This document shows positions 1-64,000 of a stretch of DNA of 64,000 nt, one piece after another. Below the pieces are notes generated by a model, which saw only the letters and a list, made by a program, of their open reading frames with translations, searched no databases and was not told the DNA's origin. Position numbers and translations under genes: made by a program. Position 1 is the first letter of the stretch; every line of letters begins with the position of its first letter. The DNA is from Marasmius tenuissimus (taxonomy: Eukaryota > Basidiomycota > Agaricomycetes > Agaricales > Marasmiaceae), in NCBI GenBank assembly GCA_029532415.1, contig JAQOTA010000060.1:3534001-3598000 (forward strand). Direction: 5' to 3'.

Positions 1-369
1 TTGACAAGAGGAAGAACAATGCCTTCGCGGGAACGCGGTTAGGAGAATGGGTACGTGACGATGCGGAGATTGTGGTTGTCGGGGTCATGAGTGATTACTC
101 TATTAGGGCTAGTGAGTTCTTGGTTCTTCGCACTAAACTTGTCTGCTCACCGCGTTTTCCACGCAGCTTGTTCAACAGCACTGGGCCGAGGCAACGAAGT
201 TCTTTTAATCAGAGGTGCACATGGGACTTATGACCGAGTGGAGGTACTTTACGGGGGTGGCGTGACTCCCGCCAACAATATCGAGACCGAAATCGAGGAG
301 GAACTCGAAGAGGCTGGCGTACATGTGCTGGAGATGAAAGATATCACTGGTATCTTCACAGACCGGTGA
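1..369 (+). CDS. Isochorismatase-like cysteine hydrolase, 3' part
   Basis: This is the C-terminal part of an isochorismatase-fold hydrolase cut by the window edge. The first exon (to 111) reads in frame 3 and includes K-N-N-A-F-A-G-T, which carries the family's usual catalytic lysine region, then V-V-V-G-V-M-S-D-Y-S-I-R-A. An intron (about 112-166, GTGAGT to ACGCAG) joins to an exon ending G-I-F-T-D-R and TGA at 367-369. The segment R-G-N-E-V-L-L-I-R-G-A-H matches the family pattern after the active-site turn. Family members usually have Cys in the T-D-x-C-V turn; here the equivalent reads S-D-Y-S-I, so the nucleophile seems replaced by Ser. The real substrate is unknown. A glance at the second exon alone suggests a Nudix box, but the spliced reading fits isochorismatase better. 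Confidence 0.7.
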
Positions 370-1556
370 CCGACAGGCTTTGATTTTCCTGGAGTCTATA
401 GGCCTTTTTTCAGTGCCTTTTTCATTTGTTTCCTTCTTCGCTATTCACTGCTTTGGTCTTACTTATTTAGTTTGCTTTTTCGTTTTTCTCTACTGGTTTC
501 CTCAATCCCCAAGTGTATGATAGGCCCTATTGGCAAGCAAGTTCGCATCCTTACATTCATATACCGAGTCGCAGCGTTTCTATCATTACCTACAGTGTCC
601 TACGGTCCTAGAGACCTTAATTGTACCACTTCTTATATATAGTAATTCAGCGTGCTCACTTCTCAGTCTAGTTCTCTATCCTTTTGGTTTTAGAGGGATT
701 TTTGGAATTAGGCGCGTCAAAGCACCGTTTTCGTGCTGTGCAGTCCCGCGGTCCCCATATCTAACGCCCATACGCACCTACAACTGTGAGCGGCGAACAA
801 TCATACCCCGAGTAATTCCAAGCCTTCAGTACTTCTTTGCTCATCTATATCACACACTACAAGTAGGTCAACTCGAATTATTAGGCAGTTCTTTCTTCCT
901 ATAGATTATTGACTTTTGAACGTTCGAACACTTACTGTAGGCTGACTGAGCGTGGGACTCAAATTCCCAATCTGTATATCGATCTTGTACTCGAACCGCC
1001 ACCTTGCCCTTGACTCATGCTCAGTATGATCCGTATTTTCTCTGCTCTCCAAGACTCACAATGCCAATGCGGGTGCCATATTGCCTCTGAACGCTCAGTG
1101 TCATCTACGCGATGATGTCAGGCTTAAGGCACGAAGTTTTTGCTCACAAACTATCCCGTGACGGCGGTAGTAAATAGGCTATCATGTCGAACGAAATCGT
1201 TCGCTATCTACCGTTCCTATTACTGGCTATCATCTCTGTTCAAGCTGTCCCGGTGTTCATTGCCGTCATGCTCTCGAAATCCGTATCACGGGTCGTGACT
1301 CGTTCCATTATCTTCAACACGCAGCACTAAAGATATCGGACAACTTGTGGAACGAACATTCATCTCCTCTTTGTTCGGAAGCCAGTGACATGGTCATGCA
1401 CTTCATTATATCGCCACACATACACATCTCCCGCTTACAGTGCTTCGGTGGATCCGAAGAGGGGTTTATACGGCTTCTAGTTATCTATTGCTCACACTCT
1501 CCAGGGCCACCGGCCCTTTCATCCTATACCCGTACCCTTCACTTCCAGCACCCAAA
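370..1556. other. Intergenic region, no gene recognised
   Basis: About 1.2 kb between the hydrolase stop and the permease start. Open frames exist (for example 530-904), but none has a recognisable domain, intron-supported extension or fungal protein character. The last 300 bp presumably contain the permease promoter; I see no clear TATA box. Confidence 0.5.
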
Positions 1557-3932
1557 ATGACTGTTCACGCAGAAGAGAAGATCGAGAAGGAAGAGCTGGT
1601 CCGGCAAGCCGATGAGGAGCTCCTCGCATCTTTGGGTTACAAACAAGAGTTTAAGCGCGCTTTTTCGCCTCTCGAGGTTCGTTTTCTACCCAGGAGCCGG
1701 TCCTTTGCCGGTCGCTCACCAAGCAATTCGTAGGTCTTCGGCGTTGCTTTTTCAATACAGGGGCTTTTACCCTCGATTGCTTCTGTTCTGGGGTTTGCGA
1801 TACCAAACGGTGGTGGGCCAGCGATGGTTTGGGGTGTACGTTCTTCACCGTCTCCTCTGATATTGAGGACCGCCCGCTTACAAACGACACTCCTCAACTC
1901 TACCAGTGGGCTGTGGGGAGCATATTGACATTGTTTGGTGCGTTGGCGATGGCAGAGATAGCATCCTCGGCACCTACGTCGGGAGGGGTAAGTCTATCGT
2001 GCACTACGTATGTGGTTTTTACGATAGTGACCTGGATCTATCTCGATCGTACAGCTCTATTATTGGACTTACTCGCTATCTTCAACCAAGTGGAGGAACT
2101 TACTATGCTGGATTGTGGGTTGTAAGTGCTCGAGCGACCCTTCAGCAATGTACACCACTGACTGGCCTCCTTTGCTTCCCAGATGCTAATACTACGTCTG
2201 GTATTGCCTCCATCGCGTCAATCAACTGGGCCTGTGCACAACAAATCGCTGCTGCTGCGTACATTGGATCAAATGGAACATTCGTGGCAACCATACCGCA
2301 AATATTGTAAGTAAAGTCAACTCCTTGAAAGCCCCGTCGAGCAAGAACACAGGGATCTGAACTCATTCCTCCAAAGCGGTATCTATGCTGCCCTGCTCAT
2401 TGTACACATGGCAGTGTGCTCTCTGGGGACCAGCGCTTTAGCCCGACTCCAGACTGTTTACATAGTATTGAACGTTATGTAAGTTCTCCTCTCGGAACGA
2501 GAGACGCGTAGTAACTGACTGGGGAAGCAGGCTTTGTCTAGGTATTATCATCGCGCTACCGGTTGCAACCCCCTCGGAGTTCAAGAACGATGTCGACTTT
2601 GCCCTTTTCAAGTTTGTCAACCGTACGTCGGACTTATGCCTTTCTCTCTATCGCGAGTGATACAATCACTCACCGGAACCTCCTACCCTGCGCAGTGAGT
2701 GGATGGCCAGATGGCTTTGCGTTTATTCTGAGCTTTCTGGCCCCGATCTGGACGATAAGTAAGAGTGGCATACCCTCGCGTTGGTATCCTACTTATTCGA
2801 GGAATTCAGGTGGATTAGACTCTAGCGTTCATCTCAGCGAAGAGGCTACCAACGCTGCGACCGCTATACCCTGGTCAATCGTCTCTTCTGTAACTATTGG
2901 AGGGATACTGGGTACAGGTAAGACGCCGTCCCGCTTCGTTCGACGCTTGCTTAATTGAATTCTATTAGCTATCAATGTCGTTGTCGCGTTCTGTATGGGA
3001 TCAGATCTCGACACGCTCGCTCAGAGCGATCAGCCTATGGTTCTGATCTTCATGGATGCGTTTGGAATGAAGGGCACCCTTGCCGTTTGGGCTGTTTCCA
3101 TTGTCGTTCAGTGAGCCTGGTTTCAGAATGCCGTGTTGGAGTACCTCTCTAAATCGATGACAATTCTTCCGTGGGGCAGGTTTATGATGGGCTCAAGCTC
3201 AGTATGCGTTCCTATGTTAGCTTTTATAGGCAGAGGCTCATGCCGTTATACGCCCGTCCTAGCTATTAGCGACTAGCCGACAGATATTCGCTTTCAGTCG
3301 TGATAAAGGTGAGAGTACTATTCCTCCGCCGGCTTCATCTCATGTTCTATTCACCCATATGTCCAGCGCTTCCACTGTCCTCCTGGCTATACACCATCAA
3401 CGGCTACACGAAGTCGCCCGTCAACACAGTTATCTTTGCTTCCATCCTCACACTCGTCCTCGGAACTCTAGCATTCGCCAGCACGAGCGCGATTGACGCA
3501 GTATTCTCCATCTCTAGCACCGCAGCATACATCGCATTCTCGATCCCCATTCTCGCGAGAGTGATTGGGAATGGTTCGTTCAAACCTGGTCCGTTCACGC
3601 TGGGAATCTTTGTGAGTTCTCGACTCTCGTTCTACTCGTTTTCACGCGGTAAAACTACAATCTAGGGTCCCCCAATCGCTATCATCGCCGTGGCGTCCAT
3701 GATCCTCATGGGGGTTGTTTTCCTGTTCCCGGCGACGCCCACAACAGATATTACCGAAATGAATTACTCCGTAGTTGTTTTGGGTGGTGTAATGGTGCTT
3801 TCGTTGGGATGGTATTATCTCCCGGTTTACGGAGGTGTACATTGGTTTACGGGTCCAGTCACTACGATTGAACCACCGACCCCCGATGGAGGTGGAGAGT
3901 TGTTCGAGAAGGAAGAGGGATTGGACAAGTAG
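1557..3932 (+). CDS. APC-superfamily amino acid / GABA-choline permease
   Basis: Multi-exon plasma-membrane amino acid permease of the fungal GABA/choline transporter-like APC group. The start ATG at 1557 opens an acidic N-terminus followed by L-A-S-L-G-Y-K-Q-E-F-K-R. Later exons give typical family blocks: G-F-A-I-P-N-G-G-G-P-A-M-V-W-G, W-A-V-G-S-I-L-T-L-F-G-A-L-A-M-A-E, S-A-P-T-S-G-G, W-R-N-L-L-C-W-I-V-G, D-S-S-V-H-L-S-E-E-A-T-N-A-A, G-Y-T-K-S-P-V-N-T-V, and a C-terminal Y-G-G-V-H-W-F-T-G-P-V stretch before the stop at 3930-3932. Many hydrophobic segments alternate with short GT-AG introns. A five-residue gap near 3200 disappears if the acceptor is taken just before the exon reading L-L-A-T-S-R-Q. 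I found no frame break, so it looks functional. The substrate cannot be read from sequence. Confidence 0.9.
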
Positions 3933-4371
3933 TTCGCTTTCACTCGTGGGTTGTTGACAAGAAGAATGGCAAATGCTTCGAGGAATCGTGCTTTTTTCTC
4001 TCATCCCTGTTCGAAGTTCAAGCTGTGAATGGATGATGTTGTGCCATGTAGATCATGTGGGCGTCGTTGCCCGATGCTCCTCTTTCTTGCTCTGGTTGCG
4101 AAGCGCAAGCGGGCGGAGCCCGCTGTTCAGTTGATGCCAATGCCGATGCTTGTCTCCCCGGCGGTGAAGGTTCGAAGTGGAGCTTGGCATTCGAATCTAG
4201 TCCTAGAACCTCGGCGCCATTCATCCCCGTTCAATTGCAAGCAGTGAAATCTCTACACGAGGGCACACTTTGGGCAACCCCGCGCTGGCCAATCCTTGAA
4301 TGGCGCCCGCCCTGGAGATCGTATATAGGTATCACCTTGAGCTTCAAGGAATTGAGATCGGAACACCCACC
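3933..4371. other. Intergenic region upstream of DUF6593 gene
   Basis: About 440 bp with no supportable gene. Several overlapping open frames on both strands look like shadows. It probably holds the permease 3' UTR and the promoter of the next gene. Confidence 0.45.
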
Positions 4372-5020
4372 ATGGAACTCATTTTCTCGAACGACGACCC
4401 CAAAAACGCGATTCTATCACTTTCGACAGGACAGCCCATCTATGAACTGTATACCAAGTCTCGCGTGTTCCATAGCGAGTCGACGGTTATCCGGAAGTTC
4501 CACAATCAGGGGAGCCCTCCGAATGATATAGGACAAGTCAAGCTACGTTGCCTCAATGAAGATGTTTGTGAGCTACTAGGGAGGGATATTCGACCGAGGA
4601 CCGAGGGTATTGTTTCAAGGTATGGCCGGATCGCTCTTGTAGTCCCCCACGAGACTTATCGTAGATATTACTCCATTTTGGACTCCCCAGTAAAAGATAC
4701 TTTACATCCCTGATAACTAGGCAGAAATACGGCTGGAAGCGCAAGGGCTCCAAAGTCCTGGTAAGTAGGTCTCAATTCTGGCGTCGTGAGTATTCGAGCT
4801 GACTACAGACCAGATGATTGACAAATTCGAGAACACCGTCGCCATATGCCAGTATAGTCGCTGTGGTATCTTTCACGCGAAGACTCCTGCCATGCTATCT
4901 GTTACGCCTGCCGGAGTGCCGTTTCTTGACGAGATTGTGGTCACTTTTGCTTATGCGGAGCAGAGGTTCAGGCAAGATGTCGAGGTAGCAGCAGAAGGCG
5001 TAGGCAGTGCTGCGGGATAA
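4372..5020 (+). CDS. DUF6593-domain protein
   Basis: Small basidiomycete protein of unknown function. From ATG 4372 it reads M-E-L-I-F-S-N-D-D-P-K-N-A-I-L, then G-Q-P-I-Y-E-L-Y-T and T-V-I-R-K-F, the N-terminal signature of DUF6593. Three plausible introns (starting about 4620, 4691 and 4759) join S-R-Y-Y-S-I-L-D-S-P to K-Y-G-W-K-R-K-G-S-K-V-L and then to V-A-I-C-Q-Y. The protein closes with L-D-E-I-V-V-T-F-A-Y-A-E-Q-R-F-R and TAA at 5018-5020, the usual C-terminal block. An upstream in-frame ATG at 4300 exists, but 4372 fits the family start. Looks intact. DUF6593 proteins are often small, multi-copy and soluble; no function is proposed. Confidence 0.85.
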
Positions 5021-5223
5021 TGTATAATGGGTTGATCGTTGATGGAACTCTCAAACCAATACCCTATTCTTCACGGCCCTTACGTGATCCAGCCAATTGG
5101 GCCCATGATGCCATCGCCTGCCAATATCGCAGATATCTAGCGCCCACATGTACCCACAAGTAGTAAAGCCACGAGGCCACCAGCACTCGTCAAGTTCCTT
5201 CGTGATTACTCGCTGTAACATAC

Positions 5224-5256
5224 AATTATACGATTATACGATTATACTATACGAAT
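5224..5256. repeat. Short tandem repeat of ATTATACG
   Basis: About three tandem copies of an AT-rich 8-9 base unit (ATTATACG) just 3' of the trefoil gene on the opposite strand. A simple microsatellite, possibly within the 3' UTR. Confidence 0.6.
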
Positions 5257-5284
5257 TCTATGTCCAATATCAGTCTTTTAAAAA

Positions 5285-5925
5285 TCAAATGGAAGCAGAG
5301 ATGAGCCGCCAGTTGTTTTCATCGCTGGCGCTTCCTTTAGAAAGAATAACCTTGTTCCACAAGTCAGTTCGAACACCCCAGCAGAATCGTGTACGCTGAG
5401 AGCTTACCCAACGTCCTTGCTTCCATTCATCGAACCAGTAAGTATCGTCGGCAGGAGTTCCTATACTAAGAGGCTTTTAGTGGACTCTGGCTGAGAATGC
5501 TTAAATCGAGCTCACTTCCATACTCCGGGCGATACCTGCTGAAAGGTCCAAGTGTAGACGGAGCGTTGCCAGATAAGTTCCCGATTCTACAGACGGGAAT
5601 ATTTGAATATTGAGGCGAGTGGGTAAGAACTTGAATGTCTTACACTTCCTGAAACTCGGGCCCCAATGGAGAGACCTTTGGTACGCTCGACAATCTGGTA
5701 CATTCCGCCACTTTCAGCGATGTGAAAGCACTGTGAAAAGAAAATAAACTGGATGAGTACGTTAGGTTGGCCATTCCCATCCTGGTCTCGGAGACGTACA
5801 GCGGGCGTTGCGACCTTGGCGCTATCAGTCCATATCTTCTCGCCGGACCCAATTTCTTCAGTAGTCAGGAAGTAGCCCGTCCGAATGTTTTTGACGTAGT
5901 ACACGCCACTAGATGGCCCGATCAT
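5285..5925 (-). CDS. Putative beta-trefoil (ricin-B-like) small protein, divergent paralogue T0
   Basis: Divergent member of the family found at 7929, 27009 and 47679. The start at 5925 gives M-I-G-P-S-S-G-V-Y-Y-V-K-N-I-R-T-G-Y-F-L, against M-P-G-P-A-S-G-V-Y-Y-I-K-N-V in the others. Downstream exons read F-H-I-A-E-S-G-G-M-Y-Q-I, then P-A-D-D-T-Y-W-F-D-E-W, and finish V-I-L-S-K-G-S-A-S-D-E-N-N-W-R-L-I with TGA at 5285-5287. A short intron near 5715-5745 (GTACTC to CACAG) matches the position of intron 1 in the paralogues. The repeated G-x-Y-x-I and W-x-L-I patterns suggest a beta-trefoil like fungal ricin-B lectins or I66-type protease inhibitors. No signal peptide is seen, as in many cytoplasmic mushroom defence lectins. 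The fold call is an inference. Appears intact. Confidence 0.7.
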
Positions 5926-6918
5926 GGACCCCGAGGCCGTTTGCTGGTGGACTCGATAAGTGTTTCTCGTCGACCGGTTCCCACAATTTCTGCGGACCGT
6001 GTTGGTCGTATTGTACGACCCCATCGTACTGCAATTAGTGTGGCTGTTGGCCGTCCTATGTTGATCCCCGTTGACGGGGTTGAAGTCACCGCCGTGAATT
6101 GTAAAGTCCTGTGCGTTGGTAAAGAAGGTGGCTACGGTCATTGTGAATACGAGGTGGTAGAGATCGCTTTGCGGAACGGGGAAGAGTCGTGTAGTGTAGG
6201 GAGTTGAAGTGTGAAGCGTGAAGGCAGACTCAGAACTCTTAAAGTGGCAGAGTTACACTGGGACTTTCGAACTGGAGGTAACCTCATGTAAAACCCTCAT
6301 TTTTCACTGGACGCCTACAGAAACGCCATTTTCGCGGAAACGCTCGCCGCGAAGCTGTCCGTCCTTTTGGGATGAGAGAACTTAGAAGATGAGATCCTTT
6401 TTCCGATTCAAGTTGCAGAGGGGAAGCCTGAATGTACCCGTATCAAACAAACTGGACTGTTACACTGGCTCTGAGGCGCTGACCACTCATAGCGTCTTTG
6501 TCTGCATGGAATCCGAGAGGGCTTGGATGGCCACTTTCCGTGGTATATGGTCAATTCAGACTCCGAGGCTCGATTGAGACCAAACTGAGGCGTGAATGGG
6601 ATATGAGCACTGGAAGTGGACGGGTGGATTCTTCCCCGAGACTTGTGTCATGACTCATAGTACTGTTGTGCTAGGATCGACGCCCATTAATCAATAAACG
6701 GTTCCGCAGCTCGACCACACGAGCCGCATACATTTGCTTAATCAATGCTCTGTATCCTCTTTACACCGACTTATACAAGCTTCCGATGGGTCCTCTGGTA
6801 CGTCCAATGGATATAGCTTGTAAAGCGAGGCATCCACACCATGTATGGCGGGTGATCAATCGTCGCTGTACAAATTCGTCCTCAATTCAAATTTTGAAAC
6901 TCATTAAAACAAACACCT
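5926..6918. other. Intergenic spacer between T0 and duplication copy 1
   Basis: About 1 kb with no gene I can support. The first 200-300 bp are upstream of the T0 start and should hold its promoter. Open frames at 5767-6207 and 6389-6577 are antisense or unconserved. Confidence 0.4.
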
Positions 6919-7078
6919 CTCACTGTTAGTACTCTTGGTTTCAACTCGAATTCTTAATGTTATGGGTTCGCCAACTCCCTACTTGTAGGACACAACAAGG
7001 ATCTTGGATTATATTGCTTAGTAACCGAGCTGCTCGTACTCAGACTGTTTACATGAGCGCGGTACAGAAAACCGGTAA

Positions 7079-7519
7079 CACTGCGGGCAAAATAAGGTCT
7101 GGTGCCGGAAAAACGAGTAATACTCGGTTTACCCTCTTTTGCCCCCAGGTTTGCGCCTCGTCGCGGCCTCAAGGTCTCAAGGTCCAACTGAGGTACATTA
7201 CTGGCGGACTTTCAATTGCAATTATTCACGATGTCGTCAATCCAGGATTTGTGACCTTTCTTACATCACTGTATTCCCTCATGTTCAAACTTATTTTACG
7301 CATGGAGTGACAGCCAGCTACCAGTTTTCTGCTCAAAGGTATTTAGGTACACATATATAAGGAATGTCACGAATTTTGAGTAGAGAACATACTATTCGTG
7401 ATTCAAAGTCCGCCAGCGACACACCTCGAGGCCGCGACGAGGCACAAACCTGTGGGCATATGAAGGTAAACCGAGTATTACTCTTTTTTCTGGCACTAGA
7501 CCTACCTTTGCCCGCAGTG
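7079..7519. mobile_element. Non-autonomous TIR element (MITE) in duplication copy 1
   Basis: A 441 bp insertion beginning CACTGCGGGC and ending GCCCGCAGTG, flanked by TAA on both sides (7076-7078 and 7520-7522). Imperfect terminal inverted repeats extend about 130 bp, through AGTAATACTCGGTTTACC and CTCGTCGCGGCCTC. The sister copies at 27.9 kb and 47.45 kb show the uninterrupted site CCGGTAACCACAGG, which proves insertion. A 3-base TAA duplication suits PIF/Harbinger or CACTA-type elements. No coding capacity. Confidence 0.9.
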
Positions 7520-7928
7520 TAACCACAGGAAATAATCAGGTTACTCAGCGGCCTCCCTCTTGATCGTCACTCGGCCTTCGGCTTCTTCCAGGTGGGAGGA
7601 GGAAAAGTCCCCAATACCCACTGTTCAGCAGTGTATATAGAACTGAATGGATTCCTTAGCAGTGTCGTGGGGATCTGATATTGATACATCTGCATCAAGC
7701 TTGAAAATACCCAAAACTTGATAGGTAAATATATGGGCAATATAGTGGACGAGACACGCTCAAAAAATGTATTGAAATTTCGGTTTTATTTGGTACAAGG
7801 ATGACATACACATGACTCAAATCCAAGGTCCAGTTCAATCGGTGTCAGAATTCTTCGGAGACTAGTATGCAACACGCTTAGCCGCTGCTTTCTGAGCCCA
7901 GCTCCGCCGCTCACCGGCCAGAGCCACA

Positions 7929-8578
7929 TCAAAGTGCAGCAGCAATGAGCTGCCAGTTGTTCTGATCATTGGCGCCGCCCCTGGAGAGAACGACCTAGAT
8001 TTCGCCAAGCTGAATCAGGACTCTCGAAGACGGATACCCGACGTGAACAAAGGACATACCCAGCGACACTGTTCCCAGCCGTCGTACCAATAGGCGTCGT
8101 CAGCTGGGTCACCAATGCTAGAATACCGCGTCAACAGTTGACAGACAGTGGCGGGAATGAAATCCTAACTGACTTCCAGACACCAGGGGAGACCTGTTGA
8201 ATGGCCCACATATAAACTGGACGCTGCCAAATGAGCTCGCGAGGCTATAGCTGCATGTCAGACATCAATGGCACTTGAGTATGGGTGGGTAACAGCTCAC
8301 ATCGCCAGTGGCCTGGACTCCGACGGTCAGACGGGTGCCGCGTTCGCTGATCTGGTAGACACCACCGTTTTCGGCAATTTGGAAGCTCTATTGGAGGAGA
8401 GTAGAAACACGTCTGGGCGGTTAGTGCCACGTACAGACAAGTCTGGAGAGTAAGGACGCACAGCAGGCTCTTTCTTGTCAGTCCAAACTTTTTTGCCAGA
8501 GTCAATGGACTCGAGGGTCAGGAAGTGGCCGGTCTTGACGTTTTTGATGTAGTAGACACCGCTGGCTGGTCCAGGCAT
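7929..8578 (-). CDS. Putative beta-trefoil (ricin-B-like) small protein T1
   Basis: Five-exon gene, copy of those at 27009-27658 and 47679-48328. The start at 8578 gives M-P-G-P-A-S-G-V-Y-Y-I-K-N-V-K-T-G-H-F-L; the stop TGA is at 7929-7931. Exon 2 carries F-Q-I-A-E-N-G-G-V-Y-Q-I, exon 3 W-A-I-Q-Q-V-S-P-G-V-W, exon 4 P-A-D-D-A-Y-W-Y-D-G-W, exon 5 N-N-W-Q-L-I-A-A. The expected product is about 149 aa with no visible signal peptide. The spaced hydrophobic/aromatic pattern suggests a beta-trefoil lectin or inhibitor. A TATA box and leader shared with the other copies lie upstream. All splice sites look intact. The MITE lies about 400 bp beyond its 3' end. Confidence 0.75.
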
Positions 8579-8658
8579 TGTGGGATTGATTTTTTCTTAT
8601 TTCGAAAGAGGATCGATGTCGGATGGTTCTGTGATCAAATTGCGAGTTTCGTGAGGGC

Positions 8659-8665
8659 TTTTATA
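8659..8665 (-). promoter_or_regulatory. TATA box of trefoil gene T1
   Basis: TATAAAA on the minus strand, about 80 bp upstream of the T1 start codon. It is conserved in place and sequence in all three near-identical copies. Confidence 0.6.
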
Positions 8666-9594
8666 CGTTTTCTGAGGCAGGTTGGCGTGCCTTCTCTTTG
8701 TACAGAGCTAAGCCACTTAGCCATCAACTGTCAACAACAGTGTGAAGGGAGACAACACCTCACATGCACGCATGTGTTGTTCTTTTCCGTGCTCCATTCC
8801 AGAAAAGCAACCCTCAATGTTAGACATCTGGAATTCCATGAACAAAACAGGGCTTCCAGCACCTGCAGTTCGGAAATTGTGACGAAAACCGTAAATTGGA
8901 CCTCGTACGGGGTGCTTTCGTAACAAGCTACTGCCTCACAAGAGCAGCGCGAGCATTTCAGATCCACATGCCTTCGATTCAGAAAGAATTGTGGGGCACA
9001 CCCCGAGGCGGCTCCATGGGCGTGCTCACGGGGGTATCAGGGAAGCGCCCTCAGAAAAGCACCCTCAGGGGAGCACACCCCACGGTGACTTCGTGTGCGT
9101 GGTGAGAGTACCAGGAAAGCACCCTCAACCAGGCCATTGATCATCACCCAGCAGCGGTGATCATGACTTGGAGACTTCAGACGCCCGTGGCGTGCCTATT
9201 GATAAGGTTTGCACCCCCATCCGTATTTTTTGTCGAGAGAATGTGAGCCGTCTAATGTTAAGTCGGTATTTCTGCCGACATCTCTGTCGGTATCTCTTTC
9301 ATATCTCTGCCGTCTCCCTCGAAAAATCGCCAAGCCTCTTCTTCGGTCACTCGATCTCCGAATGGGAGCATTCCAACAGGCGTTTCTATGCACTGCTGGC
9401 GCTGTAGCGCCGAGGTCTAACAGACTAGTTGACCACTGATATAATGACAAGTGTATCTGGATACAGTGTACTCGTCGGCATTCGGTATGTCTGGGGGCCA
9501 AGTGACGCTGAACGCACACACCTTCATTCCGCATCAACTACATCCGGGGTCCCAAGTGCCTTCTATACAGACCACGGCCTAATCTGTAGCTGGC

Positions 9595-10004
9595 TCAACA
9601 ACCACAAATCCAGACACGGATGTCCCCGTTTCCACGTATAGCGTCTATGTTACATGACATCCATTTCGGTGCATCCTGAATACCGCCGCTTTCACTTAGA
9701 ATGGATTACAAATGATGAATCCGTTCGAGAGCATCCGCAGCAGTGGATCGAAGTGAGGGGTCGGCGTTCCAACACGAAGCCATGAGTTCCCAAATCGCAT
9801 CGTCCTTTTGATCAGAAGGCTCAGGGCGAGCGGGATGTTGCTGTCTGACGAGCACCGCAAATACAACTCCACCGCCTGTAAGCCCGTGAAAGGGAGTACG
9901 TCCTGCACAGATCTACAACATGAAGGTCAATCGACCACCGTCAGTCAGAGCTATGAACAACTCGTCTCGTAGCAGACACACCCGTAGGCGTACATATCGT
10001 TCCC
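9595..10004 (-). pseudogene. TKL kinase C-terminal stub (K5-type)
   Basis: Only the last exons of a TKL-like kinase survive. They read D-D-A-I-W-E-L-M-A-S-C-W-N-A-D-P-S-L-R-S and end with an altered tail (G-N-G-D-I-R-V-W-I-C-G-C) instead of the family's N-V-E-Y-P-P-L-D-L-G-M-L-T-Q-L, apparently because of an extra base in the final exon. Upstream, homology to the M-Y-A-Y-G-C-V-C-Y-E exon stops at about 10004, where sequence homologous to 53187 begins. The catalytic core is therefore missing. The same tail ends K3 (26043) and matches the K5 region at 49.3 kb. Confidence 0.85.
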
Positions 10005-11990
10005 ATCTCCAGTATGTCTCGACATTTTTCCGTGTCGTCGAAGGAAGTCCGTATCAGTTCAAGTTCTTCACCTGTCTCCGTCAATTCTTCCTTATGATTT
10101 GACTTTGTCAACGTAGAGTCGCTAGACAGGTCTTGGCCTATGCGAGTAGAGGAAGAAGGCAGTGGTGGTTGTCTCGAAGGTAGCGATGGTGCTGAAGCAT
10201 ACAATCAGGACGATCAATTCAAAGCTAAAGAAGAAATAAAACTCACACTTGAGTGCATCACTCCACGCTTTCACTTGCAACACGGCTTTGTTGTAGTCGC
10301 TTTTGTTCAACCCGCTCAGGGCTGTCTTCGACCCGTCCTTATCCTCGAGAGCATCAGGTATGCCACCCATCTACTGGCGCGTAGAAATTATCCACAGAAG
10401 CCGAAGAAGCTTCTTGGCCGAGATACGAAGATTGGAATCTTTTTGGAAACATTGCATGAGAAAATCCTTAACGATCGGCGATGCAGCTTCGGGTTTGGGG
10501 GATAGTCATCCTGGACGATGCGGGATCGGGCTGGTCTTGTGTCTAGGTCGTTGTAGGGAGGTGCACCTGTCAGTAGTTTGATAACCACACAACCGACGCT
10601 CCAGATATCCGAGGCGGTTGTCGCACCAGATTGTTTGATTACCTCTGGAGCCGCTGCGAAGGGGGTTGTGGTCATCACTACGTGTGTTCAGGACGCAGCT
10701 TGAGAGAGTACGTACTCCAGTAGGGACTCCAAACTATTGCATCACTGCCTGCGAAGCCCATTGTAGTGCTGCTTGCGACACCGAAATCCGCGAGTTTGAC
10801 GGTTCCGTCTTTGTTGGTGAAGATATTGGCGCCCTTGATGTCTCGATGGATAACACCCTGGTCGTGAAGATAGACGAGGCCTTTCAGTATCTGAGAGACA
10901 TAGCCAGCAACCAAATTCTCTGGAAACTTCCCAAAACGTTTGAGAACTCCATATAACGAACCATTCTCACAGAACTCGAGAATAGTGCAGAGAAAGTCAC
11001 CAGTCTTGACGAATCCTTTGTACTTGACGATGTTTGGATGCTACATGATGATCCTTTGAGGATTTCGCTGGTTCGAAGATCAAAGAACCGTACATTCAGA
11101 TGCTTCAGTACGTCAAATTCGGACTGTACAGTGTTCCGATCAGCAAAAATTCCACCAAACGAATGGTGATGACCACGTACTATAATGTCTCTCAAATCTC
11201 CCGTTGGAAAGCCGCTCAGCTGGATCTTCTTGACAGCTACAATCTCCCTAGTGGCCCAGTTCAGAGCATCTGCCCAACAGCTTCGATATGACTGATTCTT
11301 CCGGACTAGAAATCCTGCGATGCTCACGATAGACTTGTCCAAATGCACCCTTCCCCACCAAATCACCCAATTGTTGATGTGCACTAATCCGTGAGCTTTG
11401 CCAACAGTATTCCAGCCATGATTATACGCACATAATCGTCAAGAGATTCGGAGTCCGCAGAGCCGCTGGCTTCCGCCATCACTCGGATCGTCGTCTCGAC
11501 GGTCATGAATACAGCAGTGGCTTCGTAGTCGCTGTAAATAAGAGAAGGGAGTTATAGCGGTTCTTCCGTGTACTGTGAGGCGAATTATGGGTCGGAATAG
11601 ATGGAACAAGAGGTTACCGTATGGACTAAAGTAGAGAGCGTGTGCTGAACGTACGATCTCGCCAGACAGACATAGAAGTCCGACATAACGATCCTCATTC
11701 TTGCTACCGTTGATGGCAGTGTATTTTGAGATCACAGCAATGAGCAGGCCATTCAGTCACAAAATGATATCGAAGCTGCCCGTGAATGAGGTGATTCTAT
11801 GAAACCGTGATTTAGCCCAATTCTGAAAATTTGGAAGAAGGAAATGCTCACGAGAGTTGTCAATGACAAGCTCTCTGAGATCATGAAGGTATGGTCGACT
11901 GTTTGGAGAAGTTCGAGATCGTGAGATCGTGAGACCGTCGTCGTCGTCGTTGTTCAAGACAAGATCAGTGAGCACGCACATCCTCGCGTA
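10005..11990 (-). pseudogene. SepH/Cdc7-like septation kinase pseudogene, copy alpha, with TKL lead-in
   Basis: Exons on the minus strand give a SIN-type Ste11-like kinase: L-G-D-L-V-G-K-G-A-F-G-Q-V-Y-R near 11345, [32 protein letters not shown] near 10835, A-D-F-G-V-A-S, then [17 protein letters not shown] base is lost after Q-D-D-Y-P-P (about 10490), breaking the frame. The tail V-K-A-W-S-D-A-L-K splices to a segment containing T-G-E-E-L-E-L-I-R-T-S-F-D-D-T-E-K-C-R, the lead-in of the TKL kinase family, which is then truncated at 10005. The 5' leader (11600-11680) resembles the leaders of the TKL kinase genes. In yeasts and moulds Cdc7/SepH acts in septation; this copy cannot. Confidence 0.8.
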
Positions 11991-12239
11991 CCGTCACGTC
12001 ACCTGTCACCGTCCCTTTTCCTCACCGCGTGACGTCATCGCGCCTTGCCCCTGCCCCCAAGCACCAAGGTGCCGAAATATCCCACACTAGGACCTTACCA
12101 TCGACCCATGATTAAGGCTCAAGTACTCGCAATGTCTCCGGTCATCCTCGGGTCATCCCCAAACGAACATGTCGACGGCGTGAGATAGTTATGTAGTGGT
12201 CCTAAACAAGAATTCTGAACACGAAAAATCGCAAAAGTT

Positions 12240-14690
12240 TCTACGATTTTCGACAGCTGTCAGCGGTCGGCCATGCAAGAACGGCCCGTCCTTCCTAGCT
12301 TCACAATACATTGATCAACATCGATAGTGACAACGGACATAGATCGCTTTCTGTCAGACTTCTATATCTGTCTGACGGAGCATTGAAATCGTGCGTTCAG
12401 CACACACTACACACTCATTCTACTGTAGATCCAGTAGCCTCTTTTTTCGTCCAGGTTTGCCTATGTCAACCTCCAAGTCCCCTAACAAGGAAGGGCCCAA
12501 CGTTTCCCCAACACAACAAGGGCCAGGAAAACTTGACACCAGCTCGAAGACTCATAGCAATCCTACATCAAAAAAGCCAAAATGGAAGTCGAAAGATACA
12601 GAGGAAGGGAAGGACAAAGAGAGAAGACCCCCGCACAAGGAACCAGCTGCTGTGAAGACCAACGCCCCGAGTCAAGACTCGACAAAAAGGCAGGCCATGA
12701 CATCTAAAGACGCAAAAACTTTCGAAGAGGAACCTACGCTGAAGGCGAAGAAGGATCACGACCTCGAGGCTATCAAACAAGGTACTGTCACAACCGTTCT
12801 CTCTAGCCTCAGCTGTTTGATGTCCCACGGAATCAGAGAGTAAGACCTCGCGCCAGCGCCCAAGCAGCTCTCAAGATCGCCCTACCCCCAATGAAGTCGA
12901 AACTGTAGCCGAAGTAATTCAAGCCAAGGATACGAAGTCAATGGGCCAGACGGAAGGGATGGGAACGGGTGAAGAACTTGGCCGGATACAGGCCTTCTTC
13001 GAAGACGTAGAGAGATGTCGAAAGGTTATCGAGACCGAGGGTGATGGGGCGCAGCGGTGGTTGGATCTCCTGCAAACGGTTAGGGTTGTTCTTTGCTTTC
13101 ACATTATATGCGTACTGAGTTCCTTTCTAGCTTACGAGTTACCCTGGAATCCAACCAAGATCTTCCATATTCAAAGTCATGCTTCGCCTCTCGAAGAAGT
13201 CAGGATTGTACCCGAAGTGCCTGAAGATCAACAACGTAGAGAGGATGGGATCACATCCAGTGGCTGGAGGCGGCTTCGGAGACGTTTGGAAGGGGAGAAT
13301 CGCGGACGAGATTGTGTGTCTGAAAGTTGTGAAGGTATACCTGGCGTCTGATGTCGAGCAGTTGCTCAAGGTGAGTCTGTTCTCGGACTGAACCTTCGTA
13401 CTCATACTCATCGAACCTTAGGAGTACATGCAGGAGGCGATTGTTTGGCAACAACTCAGACACCCAAACCTTCTGCCGTTCATAGGCATGTACTACTTCG
13501 GAGAGGGCCAAGGACAACTATGTTTAGTTTCGCCGTGGATGGAACGGGGGAATCTCGTGACTTTTCTCAAGAACACGCCCCCCGAACACGTTGATCGCAT
13601 GCTACTGGTGAGCACTTGCCTGCGTTCTATCGTTGTCTTGGTGTCTGATGCCCTTGTAGGCGTACGACGTTGCATCTGGCCTGGCTCATCTCCATGATTT
13701 GAAAATCGTTCACGGTGATATGAAAGGCGTAAGGTTTCCATTTGACTGCTAACAGCTGACTGTCGAAGCTAACCCGTTCCCTAAACAGGTCAACGTCCTC
13801 ATCACCCCCGAGGGAAGGGCATCCATAGGCGATTTCGGTCTATCGCACGTCGCTGACTCGCATGCCTTGAAGTTATCGACATCCTTTACCAGTCGTGCCA
13901 AGGGAACGACCCGATGGCTTGCACCAGAGCTCCTTAGATCGGCCCCTCCCAGCGTTTCTACCGTCCAAAGCGACATGTACGCTTACGGATGCGTCTGTTA
14001 CGAGGCGAGCCATCCGTGTTCAAACATATCGTTGTCGAGTTCTGACTTGCATTCATGAATTGTCAGATCTTCGCGGAACGTGCTCCCTTCTACGAGCTAG
14101 GAGAAGGCGCGGTCATTGTTGCGGTTCTTCTCGATGGCAAACATCCCTCTCGTCCCGAAGACCCAGAGGTTGATGATGGGATCTGGGAGTTGATGACTTC
14201 GTGTTGGAACTCTGAGGCTTCCCTTCGACCTACCGCCGCGGATTCAATTGCACGAATTCGACGTTTGTGGTCGATTCGGGGTGGAAGTGGCGATATTCAG
14301 GATGCGCCGGGCTGGAAGGGTTTGAATGTGGACGCGATACAAAGCAACGTGGAATATCCACACCTCGATTTGGGGATGTTGAGCGAGCTGTAGCTATGCG
14401 CTGAGGAGAAGCTCCTTGCGAGTTTGGGTGTGCTAGGCGAAGTGAAGGTATGTATGTTCAGTGGTGGATCCCTAGGCGTACCGAATGCTGAGGAGTGTCC
14501 ATACAGCTTGCATTATATTCGATCACAGTTGTCCTTAGATCGTTGTCCAACAAATCTAAATTCCGTTGCGACACCACCAGAATCGGAATCCCAGTGAAGA
14601 GGCTACAAGGTAACAAACTAACCTCGTTGGGTCAAGCACGCCAATACGCGTGACGATTTGGTTTCTTCCTGTAATGCCGCATTCACCTCC
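12240..14690. repeat. Inverted duplication arm A (K1 gene), partner of 60505-62920
   Basis: The region from the leader (ACAATACATTGATCAACATCG near 12304) to about 14690 matches 60505-62920 on the opposite strand. It covers the complete kinase gene and about 300 bp of downstream sequence; similarity falls off in the 3' flank. Confidence 0.85.
12463..14393 (+). CDS. TKL-like protein kinase K1, intact
   Basis: Seven exons by eye: 12463-12781, 12837-13078, 13131-13370, 13422-13607, 13660-13728, 13789-14004, 14067-14393, for 532 aa. The N-terminal ~100 residues are Lys/Glu/Ser-rich and look disordered. A helical lead-in (E-E-L-G-R-I-Q-A-F-F-E-D-V-E-R-C-R ... W-L-D-L-L-Q) precedes the kinase domain. 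The domain shows the glycine loop V-A-G-G-G-F-G-D-V-W-K-G, the lysine in V-C-L-K-V-V-K, the catalytic loop H-G-D-M-K-G (HGD replaces HRD, usual in basidiomycete TKLs), D-F-G-L-S, and L-A-P-E-L. The tail is G-M-L-S-E-L. Intron 6 has a GC donor (GAG|GCGAGC) and AG acceptor; the others are GT-AG. All catalytic residues are present, so K1 is the best candidate active member of the expanded family. Substrate unknown. Confidence 0.9.
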
Positions 14691-14869
14691 CCCCATTCGT
14701 TAGTGGATGCCTCCGACATCAGTCTCTTGCGTCGACTGGACGGTACGCTGCCGTATAAATTGCAGAGGCTGTGTTTTTTCTGGTCGGATATGGCGTACCT
14801 ATCGCCATTGATACGTGCCCCAATGGAAAGACTTCTATTCCGCTCGATGATCTAGTGGGCCTCTGCTTC

Positions 14870-15036
14870 CCCCAAGATTCAAAAGCCTCGAATTCGGAAT
14901 CGTGAGTTTCGAGACAGCAGTAGCCAAAGGCGACAGCAAGATCGTCGCTTTCCGTTCGGTGATCGTGATGGATTCGTTGGCCAGCCAGAATCCAGTCTTG
15001 GTGTTCTTAATGTGGTAGACTCGCTGGGCCGGGCAT
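14870..15036 (-). pseudogene. Trefoil gene relic (first exon only)
   Basis: Minus-strand reading from ATG at 15036 begins M-P-G-P-A-S, then needs two bases restored to continue V-Y-H-I-K-N-T-K-T-G-F-W-L-A-N-E-S, clearly the first exon of the trefoil family (M-P-G-P-A-S-G-V-Y-Y-I-K-N-V in T1). The frame lost two bases near 15022 and no later exons are recognisable. It is more diverged than T1-T3 and sits between K1 and K2. Confidence 0.75.
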
Positions 15037-15317
15037 GGCTCTTCGTATTGTCAGGTTATGCGAAGAAAGTCGATGGAGGTCGGAATATGTAGAACGGGTC
15101 ACGAGAGCCACGGAGAGCCGTCTTGAATCTCATGGAAGGCTGGATTTTCGAAGATTCTGTGTGAAGATAATGCTCAGGCCCAGCTGTTTCACGCCGCGGT
15201 GTAAAGTGCAGCCAGAATGATGGTATTTATGATCCTGTACATGACTTTATATGGACCTTGATACATGAAAGATTGTTTGCCACAGGATGACATACTCATT
15301 TTCCCTATAGGCCACGG

Positions 15318-17349
15318 CTATGGCTGGGACAGCATCTCCAAATCCAGAGGCGGATACTCCACATTGCTCTGTACGGCGTCGTCGAATGATCTCTAGTCCG
15401 GCGCATCCTGGAGATTGGCACCTCTGCTCGACGACAAATGACGGATCGTCTTGAGAACATCTGCAGCAGTGGGTCGAAGCGAGGGATCAAAGTTCCAACA
15501 CGAATTCATGAGCTCCCAGATCGCATCGTCTTCCAACTTTTTGGGACGAGAAGGAATCTGCCCCTGTCCACGAAGGGCTGCAAAGATGGCTGCGGCATCC
15601 TTCAGGTCCGAGTGGAAGGGAGTGGCATGTCCCGCGAAGATCTACAATATGAGCAATAACCGTCAGCGAGAACTTCGTTAGGCTAAATACAAACGACTTG
15701 CCTCGTAGCAGACGCATCCACAAGCATAAACATCACTCTTCTCAGCGGAAAAAGGCTCTGGGCCGAACAGCTCTGGTCCGAGCCATCTCGCTGACCCCGT
15801 TCCGCTGGCGCCAATTGTGAAGGGCACCGAGAACTTCAGCGTATCGTCAGATTCGTCGCCGTTGCGACCAAAATACGGACCAAATCCTCCCATGCATGCC
15901 CTCATCTCGGGAGTAATGAGGACGTTGAACTGTAAGTATAGAAACAAATCAGCCTCGACAGTCAGCTCGTAGTAAAAAAAGAGTTTTTACGCCTCTCATA
16001 TCGCCATGAATAATCTTCGTGCGATGTAGATGGCTCAGGCCAGATACAACGTCGTGTGCCTACAAGCCTTTTAGACATCGGCGCGACGAGTGCAGAGGAA
16101 ACCGGTTACCAGCAGCACGCGATCGACAAGTTCGAGAGGTGCGGTTTTGAGGAAAGCGACGAGATTACCTCGTTCCATCCATGGCGAAACCAAGGACAAC
16201 TGTTCTTGATCTGTCCGAAATGGTGGATTCCCGCAAATGGCAGAAGATTCGGGTGCCTAAGTTGCTGCAGGATGGCAGCCTTTTGCACAAATCGCTGGTC
16301 TTTATGAGTACGGGTGAGAAGGTCAAGGTCGGAGAGGACACTTACATCAACGTCCGGCTTCCGTTGACGAGACGCTAGTAGAGAAACCTTCATGACTTTC
16401 ATCAACACGACCTGATTAGCTATTCTTCCCTTCCAACTCCCTCCAAATCCTGCTGGCCCAAGCTTGTCCACGTTCTTGATTCTTAGGCAGTTCGGAAGAT
16501 CCCCGATCGCTCCGAGAGGTGAAACATGGCTTTTGACATAATCTATCTCAATCTTCGTGAGACTCCAGGATGGATCGAGAGCTGCAAGAAAATGTTTATC
16601 AGTACAGATGCAATGTCAACTTCAGTCCCGTCCATACCGCATAGAAGGTATCTAGCCATCCCTGGGCTTTGTCTCCCCATTTTCCTAGCACATCCTTGCA
16701 GGTCTGGGCGTCTGCAAAGAGAGCCTGAAAGCGCAGCAACTCTTCCTCTTTCAGCGTATGCCTACTTTCTGCCTGCCGTTCAGTTACCTCCTCGACCTGC
16801 TTTTGCTCACTTCGATCCGGCTGTCTGGCTCTTACTTCTTCATATCGCGTATCCAAAGAAATTCGACATGTTCCAGCTCGAAAAAGAGAAGCCGACTTGT
16901 GTACAGAAAACCCGTCCAGGCTATCTTGAAGAGTAGACGATTCGACAAGTGCATGAGTGGAGGTAGATATTTTCGTCCACGGGGCCTCTCTGGTAAGCGC
17001 TCCAAACGAAGACGTCGTCGTCGGTGAAGTTTGCTGAGCTTCCTGAGCCTGAGAATCTGCTGAAGCACCCCCATCGAACGAAAACTCCATATACATCCCC
17101 CCTGTCCTCCCCCTCGTCTCTGTCCTTGTTCGTTCCGTTCCGCACCATCATCGACGACGACGATATCCATAATCCTCTCCTTCCGTTCAGGTTGGTTCTC
17201 CTCATCCCCATACCCGTCTCCCCCAGGAGCCTCCACATCATCCCTGTCGTGATCAAGCTCCATCTCACCCTCCAACTCCAAATCCATACTCTCATCCGAA
17301 TCCACATCCCCATACGCCCAATCCATCTCTTCGTCGAATTCCATGTCAT
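15318..17349 (-). pseudogene. TKL kinase pseudogene K2 with unrelated acidic N-terminus
   Basis: C-terminal kinase lobes are recognisable: I-W-E-L-M-N-S-C-W-N-F-D-P-S-L-R-P-T-A-A-D, Y-A-C-G-C-V-C-Y-E and I-I-H-G-D-M-R-G. The DFG aspartate is Gly (M-G-G-F-G). A one-base deletion near 16200 shifts the frame inside the segment that reads L-V-S-P-W-M-E-R-G-N-L in paralogues. A Trp codon is now TAG (15393-15395), 25 codons before the old end. The N-terminus is unlike other members: an acidic stretch (D-E-E-M-D-W-A-Y-G-D-V-D-S-D-E-S, from 17343), then a Ser/Thr/Gln-rich region, then a diverged lead-in (E-E-E-L-L-R-F-Q-A-L-F-A-D-A-Q-T-C-K). Upstream Gln-rich coding-like sequence (17400-17450) contains a stop. 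Confidence 0.8.
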
Positions 17350-17359
17350 GCTCTAAGTC

Positions 17360-20002
17360 GACATCACCCGAAACAGGCAGCAGCGACAGCTCCAGCTGCT
17401 GTTGTTGCTACTGTTGATGGTATTCCAACAACTCCGGCGGCGGAGGCAACCTCACCACCGTCGTCCTCTGATTAACGGGGGAAAGTGACATCCTCAACGG
17501 CGACGGAATCCCAAACAGTTGAGCTTCGTACGCTCGAATGGCTGGTGCGCCGATTTGTGAGCCTCTTTAACAACAAACAAAACCGGTATGGGTCAGCCCA
17601 ACAGAAACGAGAAGAAAGAGACAAAAACTTACAAAACCCCAACTCTGGCTTTACACATCGCCCTCCACATCACCCATCCACTCCCATGAGCACCTCTACC
17701 CATCCCACCGAGTCCAATACCAGGTCCACCGAGAACGTTTATGCCACCATTATGTTCGGCATGTCTCCATTCACCCTGGCGGTCTTGTTCACAAACGACA
17801 CCGCGGATGTATCGTCGACCTTTCGCACCCAGCCGTCTCGTGTGGTCGGATTTGAGAGGGTGTAAAGAAGATAAGGAAAAGCTTGAACGTCGCCGGCGGG
17901 TTCTGTGGAATCAGTCAGTCAAACAACTTTCTCCCAAAAAGCAATTGAGAACAAAAGGATACGTACCGCGACAAAGGCGAGCTATAAGATATTCTCACTC
18001 CATGCTCTGACTGCTTTTGGCTCGTCTGTTCCAGCTCAGACTCGCATTCATCCGACTCGTCAGGCCCATAATCGACTGAAGCGTTCACTGTCTCTGATCT
18101 CACCACTCGAACCGCTATCGTGCCTCGTCTTCAGAGTTGAAGTTGCTGCCTATTCGACTTCCACAGGCATGCTGGCACTCGAACCCGTTGTAAAATTACC
18201 GGAAAATGTATAGGCATCGAGAATTCAGAAAAAGCATGAACGTTACTAAGCTCTACTGGCCGCGACATCGACCGGATAAGCGGCCCGCCACCGGGCCATG
18301 TGCTTCCAGCCGGAATGCCGCCACTTTCGAGAGTGTATTCCAAGTCGAGTCGCGGAGAAATGAATAAGTAGATACATACACTTGACTCGAAGACTCTCAA
18401 AGTACGAGAGCCAATAAACCGAGTCTTATGCTTACGCGTGTTCAGTTTTGGGCCTCTATAGATTGCCGATGGTTGGCACATAGCATTCCAATACGAAATA
18501 AAGGTTAGAAAATGACATTCTCCACGTAGCGCACAGGCTAAACGTTTTAGAGTGGGTATTCCGGAGCATTTGTGGTTCGAACTATTCAAGTCGAAGAAGT
18601 TCTACTGAAGACCCATTACACAAGGGTCAATGGGAGTCGAGCGAAACATTGAATGACGCGCGCTTCGAGATCCGGGGCAGCTCTTCGGAGATTCTATCGC
18701 TTTCATCGAAGCCGCAAGAGGTTGGTGATCGCCCCACGAGCGCTAGTATAGACAGGTTGCAGGTTCGAAGTCCATTTGGGGGATTGGCAGGAGACCAGGA
18801 GCGCTAACTTCGGCTCAACTTAAAGGCGGCCGCTTCGCCTTGCGGGGCTTTGCCCTCGTGAGAGACCATCCGCAAAATCGATCAAAACTCCCCGATCGCT
18901 GACAGGCCTGTGGGGTAAAACAGACGCTCAACACTTTCCCGCATCGGTCATGCATGATTCAAATGGTGAGACGAATGCCCTCCTGGTCATTGGAGTGGTT
19001 TGTGCGAGATCAATCTTGATCTCGATAATCATCGTCTTCGCATACGGTGACTGTAGCACAGAGACGCGACCCAAAGCCAATGGGATGGATGAGGATGGAT
19101 GTCCTCCTCGACCGTCAGAACGGGGTGGTATCCGCTATTATGATCCCATCTTACCGTAGGGCGCATAGGCTCAGGTTGATACCTATTCCAACTTCACAGC
19201 TCGACTTAACCCGATAGCATTGATTGAGGGCCCCTGACCAGATGTATTTTGGGGGAGAAGGGATGGTGGAGTTCGTAGGTGATTGAATAGATCTAGAGCC
19301 CCTCTGGCAAGGAAGGACCATGAACCCAGTTAGAATAGGTCAAAATCTGCTTGAAAACACGCGGGGGAAAAAAACGATAAGTTCGAATTGGGTTGGTTTC
19401 CACCTATTTCGGGCCGTTCGCATACTTCTCCTACCATTAACCCCCTACGTCGTTGGATCTTAAGCCCAGCAGGACACCCTGAATTGACTTATCCGAGACA
19501 TTACGGTCTTTGGAAGGGGAGAATCTTTTCCAAAGTCTTCGTCGGGTAATGACTCGTTCTTCATTGACGCTCAGCAAGAGTATCGCTCCAATCGGGACAG
19601 GCCTGTTCTCCGATGCAATCTGTCAGGCAAATTGCCGTCCTTTCCACCGTCACAGAATTCCAGTGAGTAGTTCTCTTCCAATCGCCGCAAGCACCCCAGA
19701 CCTTAGTTGACAGCGTCAGGCGTTGCCAGACATGAAATCTTACTCGTGAAGGAAGAAAACATATGGCACCTCCCTTCTTGGTGAGTGATTTGGCGCCGAA
19801 CGTCCAGAATCCAAACCAGTAGCAACGTTCGTCCAAACGTTATCTTCCGCCTTTTGAATGTTCTTTGGTTCGCTCCCCAACTGGATTGGGTGATTTCGTG
19901 AGAGTTTTTTTGAGATATGTAAACCCTCCCTTTGACTGAGCTGATTCCTCACTTTCAGCCCTTTCTCAAGCTGTGCTCAAAAAGCAAGTTTGACTCACAA
20001 GC
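17360..20002. other. Region without a recognised gene, possible exon remnants at 17.4-17.9 kb
   Basis: Minus-strand reading at 17500-17870 gives coding-like pieces (I-G-A-P-A-I-R-A-Y-E-A-Q-L-F-G-I-P-S; G-G-I-N-V-L-G-G-P-G-I-G-L-G-G-M-G-R-G) that could be 5' exons of the gene now joined to K2, but I do not recognise the family. Plus-strand frames there (17485-17865) are probably antisense. From 18.1 to 20.0 kb I see no supportable gene; the last part should hold the tyrosinase promoter. Confidence 0.4.
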
Positions 20003-22186
20003 ATGTCTCGCGATCGCCGCTACGTCGTCAAAGGACCTCAGGGTGTCGCCAATCGCCTCGAAATCAACGACTTCATCAAGAATGAAGCTCATTTCTCCCT
20101 TTATGTCCAAGCCCTAAGTGAGCTACTCCCGTCGTCTTACGCGTACCGTAGCTCTGGCTAACAGACAATCACCAGTCAAACTTCAGCAGAAGGATCAGAG
20201 CGAAGTCGACTCATTCTTTCAGATCGGCGGCATTCATGGACTCCCCGCAGTTGAGTGGGACCCCCCTCGCGACTCCCCCACTGGAGACGATGATCCTCCG
20301 TGGCTCGGCTACTGTACACATGAAGACGTTCTTTTCCCGACCTGGCATCGACCTTACATGGTTCTCATGGAGGTGAGCCGTTGAACTGTATGACATACCA
20401 ATCTTTGTTGGTTGACTTTTTCTGCAGCAAGCTATCCAAGGGGAAGCTATGAAGATCGCTGAGACATACACGTTTGAAAAGGAACGCTTCAAAGAAGCCG
20501 CTCTTAACTTGCGTCAGCCTTACTGGGACTGGGCTGTAAACTCGGTGCCACCAGCAGAGGTCATCTCTATGGACCGGCTCACTATCATTGTATTCAATGG
20601 AGAGGAGGGGTCTGTTGTCAACCCATTTCGAAGGTATACGTTCAACCCACTCGTGCCGTCCTACAAGTTCCCAGAGCCGTTCAGCAAGTGGCAGACCACT
20701 CTGAGGCACCCGAGGGATGAAACGGACCCAAACGCTACGGAGAATATTGATAGGCTGAAAAGGTAGGTTTTTGATCCTGATCAGAGACACCGGTTTCGAT
20801 GCTGAAACAAGTTTCTTCCCAGTTGGATGCAGTGCGAACAGACCGACATCCGAGACAAGACTCACATCATGCTTACTCAAGTTCATACTTGGCCTAAGTT
20901 TAGCAACACCACTGCGAGCAATAACTCGAAAGACACCCAACACGCTCTGGACGATGGCCCCACGAAGATTAGAGGCAATAGTTTGGAAGCGATCCATAAT
21001 TCCATTCACGACAATATTGGTGGCGGTGGACATATGGGTGAAGCCAGTGTGGCCGGTGCGAACATGCTTACTTTTCCCCTTCCTTGAAGCGGTTGAATAA
21101 TGTGGCCTCCGGTTGGTGTAAGGCTTCGACCCGATCTTCTACATGCATCACGCACAAGTGGACAGGTTACTTTCCCTATGGGCTTCCCAGAATCCCGATG
21201 TCTGGGTCACTCCCAGTAAGTCGCTCAACGGTACTTGGACGATACCGAAGCACGGCGAGATAGATAAGGATACAGGTAAGTTCTTCCCCCCGGTACCACA
21301 GAGTACTGTAGAGCCCCGCTACTATTGCTCACCTGCTTGAATAGCTCTTACGCCATTTTGGAACGCCGAGCCCAGTTATTGGACATCAGCGAAGATTATG
21401 GATACCGCCTCCCTTGGGTACACATACCCAGACTTCAACGAGCCCCTCCCCGGAGAACCAACCGGACCGTTACCGACAATTATCGCTAAGAACATCAATC
21501 GTCTCTACGCGGGGGCGACTTTCAATAAGCTATTGTCTCAGAGAGCGGTAGCAGAATCTCAGGATAGTGCAGCTCAGCTGAGAGTCTGGGAATGGACCGC
21601 TCGCATTCATGTCAAGAAATACGAGGTCGGTGGTAGTTTCAGCATTCCCCTCTTTGTGGGTAGCGTTCCGGAGAACCCCGAAGAATGGTTGACCTCTGAG
21701 AACTTTGTCGGGGGGCATTATGTTTTTGTTAACAGGCAAGCTCCATTATCATTCGCAGTGATTCTTTAGATGACGTTTTGCTTGGATCCAGTACGCCAGA
21801 GAATTGTGGTAACTGTCTCACGCGACTGGACAACATTGTCGAAGGGTTCGTCCATCTCAATGATGCCCTTCTTACCCGCTCGGGCCTAGAGTCGTTGGAA
21901 TCAAGCGACGTCGTGTCGTATCTCAAAAAAAACCTTCACTGGCGAGCTGCCAAGGTCAGTACTCTATTTCAGTTTCAATTCGGTGTAAACTAACGCGTCG
22001 CGTCTGTCTTTTTAGACTTCGGGCGAGGCCATCGAGCTATCTCGGCTACCATCACTCGAGATCGAGGTGACTGCTACACGTCTTACACTCCCACCTGGGT
22101 CGATCTTCCCAGTTGCCGAGGAGACGATAATCTATCCCGAAATCACTGAAGGAAAACAAGGGGGTGTGAGAAGCGGCGAAGCGTGA
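20003..22186 (+). CDS. Tyrosinase (polyphenol oxidase)
   Basis: Type-3 copper enzyme that hydroxylates monophenols and oxidises diphenols to quinones, feeding melanin formation. From ATG 20003 the spliced reading gives [11 protein letters not shown] (first CuA His), [16 protein letters not shown] (the C-x-H thioether pair plus the third CuA His), H-N-S-I-H-D-N (first two CuB His) and [13 protein letters not shown] (last CuB His). Around 21600 the [11 protein letters not shown] segment matches the Y-x-G-type end of the catalytic domain. The C-terminal lid-like domain ([11 protein letters not shown] onward) follows to TGA at 22184-22186. About eight exons, all in frame. No signal peptide is evident, as in other mushroom tyrosinases. 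Appears intact. Confidence 0.93.
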
Positions 22187-22485
22187 AATGTGCAGCTCTG
22201 GATCGGTTAAGTGTCAAAAGTCCCATACATCTATGCAAACCCTTACCCTTGAATTGTACTACTACCTCTCTTGAATCGTGATCATATGTGTACCAGAAGT
22301 CGGACTGTGCGTCTGTGCTGTAACAATCAAGCACCCAGTTTACGCTGCGATAGATGGGCTCAACAGGACTACCGGGTTTGATACGAGTGACTCATTCGAA
22401 CGAGGATAACCATCGACGCGTGACGGATCATGAATTTGTCCTGCTCAAACGAAGATAGGTGACAATCCGAAGAGCCCAGAACGAA

Positions 22486-23590
22486 TTACGGGACCTCGAA
22501 GTCCACCCGTTGTGGCGTTGTGGTGCCATGTGGGTGTAGAATCGCCACAGCTGAGCCTGGAGAGGTCTCTATGTGCCCAAATAAATACATCAACCAATCC
22601 CGTCGAAAGTGCCGTGGAGCACAGTGGCAAACGAGGACAGAAGTAAGGTCGACATTTCGTAGGTCATCCAGCAAATATCGGGTTGGCTTGGTATTTGATA
22701 CGCAAAACTGGATCCACTTCGTAAAGAAACTGATTATTTTTTCGTCATTGAGTTCGTCAGAGCTGATACGAATGCTTCCGTTAGAAATGTTTGCACAACA
22801 GACGTGGGAACATTGAGAAGATGAATAAACCTGTTCTTGCCCGTAGATTCGCATCTTGCTTGCCGTGAGGTTTTGTAGCCACTTTCGTGCGACGGTATGC
22901 TTCTGGGCTTCTATATCAATGTGGAAGTCCTGCGACCTAGTGGCATCAAACAGATAATCTGCGAACGGGGTGTGATACACACGGATGACATCTTCCGCTC
23001 TACGAATGTCCAACACCGAGTACATCGCTCGCAACGTCAGGGCCACTTGCCCTGAGGGTAGTCCTAGCACCAACTCGATGTTGGCTGGTGACGGTTCTAG
23101 ATTGCCTGGAAGCACAAGTATAGTGGCGAGGATGAGGAGAACAGCGTCCTGATTAGGATTGGCGTCGAGTATGACGTGGTAGAGGGAATCGAGTTCGTAG
23201 TAGAGTAATTGAGATGTCCGATGGTCCGGAGTCCTGTCGAAGACGATACGAAGCTGACTCCTTTATTTGTCGTAAAGTTGTTCTAAAGACCTTGAGGCTT
23301 GAATGTTGGAACAAAAGAGGTCCTTTAGTGCGTCGGCAAATACGTTCATGAGTCGAGCCAGCCAATCGGGTTACTTCCGACTGCTTTTCAGGGACAACAG
23401 ATGTGCTCATAGGCCCAATATTGTGGAGAGTTGTAGTTTCTCGACCAGGTCTTATGTACCGCAAAAACGCGAGTTCGTTTTGGGTGAGATTTTCGAGGAG
23501 GCTAAGCAATCGGCTGACTAATTCAAAACAAGGAACCTCATTGATTCTGAAATTCACACAGTCGAGCAGGGAGCAGGGTCGACTCATCAC
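22486..23590 (-). pseudogene. NLR-like (NACHT family) C-terminal relic
   Basis: Minus-strand reading contains Q-L-L-Y-Y-E-L-D-S-L-Y-H-V-I-L, D-A-V-L-L-I-L-A-T-I-L-V-L, I-E-L-V-L-G-L-P-S-G-Q-V and V-I-R-V-Y-H-T-P-F-A-D-Y-L-F-D, the region that follows the NACHT ATPase in fungal NLR-like STAND proteins. Upstream (23270-23590) matching pieces are scattered over different frames with stops, and no Walker A is left. The final open stretch ends in Pro-rich F-E-V-P at 22486. It is a decayed fragment, not a working sensor. A fresh-looking member starts at 63606. Confidence 0.65.
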
Positions 23591-23800
23591 TGGTCATCAG
23601 AGTCATCACTTCAAACAGCGACCACGGCTACTCATCCTCCGTATATTTTCACCGTCATCACATACATATTCAATGACAACGGACGTAGATCGCTCGCTAT
23701 CAAACTTCTATATCAGTCTGACGGAGCGTTGAAATTGTACGTTTGCTCACACGCTCTCTACAGCAGCTTCAGTAACCTCTTCATTCGTCTAGGATTCCCT

Positions 23801-26046
23801 ATGTCGCTCTATAAGCCGCCTTCCGAGGAAGCACCCGACGGTTTCCCAACCCAGCAAGGAACAGGAAAACTTGACGCCAGTTTGAAGACCGGCGTCAATC
23901 CTACATCAAGGAAGTCAGAGCAAAAGGAAGAATCGAAAAAGACAGGGGGCGTGAAGGATGGGGACTCGGGAGAGAAAACCGCCGCACAAGGAGCCAACGG
24001 AACAACCAGCTGTTGTGAAGGATGAGACGAAGGCGGCCAACATGAAATCCAGTGACGTTTCACAAGAAGCAGAAACCTCTCCTGAAGTGAAGGAGGGCCA
24101 CGGCCTAGAGGCTAGCAAACAAGGTACTATCACAACCCTCTCCTTCAGCCTCTGTTGTTTGACCTCTCACGTATCCAGAAAGCAAGACCTTGGGCCCACC
24201 CAGCTTTCAAGATTATCGTACCCCCAACGAAGTTGAGGCTGAGGCAGATGTGATTCAAGGCGAGGAGTCGCAAGACACAAAGTCAATGGGGCAGGGGGAA
24301 GGGATGGGAGTAGATGAAGAACGACCGGATACAAGCCTTCTTCGAAGACGCAGAGAAATGTCGCAAGATAATCGAAACAGAGCCCAGAGGGTGATGAAGC
24401 GCAGCGGTGGCTGGATTTGCTGCGAGCGGTGAGGGTGATCATGAAAATCCACATCATATGCGTACTGAGTCTCTTTCTAGCTTACGAGCTACCCTGGAAT
24501 TCAATCAAGATCTACCATGTTCAAAGTCATGCTTCGTCTCTCGAAGAAGTCAGGGATATTCCCGAAGTGCTTGAAGATCAACAATGTCAAGAAACTAGGC
24601 TCCCATCCAGTAGCTGGAGGCGGCTTTGGAAACGTTTGGAAGGGGAGAATTGCAGACGAGATCGTGTGTTTGAAGGTAGTGGAGGTATACCCAGCGTTCG
24701 ATGTTCAGCAACTGCTTAAGGTGTGCCCGTTCTCGAACCGAACTTGAACGCTGTGCTCGTACTCATACTGAGTCCCCTCGTAGCTCACGGATTACCCCGG
24801 GATTCCCAGGCAGTCAAGATACACTATATTCAAAATCATGTTGCGCCTCTCAAATCACTCGGGGATGTTCCCAAGGTGCCTGAAGATTAACAACGTGGAG
24901 AGACTGGGCTTATATCCAGTGGCCGGAGGTGGTTTCGGAGACGTTTAGAAGGGGAAAATAGTGGCCGAGATCGTTTGTCTGAAGGTCGTGAAGGTTTATC
25001 TGGCATCTGATGTCCAGCAGCTCCTCAATGTGCGTTTGTTCTGGAACATCATACTCGCTCTCGTGCTTATCGAAAAGTAGGAGTTCATGCGAGAAGTGGT
25101 TGTATGGCAACAACTCAGACACCCGTGATGACTTCGTGTTGGAATTCCGATCCTTGCCTTTGATCGACTGCTGCGGATATTCTCGAACGAATCCGTGGTT
25201 TGTCGTCAATTCAAGGTGGAATGCCGGATGCCCCCGATTGGAACGCTTTTGGTATAGACGCGATACGGAGCAATGTGGAATATCCACCTTTGGATTTGGG
25301 GATGTTGACACAGCTATAGGCATAGCCCTCCTCTATAGACAGGGCTGGCAATTCTCTCTAGCTTGCACCCCAGAGTGGTTCTTAAACGGTGCGCATACTT
25401 GGTTCTTCTTGCTGTATTGGAGGGGGGGAAAGCATGAAAAACTGGAAGCTGATCGATATTGGTCTTTTGAACAGCTGAACGTCCTCATCATCCCCGAGCT
25501 CAGAGCAGGCATAGGCAACTTTGGTCTATCTCATGTGGCTGACTCGCACGCGGTGAAGTTATCGACTTCGTTCACGAGCCGCGCAAAAGGAACGACCCGA
25601 TGGCATGCTCCGGAGCTTTCTAGCGCTTCTACTGAGAAGAGCGATATGTACGCCTACGGGCGTGTCTGCTACGAGGCGAGTTGCTCATAGTTCTGACTGA
25701 CGGTGGTCGATTGACCTTCATGCTGTAGATCTGTGCAGGACGTACTCCCTTTCACGGGCTTACAGGCGGTGGAGTTGTATTTGCGGTGCTCGTCAGACAG
25801 CAACATCCCGCTCGCCCTGAGCCTTCTGATCAAAAGGACGATGCGATTTGGGAACTCATGGCTTCGTGTTGGAACGCCGACCCCTCACTTCGATCCACTG
25901 CTGCGGATGCTCTCGAACGGATTCATCATTTGTCATCCATTCTAAGTGAAAGCGGCGGTATTCAGGATGCACCGAAATGGATGTCATGTAACATAGACGC
26001 TATACGTGGAAACGGGGACATCCGTGTCTGGATTTGTGGTTGTTGA
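23801..26046 (+). pseudogene. Mosaic TKL kinase pseudogene K3 (three joined pieces)
   Basis: Piece 1 (23640-24760) is a K1/K8-type 5' half: ATG at 23801 with M-S-L-Y-K-P-P-S-E-E-A-P, frameshifts near 23950 and 24315 and about 7 extra bases near 24390, then V-A-G-G-G-F-G-N-V-W-K-G. Piece 2 (about 24772-25440) is K7-type: a second glycine loop with TAG in D-V-W-K (G-D-V-stop-K-G), then a jump from W-Q-Q-L-R-H-P straight to M-T-S-C-W-N, which deletes the catalytic core, followed by K7-type 3' flank. Piece 3 (25441 on) is K5-type: I-G-N-F-G-L-S (DFG Asp now Asn), W-H-A-P-E-L, ending in the altered tail at 26046. No piece can encode an active kinase. Confidence 0.85.
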
Positions 26047-26917
26047 GCCAGCTACAGATTAGGCCGTGGTCTGTATAGAAGGCACTTGGGACCCCGGATG
26101 TAGTTGATGCGGAATGAAGGTGTGTGCGTTCAGCGTCACTTGGCCCCCAGACATACCGAATGCCGACGAGTACACTGTATCCAGATACACTTGTCATTAT
26201 GTCAGTGGTCAACTAGTCTGTTAGACCTCGGCGCTACAGCGCCAGCAGTGCATAGAAACGCCTGTTGGAATGCTCCCATTCGGAGATCGAGTGACAGAGA
26301 TGTCGGCAGAAATACCGACTTAACATTAGACGGCTCACATTCTCTCGACAAAAAATACGGATGGGGGTGCAAACCTTATCAATAGGCACGCCACGGGCGT
26401 CTGAAGTCTCCAAGTCATGATCACCGCTGCTGGGTAATGATCAATGGCCTGGTTGAGGGTGCTTTCCTGGTACTCTCACCACGCACACGAAGTCACCTTG
26501 GGGTGTGCTCCCCTGAGGGTGCTTTTCTGAGGGCGCTTCCCTGATACCCCCGTGAGCACGCCCATGGAGCCGCCTCGGGGTGTGCCCCACAATTCTTTCT
26601 GAATCGAAGGCATGTGGATCTGAAATGCTCGCGCTGCTCTTGTGAGGCAGTAGCTTGCTACGAAAGCACCCCGAACGAAGTCCAATTTACGGTTTTTGTC
26701 ACAATTTCCGAACTGCAGGTGCTGGAAGCCCTGTTTTGTTCATGGAATTCCAGATGTCTAACGTTGAGGGTTGCTTTTCTGGAACGGAGCACGGAAAAGA
26801 TCAACACATGTGTGCATGTGAGGTGTTGTCTCCCTTCACACACTGTTGTTGACAGTTGATGGCTAAGTGGCTTAGCTCTGTACAAAGAGAAGGCACGCCA
26901 ACCTGCCTCAGAAAACG

Positions 26918-26924
26918 TATAAAA
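26918..26924 (+). promoter_or_regulatory. TATA box of trefoil gene T2
   Basis: TATAAAA 85 bp upstream of the T2 ATG, followed by a pyrimidine-rich leader. Same position in T1 and T3. Confidence 0.6.
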
Positions 26925-27008
26925 GCCCTCACGAAACTCGCAATTTGATCACAGAACCATCCGACATCGATCCTCTTTCGAAATAAGAAAAAATCAATCC
27001 CACCCACA

Positions 27009-27658
27009 ATGCCTGGACCAGCCAGCGGTGTCTACTACATCAAAAACGTCAAGACCGGCCACTTCCTGACCCTCGAGTCCATTGACTCTGGCAAAAAAGT
27101 TTGGACTGACAAGAAAGAGCCTGCTGTGCGTCCTTACTCTCCAGACTTGTCTGTTCGTGGCACTAACCGCCCAGACGTGTTTCTACTCTCCTCCAATAGA
27201 GCTTCCAAATCGCCGAAAACGGTGGTGTCTACCAGATCAGCGAACGCGGCACCCGTCTGACCGTCGGAGTCCAGGCCACTGGCGATGTGAGCCGTTACCC
27301 ACCCATACTCAAGTGCTATTGATGTCTGACATGCAGCTATAGCCTCGCGAGCTCATTTGGCAGCGTCCAGTTTATATGTGGGCCATTCAACAGGTCTCCC
27401 CTGGTGTCTGGAAGTCAGTTAGGATTTCATTCCCGCCACTGTCTGACAAGTGTTGACGCGGTATTCTAGCATTGGTGACCCAGCTGACGATGCCTATTGG
27501 TACGACGGCTGGGAACAGTGTCGCTGGGTATGTCCTTTGTTCACGTTGGGTATCCGTCTTCGAGAGTCCTGATTCAGCTTGGCGAAATCTAGGTCGTTCT
27601 CTCCAGGGGCGGCGCCAATGATCAGAACAACTGGCAGCTCATTGCTGCTGCACTTTGA
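27009..27658 (+). CDS. Putative beta-trefoil (ricin-B-like) small protein T2
   Basis: Best-read copy: exons 27009-27176, 27200-27286, 27343-27413, 27470-27527 and 27593-27658, giving 149 aa. It begins M-P-G-P-A-S-G-V-Y-Y-I-K-N-V-K-T-G-H-F-L and ends N-N-W-Q-L-I-A-A-A-L. Intron 1 is only 23 bp, so short that retention or an alternative junction is possible; reading through it changes the frame. Three subdomain-like repeats are visible, each with an aromatic G/N-x-Y/W pattern (G-V-Y-Y-I-K, G-V-Y-Q-I-S, N-N-W-Q-L-I), which is why a beta-trefoil is proposed. No signal peptide or membrane segment. Differs from T1 and T3 at only a handful of bases. Confidence 0.75.
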
Positions 27659-28030
27659 TGTGGCTCTGGCCGGTGAGCGGCGGAGCTGGGCTCAGAAAGC
27701 AGCGGCTAAGCGTGTTGCATACTAGTCTCCGGAGAATTCTGACACCGATTGAACTGGACCTTGGATTTGAGTCATGTGCATGTCATCCCTGTACCAAATA
27801 AAACCAAAATTTCAATACATTTTTTGAGCGCGTCTCGTCCATTATATTGCCACCGCTAAGTAACCTGATTATTTCCTGTGGTTACCGGTTATCTGTACCG
27901 CGCTCATGTAAACAATCTGAGTACGAGCAGCTCGGGTACTGAGCAGTATAATCCAAGATCCTTGTTGTGTCCTACAAGTAGGGAGTTGGCGAACCCATAA
28001 CATTGGAAATGTAGGTTGAAACCAAGAGTA

Positions 28031-28840
28031 CTAGTGAGGACAACGCACCATGTAGGATCATCATAATGATCCCACAAATTGTGACCCGTTTAATCATAAT
28101 GTTTGGCGGGGACTCGGGAGTCTCTTATGACCCTTCACATTAATGGTGCGCCTGCTGACCCCCAACGAGAAGTTCGTTGGCGCCATCTGACGCCGACGGA
28201 CGTCCTCTGACCAAGCAGTGAATTTCTGATGCTTCCCGATGTAATACTGACTTTTCCCGATGATGTCGTAGCCTACCACTCCCTAGCTAGGTGCTGACTT
28301 GGAGTGGTTCGTATCTTTCATCTTCGGGCTCGGAGGAACTCAACCGGGCCAACTCTTTTTGTCTGCGACCTCCAAGCTACACAACTTTACCTACGTTATC
28401 ACTACTTTTACCCACCACCACCACCACATTTACCTGTAAACCTACGTCCTAACTACAATTAACTAAGGCTCGCTATCATGGCCTGCGTTCTCACTACACC
28501 TTCGCTACACTTGCCTAATTCTGCCATCATTCACCTCCAGTCTTCCATATATCAACTCTCTGTTTGGCGCGGAGCGAGCCCGGCGAGGAAGTGAACTGGT
28601 ACCGGGTGTTTAGCTCAACTAAACGCCCGTAATTCGGTCCGAGTTCAGGACCCACGGTCATTGCTTACGCAACCGTTCCACTTTTGAATGTAAAACCACC
28701 ACGACCTTTGAACTATTCATGATGAGGTATGGTTCCACCTCAGTGCTAATAAGTGTTTTGACATCTCTCCCTCTCGCATTTTCCTCATTCTATACTAGTG
28801 TTACCTACAGGCTACATCAGCAAAACGGAAATTGTATGAG
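28031..28840. other. Spacer between copy 2 and the transposon island
   Basis: About 800 bp with no gene, LTR or TIR that I can support. A run of CCACCA (28413-28428) is the only simple-sequence feature. Confidence 0.4.
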
Positions 28841-28841
28841 A

Positions 28842-28965
28842 GGTATGGGGCGCATGGACGCATGGAAGATCTGCCTTGTCCATGCGCCCCATACCATTTT
28901 CTCAAGAAAGTGTCCATACCTCCTCAGAGGTATGGGAGGTATGGAGGTATGGACGCATAACTGAG
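28842..28965. repeat. Palindromic GGTATGG-rich repeat
   Basis: A perfect 18-base inverted repeat (GGTATGGGGCGCATGGAC at 28842-28859 and its complement at 28878-28895) with an 18-base loop. It is followed by a second hairpin of GTCCATACCTCC and GGAGGTATGGAC (28912-28956). Related sequence lies inverted at 36780-36950, including the flanking CATCAGCAAAACGG. Confidence 0.8.
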
Positions 28966-28987
28966 GCATATTAGCCTGTCCACTTGG

Positions 28988-28992
28988 GACTG
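28988..28992. repeat. Target-site duplication of copia-1, left
   Basis: GACTG directly before the left LTR; the same five bases follow the right LTR at 36004-36008. Confidence 0.9.
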
Positions 28993-30173
28993 TGTTGAGG
29001 CAGAGGTCCTGCCCACGCAGTGGCAGCATGGGACAGACTAGCTCACCTGGAGATAGGCTTAGAGGCAGCAACGAGAGTAGTAAAAGTACTCGTATTGCAT
29101 GTAGATACTGTAAGGAGTCGTGCGACCCGCTTAGCTACTAACTTGACTCGAGGAATGTTGGATGAAAAAGCTAGCACGAAACGGTAAGACCGCTGAGCAA
29201 GATGGCAACGTCAAGAGTTGACTTGTGATATTTATGAGACTGAGAAGCAACTAATATAGCTGAGAGATAGCTGAGATAGCTGATAGCTGAAAGATAGCTG
29301 AGATAGCTAGAGTGATATTGGCCTGAAAGACTACAGAGTAGCTATACAAGATAATACCAAGACTAAAGAGAACTTAAAAATGAGAATCATGATGCTTATA
29401 TATATATCAGACAAAGAAATGAGTCAGAATGAGTCATATATGTAGATGGCTGTGTATGTAGAATGCTATCCGAGAACTCCAGAAAAGGTATTTGAGGCTG
29501 TACATGTGTTATAGTAAGCTGTGAAAGACTGCGAAAGGCTGTACGTGATGATAAATGGTGTTATATAGGCTGTATAAGATCGTGGGAAAGTTTAGTGACA
29601 TGAGGGATGACTTCCAGAGAATATACAGAGCAGAAACTAATTGAAATGGGCTATAAACAGGCATGATTTGGCTTGTAAAGCTGGAGAATGGCTTCCACCT
29701 GTCAAACAGACTGTGGGAATGGATTCTACGAGTATGAAAACCCTAGAAAGCATATACAATAGTTGGAGTATCAATGAGGGACCAAGGGCCATGCAAAAAA
29801 TACGGAGTGACAAGCCTGAATGTGAATTTCGGCATTTGCCGGAGCGTGGGAATATTGCTGAGAGCGGCCTGTGGCTTTCCGGCGGTCACATTTTTTTTCT
29901 GCACAGCAATCTCACATGATCCTGTTTCACTTTTCCTTCAACACTGACTCTTTCTCGCGCCTCGCAACTACTAGGACTCTGCCGGTAATCAATCTGTTCT
30001 GTTTGGAATGTTCACGACTCGTGACAGATACAGAGCTACTTATATACTATACAGAGGTGGCTGTATCTTCTATAACAGGAGTGACTAGGAATAGCATAGA
30101 TCATAGTGAAACGATTGAAGCATATATACGGCTCGATACAACGGTCCATATATCCGGTAGTCCGGATTCAACA
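28993..30173 (-). repeat. 3' LTR of copia-1, interrupted by a solo LTR
   Basis: Homologous to 35746-36003 in two blocks, 28993-29108 and 30032-30173, separated by the nested element and one copy of its target duplication GATAC. Confidence 0.93.
29109..30026. mobile_element. Nested solo LTR (918 bp) inside the copia-1 3' LTR
   Basis: It begins TGTAAGGAGTCGTG and ends CACGACTCGTGACA, so the TG...CA termini form an imperfect inverted repeat. It is flanked by GATAC (29104-29108 and 30027-30031). The uninterrupted site GTAGATACAGAGC is seen in the other LTR at 35855-35870. There is no coding content, and tandem GATAGCTGA motifs occur near 29260-29310. Best read as a solo LTR left by recombination of a second retrotransposon. 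Confidence 0.85.
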
Positions 30174-30184
30174 CTCCCCCTCGC
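30174..30184 (-). promoter_or_regulatory. Polypurine tract of copia-1
   Basis: The minus strand reads GCGAGGGGGAG immediately before the 3' LTR, the usual plus-strand primer site of LTR elements. Confidence 0.75.
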
Positions 30185-30215
30185 TAAGTGCGGCACAAGT
30201 TAGAGCACGAAGCGT

Positions 30216-33200
30216 CTATTCGGACGAATAAAATTCAAGTCCAAGATGTTCTCTAAAGGCGGAGAACTTGACATGACCCAAATTCTTGGTAAACATGTCT
30301 GCAGGATTGTAGGCACCGTCAAAAAAGAAAAGATCGACCTTGCGGTCTGAAACACATTCGCGAATGTAATGATAGCGAATATCAATGTGGTTGGTGCGAC
30401 GTTCTTGAACTGGGTTAGAGGCGATAAAAATCGAGCCTTGATTATCTCCACATATGGGAACGGGAGTCATATCAATCCCAAGTTCAGAGAGTAACTGTTG
30501 AATCCACACAGCCTGACGACTACAGTCGGATAGCGCCATGTATTCAGCTTCAGTGGATGAAAGCGCAACAGTCTTCTGGGCACGTGATTGCCAACAGAAG
30601 ATGCCACCTGCCAATTTGAAGAAATAGCCTGTGATCGACCGATGCTTGATAGGATCAGCAGCCCAATCAGAATCAGTGAATGCTAGTAAACCTCCGTCAG
30701 AGGCTCCATCATAGACCAGTGCATAGTCTGGAGTTCCTGCAAGATAGCGGCAAATATAAAGCGCCTTCTTCAGGTGATCCTCCGATGGATTAGCAGAGAA
30801 TTGTGAAAGCTTTGTAACAGTGTAGGCAATATCTGGACGAGTGCCAAGCATGATATACAGAAGCAATCCAATCACTGATTGATATCGAGCGCGGCATTCG
30901 GGATCAACAGGACCTTCGTTAGGTTGTGGAATATAGCCGGCAGGAAGAGGAGTATCTGCTGCTTTTGCATTCTGCATGCCAAATCGCTTCAAGACCTTCT
31001 TCAAGTAGTCAGTCTGGTCAAGAAGGATTTTACGGCCTTTGTGACGAATACGCATGCGCAAGAACTCTTTGACTTCTCCAGGATCACGGCATTCCCAATG
31101 AGCCATAAACTCGGCTTTCTTCTTTTCGACAAAGGCTTTGTTGGGTCCAAGGAATAATGCATCGTCAACATAGATCAAAGCGATACATTCTTCACCAGTC
31201 TCACGATCTTTGCAGATGAAGAGACCTGCATCGGAAGTCAGGCGTTTAAAGCCCATTACTTCCATGGACGAGCTGAGGGCACGCCACCACTCAAGAGCGG
31301 CTTGCTTCAGTCCATATAATGCACGGCGAAGGCGATAGACTTTGCCTTCCTGACCCTTAACCTTGAAACCTTCAGGTTGATCCATATAGATCTCTTCTTT
31401 AAGTTCACCATAAAGGAAGGCGTTCTTCACATCCAATGCCTGAATGTGCCAGTTTTTGAGAGCTGCAAGTGCAAGCATCATCCGTACAGTTTCAAACCGT
31501 ACAACTGGTGAGAAGATCTCATCAAAGTCAACACCTTCGACCTGAGAGAAACCCTTGGCAACAAGTTGAGCTTTCTTTCGACCGTCTGACTTAACGTCAA
31601 ACACCCATCTGTTTTTGACAGCCTTGCGACCTTTAGGTAGGTCAACCAATTCGAAGACCTTGCGCTTGCGAAGAGCCTCTAGTTCATCGCGGCAAGCAGC
31701 CTTCCATTCTCTCTGCTGCTCAGCTAGCAGCTTCAGTATGTCACGGAGAGTCCACTCTCGAACGTTAGACATATCGGTGAGGTCATCGTGAACGGGAACT
31801 GCCCGATTCAACAGATAAATCACGAAACCTACTCCCCCTTCCTGGGATAATTGTTGCACTAAGCTATCGGGCTGACTCCCCCTGGAGTTACACATAGTAG
31901 ACAGACTGGCACAATTAGTCCCAGGAACTTTTCTGGGTCTGCCTCTCCTACGAGTAGTAGGCGGATCCATGGGTTCTCTATCACCCGTGGCATCTCTCCA
32001 TGTAGAATTTTTCTCCATATCACGCACAATGCGCGAGGGATTATTTGGGTCTCGTTGTTCACCAAATATGTTATCAGGTTGCTTAGTACCCGTCCGTTTC
32101 CTGCCTGAACGCCTTGGCGGCGGAGACTGCTCTTTACCACCCACTGGTGTAGGTGGCCTGGGAGGCTGGAATGGAGGATCAGGATCAGGATGTTGACGTT
32201 CACCCTGAGGTACAGTACCATCTCCATCATCGTCATGCGGAGATTCCGATCGCTTTGGAAGGTTTTCGGGAGGATATAGATCGTCATCAGACAAATCATC
32301 ATCACTATCCGAAGAGAAGTTGGGATTTTCACCCAATACCGGCGGTATTTCAGGGATTTCACCCACCGGGGTAAAGCCACGCGGTTTCTTATCAGAACAC
32401 TTCGGGAACAAGTTTTCATCGAACAGAGCTGTAGCGCTTTTGAAGATACTATTGTTGGACATCTTCATAAAGACATATCCTTTCATGCCTTCCTGAAAAC
32501 CAATAAAGGTCATCAGTTCCGAACGCGGAGATAACTTGTTAACTCGACGCTTTTCCGGAATAAACGCATACGCTGCACATCCGAATACTCGAAGATCCGA
32601 AACATCCGGTGCACTGCCACGCAACTTCTCATGCGGGGTCAACCAACGTAAACGCTGGGACGGTGTCCGATTATGAAGTGCAACAGCGTGCAACACACAG
32701 AATTCCCACCAAGAAGGTGGAAGACAAGCATCAAAGCGAAGAGCTTGAGCTTTCTCGACAATGGTCCGATTGAACCGTTCTGCACGACCATTCTGTTCCG
32801 GCGTATATGGAATGCTGGTCAGAATTTTGATACCGTGCTCCTTTAGTACATCATCGAAGGCATCCGATTTGTACTCTCCCCCTCCATCGGACATCCATTC
32901 CTTAATATCAACACCAAGTTGCACCTTCACCATAGCAATAAAGTCACGGAGCATCTTGACTGAGTCAGATTTGCGTCGCATGAGCATTGTCCAGCCATGT
33001 GAAGTACAGTCGTCGACAAACGACATATACCATTTGTATTTGTGGTACGACTCAGTGGGGAATTGTTTGAGGTCGGAGTGGATTTTCTCGAAGGGTTTCG
33101 AGGCACGAGTAGTAGAGTCAGGGAACGATCTGGAGTGCATCTTTCCTTCTGCACATCCTCGGCATAACCGGGTTTTCTTCGGTTTTCGGTCGAATTCCGG

Positions 33201-35417
33201 GAAGTTCTTAGTATGCTTCCGAGCTTTATCCAGAGCCTTGTCTGAACAATGTCCGAAACGTCTGTGTAGAACCTTGTAGTCAACTTTATCCATCGTTGAC
33301 TTGGCCATTAAGCTACGAGCAGAGGCTTTCTGCGAGCTAACCCAAAAGATGGTTTGACCAGGCGTAAGTGGGTAAGATACCAATGACTGGCGTCGACCCT
33401 TATTGTAAAAAGCCAATTTGCTAGACGATCCGTGTACTTGCAGACCACCTTGCAAGAATTCTCCAAGCGAGAGAAGTCGAATTGACAAAAGCGGAACATA
33501 ATAGACAGGATAGAGTCGCGTAATGCGTTCCTCCATACGACCGTCAGATCCTTCAACAGAATGACTGATGAACACAGTCCCTTTCCCCTTAATTTGAATA
33601 GGGTTGTCCTTGTTCGCAGTGTTAAGCTGCGGTCCATTGTTCATGGATTCATACTCGGCAAAATCTTCGAGATCATAAGTAAAGTGCGATGAAGCACCCG
33701 AATCGACGATCCACTCTTGTGAGCTTCCAGTCGCCTTCTTTCCCTTACAATTGGCACATGTGGCAAAGTGATCACCAATATATTGCGCAAATTTCATACG
33801 GGACACGATACTCGAACTACTACGTTTAGAAGCGGCTAATAGAGCGGCGCACTGTAGGTTCGTATCAGTGTTAGAAGAAAGACTGAGATAAGGCACTTGC
33901 CTGTCATCGTCAGATTCCTCAGATCTGATGGAGACTGAATCGTACTCAACATCGTCGGAAAAACCAGCGGCATCTGCGATCTTGCTGTCAACGTCCATGG
34001 CACTTCCACTCGCAATCTCCGTACGCAAAGAATCGTTTACAGCGTTCAACGCAATACGATCCTCACGCTCAGAGTCGGAGTCCTCATAGAAAGAATCATA
34101 GAGGTCGTAAACCTTCTCGACGCTCTTAGCACGCTTTGCAGGTGGAGCAGTGGAGAAGGGACCATCAATACGATGCTTAAGGGAGGAAGAGGAAGCAGCC
34201 GCATATCCCTGTTCCATAGGTTCAAGGACGTGGGCATACTTGGGGACACCAAGACGATCGGCAAGACTGTGAGCAGCCTGAGCATTCTCAAAAACAGTAC
34301 CACCAGAGGTAGCACCGGAGAAACGCTGCATGTGGAGTGGATCCCGGGATCGGTCCACGGGATGTACGACAGATGGAGTATCAGGAACGATGGGGGGTGA
34401 GGAGATGGACAAATGAGAGAGGGAAGCGATATGAGAATGACCCTTGTGAGAGGAGTCACCCTTGTTGTCCTGAGAATCACCCTTCTTCTTCCTGCCACCT
34501 CGGTTATTCTTCTTCTTCTGGTCGTTGTCGTTCTTAGATTGGTTATTATTGTTAGACGTCGACAAAGGAGGATTAGACTGTTGGTTAAACTTCGGGTCTT
34601 TGTCGTTCTTCTTGACAGAAGAGATGTGTGACGCGAGAGGAGCGGGTTTCCGAGCTTCGTAGTGGTTAATGACGGCATCACGAGCCACTTCGAAAGTAAG
34701 TTCAGCTGGCGAGTTACCATTGGTAGCGAATTCACGAGCATTGGCCCATGACTGTGGAATGATCGAGAGGAGGAGCATGGCTTTGACGAGAGTAGGGAGT
34801 TCGATCTGCGCTTCAGAGAGTTGGCCGAATATAAGTTCGAGTCTGGCAATCTCGGGAACGGGGTTACCACCAGACAAACGAAACTCCATGACCGACTTGA
34901 AGTCAGCCCAAACAGAAACAGAAGTCTGTTGACCATAACGAGCCTTGATCTTCTCCCAAGCGCCCCAAGCCGTATCATCATCCTTGATAATACTCTGCAC
35001 GGCAATAGTGGTGGTGGCACGTAGTGCACCCATGGCTTTGAATTCATACTTCTTCCAATGTCGATGGTCCTTCTCGTGCCTGAGATAATCCTTCTCGTAC
35101 CTTTCCAAATCCTTAGCATACTGCTCAAGGTCCCTAGCATACTGCTGCATCTGTTCATCGGTAGGGGAGACTGTCTCTGTACGTCGAGTAGCTTCTCCAC
35201 CTTCACGAGCAGGAACGGTGACAGTGCGAGTAGTCGGCTTGGGTTCTGCTGGTTCTTTAGGTTTCTCAGGTTCAGTAGGTTCAGGATCGTCGTTGGTGTA
35301 GTGGTTGTAGAACTCGTTGATCATGGCATAGGTACCAAGACCCTTGGACCACTTGCGCCAGTTGACACCGCTGAAGACTTCAACGGTGGGGATAAGGGTA
35401 GACATAACAGGAGCCAT
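30216..35417 (-). CDS. Copia-1 Gag-Pol polyprotein, single intact frame
   Basis: One frame encodes the whole polyprotein. I take ATG 35417 (M-A-P-V-M-S-T-L-I-P-T-V-E-V) as start, giving about 1733 aa; the open frame extends further upstream without a better ATG. Domains in order: Gag (about 1-300), acidic linker, aspartic protease I-V-D-S-G-A-S-S-H-F near 33700, gag-pre-integrase/zinc binding (H-R-R-F-G-H-C and C-R-G-C-A-E-G-K) near 33200, integrase core (H-S-D-L, S-D-G-G-G-E-Y, E-Q-N-G-R-A-E-R) 33110-32750, reverse transcriptase with N-R-W-V-F-D-V-K and Y-V-D-D-A (31162), RNase H with D-S-D-W-A-A-D, S-S-T-E-A-E-Y and D-N-Q-G-S-I. Integrase-before-RT order is the Ty1/copia arrangement. No stops or shifts, so probably still competent. 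Confidence 0.97.
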   Translation of the reverse strand: MAPVMSTLIPTVEVFSGVNWRKWSKGLGTYAMINEFYNHYTNDDPEPTEPEKPKEPAEPKPTTRTVTVPAREGGEATRRTETVSPTDEQMQQYARDLEQYAKDLERYEKDYLRHEKDHRHWKKYEFKAMGALRATTTIAVQSIIKDDDTAWGAWEKIKARYGQQTSVSVWADFKSVMEFRLSGGNPVPEIARLELIFGQLSEAQIELPTLVKAMLLLSIIPQSWANAREFATNGNSPAELTFEVARDAVINHYEARKPAPLASHISSVKKNDKDPKFNQQSNPPLSTSNNNNQSKNDNDQKKKNNRGGRKKKGDSQDNKGDSSHKGHSHIASLSHLSISSPPIVPDTPSVVHPVDRSRDPLHMQRFSGATSGGTVFENAQAAHSLADRLGVPKYAHVLEPMEQGYAAASSSSLKHRIDGPFSTAPPAKRAKSVEKVYDLYDSFYEDSDSEREDRIALNAVNDSLRTEIASGSAMDVDSKIADAAGFSDDVEYDSVSIRSEESDDDRQVPYLSLSSNTDTNLQCAALLAASKRSSSSIVSRMKFAQYIGDHFATCANCKGKKATGSSQEWIVDSGASSHFTYDLEDFAEYESMNNGPQLNTANKDNPIQIKGKGTVFISHSVEGSDGRMEERITRLYPVYYVPLLSIRLLSLGEFLQGGLQVHGSSSKLAFYNKGRRQSLVSYPLTPGQTIFWVSSQKASARSLMAKSTMDKVDYKVLHRRFGHCSDKALDKARKHTKNFPEFDRKPKKTRLCRGCAEGKMHSRSFPDSTTRASKPFEKIHSDLKQFPTESYHKYKWYMSFVDDCTSHGWTMLMRRKSDSVKMLRDFIAMVKVQLGVDIKEWMSDGGGEYKSDAFDDVLKEHGIKILTSIPYTPEQNGRAERFNRTIVEKAQALRFDACLPPSWWEFCVLHAVALHNRTPSQRLRWLTPHEKLRGSAPDVSDLRVFGCAAYAFIPEKRRVNKLSPRSELMTFIGFQEGMKGYVFMKMSNNSIFKSATALFDENLFPKCSDKKPRGFTPVGEIPEIPPVLGENPNFSSDSDDDLSDDDLYPPENLPKRSESPHDDDGDGTVPQGERQHPDPDPPFQPPRPPTPVGGKEQSPPPRRSGRKRTGTKQPDNIFGEQRDPNNPSRIVRDMEKNSTWRDATGDREPMDPPTTRRRGRPRKVPGTNCASLSTMCNSRGSQPDSLVQQLSQEGGVGFVIYLLNRAVPVHDDLTDMSNVREWTLRDILKLLAEQQREWKAACRDELEALRKRKVFELVDLPKGRKAVKNRWVFDVKSDGRKKAQLVAKGFSQVEGVDFDEIFSPVVRFETVRMMLALAALKNWHIQALDVKNAFLYGELKEEIYMDQPEGFKVKGQEGKVYRLRRALYGLKQAALEWWRALSSSMEVMGFKRLTSDAGLFICKDRETGEECIALIYVDDALFLGPNKAFVEKKKAEFMAHWECRDPGEVKEFLRMRIRHKGRKILLDQTDYLKKVLKRFGMQNAKAADTPLPAGYIPQPNEGPVDPECRARYQSVIGLLLYIMLGTRPDIAYTVTKLSQFSANPSEDHLKKALYICRYLAGTPDYALVYDGASDGGLLAFTDSDWAADPIKHRSITGYFFKLAGGIFCWQSRAQKTVALSSTEAEYMALSDCSRQAVWIQQLLSELGIDMTPVPICGDNQGSIFIASNPVQERRTNHIDIRYHYIRECVSDRKVDLFFFDGAYNPADMFTKNLGHVKFSAFREHLGLEFYSSE

Positions 35418-35732
35418 AGCGATCTGGAGTAATAAAACAACGATCAGCATATGTTCATCATCATAGGCAATGATAAAAGAAATCACTGCACAGTCAACGG
35501 CGATAGCCATCGATCGTTGTTGAGGACACAGTCCACCATCGTCAAACATCAATGAAGATGTCGACTTCACAGGTCCAGAACCGGTGTTAACGGTCTGCCC
35601 ATCACGACAGCGATTAAGCAGTCACGATGGTTATCGAGTGCAACGACCACAACAGTGCATCATCATAGGCAGCACACAATAAAGGTGCACATCCTAGAGA
35701 GCTGCCATCGCAGGGCACATCGATAGGGCACC

Positions 35733-35745
35733 GGGGCCCATAACC
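35733..35745 (-). promoter_or_regulatory. Primer binding site (half initiator tRNA-Met type)
   Basis: Directly inside the 5' LTR the element strand reads GGTTATGGGCCCC. This is complementary to the anticodon arm of initiator tRNA-Met, the half-tRNA priming known for Drosophila copia. The copia-3 element here has the same site at 45708-45720, and a partial one survives in the relic at 40707-40716. Confidence 0.8.
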
Positions 35746-36003
35746 TGTTGAGGCAGAGGTCCTGCCCACGCAGTGGCAGCATGGGACAGACTAGCTCACC
35801 TGGAGATAGGCTTAGAGGCAGCAACGAGAGTAGTAAAAGTACTCGTATTGCATGTAGATACAGAGCTACTTATATACTATACAGAGGTGGCTGTATCTTC
35901 TATAACAGGAGTGACTAGGAATAGCATAGATCATAGTGAAACGATTGAAGCATATATGCGGCTCGATACAACGGTCCATATATCCGGTAGTCCGGATTCA
36001 ACA
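35746..36003 (-). repeat. 5' LTR of copia-1
   Basis: 258 bp, TGTTGA...TCAACA, followed by target duplication GACTG at 36004-36008. Confidence 0.95.
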
Positions 36004-36008
36004 GACTG

Positions 36009-36760
36009 CTCAATCTTAATGTTGATTCTAATTTGAATCTAGTATACACAGTACGGTAAGTAAGGGTAAGTAAAATCTACAGGTGAAGCACGAACTGGAC
36101 TTCATGCTTGAAAAAGATATTGCTTGGACGTCGAGTTACTTATAGGATGCCGTGAGACAACTATACAGTTACTCAGGAAGTTCCGAGTGGCTTGTCAGGT
36201 GATTTTCCACTTCAACACATCATCAATCTCAGCTGCTGCCGGTGTCGCTAACACTTTTTTCCCAGATGAGCATCTATCTTGAAATTCGCGTTGGCTCCAA
36301 GAACATCAAGTCTCGGTAAGTGTTCCACTCATCTCTATGATTCAAGTCCGCCTTTTCTGACGTAAATCTAAAGCAGTTATCGAAAACCCAACCTCGGAAG
36401 TGTCGGTCGGAGGGATAATGAGGCAATGACAGTGCATGATAGTTGTCTACACTTTTTTTTGGGCTAATGACTCTTCAGAATCCCTTTCTAGGCTTTGCAT
36501 GAGGTTATCAACTCGTTATCAACACAGAAATTTGGGGTATTAGACTGCCAAAGTTCATGGTGAGTATGTTTCGTTTGGTTGGCTACTAGACAGTCACTGA
36601 CTTTCTACTGTTGCGTTCCAGTACCAGCACAAGTATCCAGTAACCAGTTGTGGTTTGGAGATTAGTGCCGGTATTGCATGCACATACTATTTTATAGCGG
36701 TTTGTAACTGTATGTAGCACACAATATAAAGATTTATTCATATTCACTATGGTTTCAACT
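36009..36760. other. Spacer right of copia-1
   Basis: AT-rich sequence with no gene or element termini that I can support. Continues to the ATGG-rich repeat. Confidence 0.4.
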
Positions 36761-36774
36761 GGCAATTTCCTGAA

Positions 36775-36955
36775 GGCCTTGGGGGGCATGGAAGGCATGG
36801 GAGGCACAGGAATCTTCAGTAGGTATGGACAGTATGGATGGTATGGGTGCATGGAATAGGATTATCTGCTCCATGCATGCCCCCCCTGCTCCATACCAGT
36901 ATGGCAGGGGTATGGGGCCGCATGGATCCATGCTTCCATACATTTCCCGTTTTGC
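36775..36955. repeat. Palindromic GGCATGG/GTATGG-rich repeat, inverted relative to 28.84 kb
   Basis: Repeated GCATGG and GTATGG units fold back on GCATGCCCCCC and CCATACC. The right end reads ATTTCCCGTTTTGCTGATGT, the complement of the left flank of the 28842 repeat. Confidence 0.7.
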
Positions 36956-36974
36956 TGATGTACATGACGGCTCA

Positions 36975-37125
36975 GCTTAAGCTGTGGCTGAGCTGGCTGG
37001 GAGCTGAGCTAAGCTGAGCCGGTACCTGAAATGGCTCCACCTAAGCTAGTTGTCTGAGCCTTGAGGTTGTCTGGCTCAGCTTGAAGCTGGCTCAAAAGCT
37101 GGCTGAGCTGGCTTGAGCCATTAAA
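36975..37125. repeat. AGCT-rich low-complexity repeat
   Basis: Degenerate tandem and inverted copies of GGCTGAGCTGGCT and CTCAGCTTAAGCTG. Self-complementary and non-coding. Confidence 0.65.
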
Positions 37126-37214
37126 ATCACACAACCAAGAAATATACAGGAAACAGTGGAGATTTTGTCTATTTTATGGGTTATAATACTCTGCCTTTGC
37201 GTGCAAAAGGTCTA

Positions 37215-37364
37215 CTGACCTATTTCACTCAATTTGTATGGTCACAGGTCACACCCATTTTCCAAAACCTTGCCAATGATTTTTTCTCGATTTATCAGAT
37301 TTTCTGGCGAAAAGTTTATTTTGAAAATGGTCACACGCCATACAAATTGAGTAAAATAGGTCAG
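37215..37364. mobile_element. Tc1/mariner-type MITE, copy 1 (150 bp)
   Basis: Termini CTGACCTATTTCACTCAA and the complement of CTGACCTATTTTACTCAA, each flanked by TA (37213-37214, 37365-37366). The inverted repeats reach about 45 bp and nearly meet, leaving a short AT-rich centre. Confidence 0.85.
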
Positions 37365-38435
37365 TATCTGCCATTTCAGTCTGTCTACTAGACATAAGGT
37401 AGGGGTCAGCCAAGATCCATGGACCCCAGGTGGCAAAAGTGTGACAGTCTCTTTCCCTTCAATTTGAATAGGGTTGTCCTTGTTCACAGTGTTTAGCTGC
37501 GGTCCATTGTTCATGGGTTCATACTCAGCAAAATCTTCAAGATCATAAGTAAAGTGCAACAAAGCACCTGAATCAATGATCCACTCTTGCAAGTTATCAG
37601 TCACTCTCTTTCCCTTACAATTGGCACATGTGGCAAAGTGATCACCAATATATTGTGCAAATTTAATACAGGACACAATACTCAAATGACTACATTTAGA
37701 AGCGACCAGAAGAGCAGTGCACTGTAGGTTTGTATCAGTGTGAGATGAGAGACTGAGATAAGGCACTTGCCTGTCATCATCAGATTTCTCAGATCTGATG
37801 GAGACCAAATTGTACTCAACATTGTTGGAAAAACCAGCGCCATTTGCAATCTTGCTGTCAATGTCCATGGCACTTCCACTCACAATCTCTGTACGCAAAG
37901 AGTCGTTAACAGTGTTTAACGTGATACGATCCTTATGTTCAGAGTCGGAGTCCTCGTAGAAGGAATCATAGAGGTCATAAACCTTCTTGACACTCTTAGC
38001 ACGCTTTGCAGGTGGAGCAGTGGAGGAGGGACCATCAATACGATGCTTCAGGGAAGAAGAGGAAGCAGCCGCATATCCCTGTTCCATAGGTTCAAGAACG
38101 TGGGCATACTTGGGAACACCAAGACAATTGGCAAGACTGCAAGCAGCCTGAGCATTCTCAAAAACAGTACCACCAGAGGTAGCACTGGAGAAACACTGCA
38201 TGTGGAGTGGATCCCGGGATTGGTCCATGGGATGTACAACAGATGGAGTGTCAGGAACAATGGGAGGTGAGGAGATGGACAAATGAGCAAGGGATGCAAT
38301 ATAAGAATGACCCTTGTGAGAGGAGTCATCCTTGTTGTCCTGAGAATCACCCTTCTTCTTCCTGCCACATTGGTTGTTCTTCTTCTTCTGGTCATTGTCG
38401 TTTTTTGACTAGTTGTTATTGTTAGACAATGACAA

Positions 38436-39181
38436 TGTCAGCAATCACCAGATCTGACCTGGTGATGTGTCACACTAAGCTTTCAGACAAGAAGGAACAA
38501 GGCAAAGAAGAGAAAACTCTATACTGGTGAGGAATAAACCAGCTCAAGACTGGGGAATACATGCAGAGTATCTACTTCTTATATACTACTAAGAGGACTA
38601 CGGCGTGTGTCGATGGTGAGGTATGACTTCAAGGTATGACATTGTGAAACAGTATCTGAAACAGGACCAACATGTGGGTCCCTTCATGTATCTACCATGT
38701 GTCTATATGATTAGATACTGACCTATTTTATTCAATTTGTATATCACACATCACAGGCCTCTGGGCATACAAAAAATTTTTGTATGGTCACCCAGTCACA
38801 GGGGGGTCATACGAATTGTCCTAGTATGTGACAAATTTCAGAGAAGCTTAAAAAAGGCAAGAAATTTAACTTTCCAGGATTTTTTGGCCCAAATCAGGTG
38901 TTTTTTGCAGATTTCTGCTTGCAGCAGCCACACCTGTCATCGTCCTCCTCACTTGTCCTCTCCTAGTGGCTAGTGGCCTGAAAGTTCCATATGAATTTTC
39001 ATTTTTGTCACCGGTCACTTGCCCACCATACGAATTTGTACAGGCAAAATTTTTCATCACACGGAAAACCCCATCCGAATTGAATAAAATAGGTCAGTAT
39101 GAGTCATGTGAGGGATAAGATGTAGATAAGATAGAACAGGATAAGATAAGGAGAAAAGATAAGATGGGAGGGAAATTCATG
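38436..39181. mobile_element. Solo LTR nested in the copia relic
   Basis: It starts TGTCAGCAATCACC and ends TTCATGACA. It is flanked by GACAA (38431-38435) and GACGA (39182-39186), a target duplication with one mismatch. The matching copia-1 sequence at 34560 is uninterrupted. Removing the inner MITE leaves about 364 bp. Confidence 0.75.
38718..39097. mobile_element. Tc1/mariner-type MITE, copy 2 (380 bp), inside the solo LTR
   Basis: Termini CTGACCTATTTTATTCAATT on both ends in inverted orientation, with TA on both sides (38716-38717, 39098-39099). Same family as 37215-37364 but with a longer, different interior that includes TGACAAATTTCAGAGAAG. No transposase frame. Confidence 0.85.
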
Positions 39182-40061
39182 ACAGACGAAGGAGGAGAAG
39201 ACTGCTGGTTAAACTTCAGGTCCTTGTCCTTCTTCTTCACAGAAGAGATGCACGACATGAGAGGAGTGGGTTTCTGGGCATTGGTGTGGCTGACGACAGC
39301 TTCATGAGGAAATTTAAAAGTAAGTTCAGCAGGAGAGTTGCTGTTTGTAGCGAATTTGCAAGCATTCAACCATTGTTGAGGAAGAATGGAGAGTAGGAGC
39401 ATTGCTTTAATGAGATCAGGAAGTTCGATGGAGGCTTCATAGAGTTGATCAAAGAGAAGTTTGAGTCTGGCAATTTTAGGAATGGGGTTGCCACTGGACA
39501 AACAAAAGTCCATGATTGCCTTGAAGTCCGCCCAAATGGAGACAGAAGTCCATGTGGCAAACCTCTCTTCAATAGTATCAAAGCATTGTTTAGCAGAGAA
39601 TGTATTGTTGTCCATGACTGTCTGCACAGCATGTGTGGTAGTAGCTCATAATGCACCAATAGCCTTGTTCTTGAGCTTCTTCCAATGATGCATAACCTTG
39701 TCATGCTTCTCCATGTCCTTCTCCCACTTCTCAACATCTTTCTCATACTTCTCAACATCAGCATGGTACCAGGTCATGGTGGTGGCGGGAATAGGAACAA
39801 TAGTCTCTTGCGCACTCTCACCAGTCCCAGTCATAGCCGTAGTCAGCTGAGGTTGTACTGGAGCAGTTGGTTTGACTGATGCAACAGGGATCTTAGCTTC
39901 CCCAGTATAATGGTCATAAAACTTATTGATCATTGCATAGGTAGTAAGCCCTTTAGACCACTTGTGAAAAGGAGGATTGACACCATTGATTACTTCAACA
40001 GTGGGAATGAGGTTAGACATAACTCGAGCCATAGTGATCTGGAGTAATGAAACAACGATCA

Positions 40062-40416
40062 AGTCAATATTCCAGTATGGCAACCTCAGATTGGCCACTT
40101 GTAGTACCTGCTGGACTTTACTGTGCTTCCGTCATTGTATGATATCATTGCCCTTTGCCCAGTCTTACTCACGTAGCTCCATAACCCTTTACCTCTGTGA
40201 TTGTACTTACTCCTACATACATCATGCACAGTTGGACCTACATCATGCATAGTATATTCCTTTCTGTTCTCTCGTATTCTCTACCTACTTATGTACAGTA
40301 TATACACCAACTACAAAATCCCATACTACCTCAGCGGTTTGTTAACCCACTGAGGTCTTCTACATTTCTCTTACCTTGCCCCGCTCTGAGCTCTTTCTCT
40401 ATGCAGTATTGTGACT
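40062..40416. mobile_element. 355 bp insertion flanked by GATCA
   Basis: It interrupts the relic's 5' untranslated region. GATCA occurs at 40057-40061 and 40417-40421, and copia-1 has a single GATCA at the matching place near 35440. Ends AGTCAATATT and AGTATTGTGACT are only weakly inverted. The superfamily is not clear. Confidence 0.75.
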
Positions 40417-40716
40417 GATCAGCATAGGTTCATCATCATAGGCAATGATAAAAGAAATCACTGCATGGTCAATGATGATAGCCATCGATTGTTGTTGAGG
40501 GCATTGTCCACCATTGTCAAACATCAATGAAGATGTTGACTACACAGGTCCAGAACCAGTGTTAACAGTCTGCCCATCACGACAGTGATTAAGCAGTCAT
40601 GATGGTTATTGAGTGCAACAACCACAATAGCGCATCATCATAGGCAGCACTCAGCAAAGTGCACATCCTAGAGAGCTTGCCATCACAGGGCACATCAATA
40701 GGGCACCGGGGCCCAT

Positions 40717-41100
40717 ACTGTACCATTTCATGTAAAACAATGGTCACAGGTCACAGACCCTGTTGTTGAACCCAAATGTCACGGTATGTCACGGGTCCCA
40801 GGCCCATTTGCTGAAACCTTCAGGCAGGTCTGAGATTTGGTCCACAAGACGGCCCTGTTCTGCAAAAGTCCAGTAGCCCTTTCCACGACTATCCTCACAG
40901 GATGGTTCATTTCCCGAGCACAAATACACCAGAAAGGCACCAAGTTTCCAATTCTCTGTGTCCTCAGAGCTCTCCTTACCTTGCCATTACTGAATTTTTT
41001 AGCATGTCCCAAGTCACGTCGGGATATGCCAAAACCAAAATTTCGGTCAAACCAGTCAAGGGTTCCTTCGTGGTGGAGGTGGAGGATGTAAATTCTCCCA
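40717..41100. other. Junction region between copia relic and copia-3
   Basis: It begins CTGTACCATTTCATG after a TA, then GGTCACAGGTCAC, resembling the left end of the TA-type MITEs. No matching right end is seen. No gene recognised. Confidence 0.4.
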
Positions 41101-42858
41101 CTCTCTTTGATGATTGCGGCGGAAACTGAATGGATTGTTATCAGTTTGTGTGTTTCCTTGAGTTATATTGCGATTCAAATTAGAAGGACTGGCAGTACTT
41201 GGATCAGGGCCATACTGATTAGGTACATTACTGGGACCTTTTGGTGATCCAGGACCATCAGCAGGTGGTGGATGATTGTGCAAATCATCCATTGGATCGT
41301 GATCCATATTGGGAGGAGGATCTCCCCCTGGCGTATGACCGTTGTCATCAGGCGGAGGAAGATCCAGATCAAATGGTGGGTGACCGTCGTCTTCACCATT
41401 GTGATCATGGCCATCGAATGGGTATGAATTGAAGGGTACAGAACAGACTGGTTCGTTGGTATTGTCAAATTCTATAGATCCGGGTTTTTCTTTTTGACAT
41501 TTTGGAAACCAATTTTCGTCAAAAATGGCATGTGCAGCAACATAAATTGAGTTGTTGGTTGTTCGGAAAAAACAATAAGCTTTTGATCCCTTCTCGTAAC
41601 CAATAAAGATCATGGCCTCAGATTTCGGAGCCAGCTTGTTTTTCTGTTTAGGTATTTGTGCATAGGCACCACAGCCAAACATTCTAAAATAGGAGACATC
41701 AGGCTTTTTGCCTTCATACAACTCAATTGGGGTTTTAACCTTCCTTGCGCAGATCAGAGTTCTGTTATATGTATGGACAGTGGTGAGAATTGCAAACTCC
41801 CACCAGCTTTCAGGGGCACAAGCATGAAAGCGCATTGCTTCAGAGTTTTCTCGCAGAGTGCGATTAAACCTTTCAGCACGTCCATTCTGTTGGTGAATAT
41901 GCGGAGCAGAAGTGTGAAATACCACTCCATTACCAATGTACCATTGTTTTTGGGTGTTTGATAGAAACTCCCCCCCTCAATCAAAGCATAGCTTTTTAAC
42001 CATCTTGCCTGTTTGGGTCTCGACTTCCTTTTTCCAGGCTTTAAGGTTTTGATCAGTGTCATCCTTGGCATGCAATGGATATACCCAGCCATGAGACAAC
42101 TTGTCGTCGATTATGGTAAGGGCAAACTTCTTCCAATGGTATGACAAAGTAGGGAATTCTAACAAATCACAATGGACAAGCTCCAGAATCTCCGCAGCAC
42201 GTTTGTCAGAAGCAGGATAGGGTTTGTTGTTCATTTTGCCTTTGGCACAACTACAACAAATTCCTTCCTTCAAAGGGAGAGCCTTTCCCTTTGGAAAACC
42301 CTTAACATTATCTGCTAACTTTTTAATAACGTCTTTGTTGGCATGACCAAGACGTCTATGCCATACAGGAAAATCTATGACAGCAAAAGACATGACAGAT
42401 GCGAAGGAAGTTACTCCCATAAGTATCTTCGCGTTCATCCATCGTAAGTTATCCTGATCATGGCTCGGATAAAAGCTCATGAGTAAGGAGTTGTCTTTTC
42501 TGTACCGGATCTGAGTCTCTGGATGGTTCCCGATGGTATAATATCCATCTCTTTGGAATTTACCATCTGAAATAATGCGATGTGGGCTATTGGGTTGGTA
42601 CAACACTGGAAACAATTTTGTGACCTTAGTCACTCCCTGACTAGTGTGTTGGATGAGAACAGTACCAGAGCCTCGGATTTGGATGTTGGCTGCATCGCCT
42701 GCTGAGGTCGTAACGACTAAAGGGTAGGCAAATTCCTGATAGTCTGAGAAGTTGCTCATGAATGGAGTCATGTGCATAGAAGCACCACTATCAAGTAGCC
42801 AGGCTTCCTTAGTATTCTCAATGTATGAATCACTCGCAATTAGGTTGCTGAAAGACAT
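41101..42858 (-). pseudogene. Copia-3 protease-integrase part of Pol, truncated
   Basis: L-L-D-S-G-A-S-M-H-M-T marks the protease. H-R-R-L-G-H-A and C-S-C-A-K-G-K form the integrase zinc site, and H-C-D-L-L-E-F plus I-D-D-K-L-S-H-G begin the catalytic core. A break near 41980 (after K-L-C-F-D) separates it from the next part, H-Q-Q-N-G-R-A-E-R-F-N-R-T-L and V-S-Y-F-R-M-F-G-C-G-A-Y, then an Asp/Pro-rich linker. The frame ends at about 41060 with no reverse transcriptase. Confidence 0.85.
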
Positions 42859-43625
42859 GACATTTGTCTCAACAAATACAGAACTATTAATACAACATTC
42901 GGATCTACTTAATCCTAGAATGTGATGGTGGTGTCGGTGGTGTCAATAGTTAGCGTTCTGTATCTCATGCTTATCAGCGAGTGACTCATTATCAGGAACT
43001 AAAGATACTTGCCAGTCTCCGCAGTCGTTACTCTCCTCCCATGCTTCAAGATCATCAATGCTGTTATCTCCGTACCAGTCTTCTCCGCCGTAAGAGTATC
43101 CAGAGTCTCCATCACTTTTGTCATCAGCATCATGATTAAAGTCATCAGATGTACCTATGACAGTGAAGTTTCCTCAGGCAAGGTCAAGAGGGCTAGGAGA
43201 TCAGAGATCAATCACAGTTGAGGGGCGTAGTCCAGTATCTGCATCAGGGTCGTGAGATATGATACTGATGTTGCCAATGTAGGTATTGGTGGCAATTGTA
43301 CGCGGAACCAGATTGAGAGGGCGATGTAAGGTAGCTGGAGATTGAACTGGTTCTGCTCCCTTGTTATCTGTAGTGGTATTCCTCGGATCATTCTGAGCAA
43401 CAACCCAGGGATCAACCTCGGCATGATCATTGTTGCGGAGAGGAGAAGCACCACGAAAGGACTGAGTGGGAGAGCATGGAATAGGGGGTGCAGAAACAGG
43501 TTGCATGATAGCTTGAGCGATAGCATGTGCGGTGGCAATAGCGTGGGAAATGAATACCCCCAGATCAATATCCGAAGGAGGAGGAAGTGGTGGCATGTCA
43601 ATCTCGTCAGTGTCGGAGAGAGTGA

Positions 43626-44846
43626 CTAAAGAAGGCATGGAGGAGTGCTCGCTATCGGTATTGGTATCAATAGCATCAAGAGGGTTAGTTGAGACGTTTG
43701 CCATATAAACCCGTAATGGAGCCATGAGTTCCTGGTCAAAGGTGGCACAAGCAAGGTTAGCAGAAAGGTGCCGACCGTTTGGCTTTCCTTGATTATTCTG
43801 CTTCTTCTTGCCAGCCTTTCCTTTTCCCTTGCCTTTTCCTTTCTGTGATTGTTGATTGTGGTTACCCTGGTTATTACTATTCTGCTTTTGGTTATTATTA
43901 CCATTACCAGAACAATTGTTATTCTTCCAGTTGTTGCTGCGGGAAGAACTCCCACCAGATTAACGGTTCTGGCGGGACCAGGGTGGAGCAGTAGAAGGAA
44001 TGAAACAATGAATGCCAGAAATTCTGGCGGCAAGAGCAGATTCATGAGCACCACGACGTCTGTTCCACTCGTTTGTGATTGTGCAATCAACTTGACTACC
44101 TTGAGATCCTCCTTCTTTCCCTGAATTATCTTCTGCTTCAGCATCCCCCATGGTCCAGTAGGAAGCTTAGCAATGACAATGAGGACGAAGAGGGACTCGG
44201 GAATGTCAACACCCAGTACCTTAAGCTCCTTCCTCTTTTGGTCCATCTTGGTGATAACCGGGAGAGGATTCTGATTGGAGAAGAAGGTGGCGTGGTGAAA
44301 TTCCTCATAAATGTTAAGTAGCCGGGCCGTATCTTCCTGCCCGAAGGCTTTCTGGAAGTTCTCAATTGTTTCCTTGATGTCATCAGTCATCAAGGACTCG
44401 AAGGCCTGATTAACCCGAGATTTAAAAACGCCAAGAGCCTTATTGTTACGTGTATACCATTCTGCATACCCAGATGCAGAAGCAGCTGGCTTGGTTTCAG
44501 TAAGAACCTGAAAGATTCCCTGTTGCTGCAGATATGCCGTATACTTATAGAAAAAGGCATTCCAAATGGCGCTGTCCTTTAACTCCGGGATTGTCATGAT
44601 CGCACCAGATCCCGCCGAGAAAGAATCGGCAGTAACGTTCGTATAAATAGGGTGATCCGGGTTTCCAAAGACAGGTACAGCAGCACCTCCTTGGGCATTA
44701 GTGATGTTGTAGGTATGGCCAGGAGGTTGGAAAGACCAAAATGTGTCGGAATCAGTAAAGCCTGGAAGTGCCGGCTCAGTCCTTGGAGAAGAAGTAGCTT
44801 GAGGGCTACTGGTACAAGAATTGTGTTGAGAGGGGTTCTGAGACAT
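43626..44846 (-). CDS. Copia-3 Gag region (frameshifted toward 3' end)
   Basis: ATG 44846 gives M-S-Q-N-P-S-Q-H-N-S. The body has the copia Gag-like motifs W-N-A-F-F-Y-K-Y, A-L-G-V-F-K-S-R-V-N and D-I-K-E-T-I-E-N-F. After about 44000 the reading shifts: the Lys/Gln/Asn-rich nucleocapsid-like part and a later acidic stretch (D-T-D-E-I-D-M-P-P-L-P) are in another frame (43725-43201). It is a decayed Gag, not close in sequence to copia-1 Gag. Confidence 0.75.
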   Translation of the reverse strand: MSQNPSQHNSCTSSPQATSSPRTEPALPGFTDSDTFWSFQPPGHTYNITNAQGGAAVPVFGNPDHPIYTNVTADSFSAGSGAIMTIPELKDSAIWNAFFYKYTAYLQQQGIFQVLTETKPAASASGYAEWYTRNNKALGVFKSRVNQAFESLMTDDIKETIENFQKAFGQEDTARLLNIYEEFHHATFFSNQNPLPVITKMDQKRKELKVLGVDIPESLFVLIVIAKLPTGPWGMLKQKIIQGKKEDLKVVKLIAQSQTSGTDVVVLMNLLLPPEFLAFIVSFLLLLHPGPARTVNLVGVLPAATTGRITIVLVMVIITKSRIVITRVTTINNHRKEKAREKERLARRSRIIKESQTVGTFLLTLLVPPLTRNSWLHYGFIWQTSQLTLLMLLIPIPIASTPPCLL

Positions 44847-45720
44847 ATTTCCTAATTGAACAGAAATCTGCGAAAATCCCATGAGCATGATGAAAAAATA
44901 AAAGGAGAGAAATTGGGATTTCAACAGATGCCGCTAATAGGTCACAGGTCCCAACAGGTGCAGGGTTGTTAATCTGGTTACATAGAGTAACCTTTCCAGT
45001 GTGTGTCTGGTGTGCTTCCTTCTCGCTATCTGGTCTCAATCCCAGACTAGCGTTAAAGTCATTCATATGCCAAAGAAGGTTATTAATAGACCAGACCATG
45101 GGACCATAGGCAGCTACCTTTAGTAACGCTGGTGCCTGGTACAAAGATCTACTAATAACATGGAAACGAGTTCAGGGCATACAGGATTTGGGATGTCCCG
45201 GTACATACTGAAAATGGCCATGCGATAATCTATAAGATGTATCGTATAAATCCCAGTTGTTCAGCACAACGGCCTACACCATCATACAGACTAGTTTAGA
45301 AGCATAGTTGTATGACAGCTCAAAAGGTGCCACTCCAGCCGAAGCTGTACAGCCGTGGACCACCCCCAACAGTTAGATTTCTTCAGCATTGTGCCGTGGC
45401 AATTTATGGCCAGAGCATCAACCTGGGTTATTCAAGGCCAAGACAGGTCCGACAAGTCGGAAGCAGGTCTGGTCCTGAGAGAAAAATGAAGACCAAATCA
45501 GTATGTACAATCGTGCGTGCAACATGCATGTACAGGGACATTAAGTGGAACCAGAAAAGGTGGACTGCCTAATCCTACACCAGATAGCCCAACTCATCGC
45601 TAGAGACTCTATAGCCAATATGGGTATAGACATCCGCTAGGACAGTGGTGACACACGGAAAGTGTTTCAACTACTCTGATCATAACGCCGACCTGCCCGC
45701 CTGTTGTGGGGCCCATAACC

Positions 45721-46245
45721 TATTGAGCCAGCATAGTTAAATGCACAGTGAGATGAAACTAAAACCTCACATATTGACTATAAGAGAATTCTTGTGTTCT
45801 TGCAGATGCTTGCTAGAGGTGATAATCAAGTAGATTGTCCTAAAGCTTTGAGACACAAAGTCTCCAGCTTTTATACAAGAGTCCTTGTCTATCTACAAGT
45901 CATAGAACATAGGTAAGTGAGAATATAGCATATGGTACATATTGCATATCAGTAAGCATAAGTGCTCAAAGAGCAGAGTGAGTAAGTAGGCATAGTCATA
46001 CTAGCTTTCTATCTAAGTAATCTAGAGAGAAAGCTCAGTCAGCTTTGAACACTATTGGGTGCAAAGCTGAACCTTGTTATAAACCATAGAGATTAGGTGT
46101 GAGTACTGACTAACTACAGAGTCGGTCTGAGTAAGTACAGGATCTTTCATACGAGTGCAAGTGTCATAGTGAAAGAGTCTATAAATAATAGACGCGTAAA
46201 CAACACGTCAATAAAGTGTATCACATGGTAACCACATGTTCAACA
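45721..46245 (-). repeat. Probable 5' LTR of copia-3
   Basis: It begins TATTGAGCC directly after the primer site and most simply ends ATGTTCAACA at 46245. The first base pair has mutated from TG to TA. The boundary is inferred, because the partner LTR is missing. Confidence 0.55.
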
Positions 46246-47299
46246 AAGTGGTGCTGGCGGAAACCAATGTCGGACTTGTGTTTCACGAGATCAACTAGAG
46301 GACTTCAACCGCGTAATACATTGGATGAATATCAATTCTATTGACAATTGGCGCAGTCTGTAATCTCACAGCGGGTAAATGCAATGACGAGTACTGTACT
46401 ATTTCATCAATGCCTGCATGCATAGTGATGCATTGGGCTCAGTAGACGCAAAGAAGACTTATAGAGGTCTGGACATACACCCGTTTGATAGTATATCGGA
46501 GGACTAGGACAAAAAAGTCAGTCTCTTTGCAAGTCTCACTCCGAAAAGCTCGACATCGCGGGACTCCCCCTCGCCGCACTTAAAGGGGAGGCTTGACCAT
46601 CCTTGAAACAATATGTGTTCACAAATTCTTCGAGAAATTGCCGTTGAGTATCTCACGGCAAAGCTACTACGCTTCTGAGGCTGAGGCCTGAGGGTCCACT
46701 TGAAACTGAGAACACGAAATGAACGGAAAGTGGGCATCTCATCCGAGCGTGTGGTGCCGACGGGAACACCCGTTCCCGGCATCAAGCCAGCATAATGCAG
46801 AATATGTGAAGTGCTGCTGCGGCGTGCGTTCACGGACCTGTAAGAGAAATTAATATTTTAGTAGCAAATTTTTGACCAGGACGAAAGATGGTTGCTTGTG
46901 TGTCACTGAATCCCGACCTGAGGGGTAGTTCAACTCTTTCACTGTACAGTAGCGGCACAGCCGAATAAGTAGCGTAGTTGGCAGGCAATCTTGAGTCTAT
47001 TACATACGGACGTCCCATACTCGCGTTTTTGACCACCACGTACTTCCGACGCCACTCAGATATTGCCAGAGGCAAGAATGATTAAAAAATCATTTATTCT
47101 GAGACCGGACCGTTCATACCCGAGCTGGGGTTTCCGAGGTCCTGGTGATCGTAAGCTCACTTAAGGGCCTGTCCCATCGCAGTTGCCATACGAAAGTCCT
47201 AGTGAGTTGCCAATGTTCTGACGGTTTGGCTCGAAGGGTCATTCTGCTCTCAAGATATCTAGCCTCTGGCAAGCGGCAGGGCCCGATACTGCCTATTCC
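46246..47299. other. Spacer between the transposon island and copy 3
   Basis: Two adjacent minus-strand open frames (46504-46833, 46830-47075) have no recognised domain. The segment 47213-47280 (GTTCTGACGGTTTGGCTCGA) is repeated at 63298-63360. Otherwise nothing supportable. Confidence 0.4.
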
Positions 47300-47678
47300 T
47301 CACTAGTACTCTTGGTTTCAACCTACATTTCCAATGTTATGGGTTCGCCAACTCCCTACTTGTAGGACACAACAAGGATCTTGGATTATACTGCTCAGTA
47401 CCCGAGCTGCTCGTACTCAGATTGTTTACATGAGCGCGGTACAGATAACCGGTAACCACAGGAAATAATCAGGTTACTTAGCGGTGGCAATATAATGGAC
47501 GAGACGCGCTCAAAAAATGTATTGAAATTTTGGTTTTATTTGGTACAGGGATGACATGCACATGACTCAAATCCAAGGTCCAGTTCAATCGGTGTCAGAA
47601 TTCTCCGGAGACTAGTATGCAACACGCTTAGCCGCTGCTTTCTGAGCCCAGCTCCGCCGCTCACCGGCCAGAGCCACA

Positions 47679-48328
47679 TCAAAGTGCAGCAGCAATGAGC
47701 TGCCAGTTGTTCTGATCATTGGCGCCGCCCCTGGAGAGAACGACCTAGATTTCGCCAAGCTGAATCAGGACTCTCGAAGACGGATACCCAACGTGAACAA
47801 AGGACATACCCAGCGACACTGTTCCCAGCCGTCGTACCAATAGGCATCGTCAGCTGGGTCACCAATGCTAGAATACCGCGTCAACACTTGTCAGACAGTG
47901 GCGGGAATGAAATCCTAACTGACTTCCAGACACCAGGGGAGACCTGTTGAATGGCCCACATATAAACTGGACGCTGCCAAATGAGCTCGCGAGGCTATAG
48001 CTGCATGTCAGACATCAATAGCACTTGAGTATGGGTGGGTAACGGCTCACATCGCCAGTGGCCTGGACTCCGACGGTCAGACGGGTGCCGCGTTCGCTGA
48101 TCTGGTAGACACCACCGTTTTCGGCGATTTGGAAGCTCTATTGGAGGAGAGTAGAAACACGTCTGGGCGGTTAGTGCCACGAACAGACAAGTCTGGAGAG
48201 TAAGGACGCACAGCAGGCTCTTTCTTGTCAGTCCAAACTTTTTTGCCAGAGTCAATGGACTCGAGGGTCAGGAAGTGGCCGGTCTTGACGTTTTTGATGT
48301 AGTAGACACCGCTGGCTGGTCCAGGCAT
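47679..48328 (-). CDS. Putative beta-trefoil (ricin-B-like) small protein T3
   Basis: Start 48328, stop TGA at 47679-47681. Same five-exon structure and 149 aa as T2, with which it shares more bases than with T1 (for example GTGGGTGGGATTG before the ATG). It reads M-P-G-P-A-S-G-V-Y-Y-I-K-N at the start and N-N-W-Q-L-I-A-A at the end. All splice sites are kept. Fold assignment as for T2. Confidence 0.75.
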
Positions 48329-48412
48329 TGTGGGTGGGATTGATTTTTTCTTATTTCGAAAGAGGATCGATGTCGGATGGTTCTGTGATCAAATTGCGAG
48401 TTTCGTGAGGGC

Positions 48413-48419
48413 TTTTATA
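48413..48419 (-). promoter_or_regulatory. TATA box of trefoil gene T3
   Basis: TATAAAA on the minus strand, 85 bp upstream of the start codon. Confidence 0.6.
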
Positions 48420-49290
48420 CGTTTTCTGAGGCAGGTTGGCGTGCCTTCTCTTTGTACAGAGCTAAGCCACTTAGCCATCAACTGTCAACAACAGTGTGTG
48501 AAGGGAGACAACACCTCACATGCACACATGTGTTGATCTTTTCCGTGCTCCGTTCCAGAAAAGCAACCCTCAACGTTAGACATCTGGAATTCCATGAACA
48601 AAACAGGGCTTCCAGCACCTGCAGTTCGGAAATTGTGACAAAAACCGTAAATTGGACTTCGTTCGGGGTGCTTTCGTAGCAAGCTACTGCCTCACAAGAG
48701 CAGCGCGAGCATTTCAGATCCACATGCCTTCGATTCAGAAAGAATTGTGGGGCACACCCCGAGGCGGCTCCATGGGCGTGCTCACGGGGGTATCAGGGAA
48801 GCGCCCTCAGAAAAGCACCCTCAGGGGAGCACACCCCAAGGTGACTTCGTGTGCGTGGTGAGAGTACCAGGAAAGCACCCTCAACCAGGCCATTGATCAT
48901 TACCCAGCAGCGGTGATCATGACTTGGAGACTTCAGACGCCCGTGGCGTGCCTATTGATAAGGTTTGCACCCCCATCCGTATTTTTTGTCGAGAGAATGT
49001 GAGCCGTCTAATGTTAAGTCGGTATTTCTGCCGACATCTCTGTCACTCGATCTCCGAATGGGAGCATTCCAACAGGCGTTTCTATGCACTGCTGGCGCTG
49101 TAGCGCCGAGGTCTAACAGACTAGTTGACCACTGACATAATGACAAGTGTATCTGGATACAGTGTACTCGTCGGCATTCGGTATGTCTGGGGGCCAAGTG
49201 ACGCTGAACGCACACACCTTCATTCCGCATCAACTACATCCGGGGTCCCAAGTGCCTTCTATACAGACCACGGCCTAATCTGTAGCTGGC

Positions 49291-51183
49291 TCAACAACCA
49301 CAAATCCAGACACGGATGTCCCCGTTTCCACGTATAGCGTCTATGTTACATGACATCCATTTCGGTGCATCCTGAATATCGCCGCTTTCACTTAGAATGG
49401 ATGACAAATGATGAATCTGTTCGAGAGCATCCGCAGCAGTGGGTCGAAGTGAGGGATTGGCGTTCCAACACGAAGCCATGAGTTCCTAAATCGCATCGTC
49501 CTTTTCACAGAACGCCCAGGGCGAGCGGGATGTTGCTGTCTGACGAGCACCGCAAATACAACTCCACCGCCTGTAAGCCTGCACAGATCTACAACACGAA
49601 GGTCAATCGACCACCGTCAATCAGAGCTATGAGCAACTCGCCTCGTAGCAGACACACCCGTAGGCATACATATCGCTCTTCTCAGTGGAAGCGCTAGAAA
49701 GCTCCGGAGCAAGCCATCGGGTCGTTCCTTTGGCGCGGCTCGTGAACGAAGTCGATAACTTCACCGCGCGCGAGTCAGCCACATGAGATAGCCCAAAGTC
49801 GCTTATGCATGCTCTGACCTCGGGGGTGATGAGGACGTTCAGCTGTTCAAAAGACCAATGTCGATCAGCTTCCACAGCTGATTAGTAACAATCAAACCGA
49901 AAGCCTCACGCCCTTCATATCGCCGTGAACGATCTTCATGCCATGAAGATGGGCCAGGCCAGCTGCAACGTCGTACGCCTACAAAAGCATCAGGCATGGT
50001 CGTAAGGGCAAAACGTAGGGATGCGATTACAAGCAGCATACGGTCGACAAGTTCAGGAGGCGTATTCTTGAGAAATGTCATGAGATTCCCCCGTTCGATC
50101 CATGGAGAAACCAAGCACAGCTGTCCTTGACCCTCTCCGAGATAGTACATCCCTACAAATGGCAGGAGGTTCGGGTGTCTGAGTTGTTGCCAGACAATTG
50201 CTTCCTGCATGTATTCCTGGCTTTTGATAAGCACGAGAGCAATATTCACATTCTAGAACAAACACACCTTAAGCAGCTGCTGGACGTCCGATGCTAGGTA
50301 GACCTTCACAACTTTCAAACACACGATCTCGGTCGCGATTTTCCCCTTCCAAACATCTCCGAAACCGCCTCCGGCCACTGGATACGAACCCATCTTCTCC
50401 ACGTTATTGATCTTCAAGCACTTCGGATACATCCCCGACTTCTTCGAGAGGCGCAGCATAACTTTAAATATAGTGGACTTTGATTTCCTTGGAACTGCCG
50501 GGTGATCTGCGAGCTACGAAGGGAGTTTAATCTTCGGTACGCGCGTAGAAGTAGATGACACCCCTCACCGCTTGCAATAGATCTAACCACCTCTGGGCTT
50601 CGTCACCCTCCGTCTCCAATACCCGTCGACATTTTTGGGCATCTTTGAAGAAAGCCTGTATCCGTTCGAGTTCTTCATCCGTTACGATCCGCTCTCTAGT
50701 CTCGACTCCATAGAGGGTACGGTGGTCTTGAGAGCTGTTTGGGCCCAACCCCCTACCCCCATCTGCGTCGTTTGGTGCCAGTGGTCGTAGTTGTGGACTT
50801 GGCAACACACTCAAAGTATCTGCAAATGCGGGGAACGACGGATTCTCGAATCCCCCTTGGTAGGTTTGATCTTCTGAACTCTTCATCAACAATGGCAGCG
50901 TCGGGCGTGGGGTTGTCGATTCGTTTCCAAGAGGCGCCGAATCGTGCAATGAGGTCATCGCTGACGTTCTCCCAATGAGAGAACTTGACCCGAGCGTATC
51001 GAAGAGCATGCTGAAGCTCTGCTCAGAAGGGTTGTGTTCACTGAAGCTCTGTTCAAAGGGGTTGTGTTCCAAGTGATAGTCAGTACGTCGATAGCGATTC
51101 CGAAGGGGCTGTCGTTCTTCCGATATCGAATGCTTGTGTGAGCGAGATGGAGAAGTGATTGGGCCGTTTCTTGTAGGAGGCAT
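49291..51183 (-). pseudogene. TKL kinase K5, nearly intact but C-lobe broken
   Basis: The start at 51183 gives a Ser/Pro-rich N-terminus (M-P-P-T-R-N-G-P-I-T-S-P-S-R), then the lead-in E-E-L-E-R-I-Q-A-F-F-K-D-A-Q-K-C-R, V-A-G-G-G-F-G-D-V-W-K-G, V-C-L-K-V-V-K, H-G-D-M-K-G and S-D-F-G-L-S, so all catalytic motifs are present. The last exon has lost 19 bases after I-C-A-G (about 49580) relative to K3/copy 1, and D-A-I-W-E-L has become D-A-I-stop-E-L (near 49490). The C-lobe helices are thus missing or scrambled. It could still yield a truncated product. The preceding intron has a GC donor (GAG|GCGAGT). The N-terminal region differs from all other members. Confidence 0.8.
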
Positions 51184-51810
51184 GCTGTTTCCCCCAGCGC
51201 AATGCGGTAGCTGACTTCGTTAGCAGTATGTGGTGGAGGAGAAGTAGAAGAAGAGGAGGAGAGGAGCAGTGTACCGCATAGCAGGGTCTGGGGAAAGCTA
51301 TTGACAATCTGTCACGCACGCCCTCGCCACAGCTCGCCATCAGTGGAGTCATGCTGACTCGTCCCTCTGCCTGAATGGGGCGTGACCATACATTGGCCAT
51401 TGCGACCTGTCGCGCTGCGCTTTGACGCCCCAGACTCCGGTATTGTGCTTGTTGCACCCCCGCTTGGGTGGCTGTATAATTTCGAGTAGGAAAATGAGAA
51501 CCGTTAGAAGATATCGGTTCGTCTCTCCCTTCAAGTTACCCGATCTCCGGTTCCTCAATCTTCGAGTATGGGCTCGGAGATGCATGTAGTGGGTAGAAGA
51601 ATTCTATTCATAGATGTTGGGTGTCCCTGTTCACCGGCACCGATTGTGTTGCGGCATTGTCCGAGTCTAAATTCGTTGAACAGCGATGTAACGACACATG
51701 TACCTGAATACTGTGTATACTGTATGGCCACTAGTCAACATTCAGAACCCCTGAGGATTAATCGCTGTACACACGCACCTTTATTCCATCTACTCCATCT
51801 GAATCTACAG

Positions 51811-53373
51811 CTATAGCTGCGTCAACATCCCCAGATCCAAGGGCGGATACTCCACATTCCTCCGTATCGCCTCTACGTCTAAAGTCTTCCAATCCTGTCC
51901 ATCCTGAATAACGCCACTGCCAGTTTCACCCCGACTCGATGACATTGACATATGACGAATCCGTTCGAGAGCATCCGCAGCAGTAGGTCGAAGGGAGCGA
52001 TCATGGTTCCAGCACGAAGTCATGAACCCCAGATGGCATCGTCGTCTAGTCCTTCGGGGCGAGGGGAATGCTGCTGTCTGAGGAGAACCGCAAAGATGAC
52101 GGCACCGTCTGTTAGGTCGTGGAAGGGTACACGATCTGCGAGGATCTTCGAGGTTAACATGAATGATGACCGTCAGCCAGAGCCTCGTTGGGGTAAGCAC
52201 GAACGACTTACCTCGTAGCAGACACATCCATATGCATACATATCGCTCTGCTCAGTAGAAACGGTAGAAAGCTCCGGGTTGAGTAGCTCAGGTGCAAGCC
52301 ATCGAGTCGTTCCCTTTCCGCGACTTGTAGAGGACGTCGACAAATTCACCGCATGCGAGTAGGCAACATGAGACAGAGCAAAGTCGCCTATGCATGCTCT
52401 GAACTCGGGGGTGATGAGGACATTCACCTATTTAAGGAAATCAATCAGTTGTTATAGCCAGTTCGTAGAGGTCAACATGAAACCTTACGCCTTTCATATC
52501 GCCGTGCACGATCTTCATGCCATGAAGATGAACCAGACCAGATGCAACGTCATACGCCTACAAGGGGATTAGACGTAAACGTATCGAGGTAAAGGAGAAG
52601 AACAGATACCAGCTGCATGCGATCAACGCGTTCAGGAGGAGCATTCTTCAGGAAAGTGACGAGGTTGCCCTGCTCCATCCACGGCGAAACCAAACATAGC
52701 TGTCCTTGACTTTCCCCGAGGTAGTACATCCCTACGAACGGCAGAAGATTCGGATGTCTGAGTTGTTGCCAGACAATCGCCTCTCGCATGTATTCCTAAG
52801 CTCTGATAAGTACGAGTGCAATAGTCAGGTTCGAGAACAAACGTACCTTGAGTCACAGTGGCACACCGGACACCAGGTAAACTTTCACCACTTCGAGAGC
52901 CACGATCTCGTCCGCCATCTTCCCTTCCAAAAGTCTCCGAAGCCGCCCCCGGCCACTGGATGAGAGCCCAGTCTCTCCACGTTATTGATTCTCAAGCAAT
53001 TCGGATATATTCCCGATTTCTTCGAGAGGCACAACATGTCTTTGAATACGGTCGACCTTGGCTGCCTCGGAATATCAGGGTGTTCCGTGAGCTACGAAGG
53101 GACTCAGTACGCATAGAATGTAAAACTAGACGACGACCCTCACCGTTTGCAGCAGATCTAACCACCTCTGGGTTTCATCACCCTCTGTCTCCAGTACGTT
53201 TCGACATTTTTCCGTGTCGTCGAAGAAAGTCCGTACCAGTTCGAGTTCTTCTCCTGTCTCCGTCGATTCTTCCTTATACTTTGACTTTATCAACGTAGAG
53301 TCGCTAGATAGGTCTTGGCCTATGCGAGTGGTGTAAGAAGGCCGTAGTGGTTGTTTCGAAGGTGGCGATGATG
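51811..53373 (-). pseudogene. TKL kinase K6, 3' half of a SepH-kinase fusion
   Basis: It ends D-L-G-M-L-T-Q-L at 51811. Lead-in E-E-L-E-L-V-R-T-F-F-D-D-T-E-K-C-R, catalytic loop H-G-D-M-K-G, but the DFG reads D-F-A. One base is lost in the glycine-loop exon (D-F-W-K-G-R-W instead of D-V-W-K-G-R-I-A), and a TGA sits where paralogues read Q-L-L-K. Its 5' exon (ending 53373) is joined by a clean GTGAGT...GCTTCAG intron (53374-53428) to the SepH-like segment upstream, in the phase expected for one fused protein. No ATG of its own is needed or evident, supporting descent from a chimera that then decayed. Confidence 0.75.
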
Positions 53374-53428
53374 CTGAAGCATATAATCGGGACAACCAAT
53401 ATGAAGCTGAAGAAGAAGCAAAACTCAC

Positions 53429-54820
53429 ACTTGAGTGCATTACTCTACGCTTTCACTTGCAACACAGCTTTGTCATAGTCGCTTTTGTTCAACCCACTCA
53501 GGGTTGTCTTCGACCCGTCCTTATCCTCGAGGGCATCAGGTATGCCACCCATCTGCTAGCGCGTAGGAAATATCCACGAATGCCGAAGAAGCTTCTTGGC
53601 CGAGATACGAAGATTGGAAATTTTTTTGGAGACATTGCATCGGGAACTCCTTGACGATCGGCGATGCGCCTTCGGGTATTGGCGGATAGTCATCCTGGAC
53701 GATGCGGGATCGGGCTGATATTGTGTCTAGGTCGTTGTGGGGAGGTGCACCTGTCAGTAGTTCGATAACCACACAACTGACGCTCCAGATATCCGAGGCG
53801 GTTGTCGCGCCGGATTGTTTGATCACCTCTGGAGCCGCTGCGAAGGAGGTTGTGGTCGTCAATACGTATGTTCAGGGCGCAGCTTGAGAGAGTACGTACT
53901 CCAGTAGGGACTCCCAACTATTGCATCACTGCCTACGAAGCCCATTGTAGTGCTGCTTGCGACACCGAAATCCGCGAGTTTGACGGTTCCATCTTTGTTG
54001 GTGAGGATATTGGCACCCTTGATGTCTCGATGGATAACACCTTGGTCGTGAAGATGGTCGAGGCCTTCCAGAATTTGAGAAGTGTATACGGCGACCATTT
54101 TCGCAGAACTAAATAATGATGTAGAGAAATTCCTTGGTCTTGACAAATCCCTTGTACTTGACAATGTTCGGATGCCATACGATGGTCATCTGAGGGTTTC
54201 GTAGGTTATAAAGATCAAGTGGTCGCACATTCAGATGCTTCAGCACGTCAATTTCGGACTGTACATATGGTGTTCCAGTCAACAAAAATGCCACTAAGCG
54301 AATGAAGATGACCACGCACCATAATGCAGGGATTTGGAAGACTATTTAACTGAATCTTCTTGACATCTACGGTCTCCCCAGTGGCCCAGTTCAAACCTCT
54401 GCCCAAGATCGTCGCCTTGATGGTTGTGAGCACAGCAGTGGCTTGGTAGTCGCTATGTCAAAAGAGAGTGACGGCGGTTCTTCGTGTAGGGCTATTGACA
54501 ATTCTGTATGAAATAAGAGGTTACTGGATAGACTGAAGTAGAGGGCGTGTGCTGAACGTACGATCCCACTAGATAGATATAGAAGTCTGACAAAACTATC
54601 CCCATCCTTGTTGCAAGTGTTTTAGGTCACAGCAATGAGCAGGCCATTCATTTACAAAATGATGTTGAAGCTGCCCAAAATGAACGATATGATTCTATGG
54701 CATCGTGATTTAGCTTAAAATTCGAGATTTCGGAAAAATAAGACGCTCACGGGAGATGGTATGGTCGACTGTTTGGGGAATTTCGAGATGGTGAGATGGT
54801 GGTGATTGTTGTTCAAACTT
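53429..54820 (-). pseudogene. SepH/Cdc7-like kinase pseudogene, copy beta, 5' part of the fusion
   Basis: It contains [53 protein letters not shown], and [12 protein letters not shown]. About 70 bases are missing between L-Y-I-I-I and F-C-E-N-G, which introduces a stop. The Trp of V-K-A-W-S-D is TAG, and the glycine-loop exon is missing. The leader near 54500-54600 resembles the TKL kinase leaders. The homologous copy alpha at 10-12 kb keeps different parts intact, so the two decayed independently. Confidence 0.8.
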
Positions 54821-54839
54821 CAACGCGTTACGCGATGAG

Positions 54840-56345
54840 CTTGACAGTCACCATGAAGCTCTGAAGTTATCCCACGCTCGGACACCCTTACCACTGACTC
54901 CCATGATCGACCGCTGGTTCAGGCTCGTTCCGCCACTTGCATTGTCCTGTTCCTTGGTCAGTGCTCGGAGCTAGCAGGATCGAGTTGACTATCTCGGTTA
55001 GAAAAGCACCAAATTGCGAATCCGCAATCGCACTCCGGGGTGAGCATGTCATGATTCATCTCGGTGGTTGGGCCCCAGGCCTCCTCACAAGACAGTCATT
55101 GTGAGGCGACGCTTGCTCATTGACGGGCCTGTCACAGGTCTAGTTGGGCCCGAAAGAATGGAGGAACTAACTCTTGTGCCACTGTATTATGATCACAAGA
55201 TTCAGGCGACACTCTCAAGAACAAGACAGGCTTATTGCTCACAACGAAATCGTTGACGTTGCCAGTGCAAACGTCTGAACCGCAATGGAGAATCCAGTCA
55301 TGCGCTCTTGAGTCTTTACTCGCGATTCGTTTACAAAGATTACAAGTAGTCCTCCGAAGAATTTTCCATTTTCCGGTGCCGGAGGTGCCTACGGAATCAT
55401 CGAGCTTACCGAAGCGAAACACTCATGGAAGGAGACTTGCGTCTTATTCTGCTCTCAGCGATCTGAAGGACTTCCATTGACTTTATCATGTACGGAACGG
55501 ATAGCGGCATTTAGTATGGCGACGTACGGTATATACTTAGTTTGTCTCAGAGTCAGCCCCTGCCCCTGGTCGGCGGCGGTGTATGGTGGGTGGGCTCCTG
55601 GGCGCGTATGCAATCCGCCAGCTACACCACGTTCAGGCCATTCATGTCCGTACATGAATAATTTCACTACGAAGCTGGGTATGTGACCATGAATGAATGT
55701 GCCAGTATTCTGAATACAGACACGATAGAATGATAACCTGATCTAAATACGGTAGGCGGTCACTAAAAGAGAGTCAGATAGGCAGCCGTAAATTCCGTCG
55801 CTTGAAACACAAGTAACTAGTCTAGTATGCTCCTTTTACGGCGAAGAAATAGCAGAGAGTGTCAGTTTCAAATGAGATGGTCGAGTTACAAGTCAGATTT
55901 TCCAGAGTTCCAGAGCAAACAACTGATTCAGTTGAACGAGTGGAAGGGTAAGGATGCGGACTTCAACAGAGTTCTTCCCGTGTGATGGAGCCCTTTGGGG
56001 AGGAGACGGACCAATTCAATAACATGTGGACCGTCAAAGGTGCCCAGGGCGAAGGGGTAGGCTAGGGAGAAGCCGTAGAGCACTGGATACATTCTACTAT
56101 AGGAATAGACAGAAAGTCGCCAGAGGGAGAAACGAGATCAGCGAGCTGAAGACCAAGGAAAGGGAACGACGAAGACGCACGGGTTATAGGAACACCACCC
56201 GCAGCATGTTTGGCAATCGACGCAAGCCATGCAAGCTATAACGGGGACTTGAAGGACACTTTTGATATAGAGAGTTAGCATTTTGAGGCCCTTGGCCAGT
56301 GGGTGAAATTCGATTTGAACGCTCTGTAACGCGGCATAACAAGAG
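54840..56345. other. Spacer between SepH-like copy beta and the fusion gene
   Basis: About 1.5 kb without a recognised gene. A 96-codon minus-strand frame (55132-55422) and several others have no domain I can name. The last 100 bp, the 3' flank of K7, match 25330-25440. Confidence 0.4.
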
Positions 56346-56473
56346 ATAGTCAGTTTTTTATGCTTCTCCCCTCCGATACAGCAAGGAGAAACGAGTATAT
56401 GCACCGTTCAAGAACCGCTCTGGGGTGCAAGCCGGAGAGAATTTCCAGCCCTGTCTATAGAGGAAGGCTATAC

Positions 56474-59400
56474 CTATAGCTGTGTCAACATCCCAAAATC
56501 CAAAGGTGGATATTCCACATTGCTCCGTATCGCGTCTATAGCAAAAGCCTTCCAATCGGGGGCGACCGGGATTCCGCCTTGAATTGACGACAAACCACGG
56601 ATTCGTTCGAGAATATCCGCGGCAGTGGGTCGAAGGGAAGGATCGGAACTCCAACACGAAGTCATCAACTCCCAGATAACATCATTATCCAACACTCCAG
56701 GGCGGGATGGATATTGCTGTCTGACGAGAACTGCAACGACGACTGCACCATCCGTTAGCCCGTGGAAAGGAGGGTGACCTGCGAAGATCTACATACAATA
56801 TGAAAGATCATGATTTGTGAGTGATTGAACTTTGCCGAGTGGTACACGGCCGATTTACCTCATAGCAGACACAACCGTAGGCGTACATGTCGCTCTGGTC
56901 GGTGGAGATATTAGAAAGCTGCGGGTCTAGCAACTCTGGTGCAAGCCACCGGGTCGTTCCCTTGGCGCGACTGGCGAAAGACGTTGAGATTCTCAGCGCA
57001 TGCGAGTCAGCCACATGAGATAAGCCAAAGTCGCCTATGCATGCTCTGAGCTCGGGGGTGATGAGGACGTTGACCTGTTTGAGAGATCGATCAACTTCGA
57101 CATTCAGTAGTTTAGATCAAGCGCCTTACGCCTTTCATATCGCCGTGAACGATTTTCATGCCATGAAGATGAGCGAGACCAGACGCAATATCGGACACCT
57201 ACATTCCCATGAGTTATGGATGCAGAGAGAACATAGAAAACTGATTACCAGTAGCATGCGATCAATCATTTCAGGAGGTGCGTTCTTGAGAAAGGCGACG
57301 AGGTTTCCCTGCTCCATCCACGGCGAAACCAAACATAATTGTCCTTGGCCCTCCCCGAAATAGTACATGCCCACGAACGGCAAAATATTTGGGTGTTTGA
57401 GTTGTTGCCATACAATCGCTTCTTGCATGAACTCCTACTTTCCGATCAGCACGAGCGAGATTTATGTTCTGGAACAAGCGCACATTGAGGAGCTGCTGGA
57501 CATCAGATGCCAGATAAACCTTCACGACTTTGAGGCAAACAATCTCGGCCGCTATTTTTCCCTTCCAAACGTCTCCGAAACCACCTCCGGCCACTGGATA
57601 TAACCCCAGTTTCTCCACGTTGTTAATCTTCAAGCACCTTGGGAACATCCCCGATTTCTTCGAGAGGCGCAACATGATCTTGAATATAGTGGATCTTGAC
57701 TGTCTGGGAATCCCGGGGTAATCCGTGAGCTACAAAGGGACTCAGTGGGTATGGTATGTGAAAGTAGACGCCAATCCTCACCGTTTGCAGGAAATCCAAC
57801 CACCGCTGGGCTTCATCACCCTCTGCGTCGATTATCTTGCGACATTTCTCTGCGTCTTCGAAGAAGGCCTGTATCCGCTCAAGTTCCTCGTCCGTTTGTT
57901 TTCCCGCCGGTCCAGCAACCTCTGCGGGTACAAAATCCTTGCCTTGGGTCGCTTCTCGCTGTTTGAAAGCATCGGCAGATGTTGGAGTCAGCATCCGGAC
58001 TGCGTCTTGCGCCGCTAAATCTTCTTCGTAAGGAGGGGAAGGAACGGGACTCAGTGCCATGGGAGGTGCCATGTGGGGTGAGTGCTCTTGGGCAGGGCCG
58101 GGAGTGGAGAACATTTGCATGTAAAGTTCACCCGTGTATGGCCAGAGACCGGCTGCACGAGAGTCAGAGCGAGACGTGACACAACTGAAGCTCATGCTCA
58201 CACACTGAAGGAGGATCTGCAAAGCTCGAAGTCCCAAAAGGATTGAAATCATCCTTCAAGACGTTAACAGGGGGATTTTCCTCAACTGATCGCGAGCTGA
58301 AGAATGAGTTGGGAGTGGCGGGATTCTGACACAACATTAACCAAGCGCTGGAAGGATTCGAGAGTAGAGCGCTCACGACCTCCCAGGCTTTGGGCGGAAC
58401 CGAAGCCGACGCGAGAGTTTGAATGGAGGTGCTGGAGGATGCTATACCCTGAGGAAACGTTTTCAGTATCGCCCAAAAATTGAGTGGACGTCAATCTTAC
58501 AGGAGCGGCAGGTTGTTGAGCCTTACTAACTCCCTTGAATGGCGGAATAGCTTGAATGAACATCGCTGGCTTGTAGGGCTTGGAAGTCTCAGTCTTCAAA
58601 GGAGTAATGGCGAGCCTGGAACTAGTGCTGGGCAAGTCGGCACTGGGTTTGCGAGCAGCTTCAACAAACTTTGCACCGGTAAGTTAAAGTTCCCGACTGG
58701 CCGCTTACTGTGTCGCACTAGCAGAAACAAGTAGTCGCGCTGGTGAGGAATTGGCGTCCTTCACGGACTTGTCCCGGATCTGTTGCCGTCTGTCCTCATC
58801 CTTGGCCAATATTCTCACCAAATCAAGTTCTGGGATCGGCTTATTGAACTGTGTAATGCAAACCGGAAGTCAGATTGTGTCGAGTCAAGATCATATCTCT
58901 TACGAGCCTTAAAACTTTGGCTAAACTTGACCAGGTCTTCTTTCCTCCTGTCCAGATCACTCTGGTCTGGAGCTAAAGCTAGTCTCTTTTGTGTGAGCCG
59001 CACCTTCTCCTTGATGAGCCAATCGTGAAAGGCAGGTACAGAAACGTTGAGCGGCTGTATCACGTCCCGAATGTAAACCGTGGTTCTTCACATTCACCAC
59101 AAACAAAGGCTACATACCTTCGAGACCAGCGCAGGAGAGGTGCTTACCGAAGCAGCTGCTGAACCTGGTGCCCGTGATATGACGGCAGCCCCATCAAGGC
59201 CATAGGCGGCTTGAGCTTTGGGCACATCAACTGGTTTCGCGGAAGCTGTCAGATCGCCAGTACCAACCGTCTTCCGACCATCTGCTTCAAGCTCTCGTTC
59301 TGTCTCACCAAGCTTGCAGGAAATGTCAGTGTCGGTTCGGAAGGCTGTCCGAGAAGATGATCAACATTCAGTGAGCGCGACGCCAATGTATTGATACCAG

Positions 59401-59982
59401 CTTACAGTCGCCATCGGTGAGTACGGCATCAGCGGGGCCAGATTGCCAAGTATCGATGTTGGTCGATGCGATAAAGTGTTGAAGCTTGAGAGGGCCAGCC
59501 GGGTTGGTGAGTTCCTTGACATCTTTGAGTGTGACCCCAGTCGTGTCGCCTTGGTTTCTCGTGGACATGATAATGCCTTCATAACGTTGACCGGTTTTTG
59601 TTGAAAGTGTGATCATTGCACCCTGTCAGAAAGGAAAAAAGTCTTAACCAAACGTAAATCTCATATTTGTTCGAGAACGCACTGTCAGCCCTGAGATCGC
59701 CTGGATCACGCGATCAACACCTCTCTCTGGGCGGTTGCCGCTCGCTGGACCAAGGGGAAACGAGAAGCTTCTCGGGTTTGGGCTTGGATTGAGATTGGGA
59801 GTCGACCTGGAACTGTTTCCTAATGAAAAGGCGGGGGAATGTCCCGCACCGGGTACTATACGCCTTGAGATGAAAAGTTCACTGATATCAAACTCGATTC
59901 AGACGAAGATTGGTACGACTTACTGGGCAGAGTTTGTTGCACCTGTGGGTTGCTTTTTAGATTTCCGGTTTGCTTTGGCCAT
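56474..59982 (-). CDS. Ataxin-2/Pbp1 - TKL kinase fusion gene (K7)
   Basis: ATG 59982 opens M-A-K-A-N-R-K-S-K-K. Further exons give the ataxin-2 Sm-like domain (M-I-T-L-S-T-K-T-G-Q-R-Y-E-G, D-T-T-G-V-T-L-K-D-V), then S-F-R-T-D-T-D-I-S, the LsmAD-like part (D-W-L-I-K-E-K-V-R-L-T-Q-K-R), and the Pbp1 C-terminal marks L-K-D-D-F-N-P-F and W-P-Y-T-G-E-L-Y-M-Q-M-F. The intron 58156-58212 (GTGAGC...GTGCAG) keeps phase, and the frame runs on through Q-S-P-H-M-like Pro-rich sequence into the kinase lead-in E-E-L-E-R-I-Q-A-F-F-E-D-A-E-K-C-R and a full kinase domain: V-A-G-G-G-F-G-D-V-W-K-G, V-C-L-K-V-V-K, H-G-D-M-K-G, G-D-F-G-L-S, tail G-M-L-T-Q-L at 56474. No stop or shift was found. Ataxin-2/Pbp1 binds RNA and poly(A)-binding protein in stress granules; a kinase tail is not usual. 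Two adjacent genes remain possible. Confidence 0.75.
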
Positions 59983-60504
59983 TCAGAACAGGCAAAACCC
60001 GCAGGATAGCAGGATATCGAGGGAACGGATGGAAAACAAGAAAGAGGGAATTCAGACACCGTTGAGACAGCGAGCAACTTGGTCGCAGATGAAGAAGCTT
60101 GATAATGAAGAAAACAGCGACGCTTATATGCAACAAGAAGCAGACGCTAATAAGCGAGCTGGACGTAGTCGACGACGAGTCGAGGTTACGCAGAGTGACG
60201 GCGACTGGGCGGACACTGGAACAATCACAAAACATGAGGCAAGTCACTTCATTGAAGTTCAAGCTGATCAGACATCATCAAGTCTCCCACGGTTGACAAC
60301 ACCTTCCGTGACTGTGGGTGCCTGACATCTTCTCTCATCATTGACCTCCATGAGATTCGGCAGTGGCTCTGGCTCTCGAAGGTAAGCATGCCATCTCGGG
60401 CCACTATTTAAGACGATTCTCAGGGCTCGCGCGACCCGTCCTACATCTTCTGACCTTCATCGCCATCCCTCGCGGACCCTGACAATATCAAGAGCCGTGG
60501 TCTC

Positions 60505-62920
60505 CTGAGTAGAAGGGAGCCCGGAGGTGAATGCCGTTATGGGATAAAAGCAAATCGTGACGCGTATTGGCATGCCTGACCCAACAAAGTCGACGAGTAT
60601 GCCACCTCGTAGCCTATTCACTGGAATTCCAAGTTACAACGAAGTCCAGATTCGTTGAATAAGTTAAATAACGATTTAAGGACAAGTCTGAATACAATGC
60701 AAGCTGTATGGACACCCGTCAGCATTCGGTACACATAGGGATCCACCATCGAACACACGTACCTTTGCTTCGTCTATCACACCCAACCTCGCAAGGAGCT
60801 TCTCAACTACAGCTCGCTCAACATCCCCAAATCCAAGCGTGGATATTCCACATTGCTCCTTATCGCGTCCACATTGAAACCCTTCCAGCCCGGCGCATCC
60901 TGAATATCACCACTTCCACCCCGAATCGACCACAAACGTCGAATTTGTGCAATTGAATCCGCGGCGGTAGGTCGAAGGGAAGCCTCAGAGTTCCAACACG
61001 AAGTCATCAACTCCCAGATCCCATCATCAACCTCTGGGTCTTCGGGACGAGAGGGATGTTTGCCATCAAGAAGAACCGCGACGATGACCGCACCTTCCCC
61101 TAGTTCGTAGAAGGGAGCACGTTCCGCGAAGATCTGATGAATCATGGATGCAAGTCAGAACTCGTTAACAGTATATTTGAACACGAATGACTAGCCTCGT
61201 AACAGACACATCCGTAAGCGTACATGTCGCTCTGCAGGGTGGAAACGCTAGGAGGGGCCGATCTAAGGAGCTCTGGTGCAAGCCATCGGGTCGTTCCCTT
61301 AGCACGACTGGTAAAGGACGTCGATAACTTCAAGGCATGCGAGTCAGCGACGTGCGATAGACCGAAATCGCCTATGGATGCCCTTCCCTCGGGGGTGATT
61401 AGGACGTTGAGCTGTTTGAGGAACGGGTTAGCTTCAACAGTCAGCTGTTAGCAGTCAAATGGAAACCTCACGCCTTTCATATTACCGTGAACGATTTTCA
61501 TGCCATGGAGATGAGCCAGGCCGGATGCAACGTCGTACGCCTACAAGGGCATCAGACACCAAGACAACGATAGAACGCAGGCAAGTGCTCACCAATAGCA
61601 TACGATCAACGTGTTCAGGGGCCGTGGTCTTGAGAAAAGTAACGAGATTCCCCCGTTCCATCCACGGCGAAACTAAACATAGTTGTCCTTGGCCCTCTCC
61701 GAAGTAGTACATGCCTATGAACGGCAGAAGGTTTGGGTGTCTGAGTTGTTGCCAAACAATCGCCTCCTGCATGTACTCCTAAGCTCCAATGAGTACGAGT
61801 ACGAAGGTTCAATCCGAGAGCAGACTCACCCTGAGCAACTGCTCGACATCAGACGCCAGGTATACCTTCACGACCTTCAAACACACGATCTCGTCTGCTA
61901 TTCTCCCCTTCCAAACGTCTCCGAAGCCGCCTCCAGCTACTGGATGTGATCCCATCCTCTCTACGTTGTTGATCTTCAGACACTTCGGGTACAATCCTGA
62001 CTTCTTCGAGAGGCGAAGCATGACTTTGAACATGGTAGATCTTGATTGAATACCAGGATAACCCGTAAGCTAGGAAGAGACTCAGGACGCATATGATATG
62101 AAAGGAGACGCCGACCCTCACCGCTTGCAGGAAATCCAACCACCGCTGGGCTTCATCGCCCTCTGTCTTGATAATCTTTCGACATTTCTCTGCGTCTTCG
62201 AAGAAGGCCTGTATCCGGCCAAGTTCTCCACCCGTTCCCGTCCCTTCCCCCTGGCCCGTCGACTTCGTATCCTCGCCTTGAATAACTTCTGCGACAGCTT
62301 CAACTTCATTGGAGGTAGGGCGATCTTGAGAGCTGCTTGAGCGCGAGGTCTTACTCTCTGAATATGTGGGGGATCAGACAACTGAGCCTAAAGAAGACGG
62401 TTATGACGATACCTTGTTTGCTAGCCTCGAGGTCGTGGTCCTTCTTCGCCTTCAGCGCAGGCTCCCTTTCGAAAGTTTTTGCGTCTTTAGATGTCATAGC
62501 CTGCCTTTTCGTTGAGTCTTGGCCTGGGGCCTTCGTCTTCATAACAGCTGGTTCCTTGTGCGGCGGTTTTCTCTCCTTGTCCTTCCCGTCCTCTGTCTCT
62601 TTCGACTTCCATTTCGGCTTTGTTGATGTGGGATTGCTATGTGTCTTCGAACTGGTGTCAAGTTTCCCTGGCCCTTGTTGCGTTGGGGAAACCTCGGGCC
62701 CTTCCTTGTTAGGCGACTTGTACGTTGACATAGGCAATCCTAGACGAAAAAAGAGGTTACTGGATCTGCAGTAGAATGAGTGTGTGCTGAACGCACGATA
62801 TTAATGCTCCGTCAGACAGATATAGAAGTCTGACAGAAAGCGATCTACGTCCGTTGTCACTATCGATGTTGATCAATGTATTGTGAAGCTGGGAAGGACG
62901 GGCCGACCGCTGAACATTGA
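60505..62920. repeat. Inverted duplication arm B (K8 gene), partner of 12240-14690
   Basis: Reverse complement of arm A over the whole kinase gene, the leader and the first ~300 bp of 3' flank. Confidence 0.85.
60807..62731 (-). CDS. TKL-like kinase K8, predicted pseudokinase
   Basis: ATG 62731 gives M-S-T-Y-K-S-P-N-K-E-G-P, nearly the same as K1. Lys/Glu-rich N-terminus, lead-in G-E-L-G-R-I-Q-A-F-F-E-D-A-E-K-C-R, glycine loop V-A-G-G-G-F-G-D-V-W-K-G, lysine in V-C-L-K-V-V-K, D-F-G-L-S, L-A-P-E-L, tail G-M-L-S-E-L at 60807. The catalytic loop reads H-G-N-M-K-G (GAT to AAT near 61488), so the catalytic Asp is lost while the rest of the frame is kept. Seven exons with the same splice sites as K1; intron 6 again has a GC donor (GAG|GCTAGT). 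Either a pseudokinase with a scaffold or decoy role, or a very early pseudogene. Confidence 0.88.
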
Positions 62921-63605
62921 AGCCATCCGAAGTGGGGATGAATTCAGCTTGTTCCCTGTGAATGACACCGTATTTTAGCTTCATTCCCAACTCAACGATT
63001 GGCATAAGCAAATGGAAAGTGCTCACGAGAAGCAAGAATTGGCTGTATGTGTCATGGTAGAGGTGGATATGGGAAAGTACCTGAGATTGTGAACTCGAGA
63101 TGGTTGTGGTCGTTGCTCAAAGTGATGAGCTCAACCGTGTGAACGCATAGAATTAGTCAGCCAACTCATTTCACTTTCAGAATAACTGACGAAATTCTTG
63201 AATGATTTGGGACCAATCCAGCTCCTAACTCGAGAATCTCTTCCCTGTTATTGGCTAACCTGCTCTCGGACTGTGGTATACCACTTCTATCTGCCTGTTC
63301 TGACGTTTTGGCTCGATGGGTCAGGCTGCTCCCAAAATATCTCGGCCTTGGAATTGGGCGATGGTGTTTGAACGGCTGGACGTGAGATCCATCATGTGTA
63401 CACAACGTGCTCTTCACACCACAACCACAACCACCAGTGCTGAGCTCCCTGTCGCCTCATCGGGCTATCTGCCTTTGTAGAGCTTGTACTCTGATCAAAG
63501 GACCCAATACTTCACCTAGCTCGCCCGACTAAGTGGTAGCAAACACCCGAGCCCTCTTGCTCCAGGGTCTTGCTACTGACTATACTTAACGGCCTGGGAG
63601 CAGCG
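62735..63605. other. Divergent promoter region of K8 and the NLR-like gene
   Basis: It contains the K8 leader (62740-62920), shared with K1, K3 and the SepH-like copies (motif AGACTTCTATATCTGTCTGA on the gene strand), and the 63298-63360 repeat of 47213-47280. No separate gene recognised. Confidence 0.45.
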
Positions 63606-64000
63606 ATGGTCATTCACAACACCACTCAGACTGGCTCGGGTATACAGAACAACAACAACTCCGAGGGGAACCAGAACATTAACTATGGAGGGGACCAAAT
63701 CAATGCAGGTCGAGATTTTGTGAGGATTTTTAACACGACGGTATTGAATCGTGAGTCCCTGGTATCTCTTTTTCTTGTCCCAAATGTCTCTTAGTCTTTC
63801 ATGCAGCACACGCGAGTCTATGGGGCGCAGTATTGGGCGTCGGAGCTTCTCACACCGCAGAGCAACAGTTCAAACGAGGAGATTGTCTCGTTGGGACCCG
63901 TGAGGAAGTTCTGGCGATCATTCGTGCCTGGTGGTTAGCCAGACAGCAGAAGCACCCCATTTTCTGGCTCACTGGAGCTGCAGGCGTTGGAAAGTCGGCG
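63606..64000 (+). CDS. NLR-like NACHT protein, 5' end (cut by window)
   Basis: ATG 63606 gives M-V-I-H-N-T-T-Q-T-G-S-G-I-Q-N-N-N-N, a short Gly/Asn-rich leader with I-N-Y-G-G-D-Q-I-N-A-G-R-D-F typical of basidiomycete STAND proteins. An intron (about 63750-63807, GTGAGT to ATGCAG) joins to A-H-A-S-L-W-G-A-V-L-G-V-G-A-S-H-T-A-E-Q-Q-F, then C-L-V-G-T-R-E-E-V-L and I-F-W-L-T-G-A-A-G-V-G-K-S-A, a Walker A loop (G-x-x-G-x-G-K-S). Such fungal proteins are thought to act in self/non-self or defence signalling. The rest lies outside the window. Confidence 0.85.

Follow-up and report, generated by a model that had tools for sequence, protein, structure and literature searches.

The window analysed here is a 64,000-nucleotide stretch of the genome of Marasmius tenuissimus (contig C3:3534001-3598000; assembly of 71.06 Mb in 70 contigs), a fungus named among the causes of thread blight in cacao (PMC8581569, PMC11053350). 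On the minus strand of the window, at 56474..59982, lies a chimeric gene whose spliced model has 15 exons and a predicted product of 903 aa, with a frame-keeping path that runs from a Pbp1-like ATG at 59982 to the stop of a TKL kinase at 56474. This path agrees with the in-frame Pbp1-to-TKL fusion proposed in a first-pass annotation of this DNA, and the further proposal that the normal Pbp1 tail had been replaced also holds, the kinase taking the place of the tail. The public M. tenuissimus protein P0001 is identical to the spliced model over all 903 residues, an identity that reflects agreement with a public gene model and is no evidence of expression. Its source name is 'Rho guanine nucleotide exchange factor [Marasmius tenuissimus]'; at E-values up to 1e-5, no Pfam model other than kinase models matches P0001, so this name is unsupported. 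The structure model of the chimera is too poor for use (mean pLDDT 49.5).

The Pbp1-derived part of the gene comprises exons 1-9 and extends into the beginning of exon 10, and the join to the kinase sits within this single exon. The last PBP1-homologous DNA is a 39-bp blastn block of 90% identity inside exon 10 (57958..57996, minus strand); it is followed on the same strand by a linker (57896..57957), which resembles the linkers of the nearest kinase relatives P0006, P0011, P0013 and P0028, and by the TKL module (56474..57895), a lead-in and a full kinase domain with PK_Tyr_Ser-Thr and Pkinase matches. Homology to PBP1 thus ends at 57958, and the DNA common to other kinases of the window begins at about 57896. 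The junction intron of the first-pass annotation is placed at 58201-58153 by the frame-keeping model rather than at 58156-58212.

An intact PBP1 is found on another contig of the same genome (C27:1353.7-1356.9 kb), so that a search for a second, unfused Pbp1, recommended at the outset as a check, returned one. This paralog (locus L002, C27:1350000-1359500) encodes, by its gene model, an intact Pbp1 of 832 aa with an LsmAD domain (93.7 bits in P0024, the public version of this protein) and the PAM2 motif LNVNASSFRP, matched with a pattern that we take to describe the Pab1-binding motif. The chimera aligns with PBP1 in three blastn blocks of 944, 789 and 510 columns (81, 75 and 76% identity), which places their likeness, as judged from the DNA, far beyond chance. 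The 81% block (L002 3492-4422) reaches into an upstream flank at 59983..60213 (minus strand), a putative copy of the PBP1 promoter and 5' UTR. Identity to PBP1 is 80.6% in exons and 75.1% in introns, so exons have been kept only slightly better than introns; it is 75.4% upstream, where the stretch measured extends beyond the homologous part. A retrocopy was considered and rejected, because the introns were co-duplicated together with about 230 bp of sequence ahead of the ATG; to judge from the alignments, the Pbp1 part arose by duplication of the 5' portion of PBP1 at the DNA level. What has been retained from Pbp1 is the 5' flank, the exon order, the Sm-like domain, a helical middle block and the DDFNPF and WPYTG blocks. 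The Sm-like (Lsm) exon (59406..59622, minus strand) has 217 nt, the same length as in the paralog, and is 84% identical to the paralog's exon in a protein search. Its SM-ATX score is 21.9 bits in the chimera and 27.4 in intact P0024, against a cut-off of 29.8; an SM-ATX family search of the genome returned the C27 copy alone, below the cut-off, and the protein search gave both copies.

The 903-aa frame depends on two splice sites, both in minus-strand introns. The first is the GC donor (GCTCGT) of a 59-nt intron at 58849..58907, for which the paralog has GT; retention of this intron would stop the protein after 307 aa, and by inspection the frame would also be preserved by another GT donor, GTCAAG at 58931. 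The second belongs to a putative new intron of 66 nt (58643..58708) in what is plain exon in the paralog, the two stretches being identical at 52 of 66 positions. This stretch holds two in-frame TAA codons and must therefore be spliced out for the 903-aa frame; if retained, the protein stops after 324 aa. It begins with GT in the chimera and GC in the paralog, and this single base difference (GC to GT) gives rise to the GT donor of the intron and to the first of the two TAA codons. The earlier statement that no stop separates the two halves consequently stands only under the splicing model, in which the two TAA codons are skipped.

Three in-frame blocks of the paralog are absent from the chimera. 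A 459-nt deletion (point at 59284..59285, minus strand, by alignment with the paralog) has removed LsmAD, which is not listed for P0001 in Pfam at E-values up to 0.01; the LsmAD-like region noted in the first-pass annotation is thus absent as a domain. A 159-nt deletion (58505..58506, minus strand, by the same alignment) has removed PAM2, the pattern being matched in the intact protein and not in the chimera. The third block, of 54 nt, lies before the join, and the Pro-rich Pbp1 tail is lacking as well. Exonic indels relative to the paralog are multiples of three in 11 of 11 cases, compared with 7 of 12 in the introns and upstream flank (one-sided hypergeometric 0.024; the counts omit two gaps at the alignment ends). 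The residues MLTPTSADAFKQ just before the join match DNA of the 3' part of a probable PBP1 intron of 54 nt, which starts with GT and ends with AAACAG; residues matching this stretch are absent in P0078, P0096 and P0102 and present in P0059. In the public Pbp1 models P0024 (M. tenuissimus) and P0059 (M. crinis-equi) this 18-residue intron has seemingly been kept as coding, and the Pbp1 rows of M. oreades, Moniliophthora and Paramarasmius are without these 18 residues.

Selection has acted differently along the gene. Between the chimera and the paralog, dN is 0.185 and dS 0.45 over 491 codons (ratio 0.41, bootstrap 0.32-0.53), with pairwise ratios of 0.12 for the Sm-like exon and 0.79 for exon 7. 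Among 294 columns invariant in four outgroups, the fused copy alone has changed at 77, the paralog alone at 2 and both at 5. Since nearly all amino-acid change falls on the chimera, its own dN/dS would be about twice the pairwise value, or roughly 0.8 for the whole and 0.25 for the Sm-like exon. Neutral runs were matched to half of the synonymous change, and as few amino-acid changes as the 12 observed in the Sm-like exon arose in 1 of 60 of them (mean 33.4); runs at or below the observed number were 12/60 for exon 10, 40/60 for exons 1-2 and 25/25 for exons 4-9. The kinase half has a dN/dS of 0.10-0.19 against four paralogs of the window, in pairs that include pre-fusion ancestry, and one of these four (at 50 kb) has one stop within the aligned part. 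The Sm-like exon and the kinase therefore look constrained, and the constraint on the former may predate the fusion; loss of constraint in the rest of the Pbp1 part is well supported.

The kinase domain itself is complete. The PK_Tyr_Ser-Thr match in P0001 spans positions 8-257 of 258, and the catalytic set, all of which had been called present, could be located: the Gly loop (608-617), Lys627, Glu647, Asp724, Asn729, Asp742 and APE (772-774). Several of these residues are invariant columns of the kinase family alignment, and HRD reads HGD (Arg to Gly), as in the family consensus. The best solved relatives by sequence are one EGFR entry, followed by CTR1, a Src-Abl ancestor and many B-Raf chains; of these, CTR1 and B-Raf belong to the TKL group. 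The chimera's kinase belongs to a tandem TKL array in the window, in which four other full kinase modules share DNA with the chimera only from about 57896-57886 onward. Neighbouring TKL modules with different N-termini lie on the minus strand at 60807..62226 (shared DNA and a protein match to P0010) and at 49280..50683 (shared DNA). At a further TKL locus (24313-26057), the pieces 24767-25124 and 25126-25444 are about 91% identical to 57746-57391 and 56667-56351 of the chimera, possibly as a recent internal copy or by conversion.

In a quick maximum-likelihood tree of 108 kinase modules (32 N-type, with the kinase C-terminal, 71 C-type and 5 other), the neighbour of P0001 is P0006 of Marasmius sp. 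AFHP31 (83% identity over 378 columns). Together with P0011, P0013 and P0028 of M. tenuissimus they form a 5-row set (SH-aLRT 95), nested in a 26-row set (SH-aLRT 100) of which 25 rows are N-type and one is other. The N-terminal parts of these near relatives differ. That of P0006 matches two parts of an open frame of 1579 residues on C19 of M. tenuissimus, at 70% and 85% identity, so that the fragment of the C19 gene is itself in an AFHP31 protein; P0011 has NPHP3_N and NACHT matches with the kinase C-terminal, and a precomputed list gives similar matches for P0013 and P0028. An origin of the linker in the partner gene of P0006 was rejected: the C19 stretch read contains none, and P0011, P0013 and P0028 have a similar one, for which reasons we assign the linker to the kinase. 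Flank clustering distinguishes at least 11 N-flank families in the 26-row set, a low count because the clustering lumps SepH-like, TKL and NACHT flanks together. The N-flank of P0101, a TKL protein of Tetrapyrgos nigripes, clusters with that of P0006, perhaps through independent or shared capture or a Pro-rich match.

Two further captures are seen in the window, both on the minus strand and both from a parent gene on C28, which we take to be a SepH/Cdc7-like kinase gene. One is followed by a TKL module (51805..54477, fragment 54477-53349) and lacks 208 bp of the parent including its ATG; the other is followed by a TKL remnant (9584..11560, fragment 11560-10174). Both break at nearly one point of the parent (L044 2249 and 2256) and contain sequence from as far as 81 bp ahead of its ATG. 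Because the full SepH-TKL copy in the window is without the parent's start, not every capture remains whole. Two AFHP31 proteins, P0004 and P0005 (source name 'Protein kinase of the Mitotic Exit Network'), are likewise SepH-like and TKL chimeras, and their occurrence alongside those of the window suggests that such chimeras can survive a species split. For all three partners sought (Pbp1, SepH-like and the C19 gene), a parent gene was found in this genome.

Elsewhere in the family, Pfam matches beside the TKL kinase in ten proteins picked for their partners include PAH, RhoGAP with PH and PX, Fungal_trans, WW, RasGEF, YTH, Homeodomain, GATA, eIF_4G1 and La. The 109 listed kinases add at least further PH-type, RhoGEF, CNH, NACHT, VHS, DUF6699, WD40 and PB1 matches among the best 25 of 91 Pfam families. 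Many members carry their partners on the C-terminal side, and RNA-related ones there, namely YTH (P0060, P0065, P0071, P0072, P0076 and P0107), eIF4G1 (P0069) and La (P0088), all on Marasmius TKL kinases, echo the Pbp1 case at the opposite end. The number of N-flank families, together with the NACHT-type and other fragments on near relatives, identifies the Pbp1-TKL gene, at the level of sequence, as one case of repeated partner capture in its kinase family.

Residues 1-500 of P0001 match 244 proteins, in a search that scored the 7988 candidates sharing most words at 0.55-1.75 times the query length. Among the 120 of these listed, 119 carry LsmAD and none of the 119 a kinase domain, P0001 alone (counted by eye) having a kinase and no LsmAD. 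Within the same 120, the Pbp1-to-TKL architecture has no second example, and the recommended search for LsmAD-plus-kinase proteins found none. A search with full-length P0001 gave 11 Pbp1 proteins and 109 kinases in the best 120 of 388, and blastp of the two halves returned no second protein with both Pbp1 and a kinase. Among the matches listed, Pbp1-TKL is so far in one assembly.

Ataxin-2 has been described with extra domains in about 5% of lower species, including animal chimeras with RIO2, CAMKK-like and MAPKAPK5 kinase domains and an Aspergillus felis protein with an SCYL1-like pseudokinase (PMC12898128). The available portion of that paper names no TKL kinase among ataxin-2 chimeras, and 'Marasmius' does not occur in its main text. 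The present gene resembles those chimeras in adding a kinase domain to ataxin-2/Pbp1. Read-through between neighbours is favoured there as their origin (PMC12898128), whereas here a duplicated, truncated copy has been fused with a kinase from a different locus. The chimera also differs from Pbp1/ataxin-2 itself in lacking LsmAD, PAM2 and the Pro-rich tail and in continuing into a kinase.

These observations lead us to propose, with about an even chance of being right, that a 5' duplicate of PBP1 came to lie in frame with a TKL kinase of the array and that the product is a kinase with an Lsm docking or bait end. The retention and constraint of the Sm-like exon suggest that this end would be a folded one, lacking both LsmAD and the PAM2 motif that binds Pab1. 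The PBP1-derived flank would drive transcription, splicing would use the GC donor and the new 66-nt intron, and the resulting 903-aa fusion protein would be brought by its captured Lsm end to Pbp1 partners or RNA, with the kinase as output; alternatively, the Lsm end could display a Pbp1-like surface to an antagonist. The join was perhaps made by repair at the short shared sequence AAACAG (read KQ), which is suggested because P0006, at the protein level, carries KQ at the equivalent position. A search of 57700-60800 for the footprint of a transposon showed no repeat at both fragment ends (57958 and 60213). The interval contains a single direct repeat, of 14 nt, and four inverted pairs, all imperfect; one of these pairs (57896-57913 and 60022-60039; 18 nt, 83%) has one arm near the join.

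The two TAA codons and the lost GT donor could also mark a chimera in decay, that is, a fragment that landed upstream by duplication, was once open and is now drifting, with no 903-aa protein made. This seems possible but somewhat doubtful: it would account for the absence of constraint in exons 1-2 and 4-9 (40/60 and 25/25 neutral runs), for the 77 against 2 one-sided changes in fused copy and paralog and for the occurrence in a single assembly among the listed hits, whereas the uniformly in-frame exonic indels, the constrained Sm-like exon and the open, constrained kinase half speak against it. Constraint on the Sm-like exon also weighs against a reading in which the Pbp1 residues have no function and the kinase either is simply driven by the PBP1 flank or starts at a Met within the final Pbp1 exon. 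We regard this too as a tentative alternative, favoured by the roughly 230 bp of co-duplicated PBP1 flank, by the SepH-like fragments, which likewise carry sequence from as far as 81 bp ahead of their parent's start codon, and by in-frame Met residues (448, 450, 464, 468 and 490) ahead of the lead-in; it leaves the family's many C-terminal partners unexplained.

The first-pass suggestion of a working stress-granule Pbp1 with its own kinase is, in our estimate, very unlikely. The Sm-like domain and the DDFNPF and WPYTG blocks are retained, but LsmAD and PAM2 are lost, for which reason we reject this view, and an intact PBP1 exists elsewhere in the genome. Still more improbable is an assembly artefact: tandem arrays are difficult to assemble and annotate, yet the contig is 4.6 Mb long, the join lies within one exon, and an identity of 75-81% to PBP1 DNA means that this is not misplaced PBP1 sequence.

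The kinase family can be compared with several known systems. Among the papers listed in literature searches, none was seen to describe fungal TKL kinases that capture partners. An expansion of kinases near tyrosine kinases (FslK) has been described in Agaricomycetes, with a fungal TKL clade set aside (PMC3937382); by description only, the two are alike in being mushroom-specific kinase expansions, and the part of that account available to us does not describe gene-fragment capture. Fungal NLRs include NACHT-type proteins combined with Pkinase or PK_Tyr_Ser-Thr (PMC9815663), in which, as far as that source details them, the kinase domain is N-terminal, whereas that of P0011 is C-terminal. Another parallel is the major integration clade of plant NLRs, which has undergone repeated fusion to diverse endogenous genes (PMC5819176). 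As described there, the plant proteins share with the family studied here a single clade, diverse endogenous partners, homologs of the captured domains elsewhere and a conserved stretch adjoining the fusion site; they differ in that the present proteins carry a fungal kinase module and that recognition of invaders is here at most hypothetical. By this analogy, and in a reading we consider rather unlikely, the Marasmiaceae TKL module would be a counterpart of the plant integrated decoys that takes up, as baits, parts of hub proteins encoded by the fungus itself (Pbp1, SepH-like kinase, YTH, La, eIF4G, PAH, RasGEF and others). Its conserved lead-in would serve as the landing site for repeated captures, and Pbp1-TKL would bait attackers of poly(A)-mRNA control.

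In summary, foreign partners have been placed one after another on related kinases, while the parent genes that were sought have been retained. Public-record names of such chimeric proteins can mislead. The findings raise the questions of whether the conserved lead-in aids joining or splicing and whether fungi, like plants, turn captured parts of their own proteins into baits. This kinase family likely acquires new functions by taking in parts of other genes, and it offers a natural series for studying the birth of new signalling proteins.
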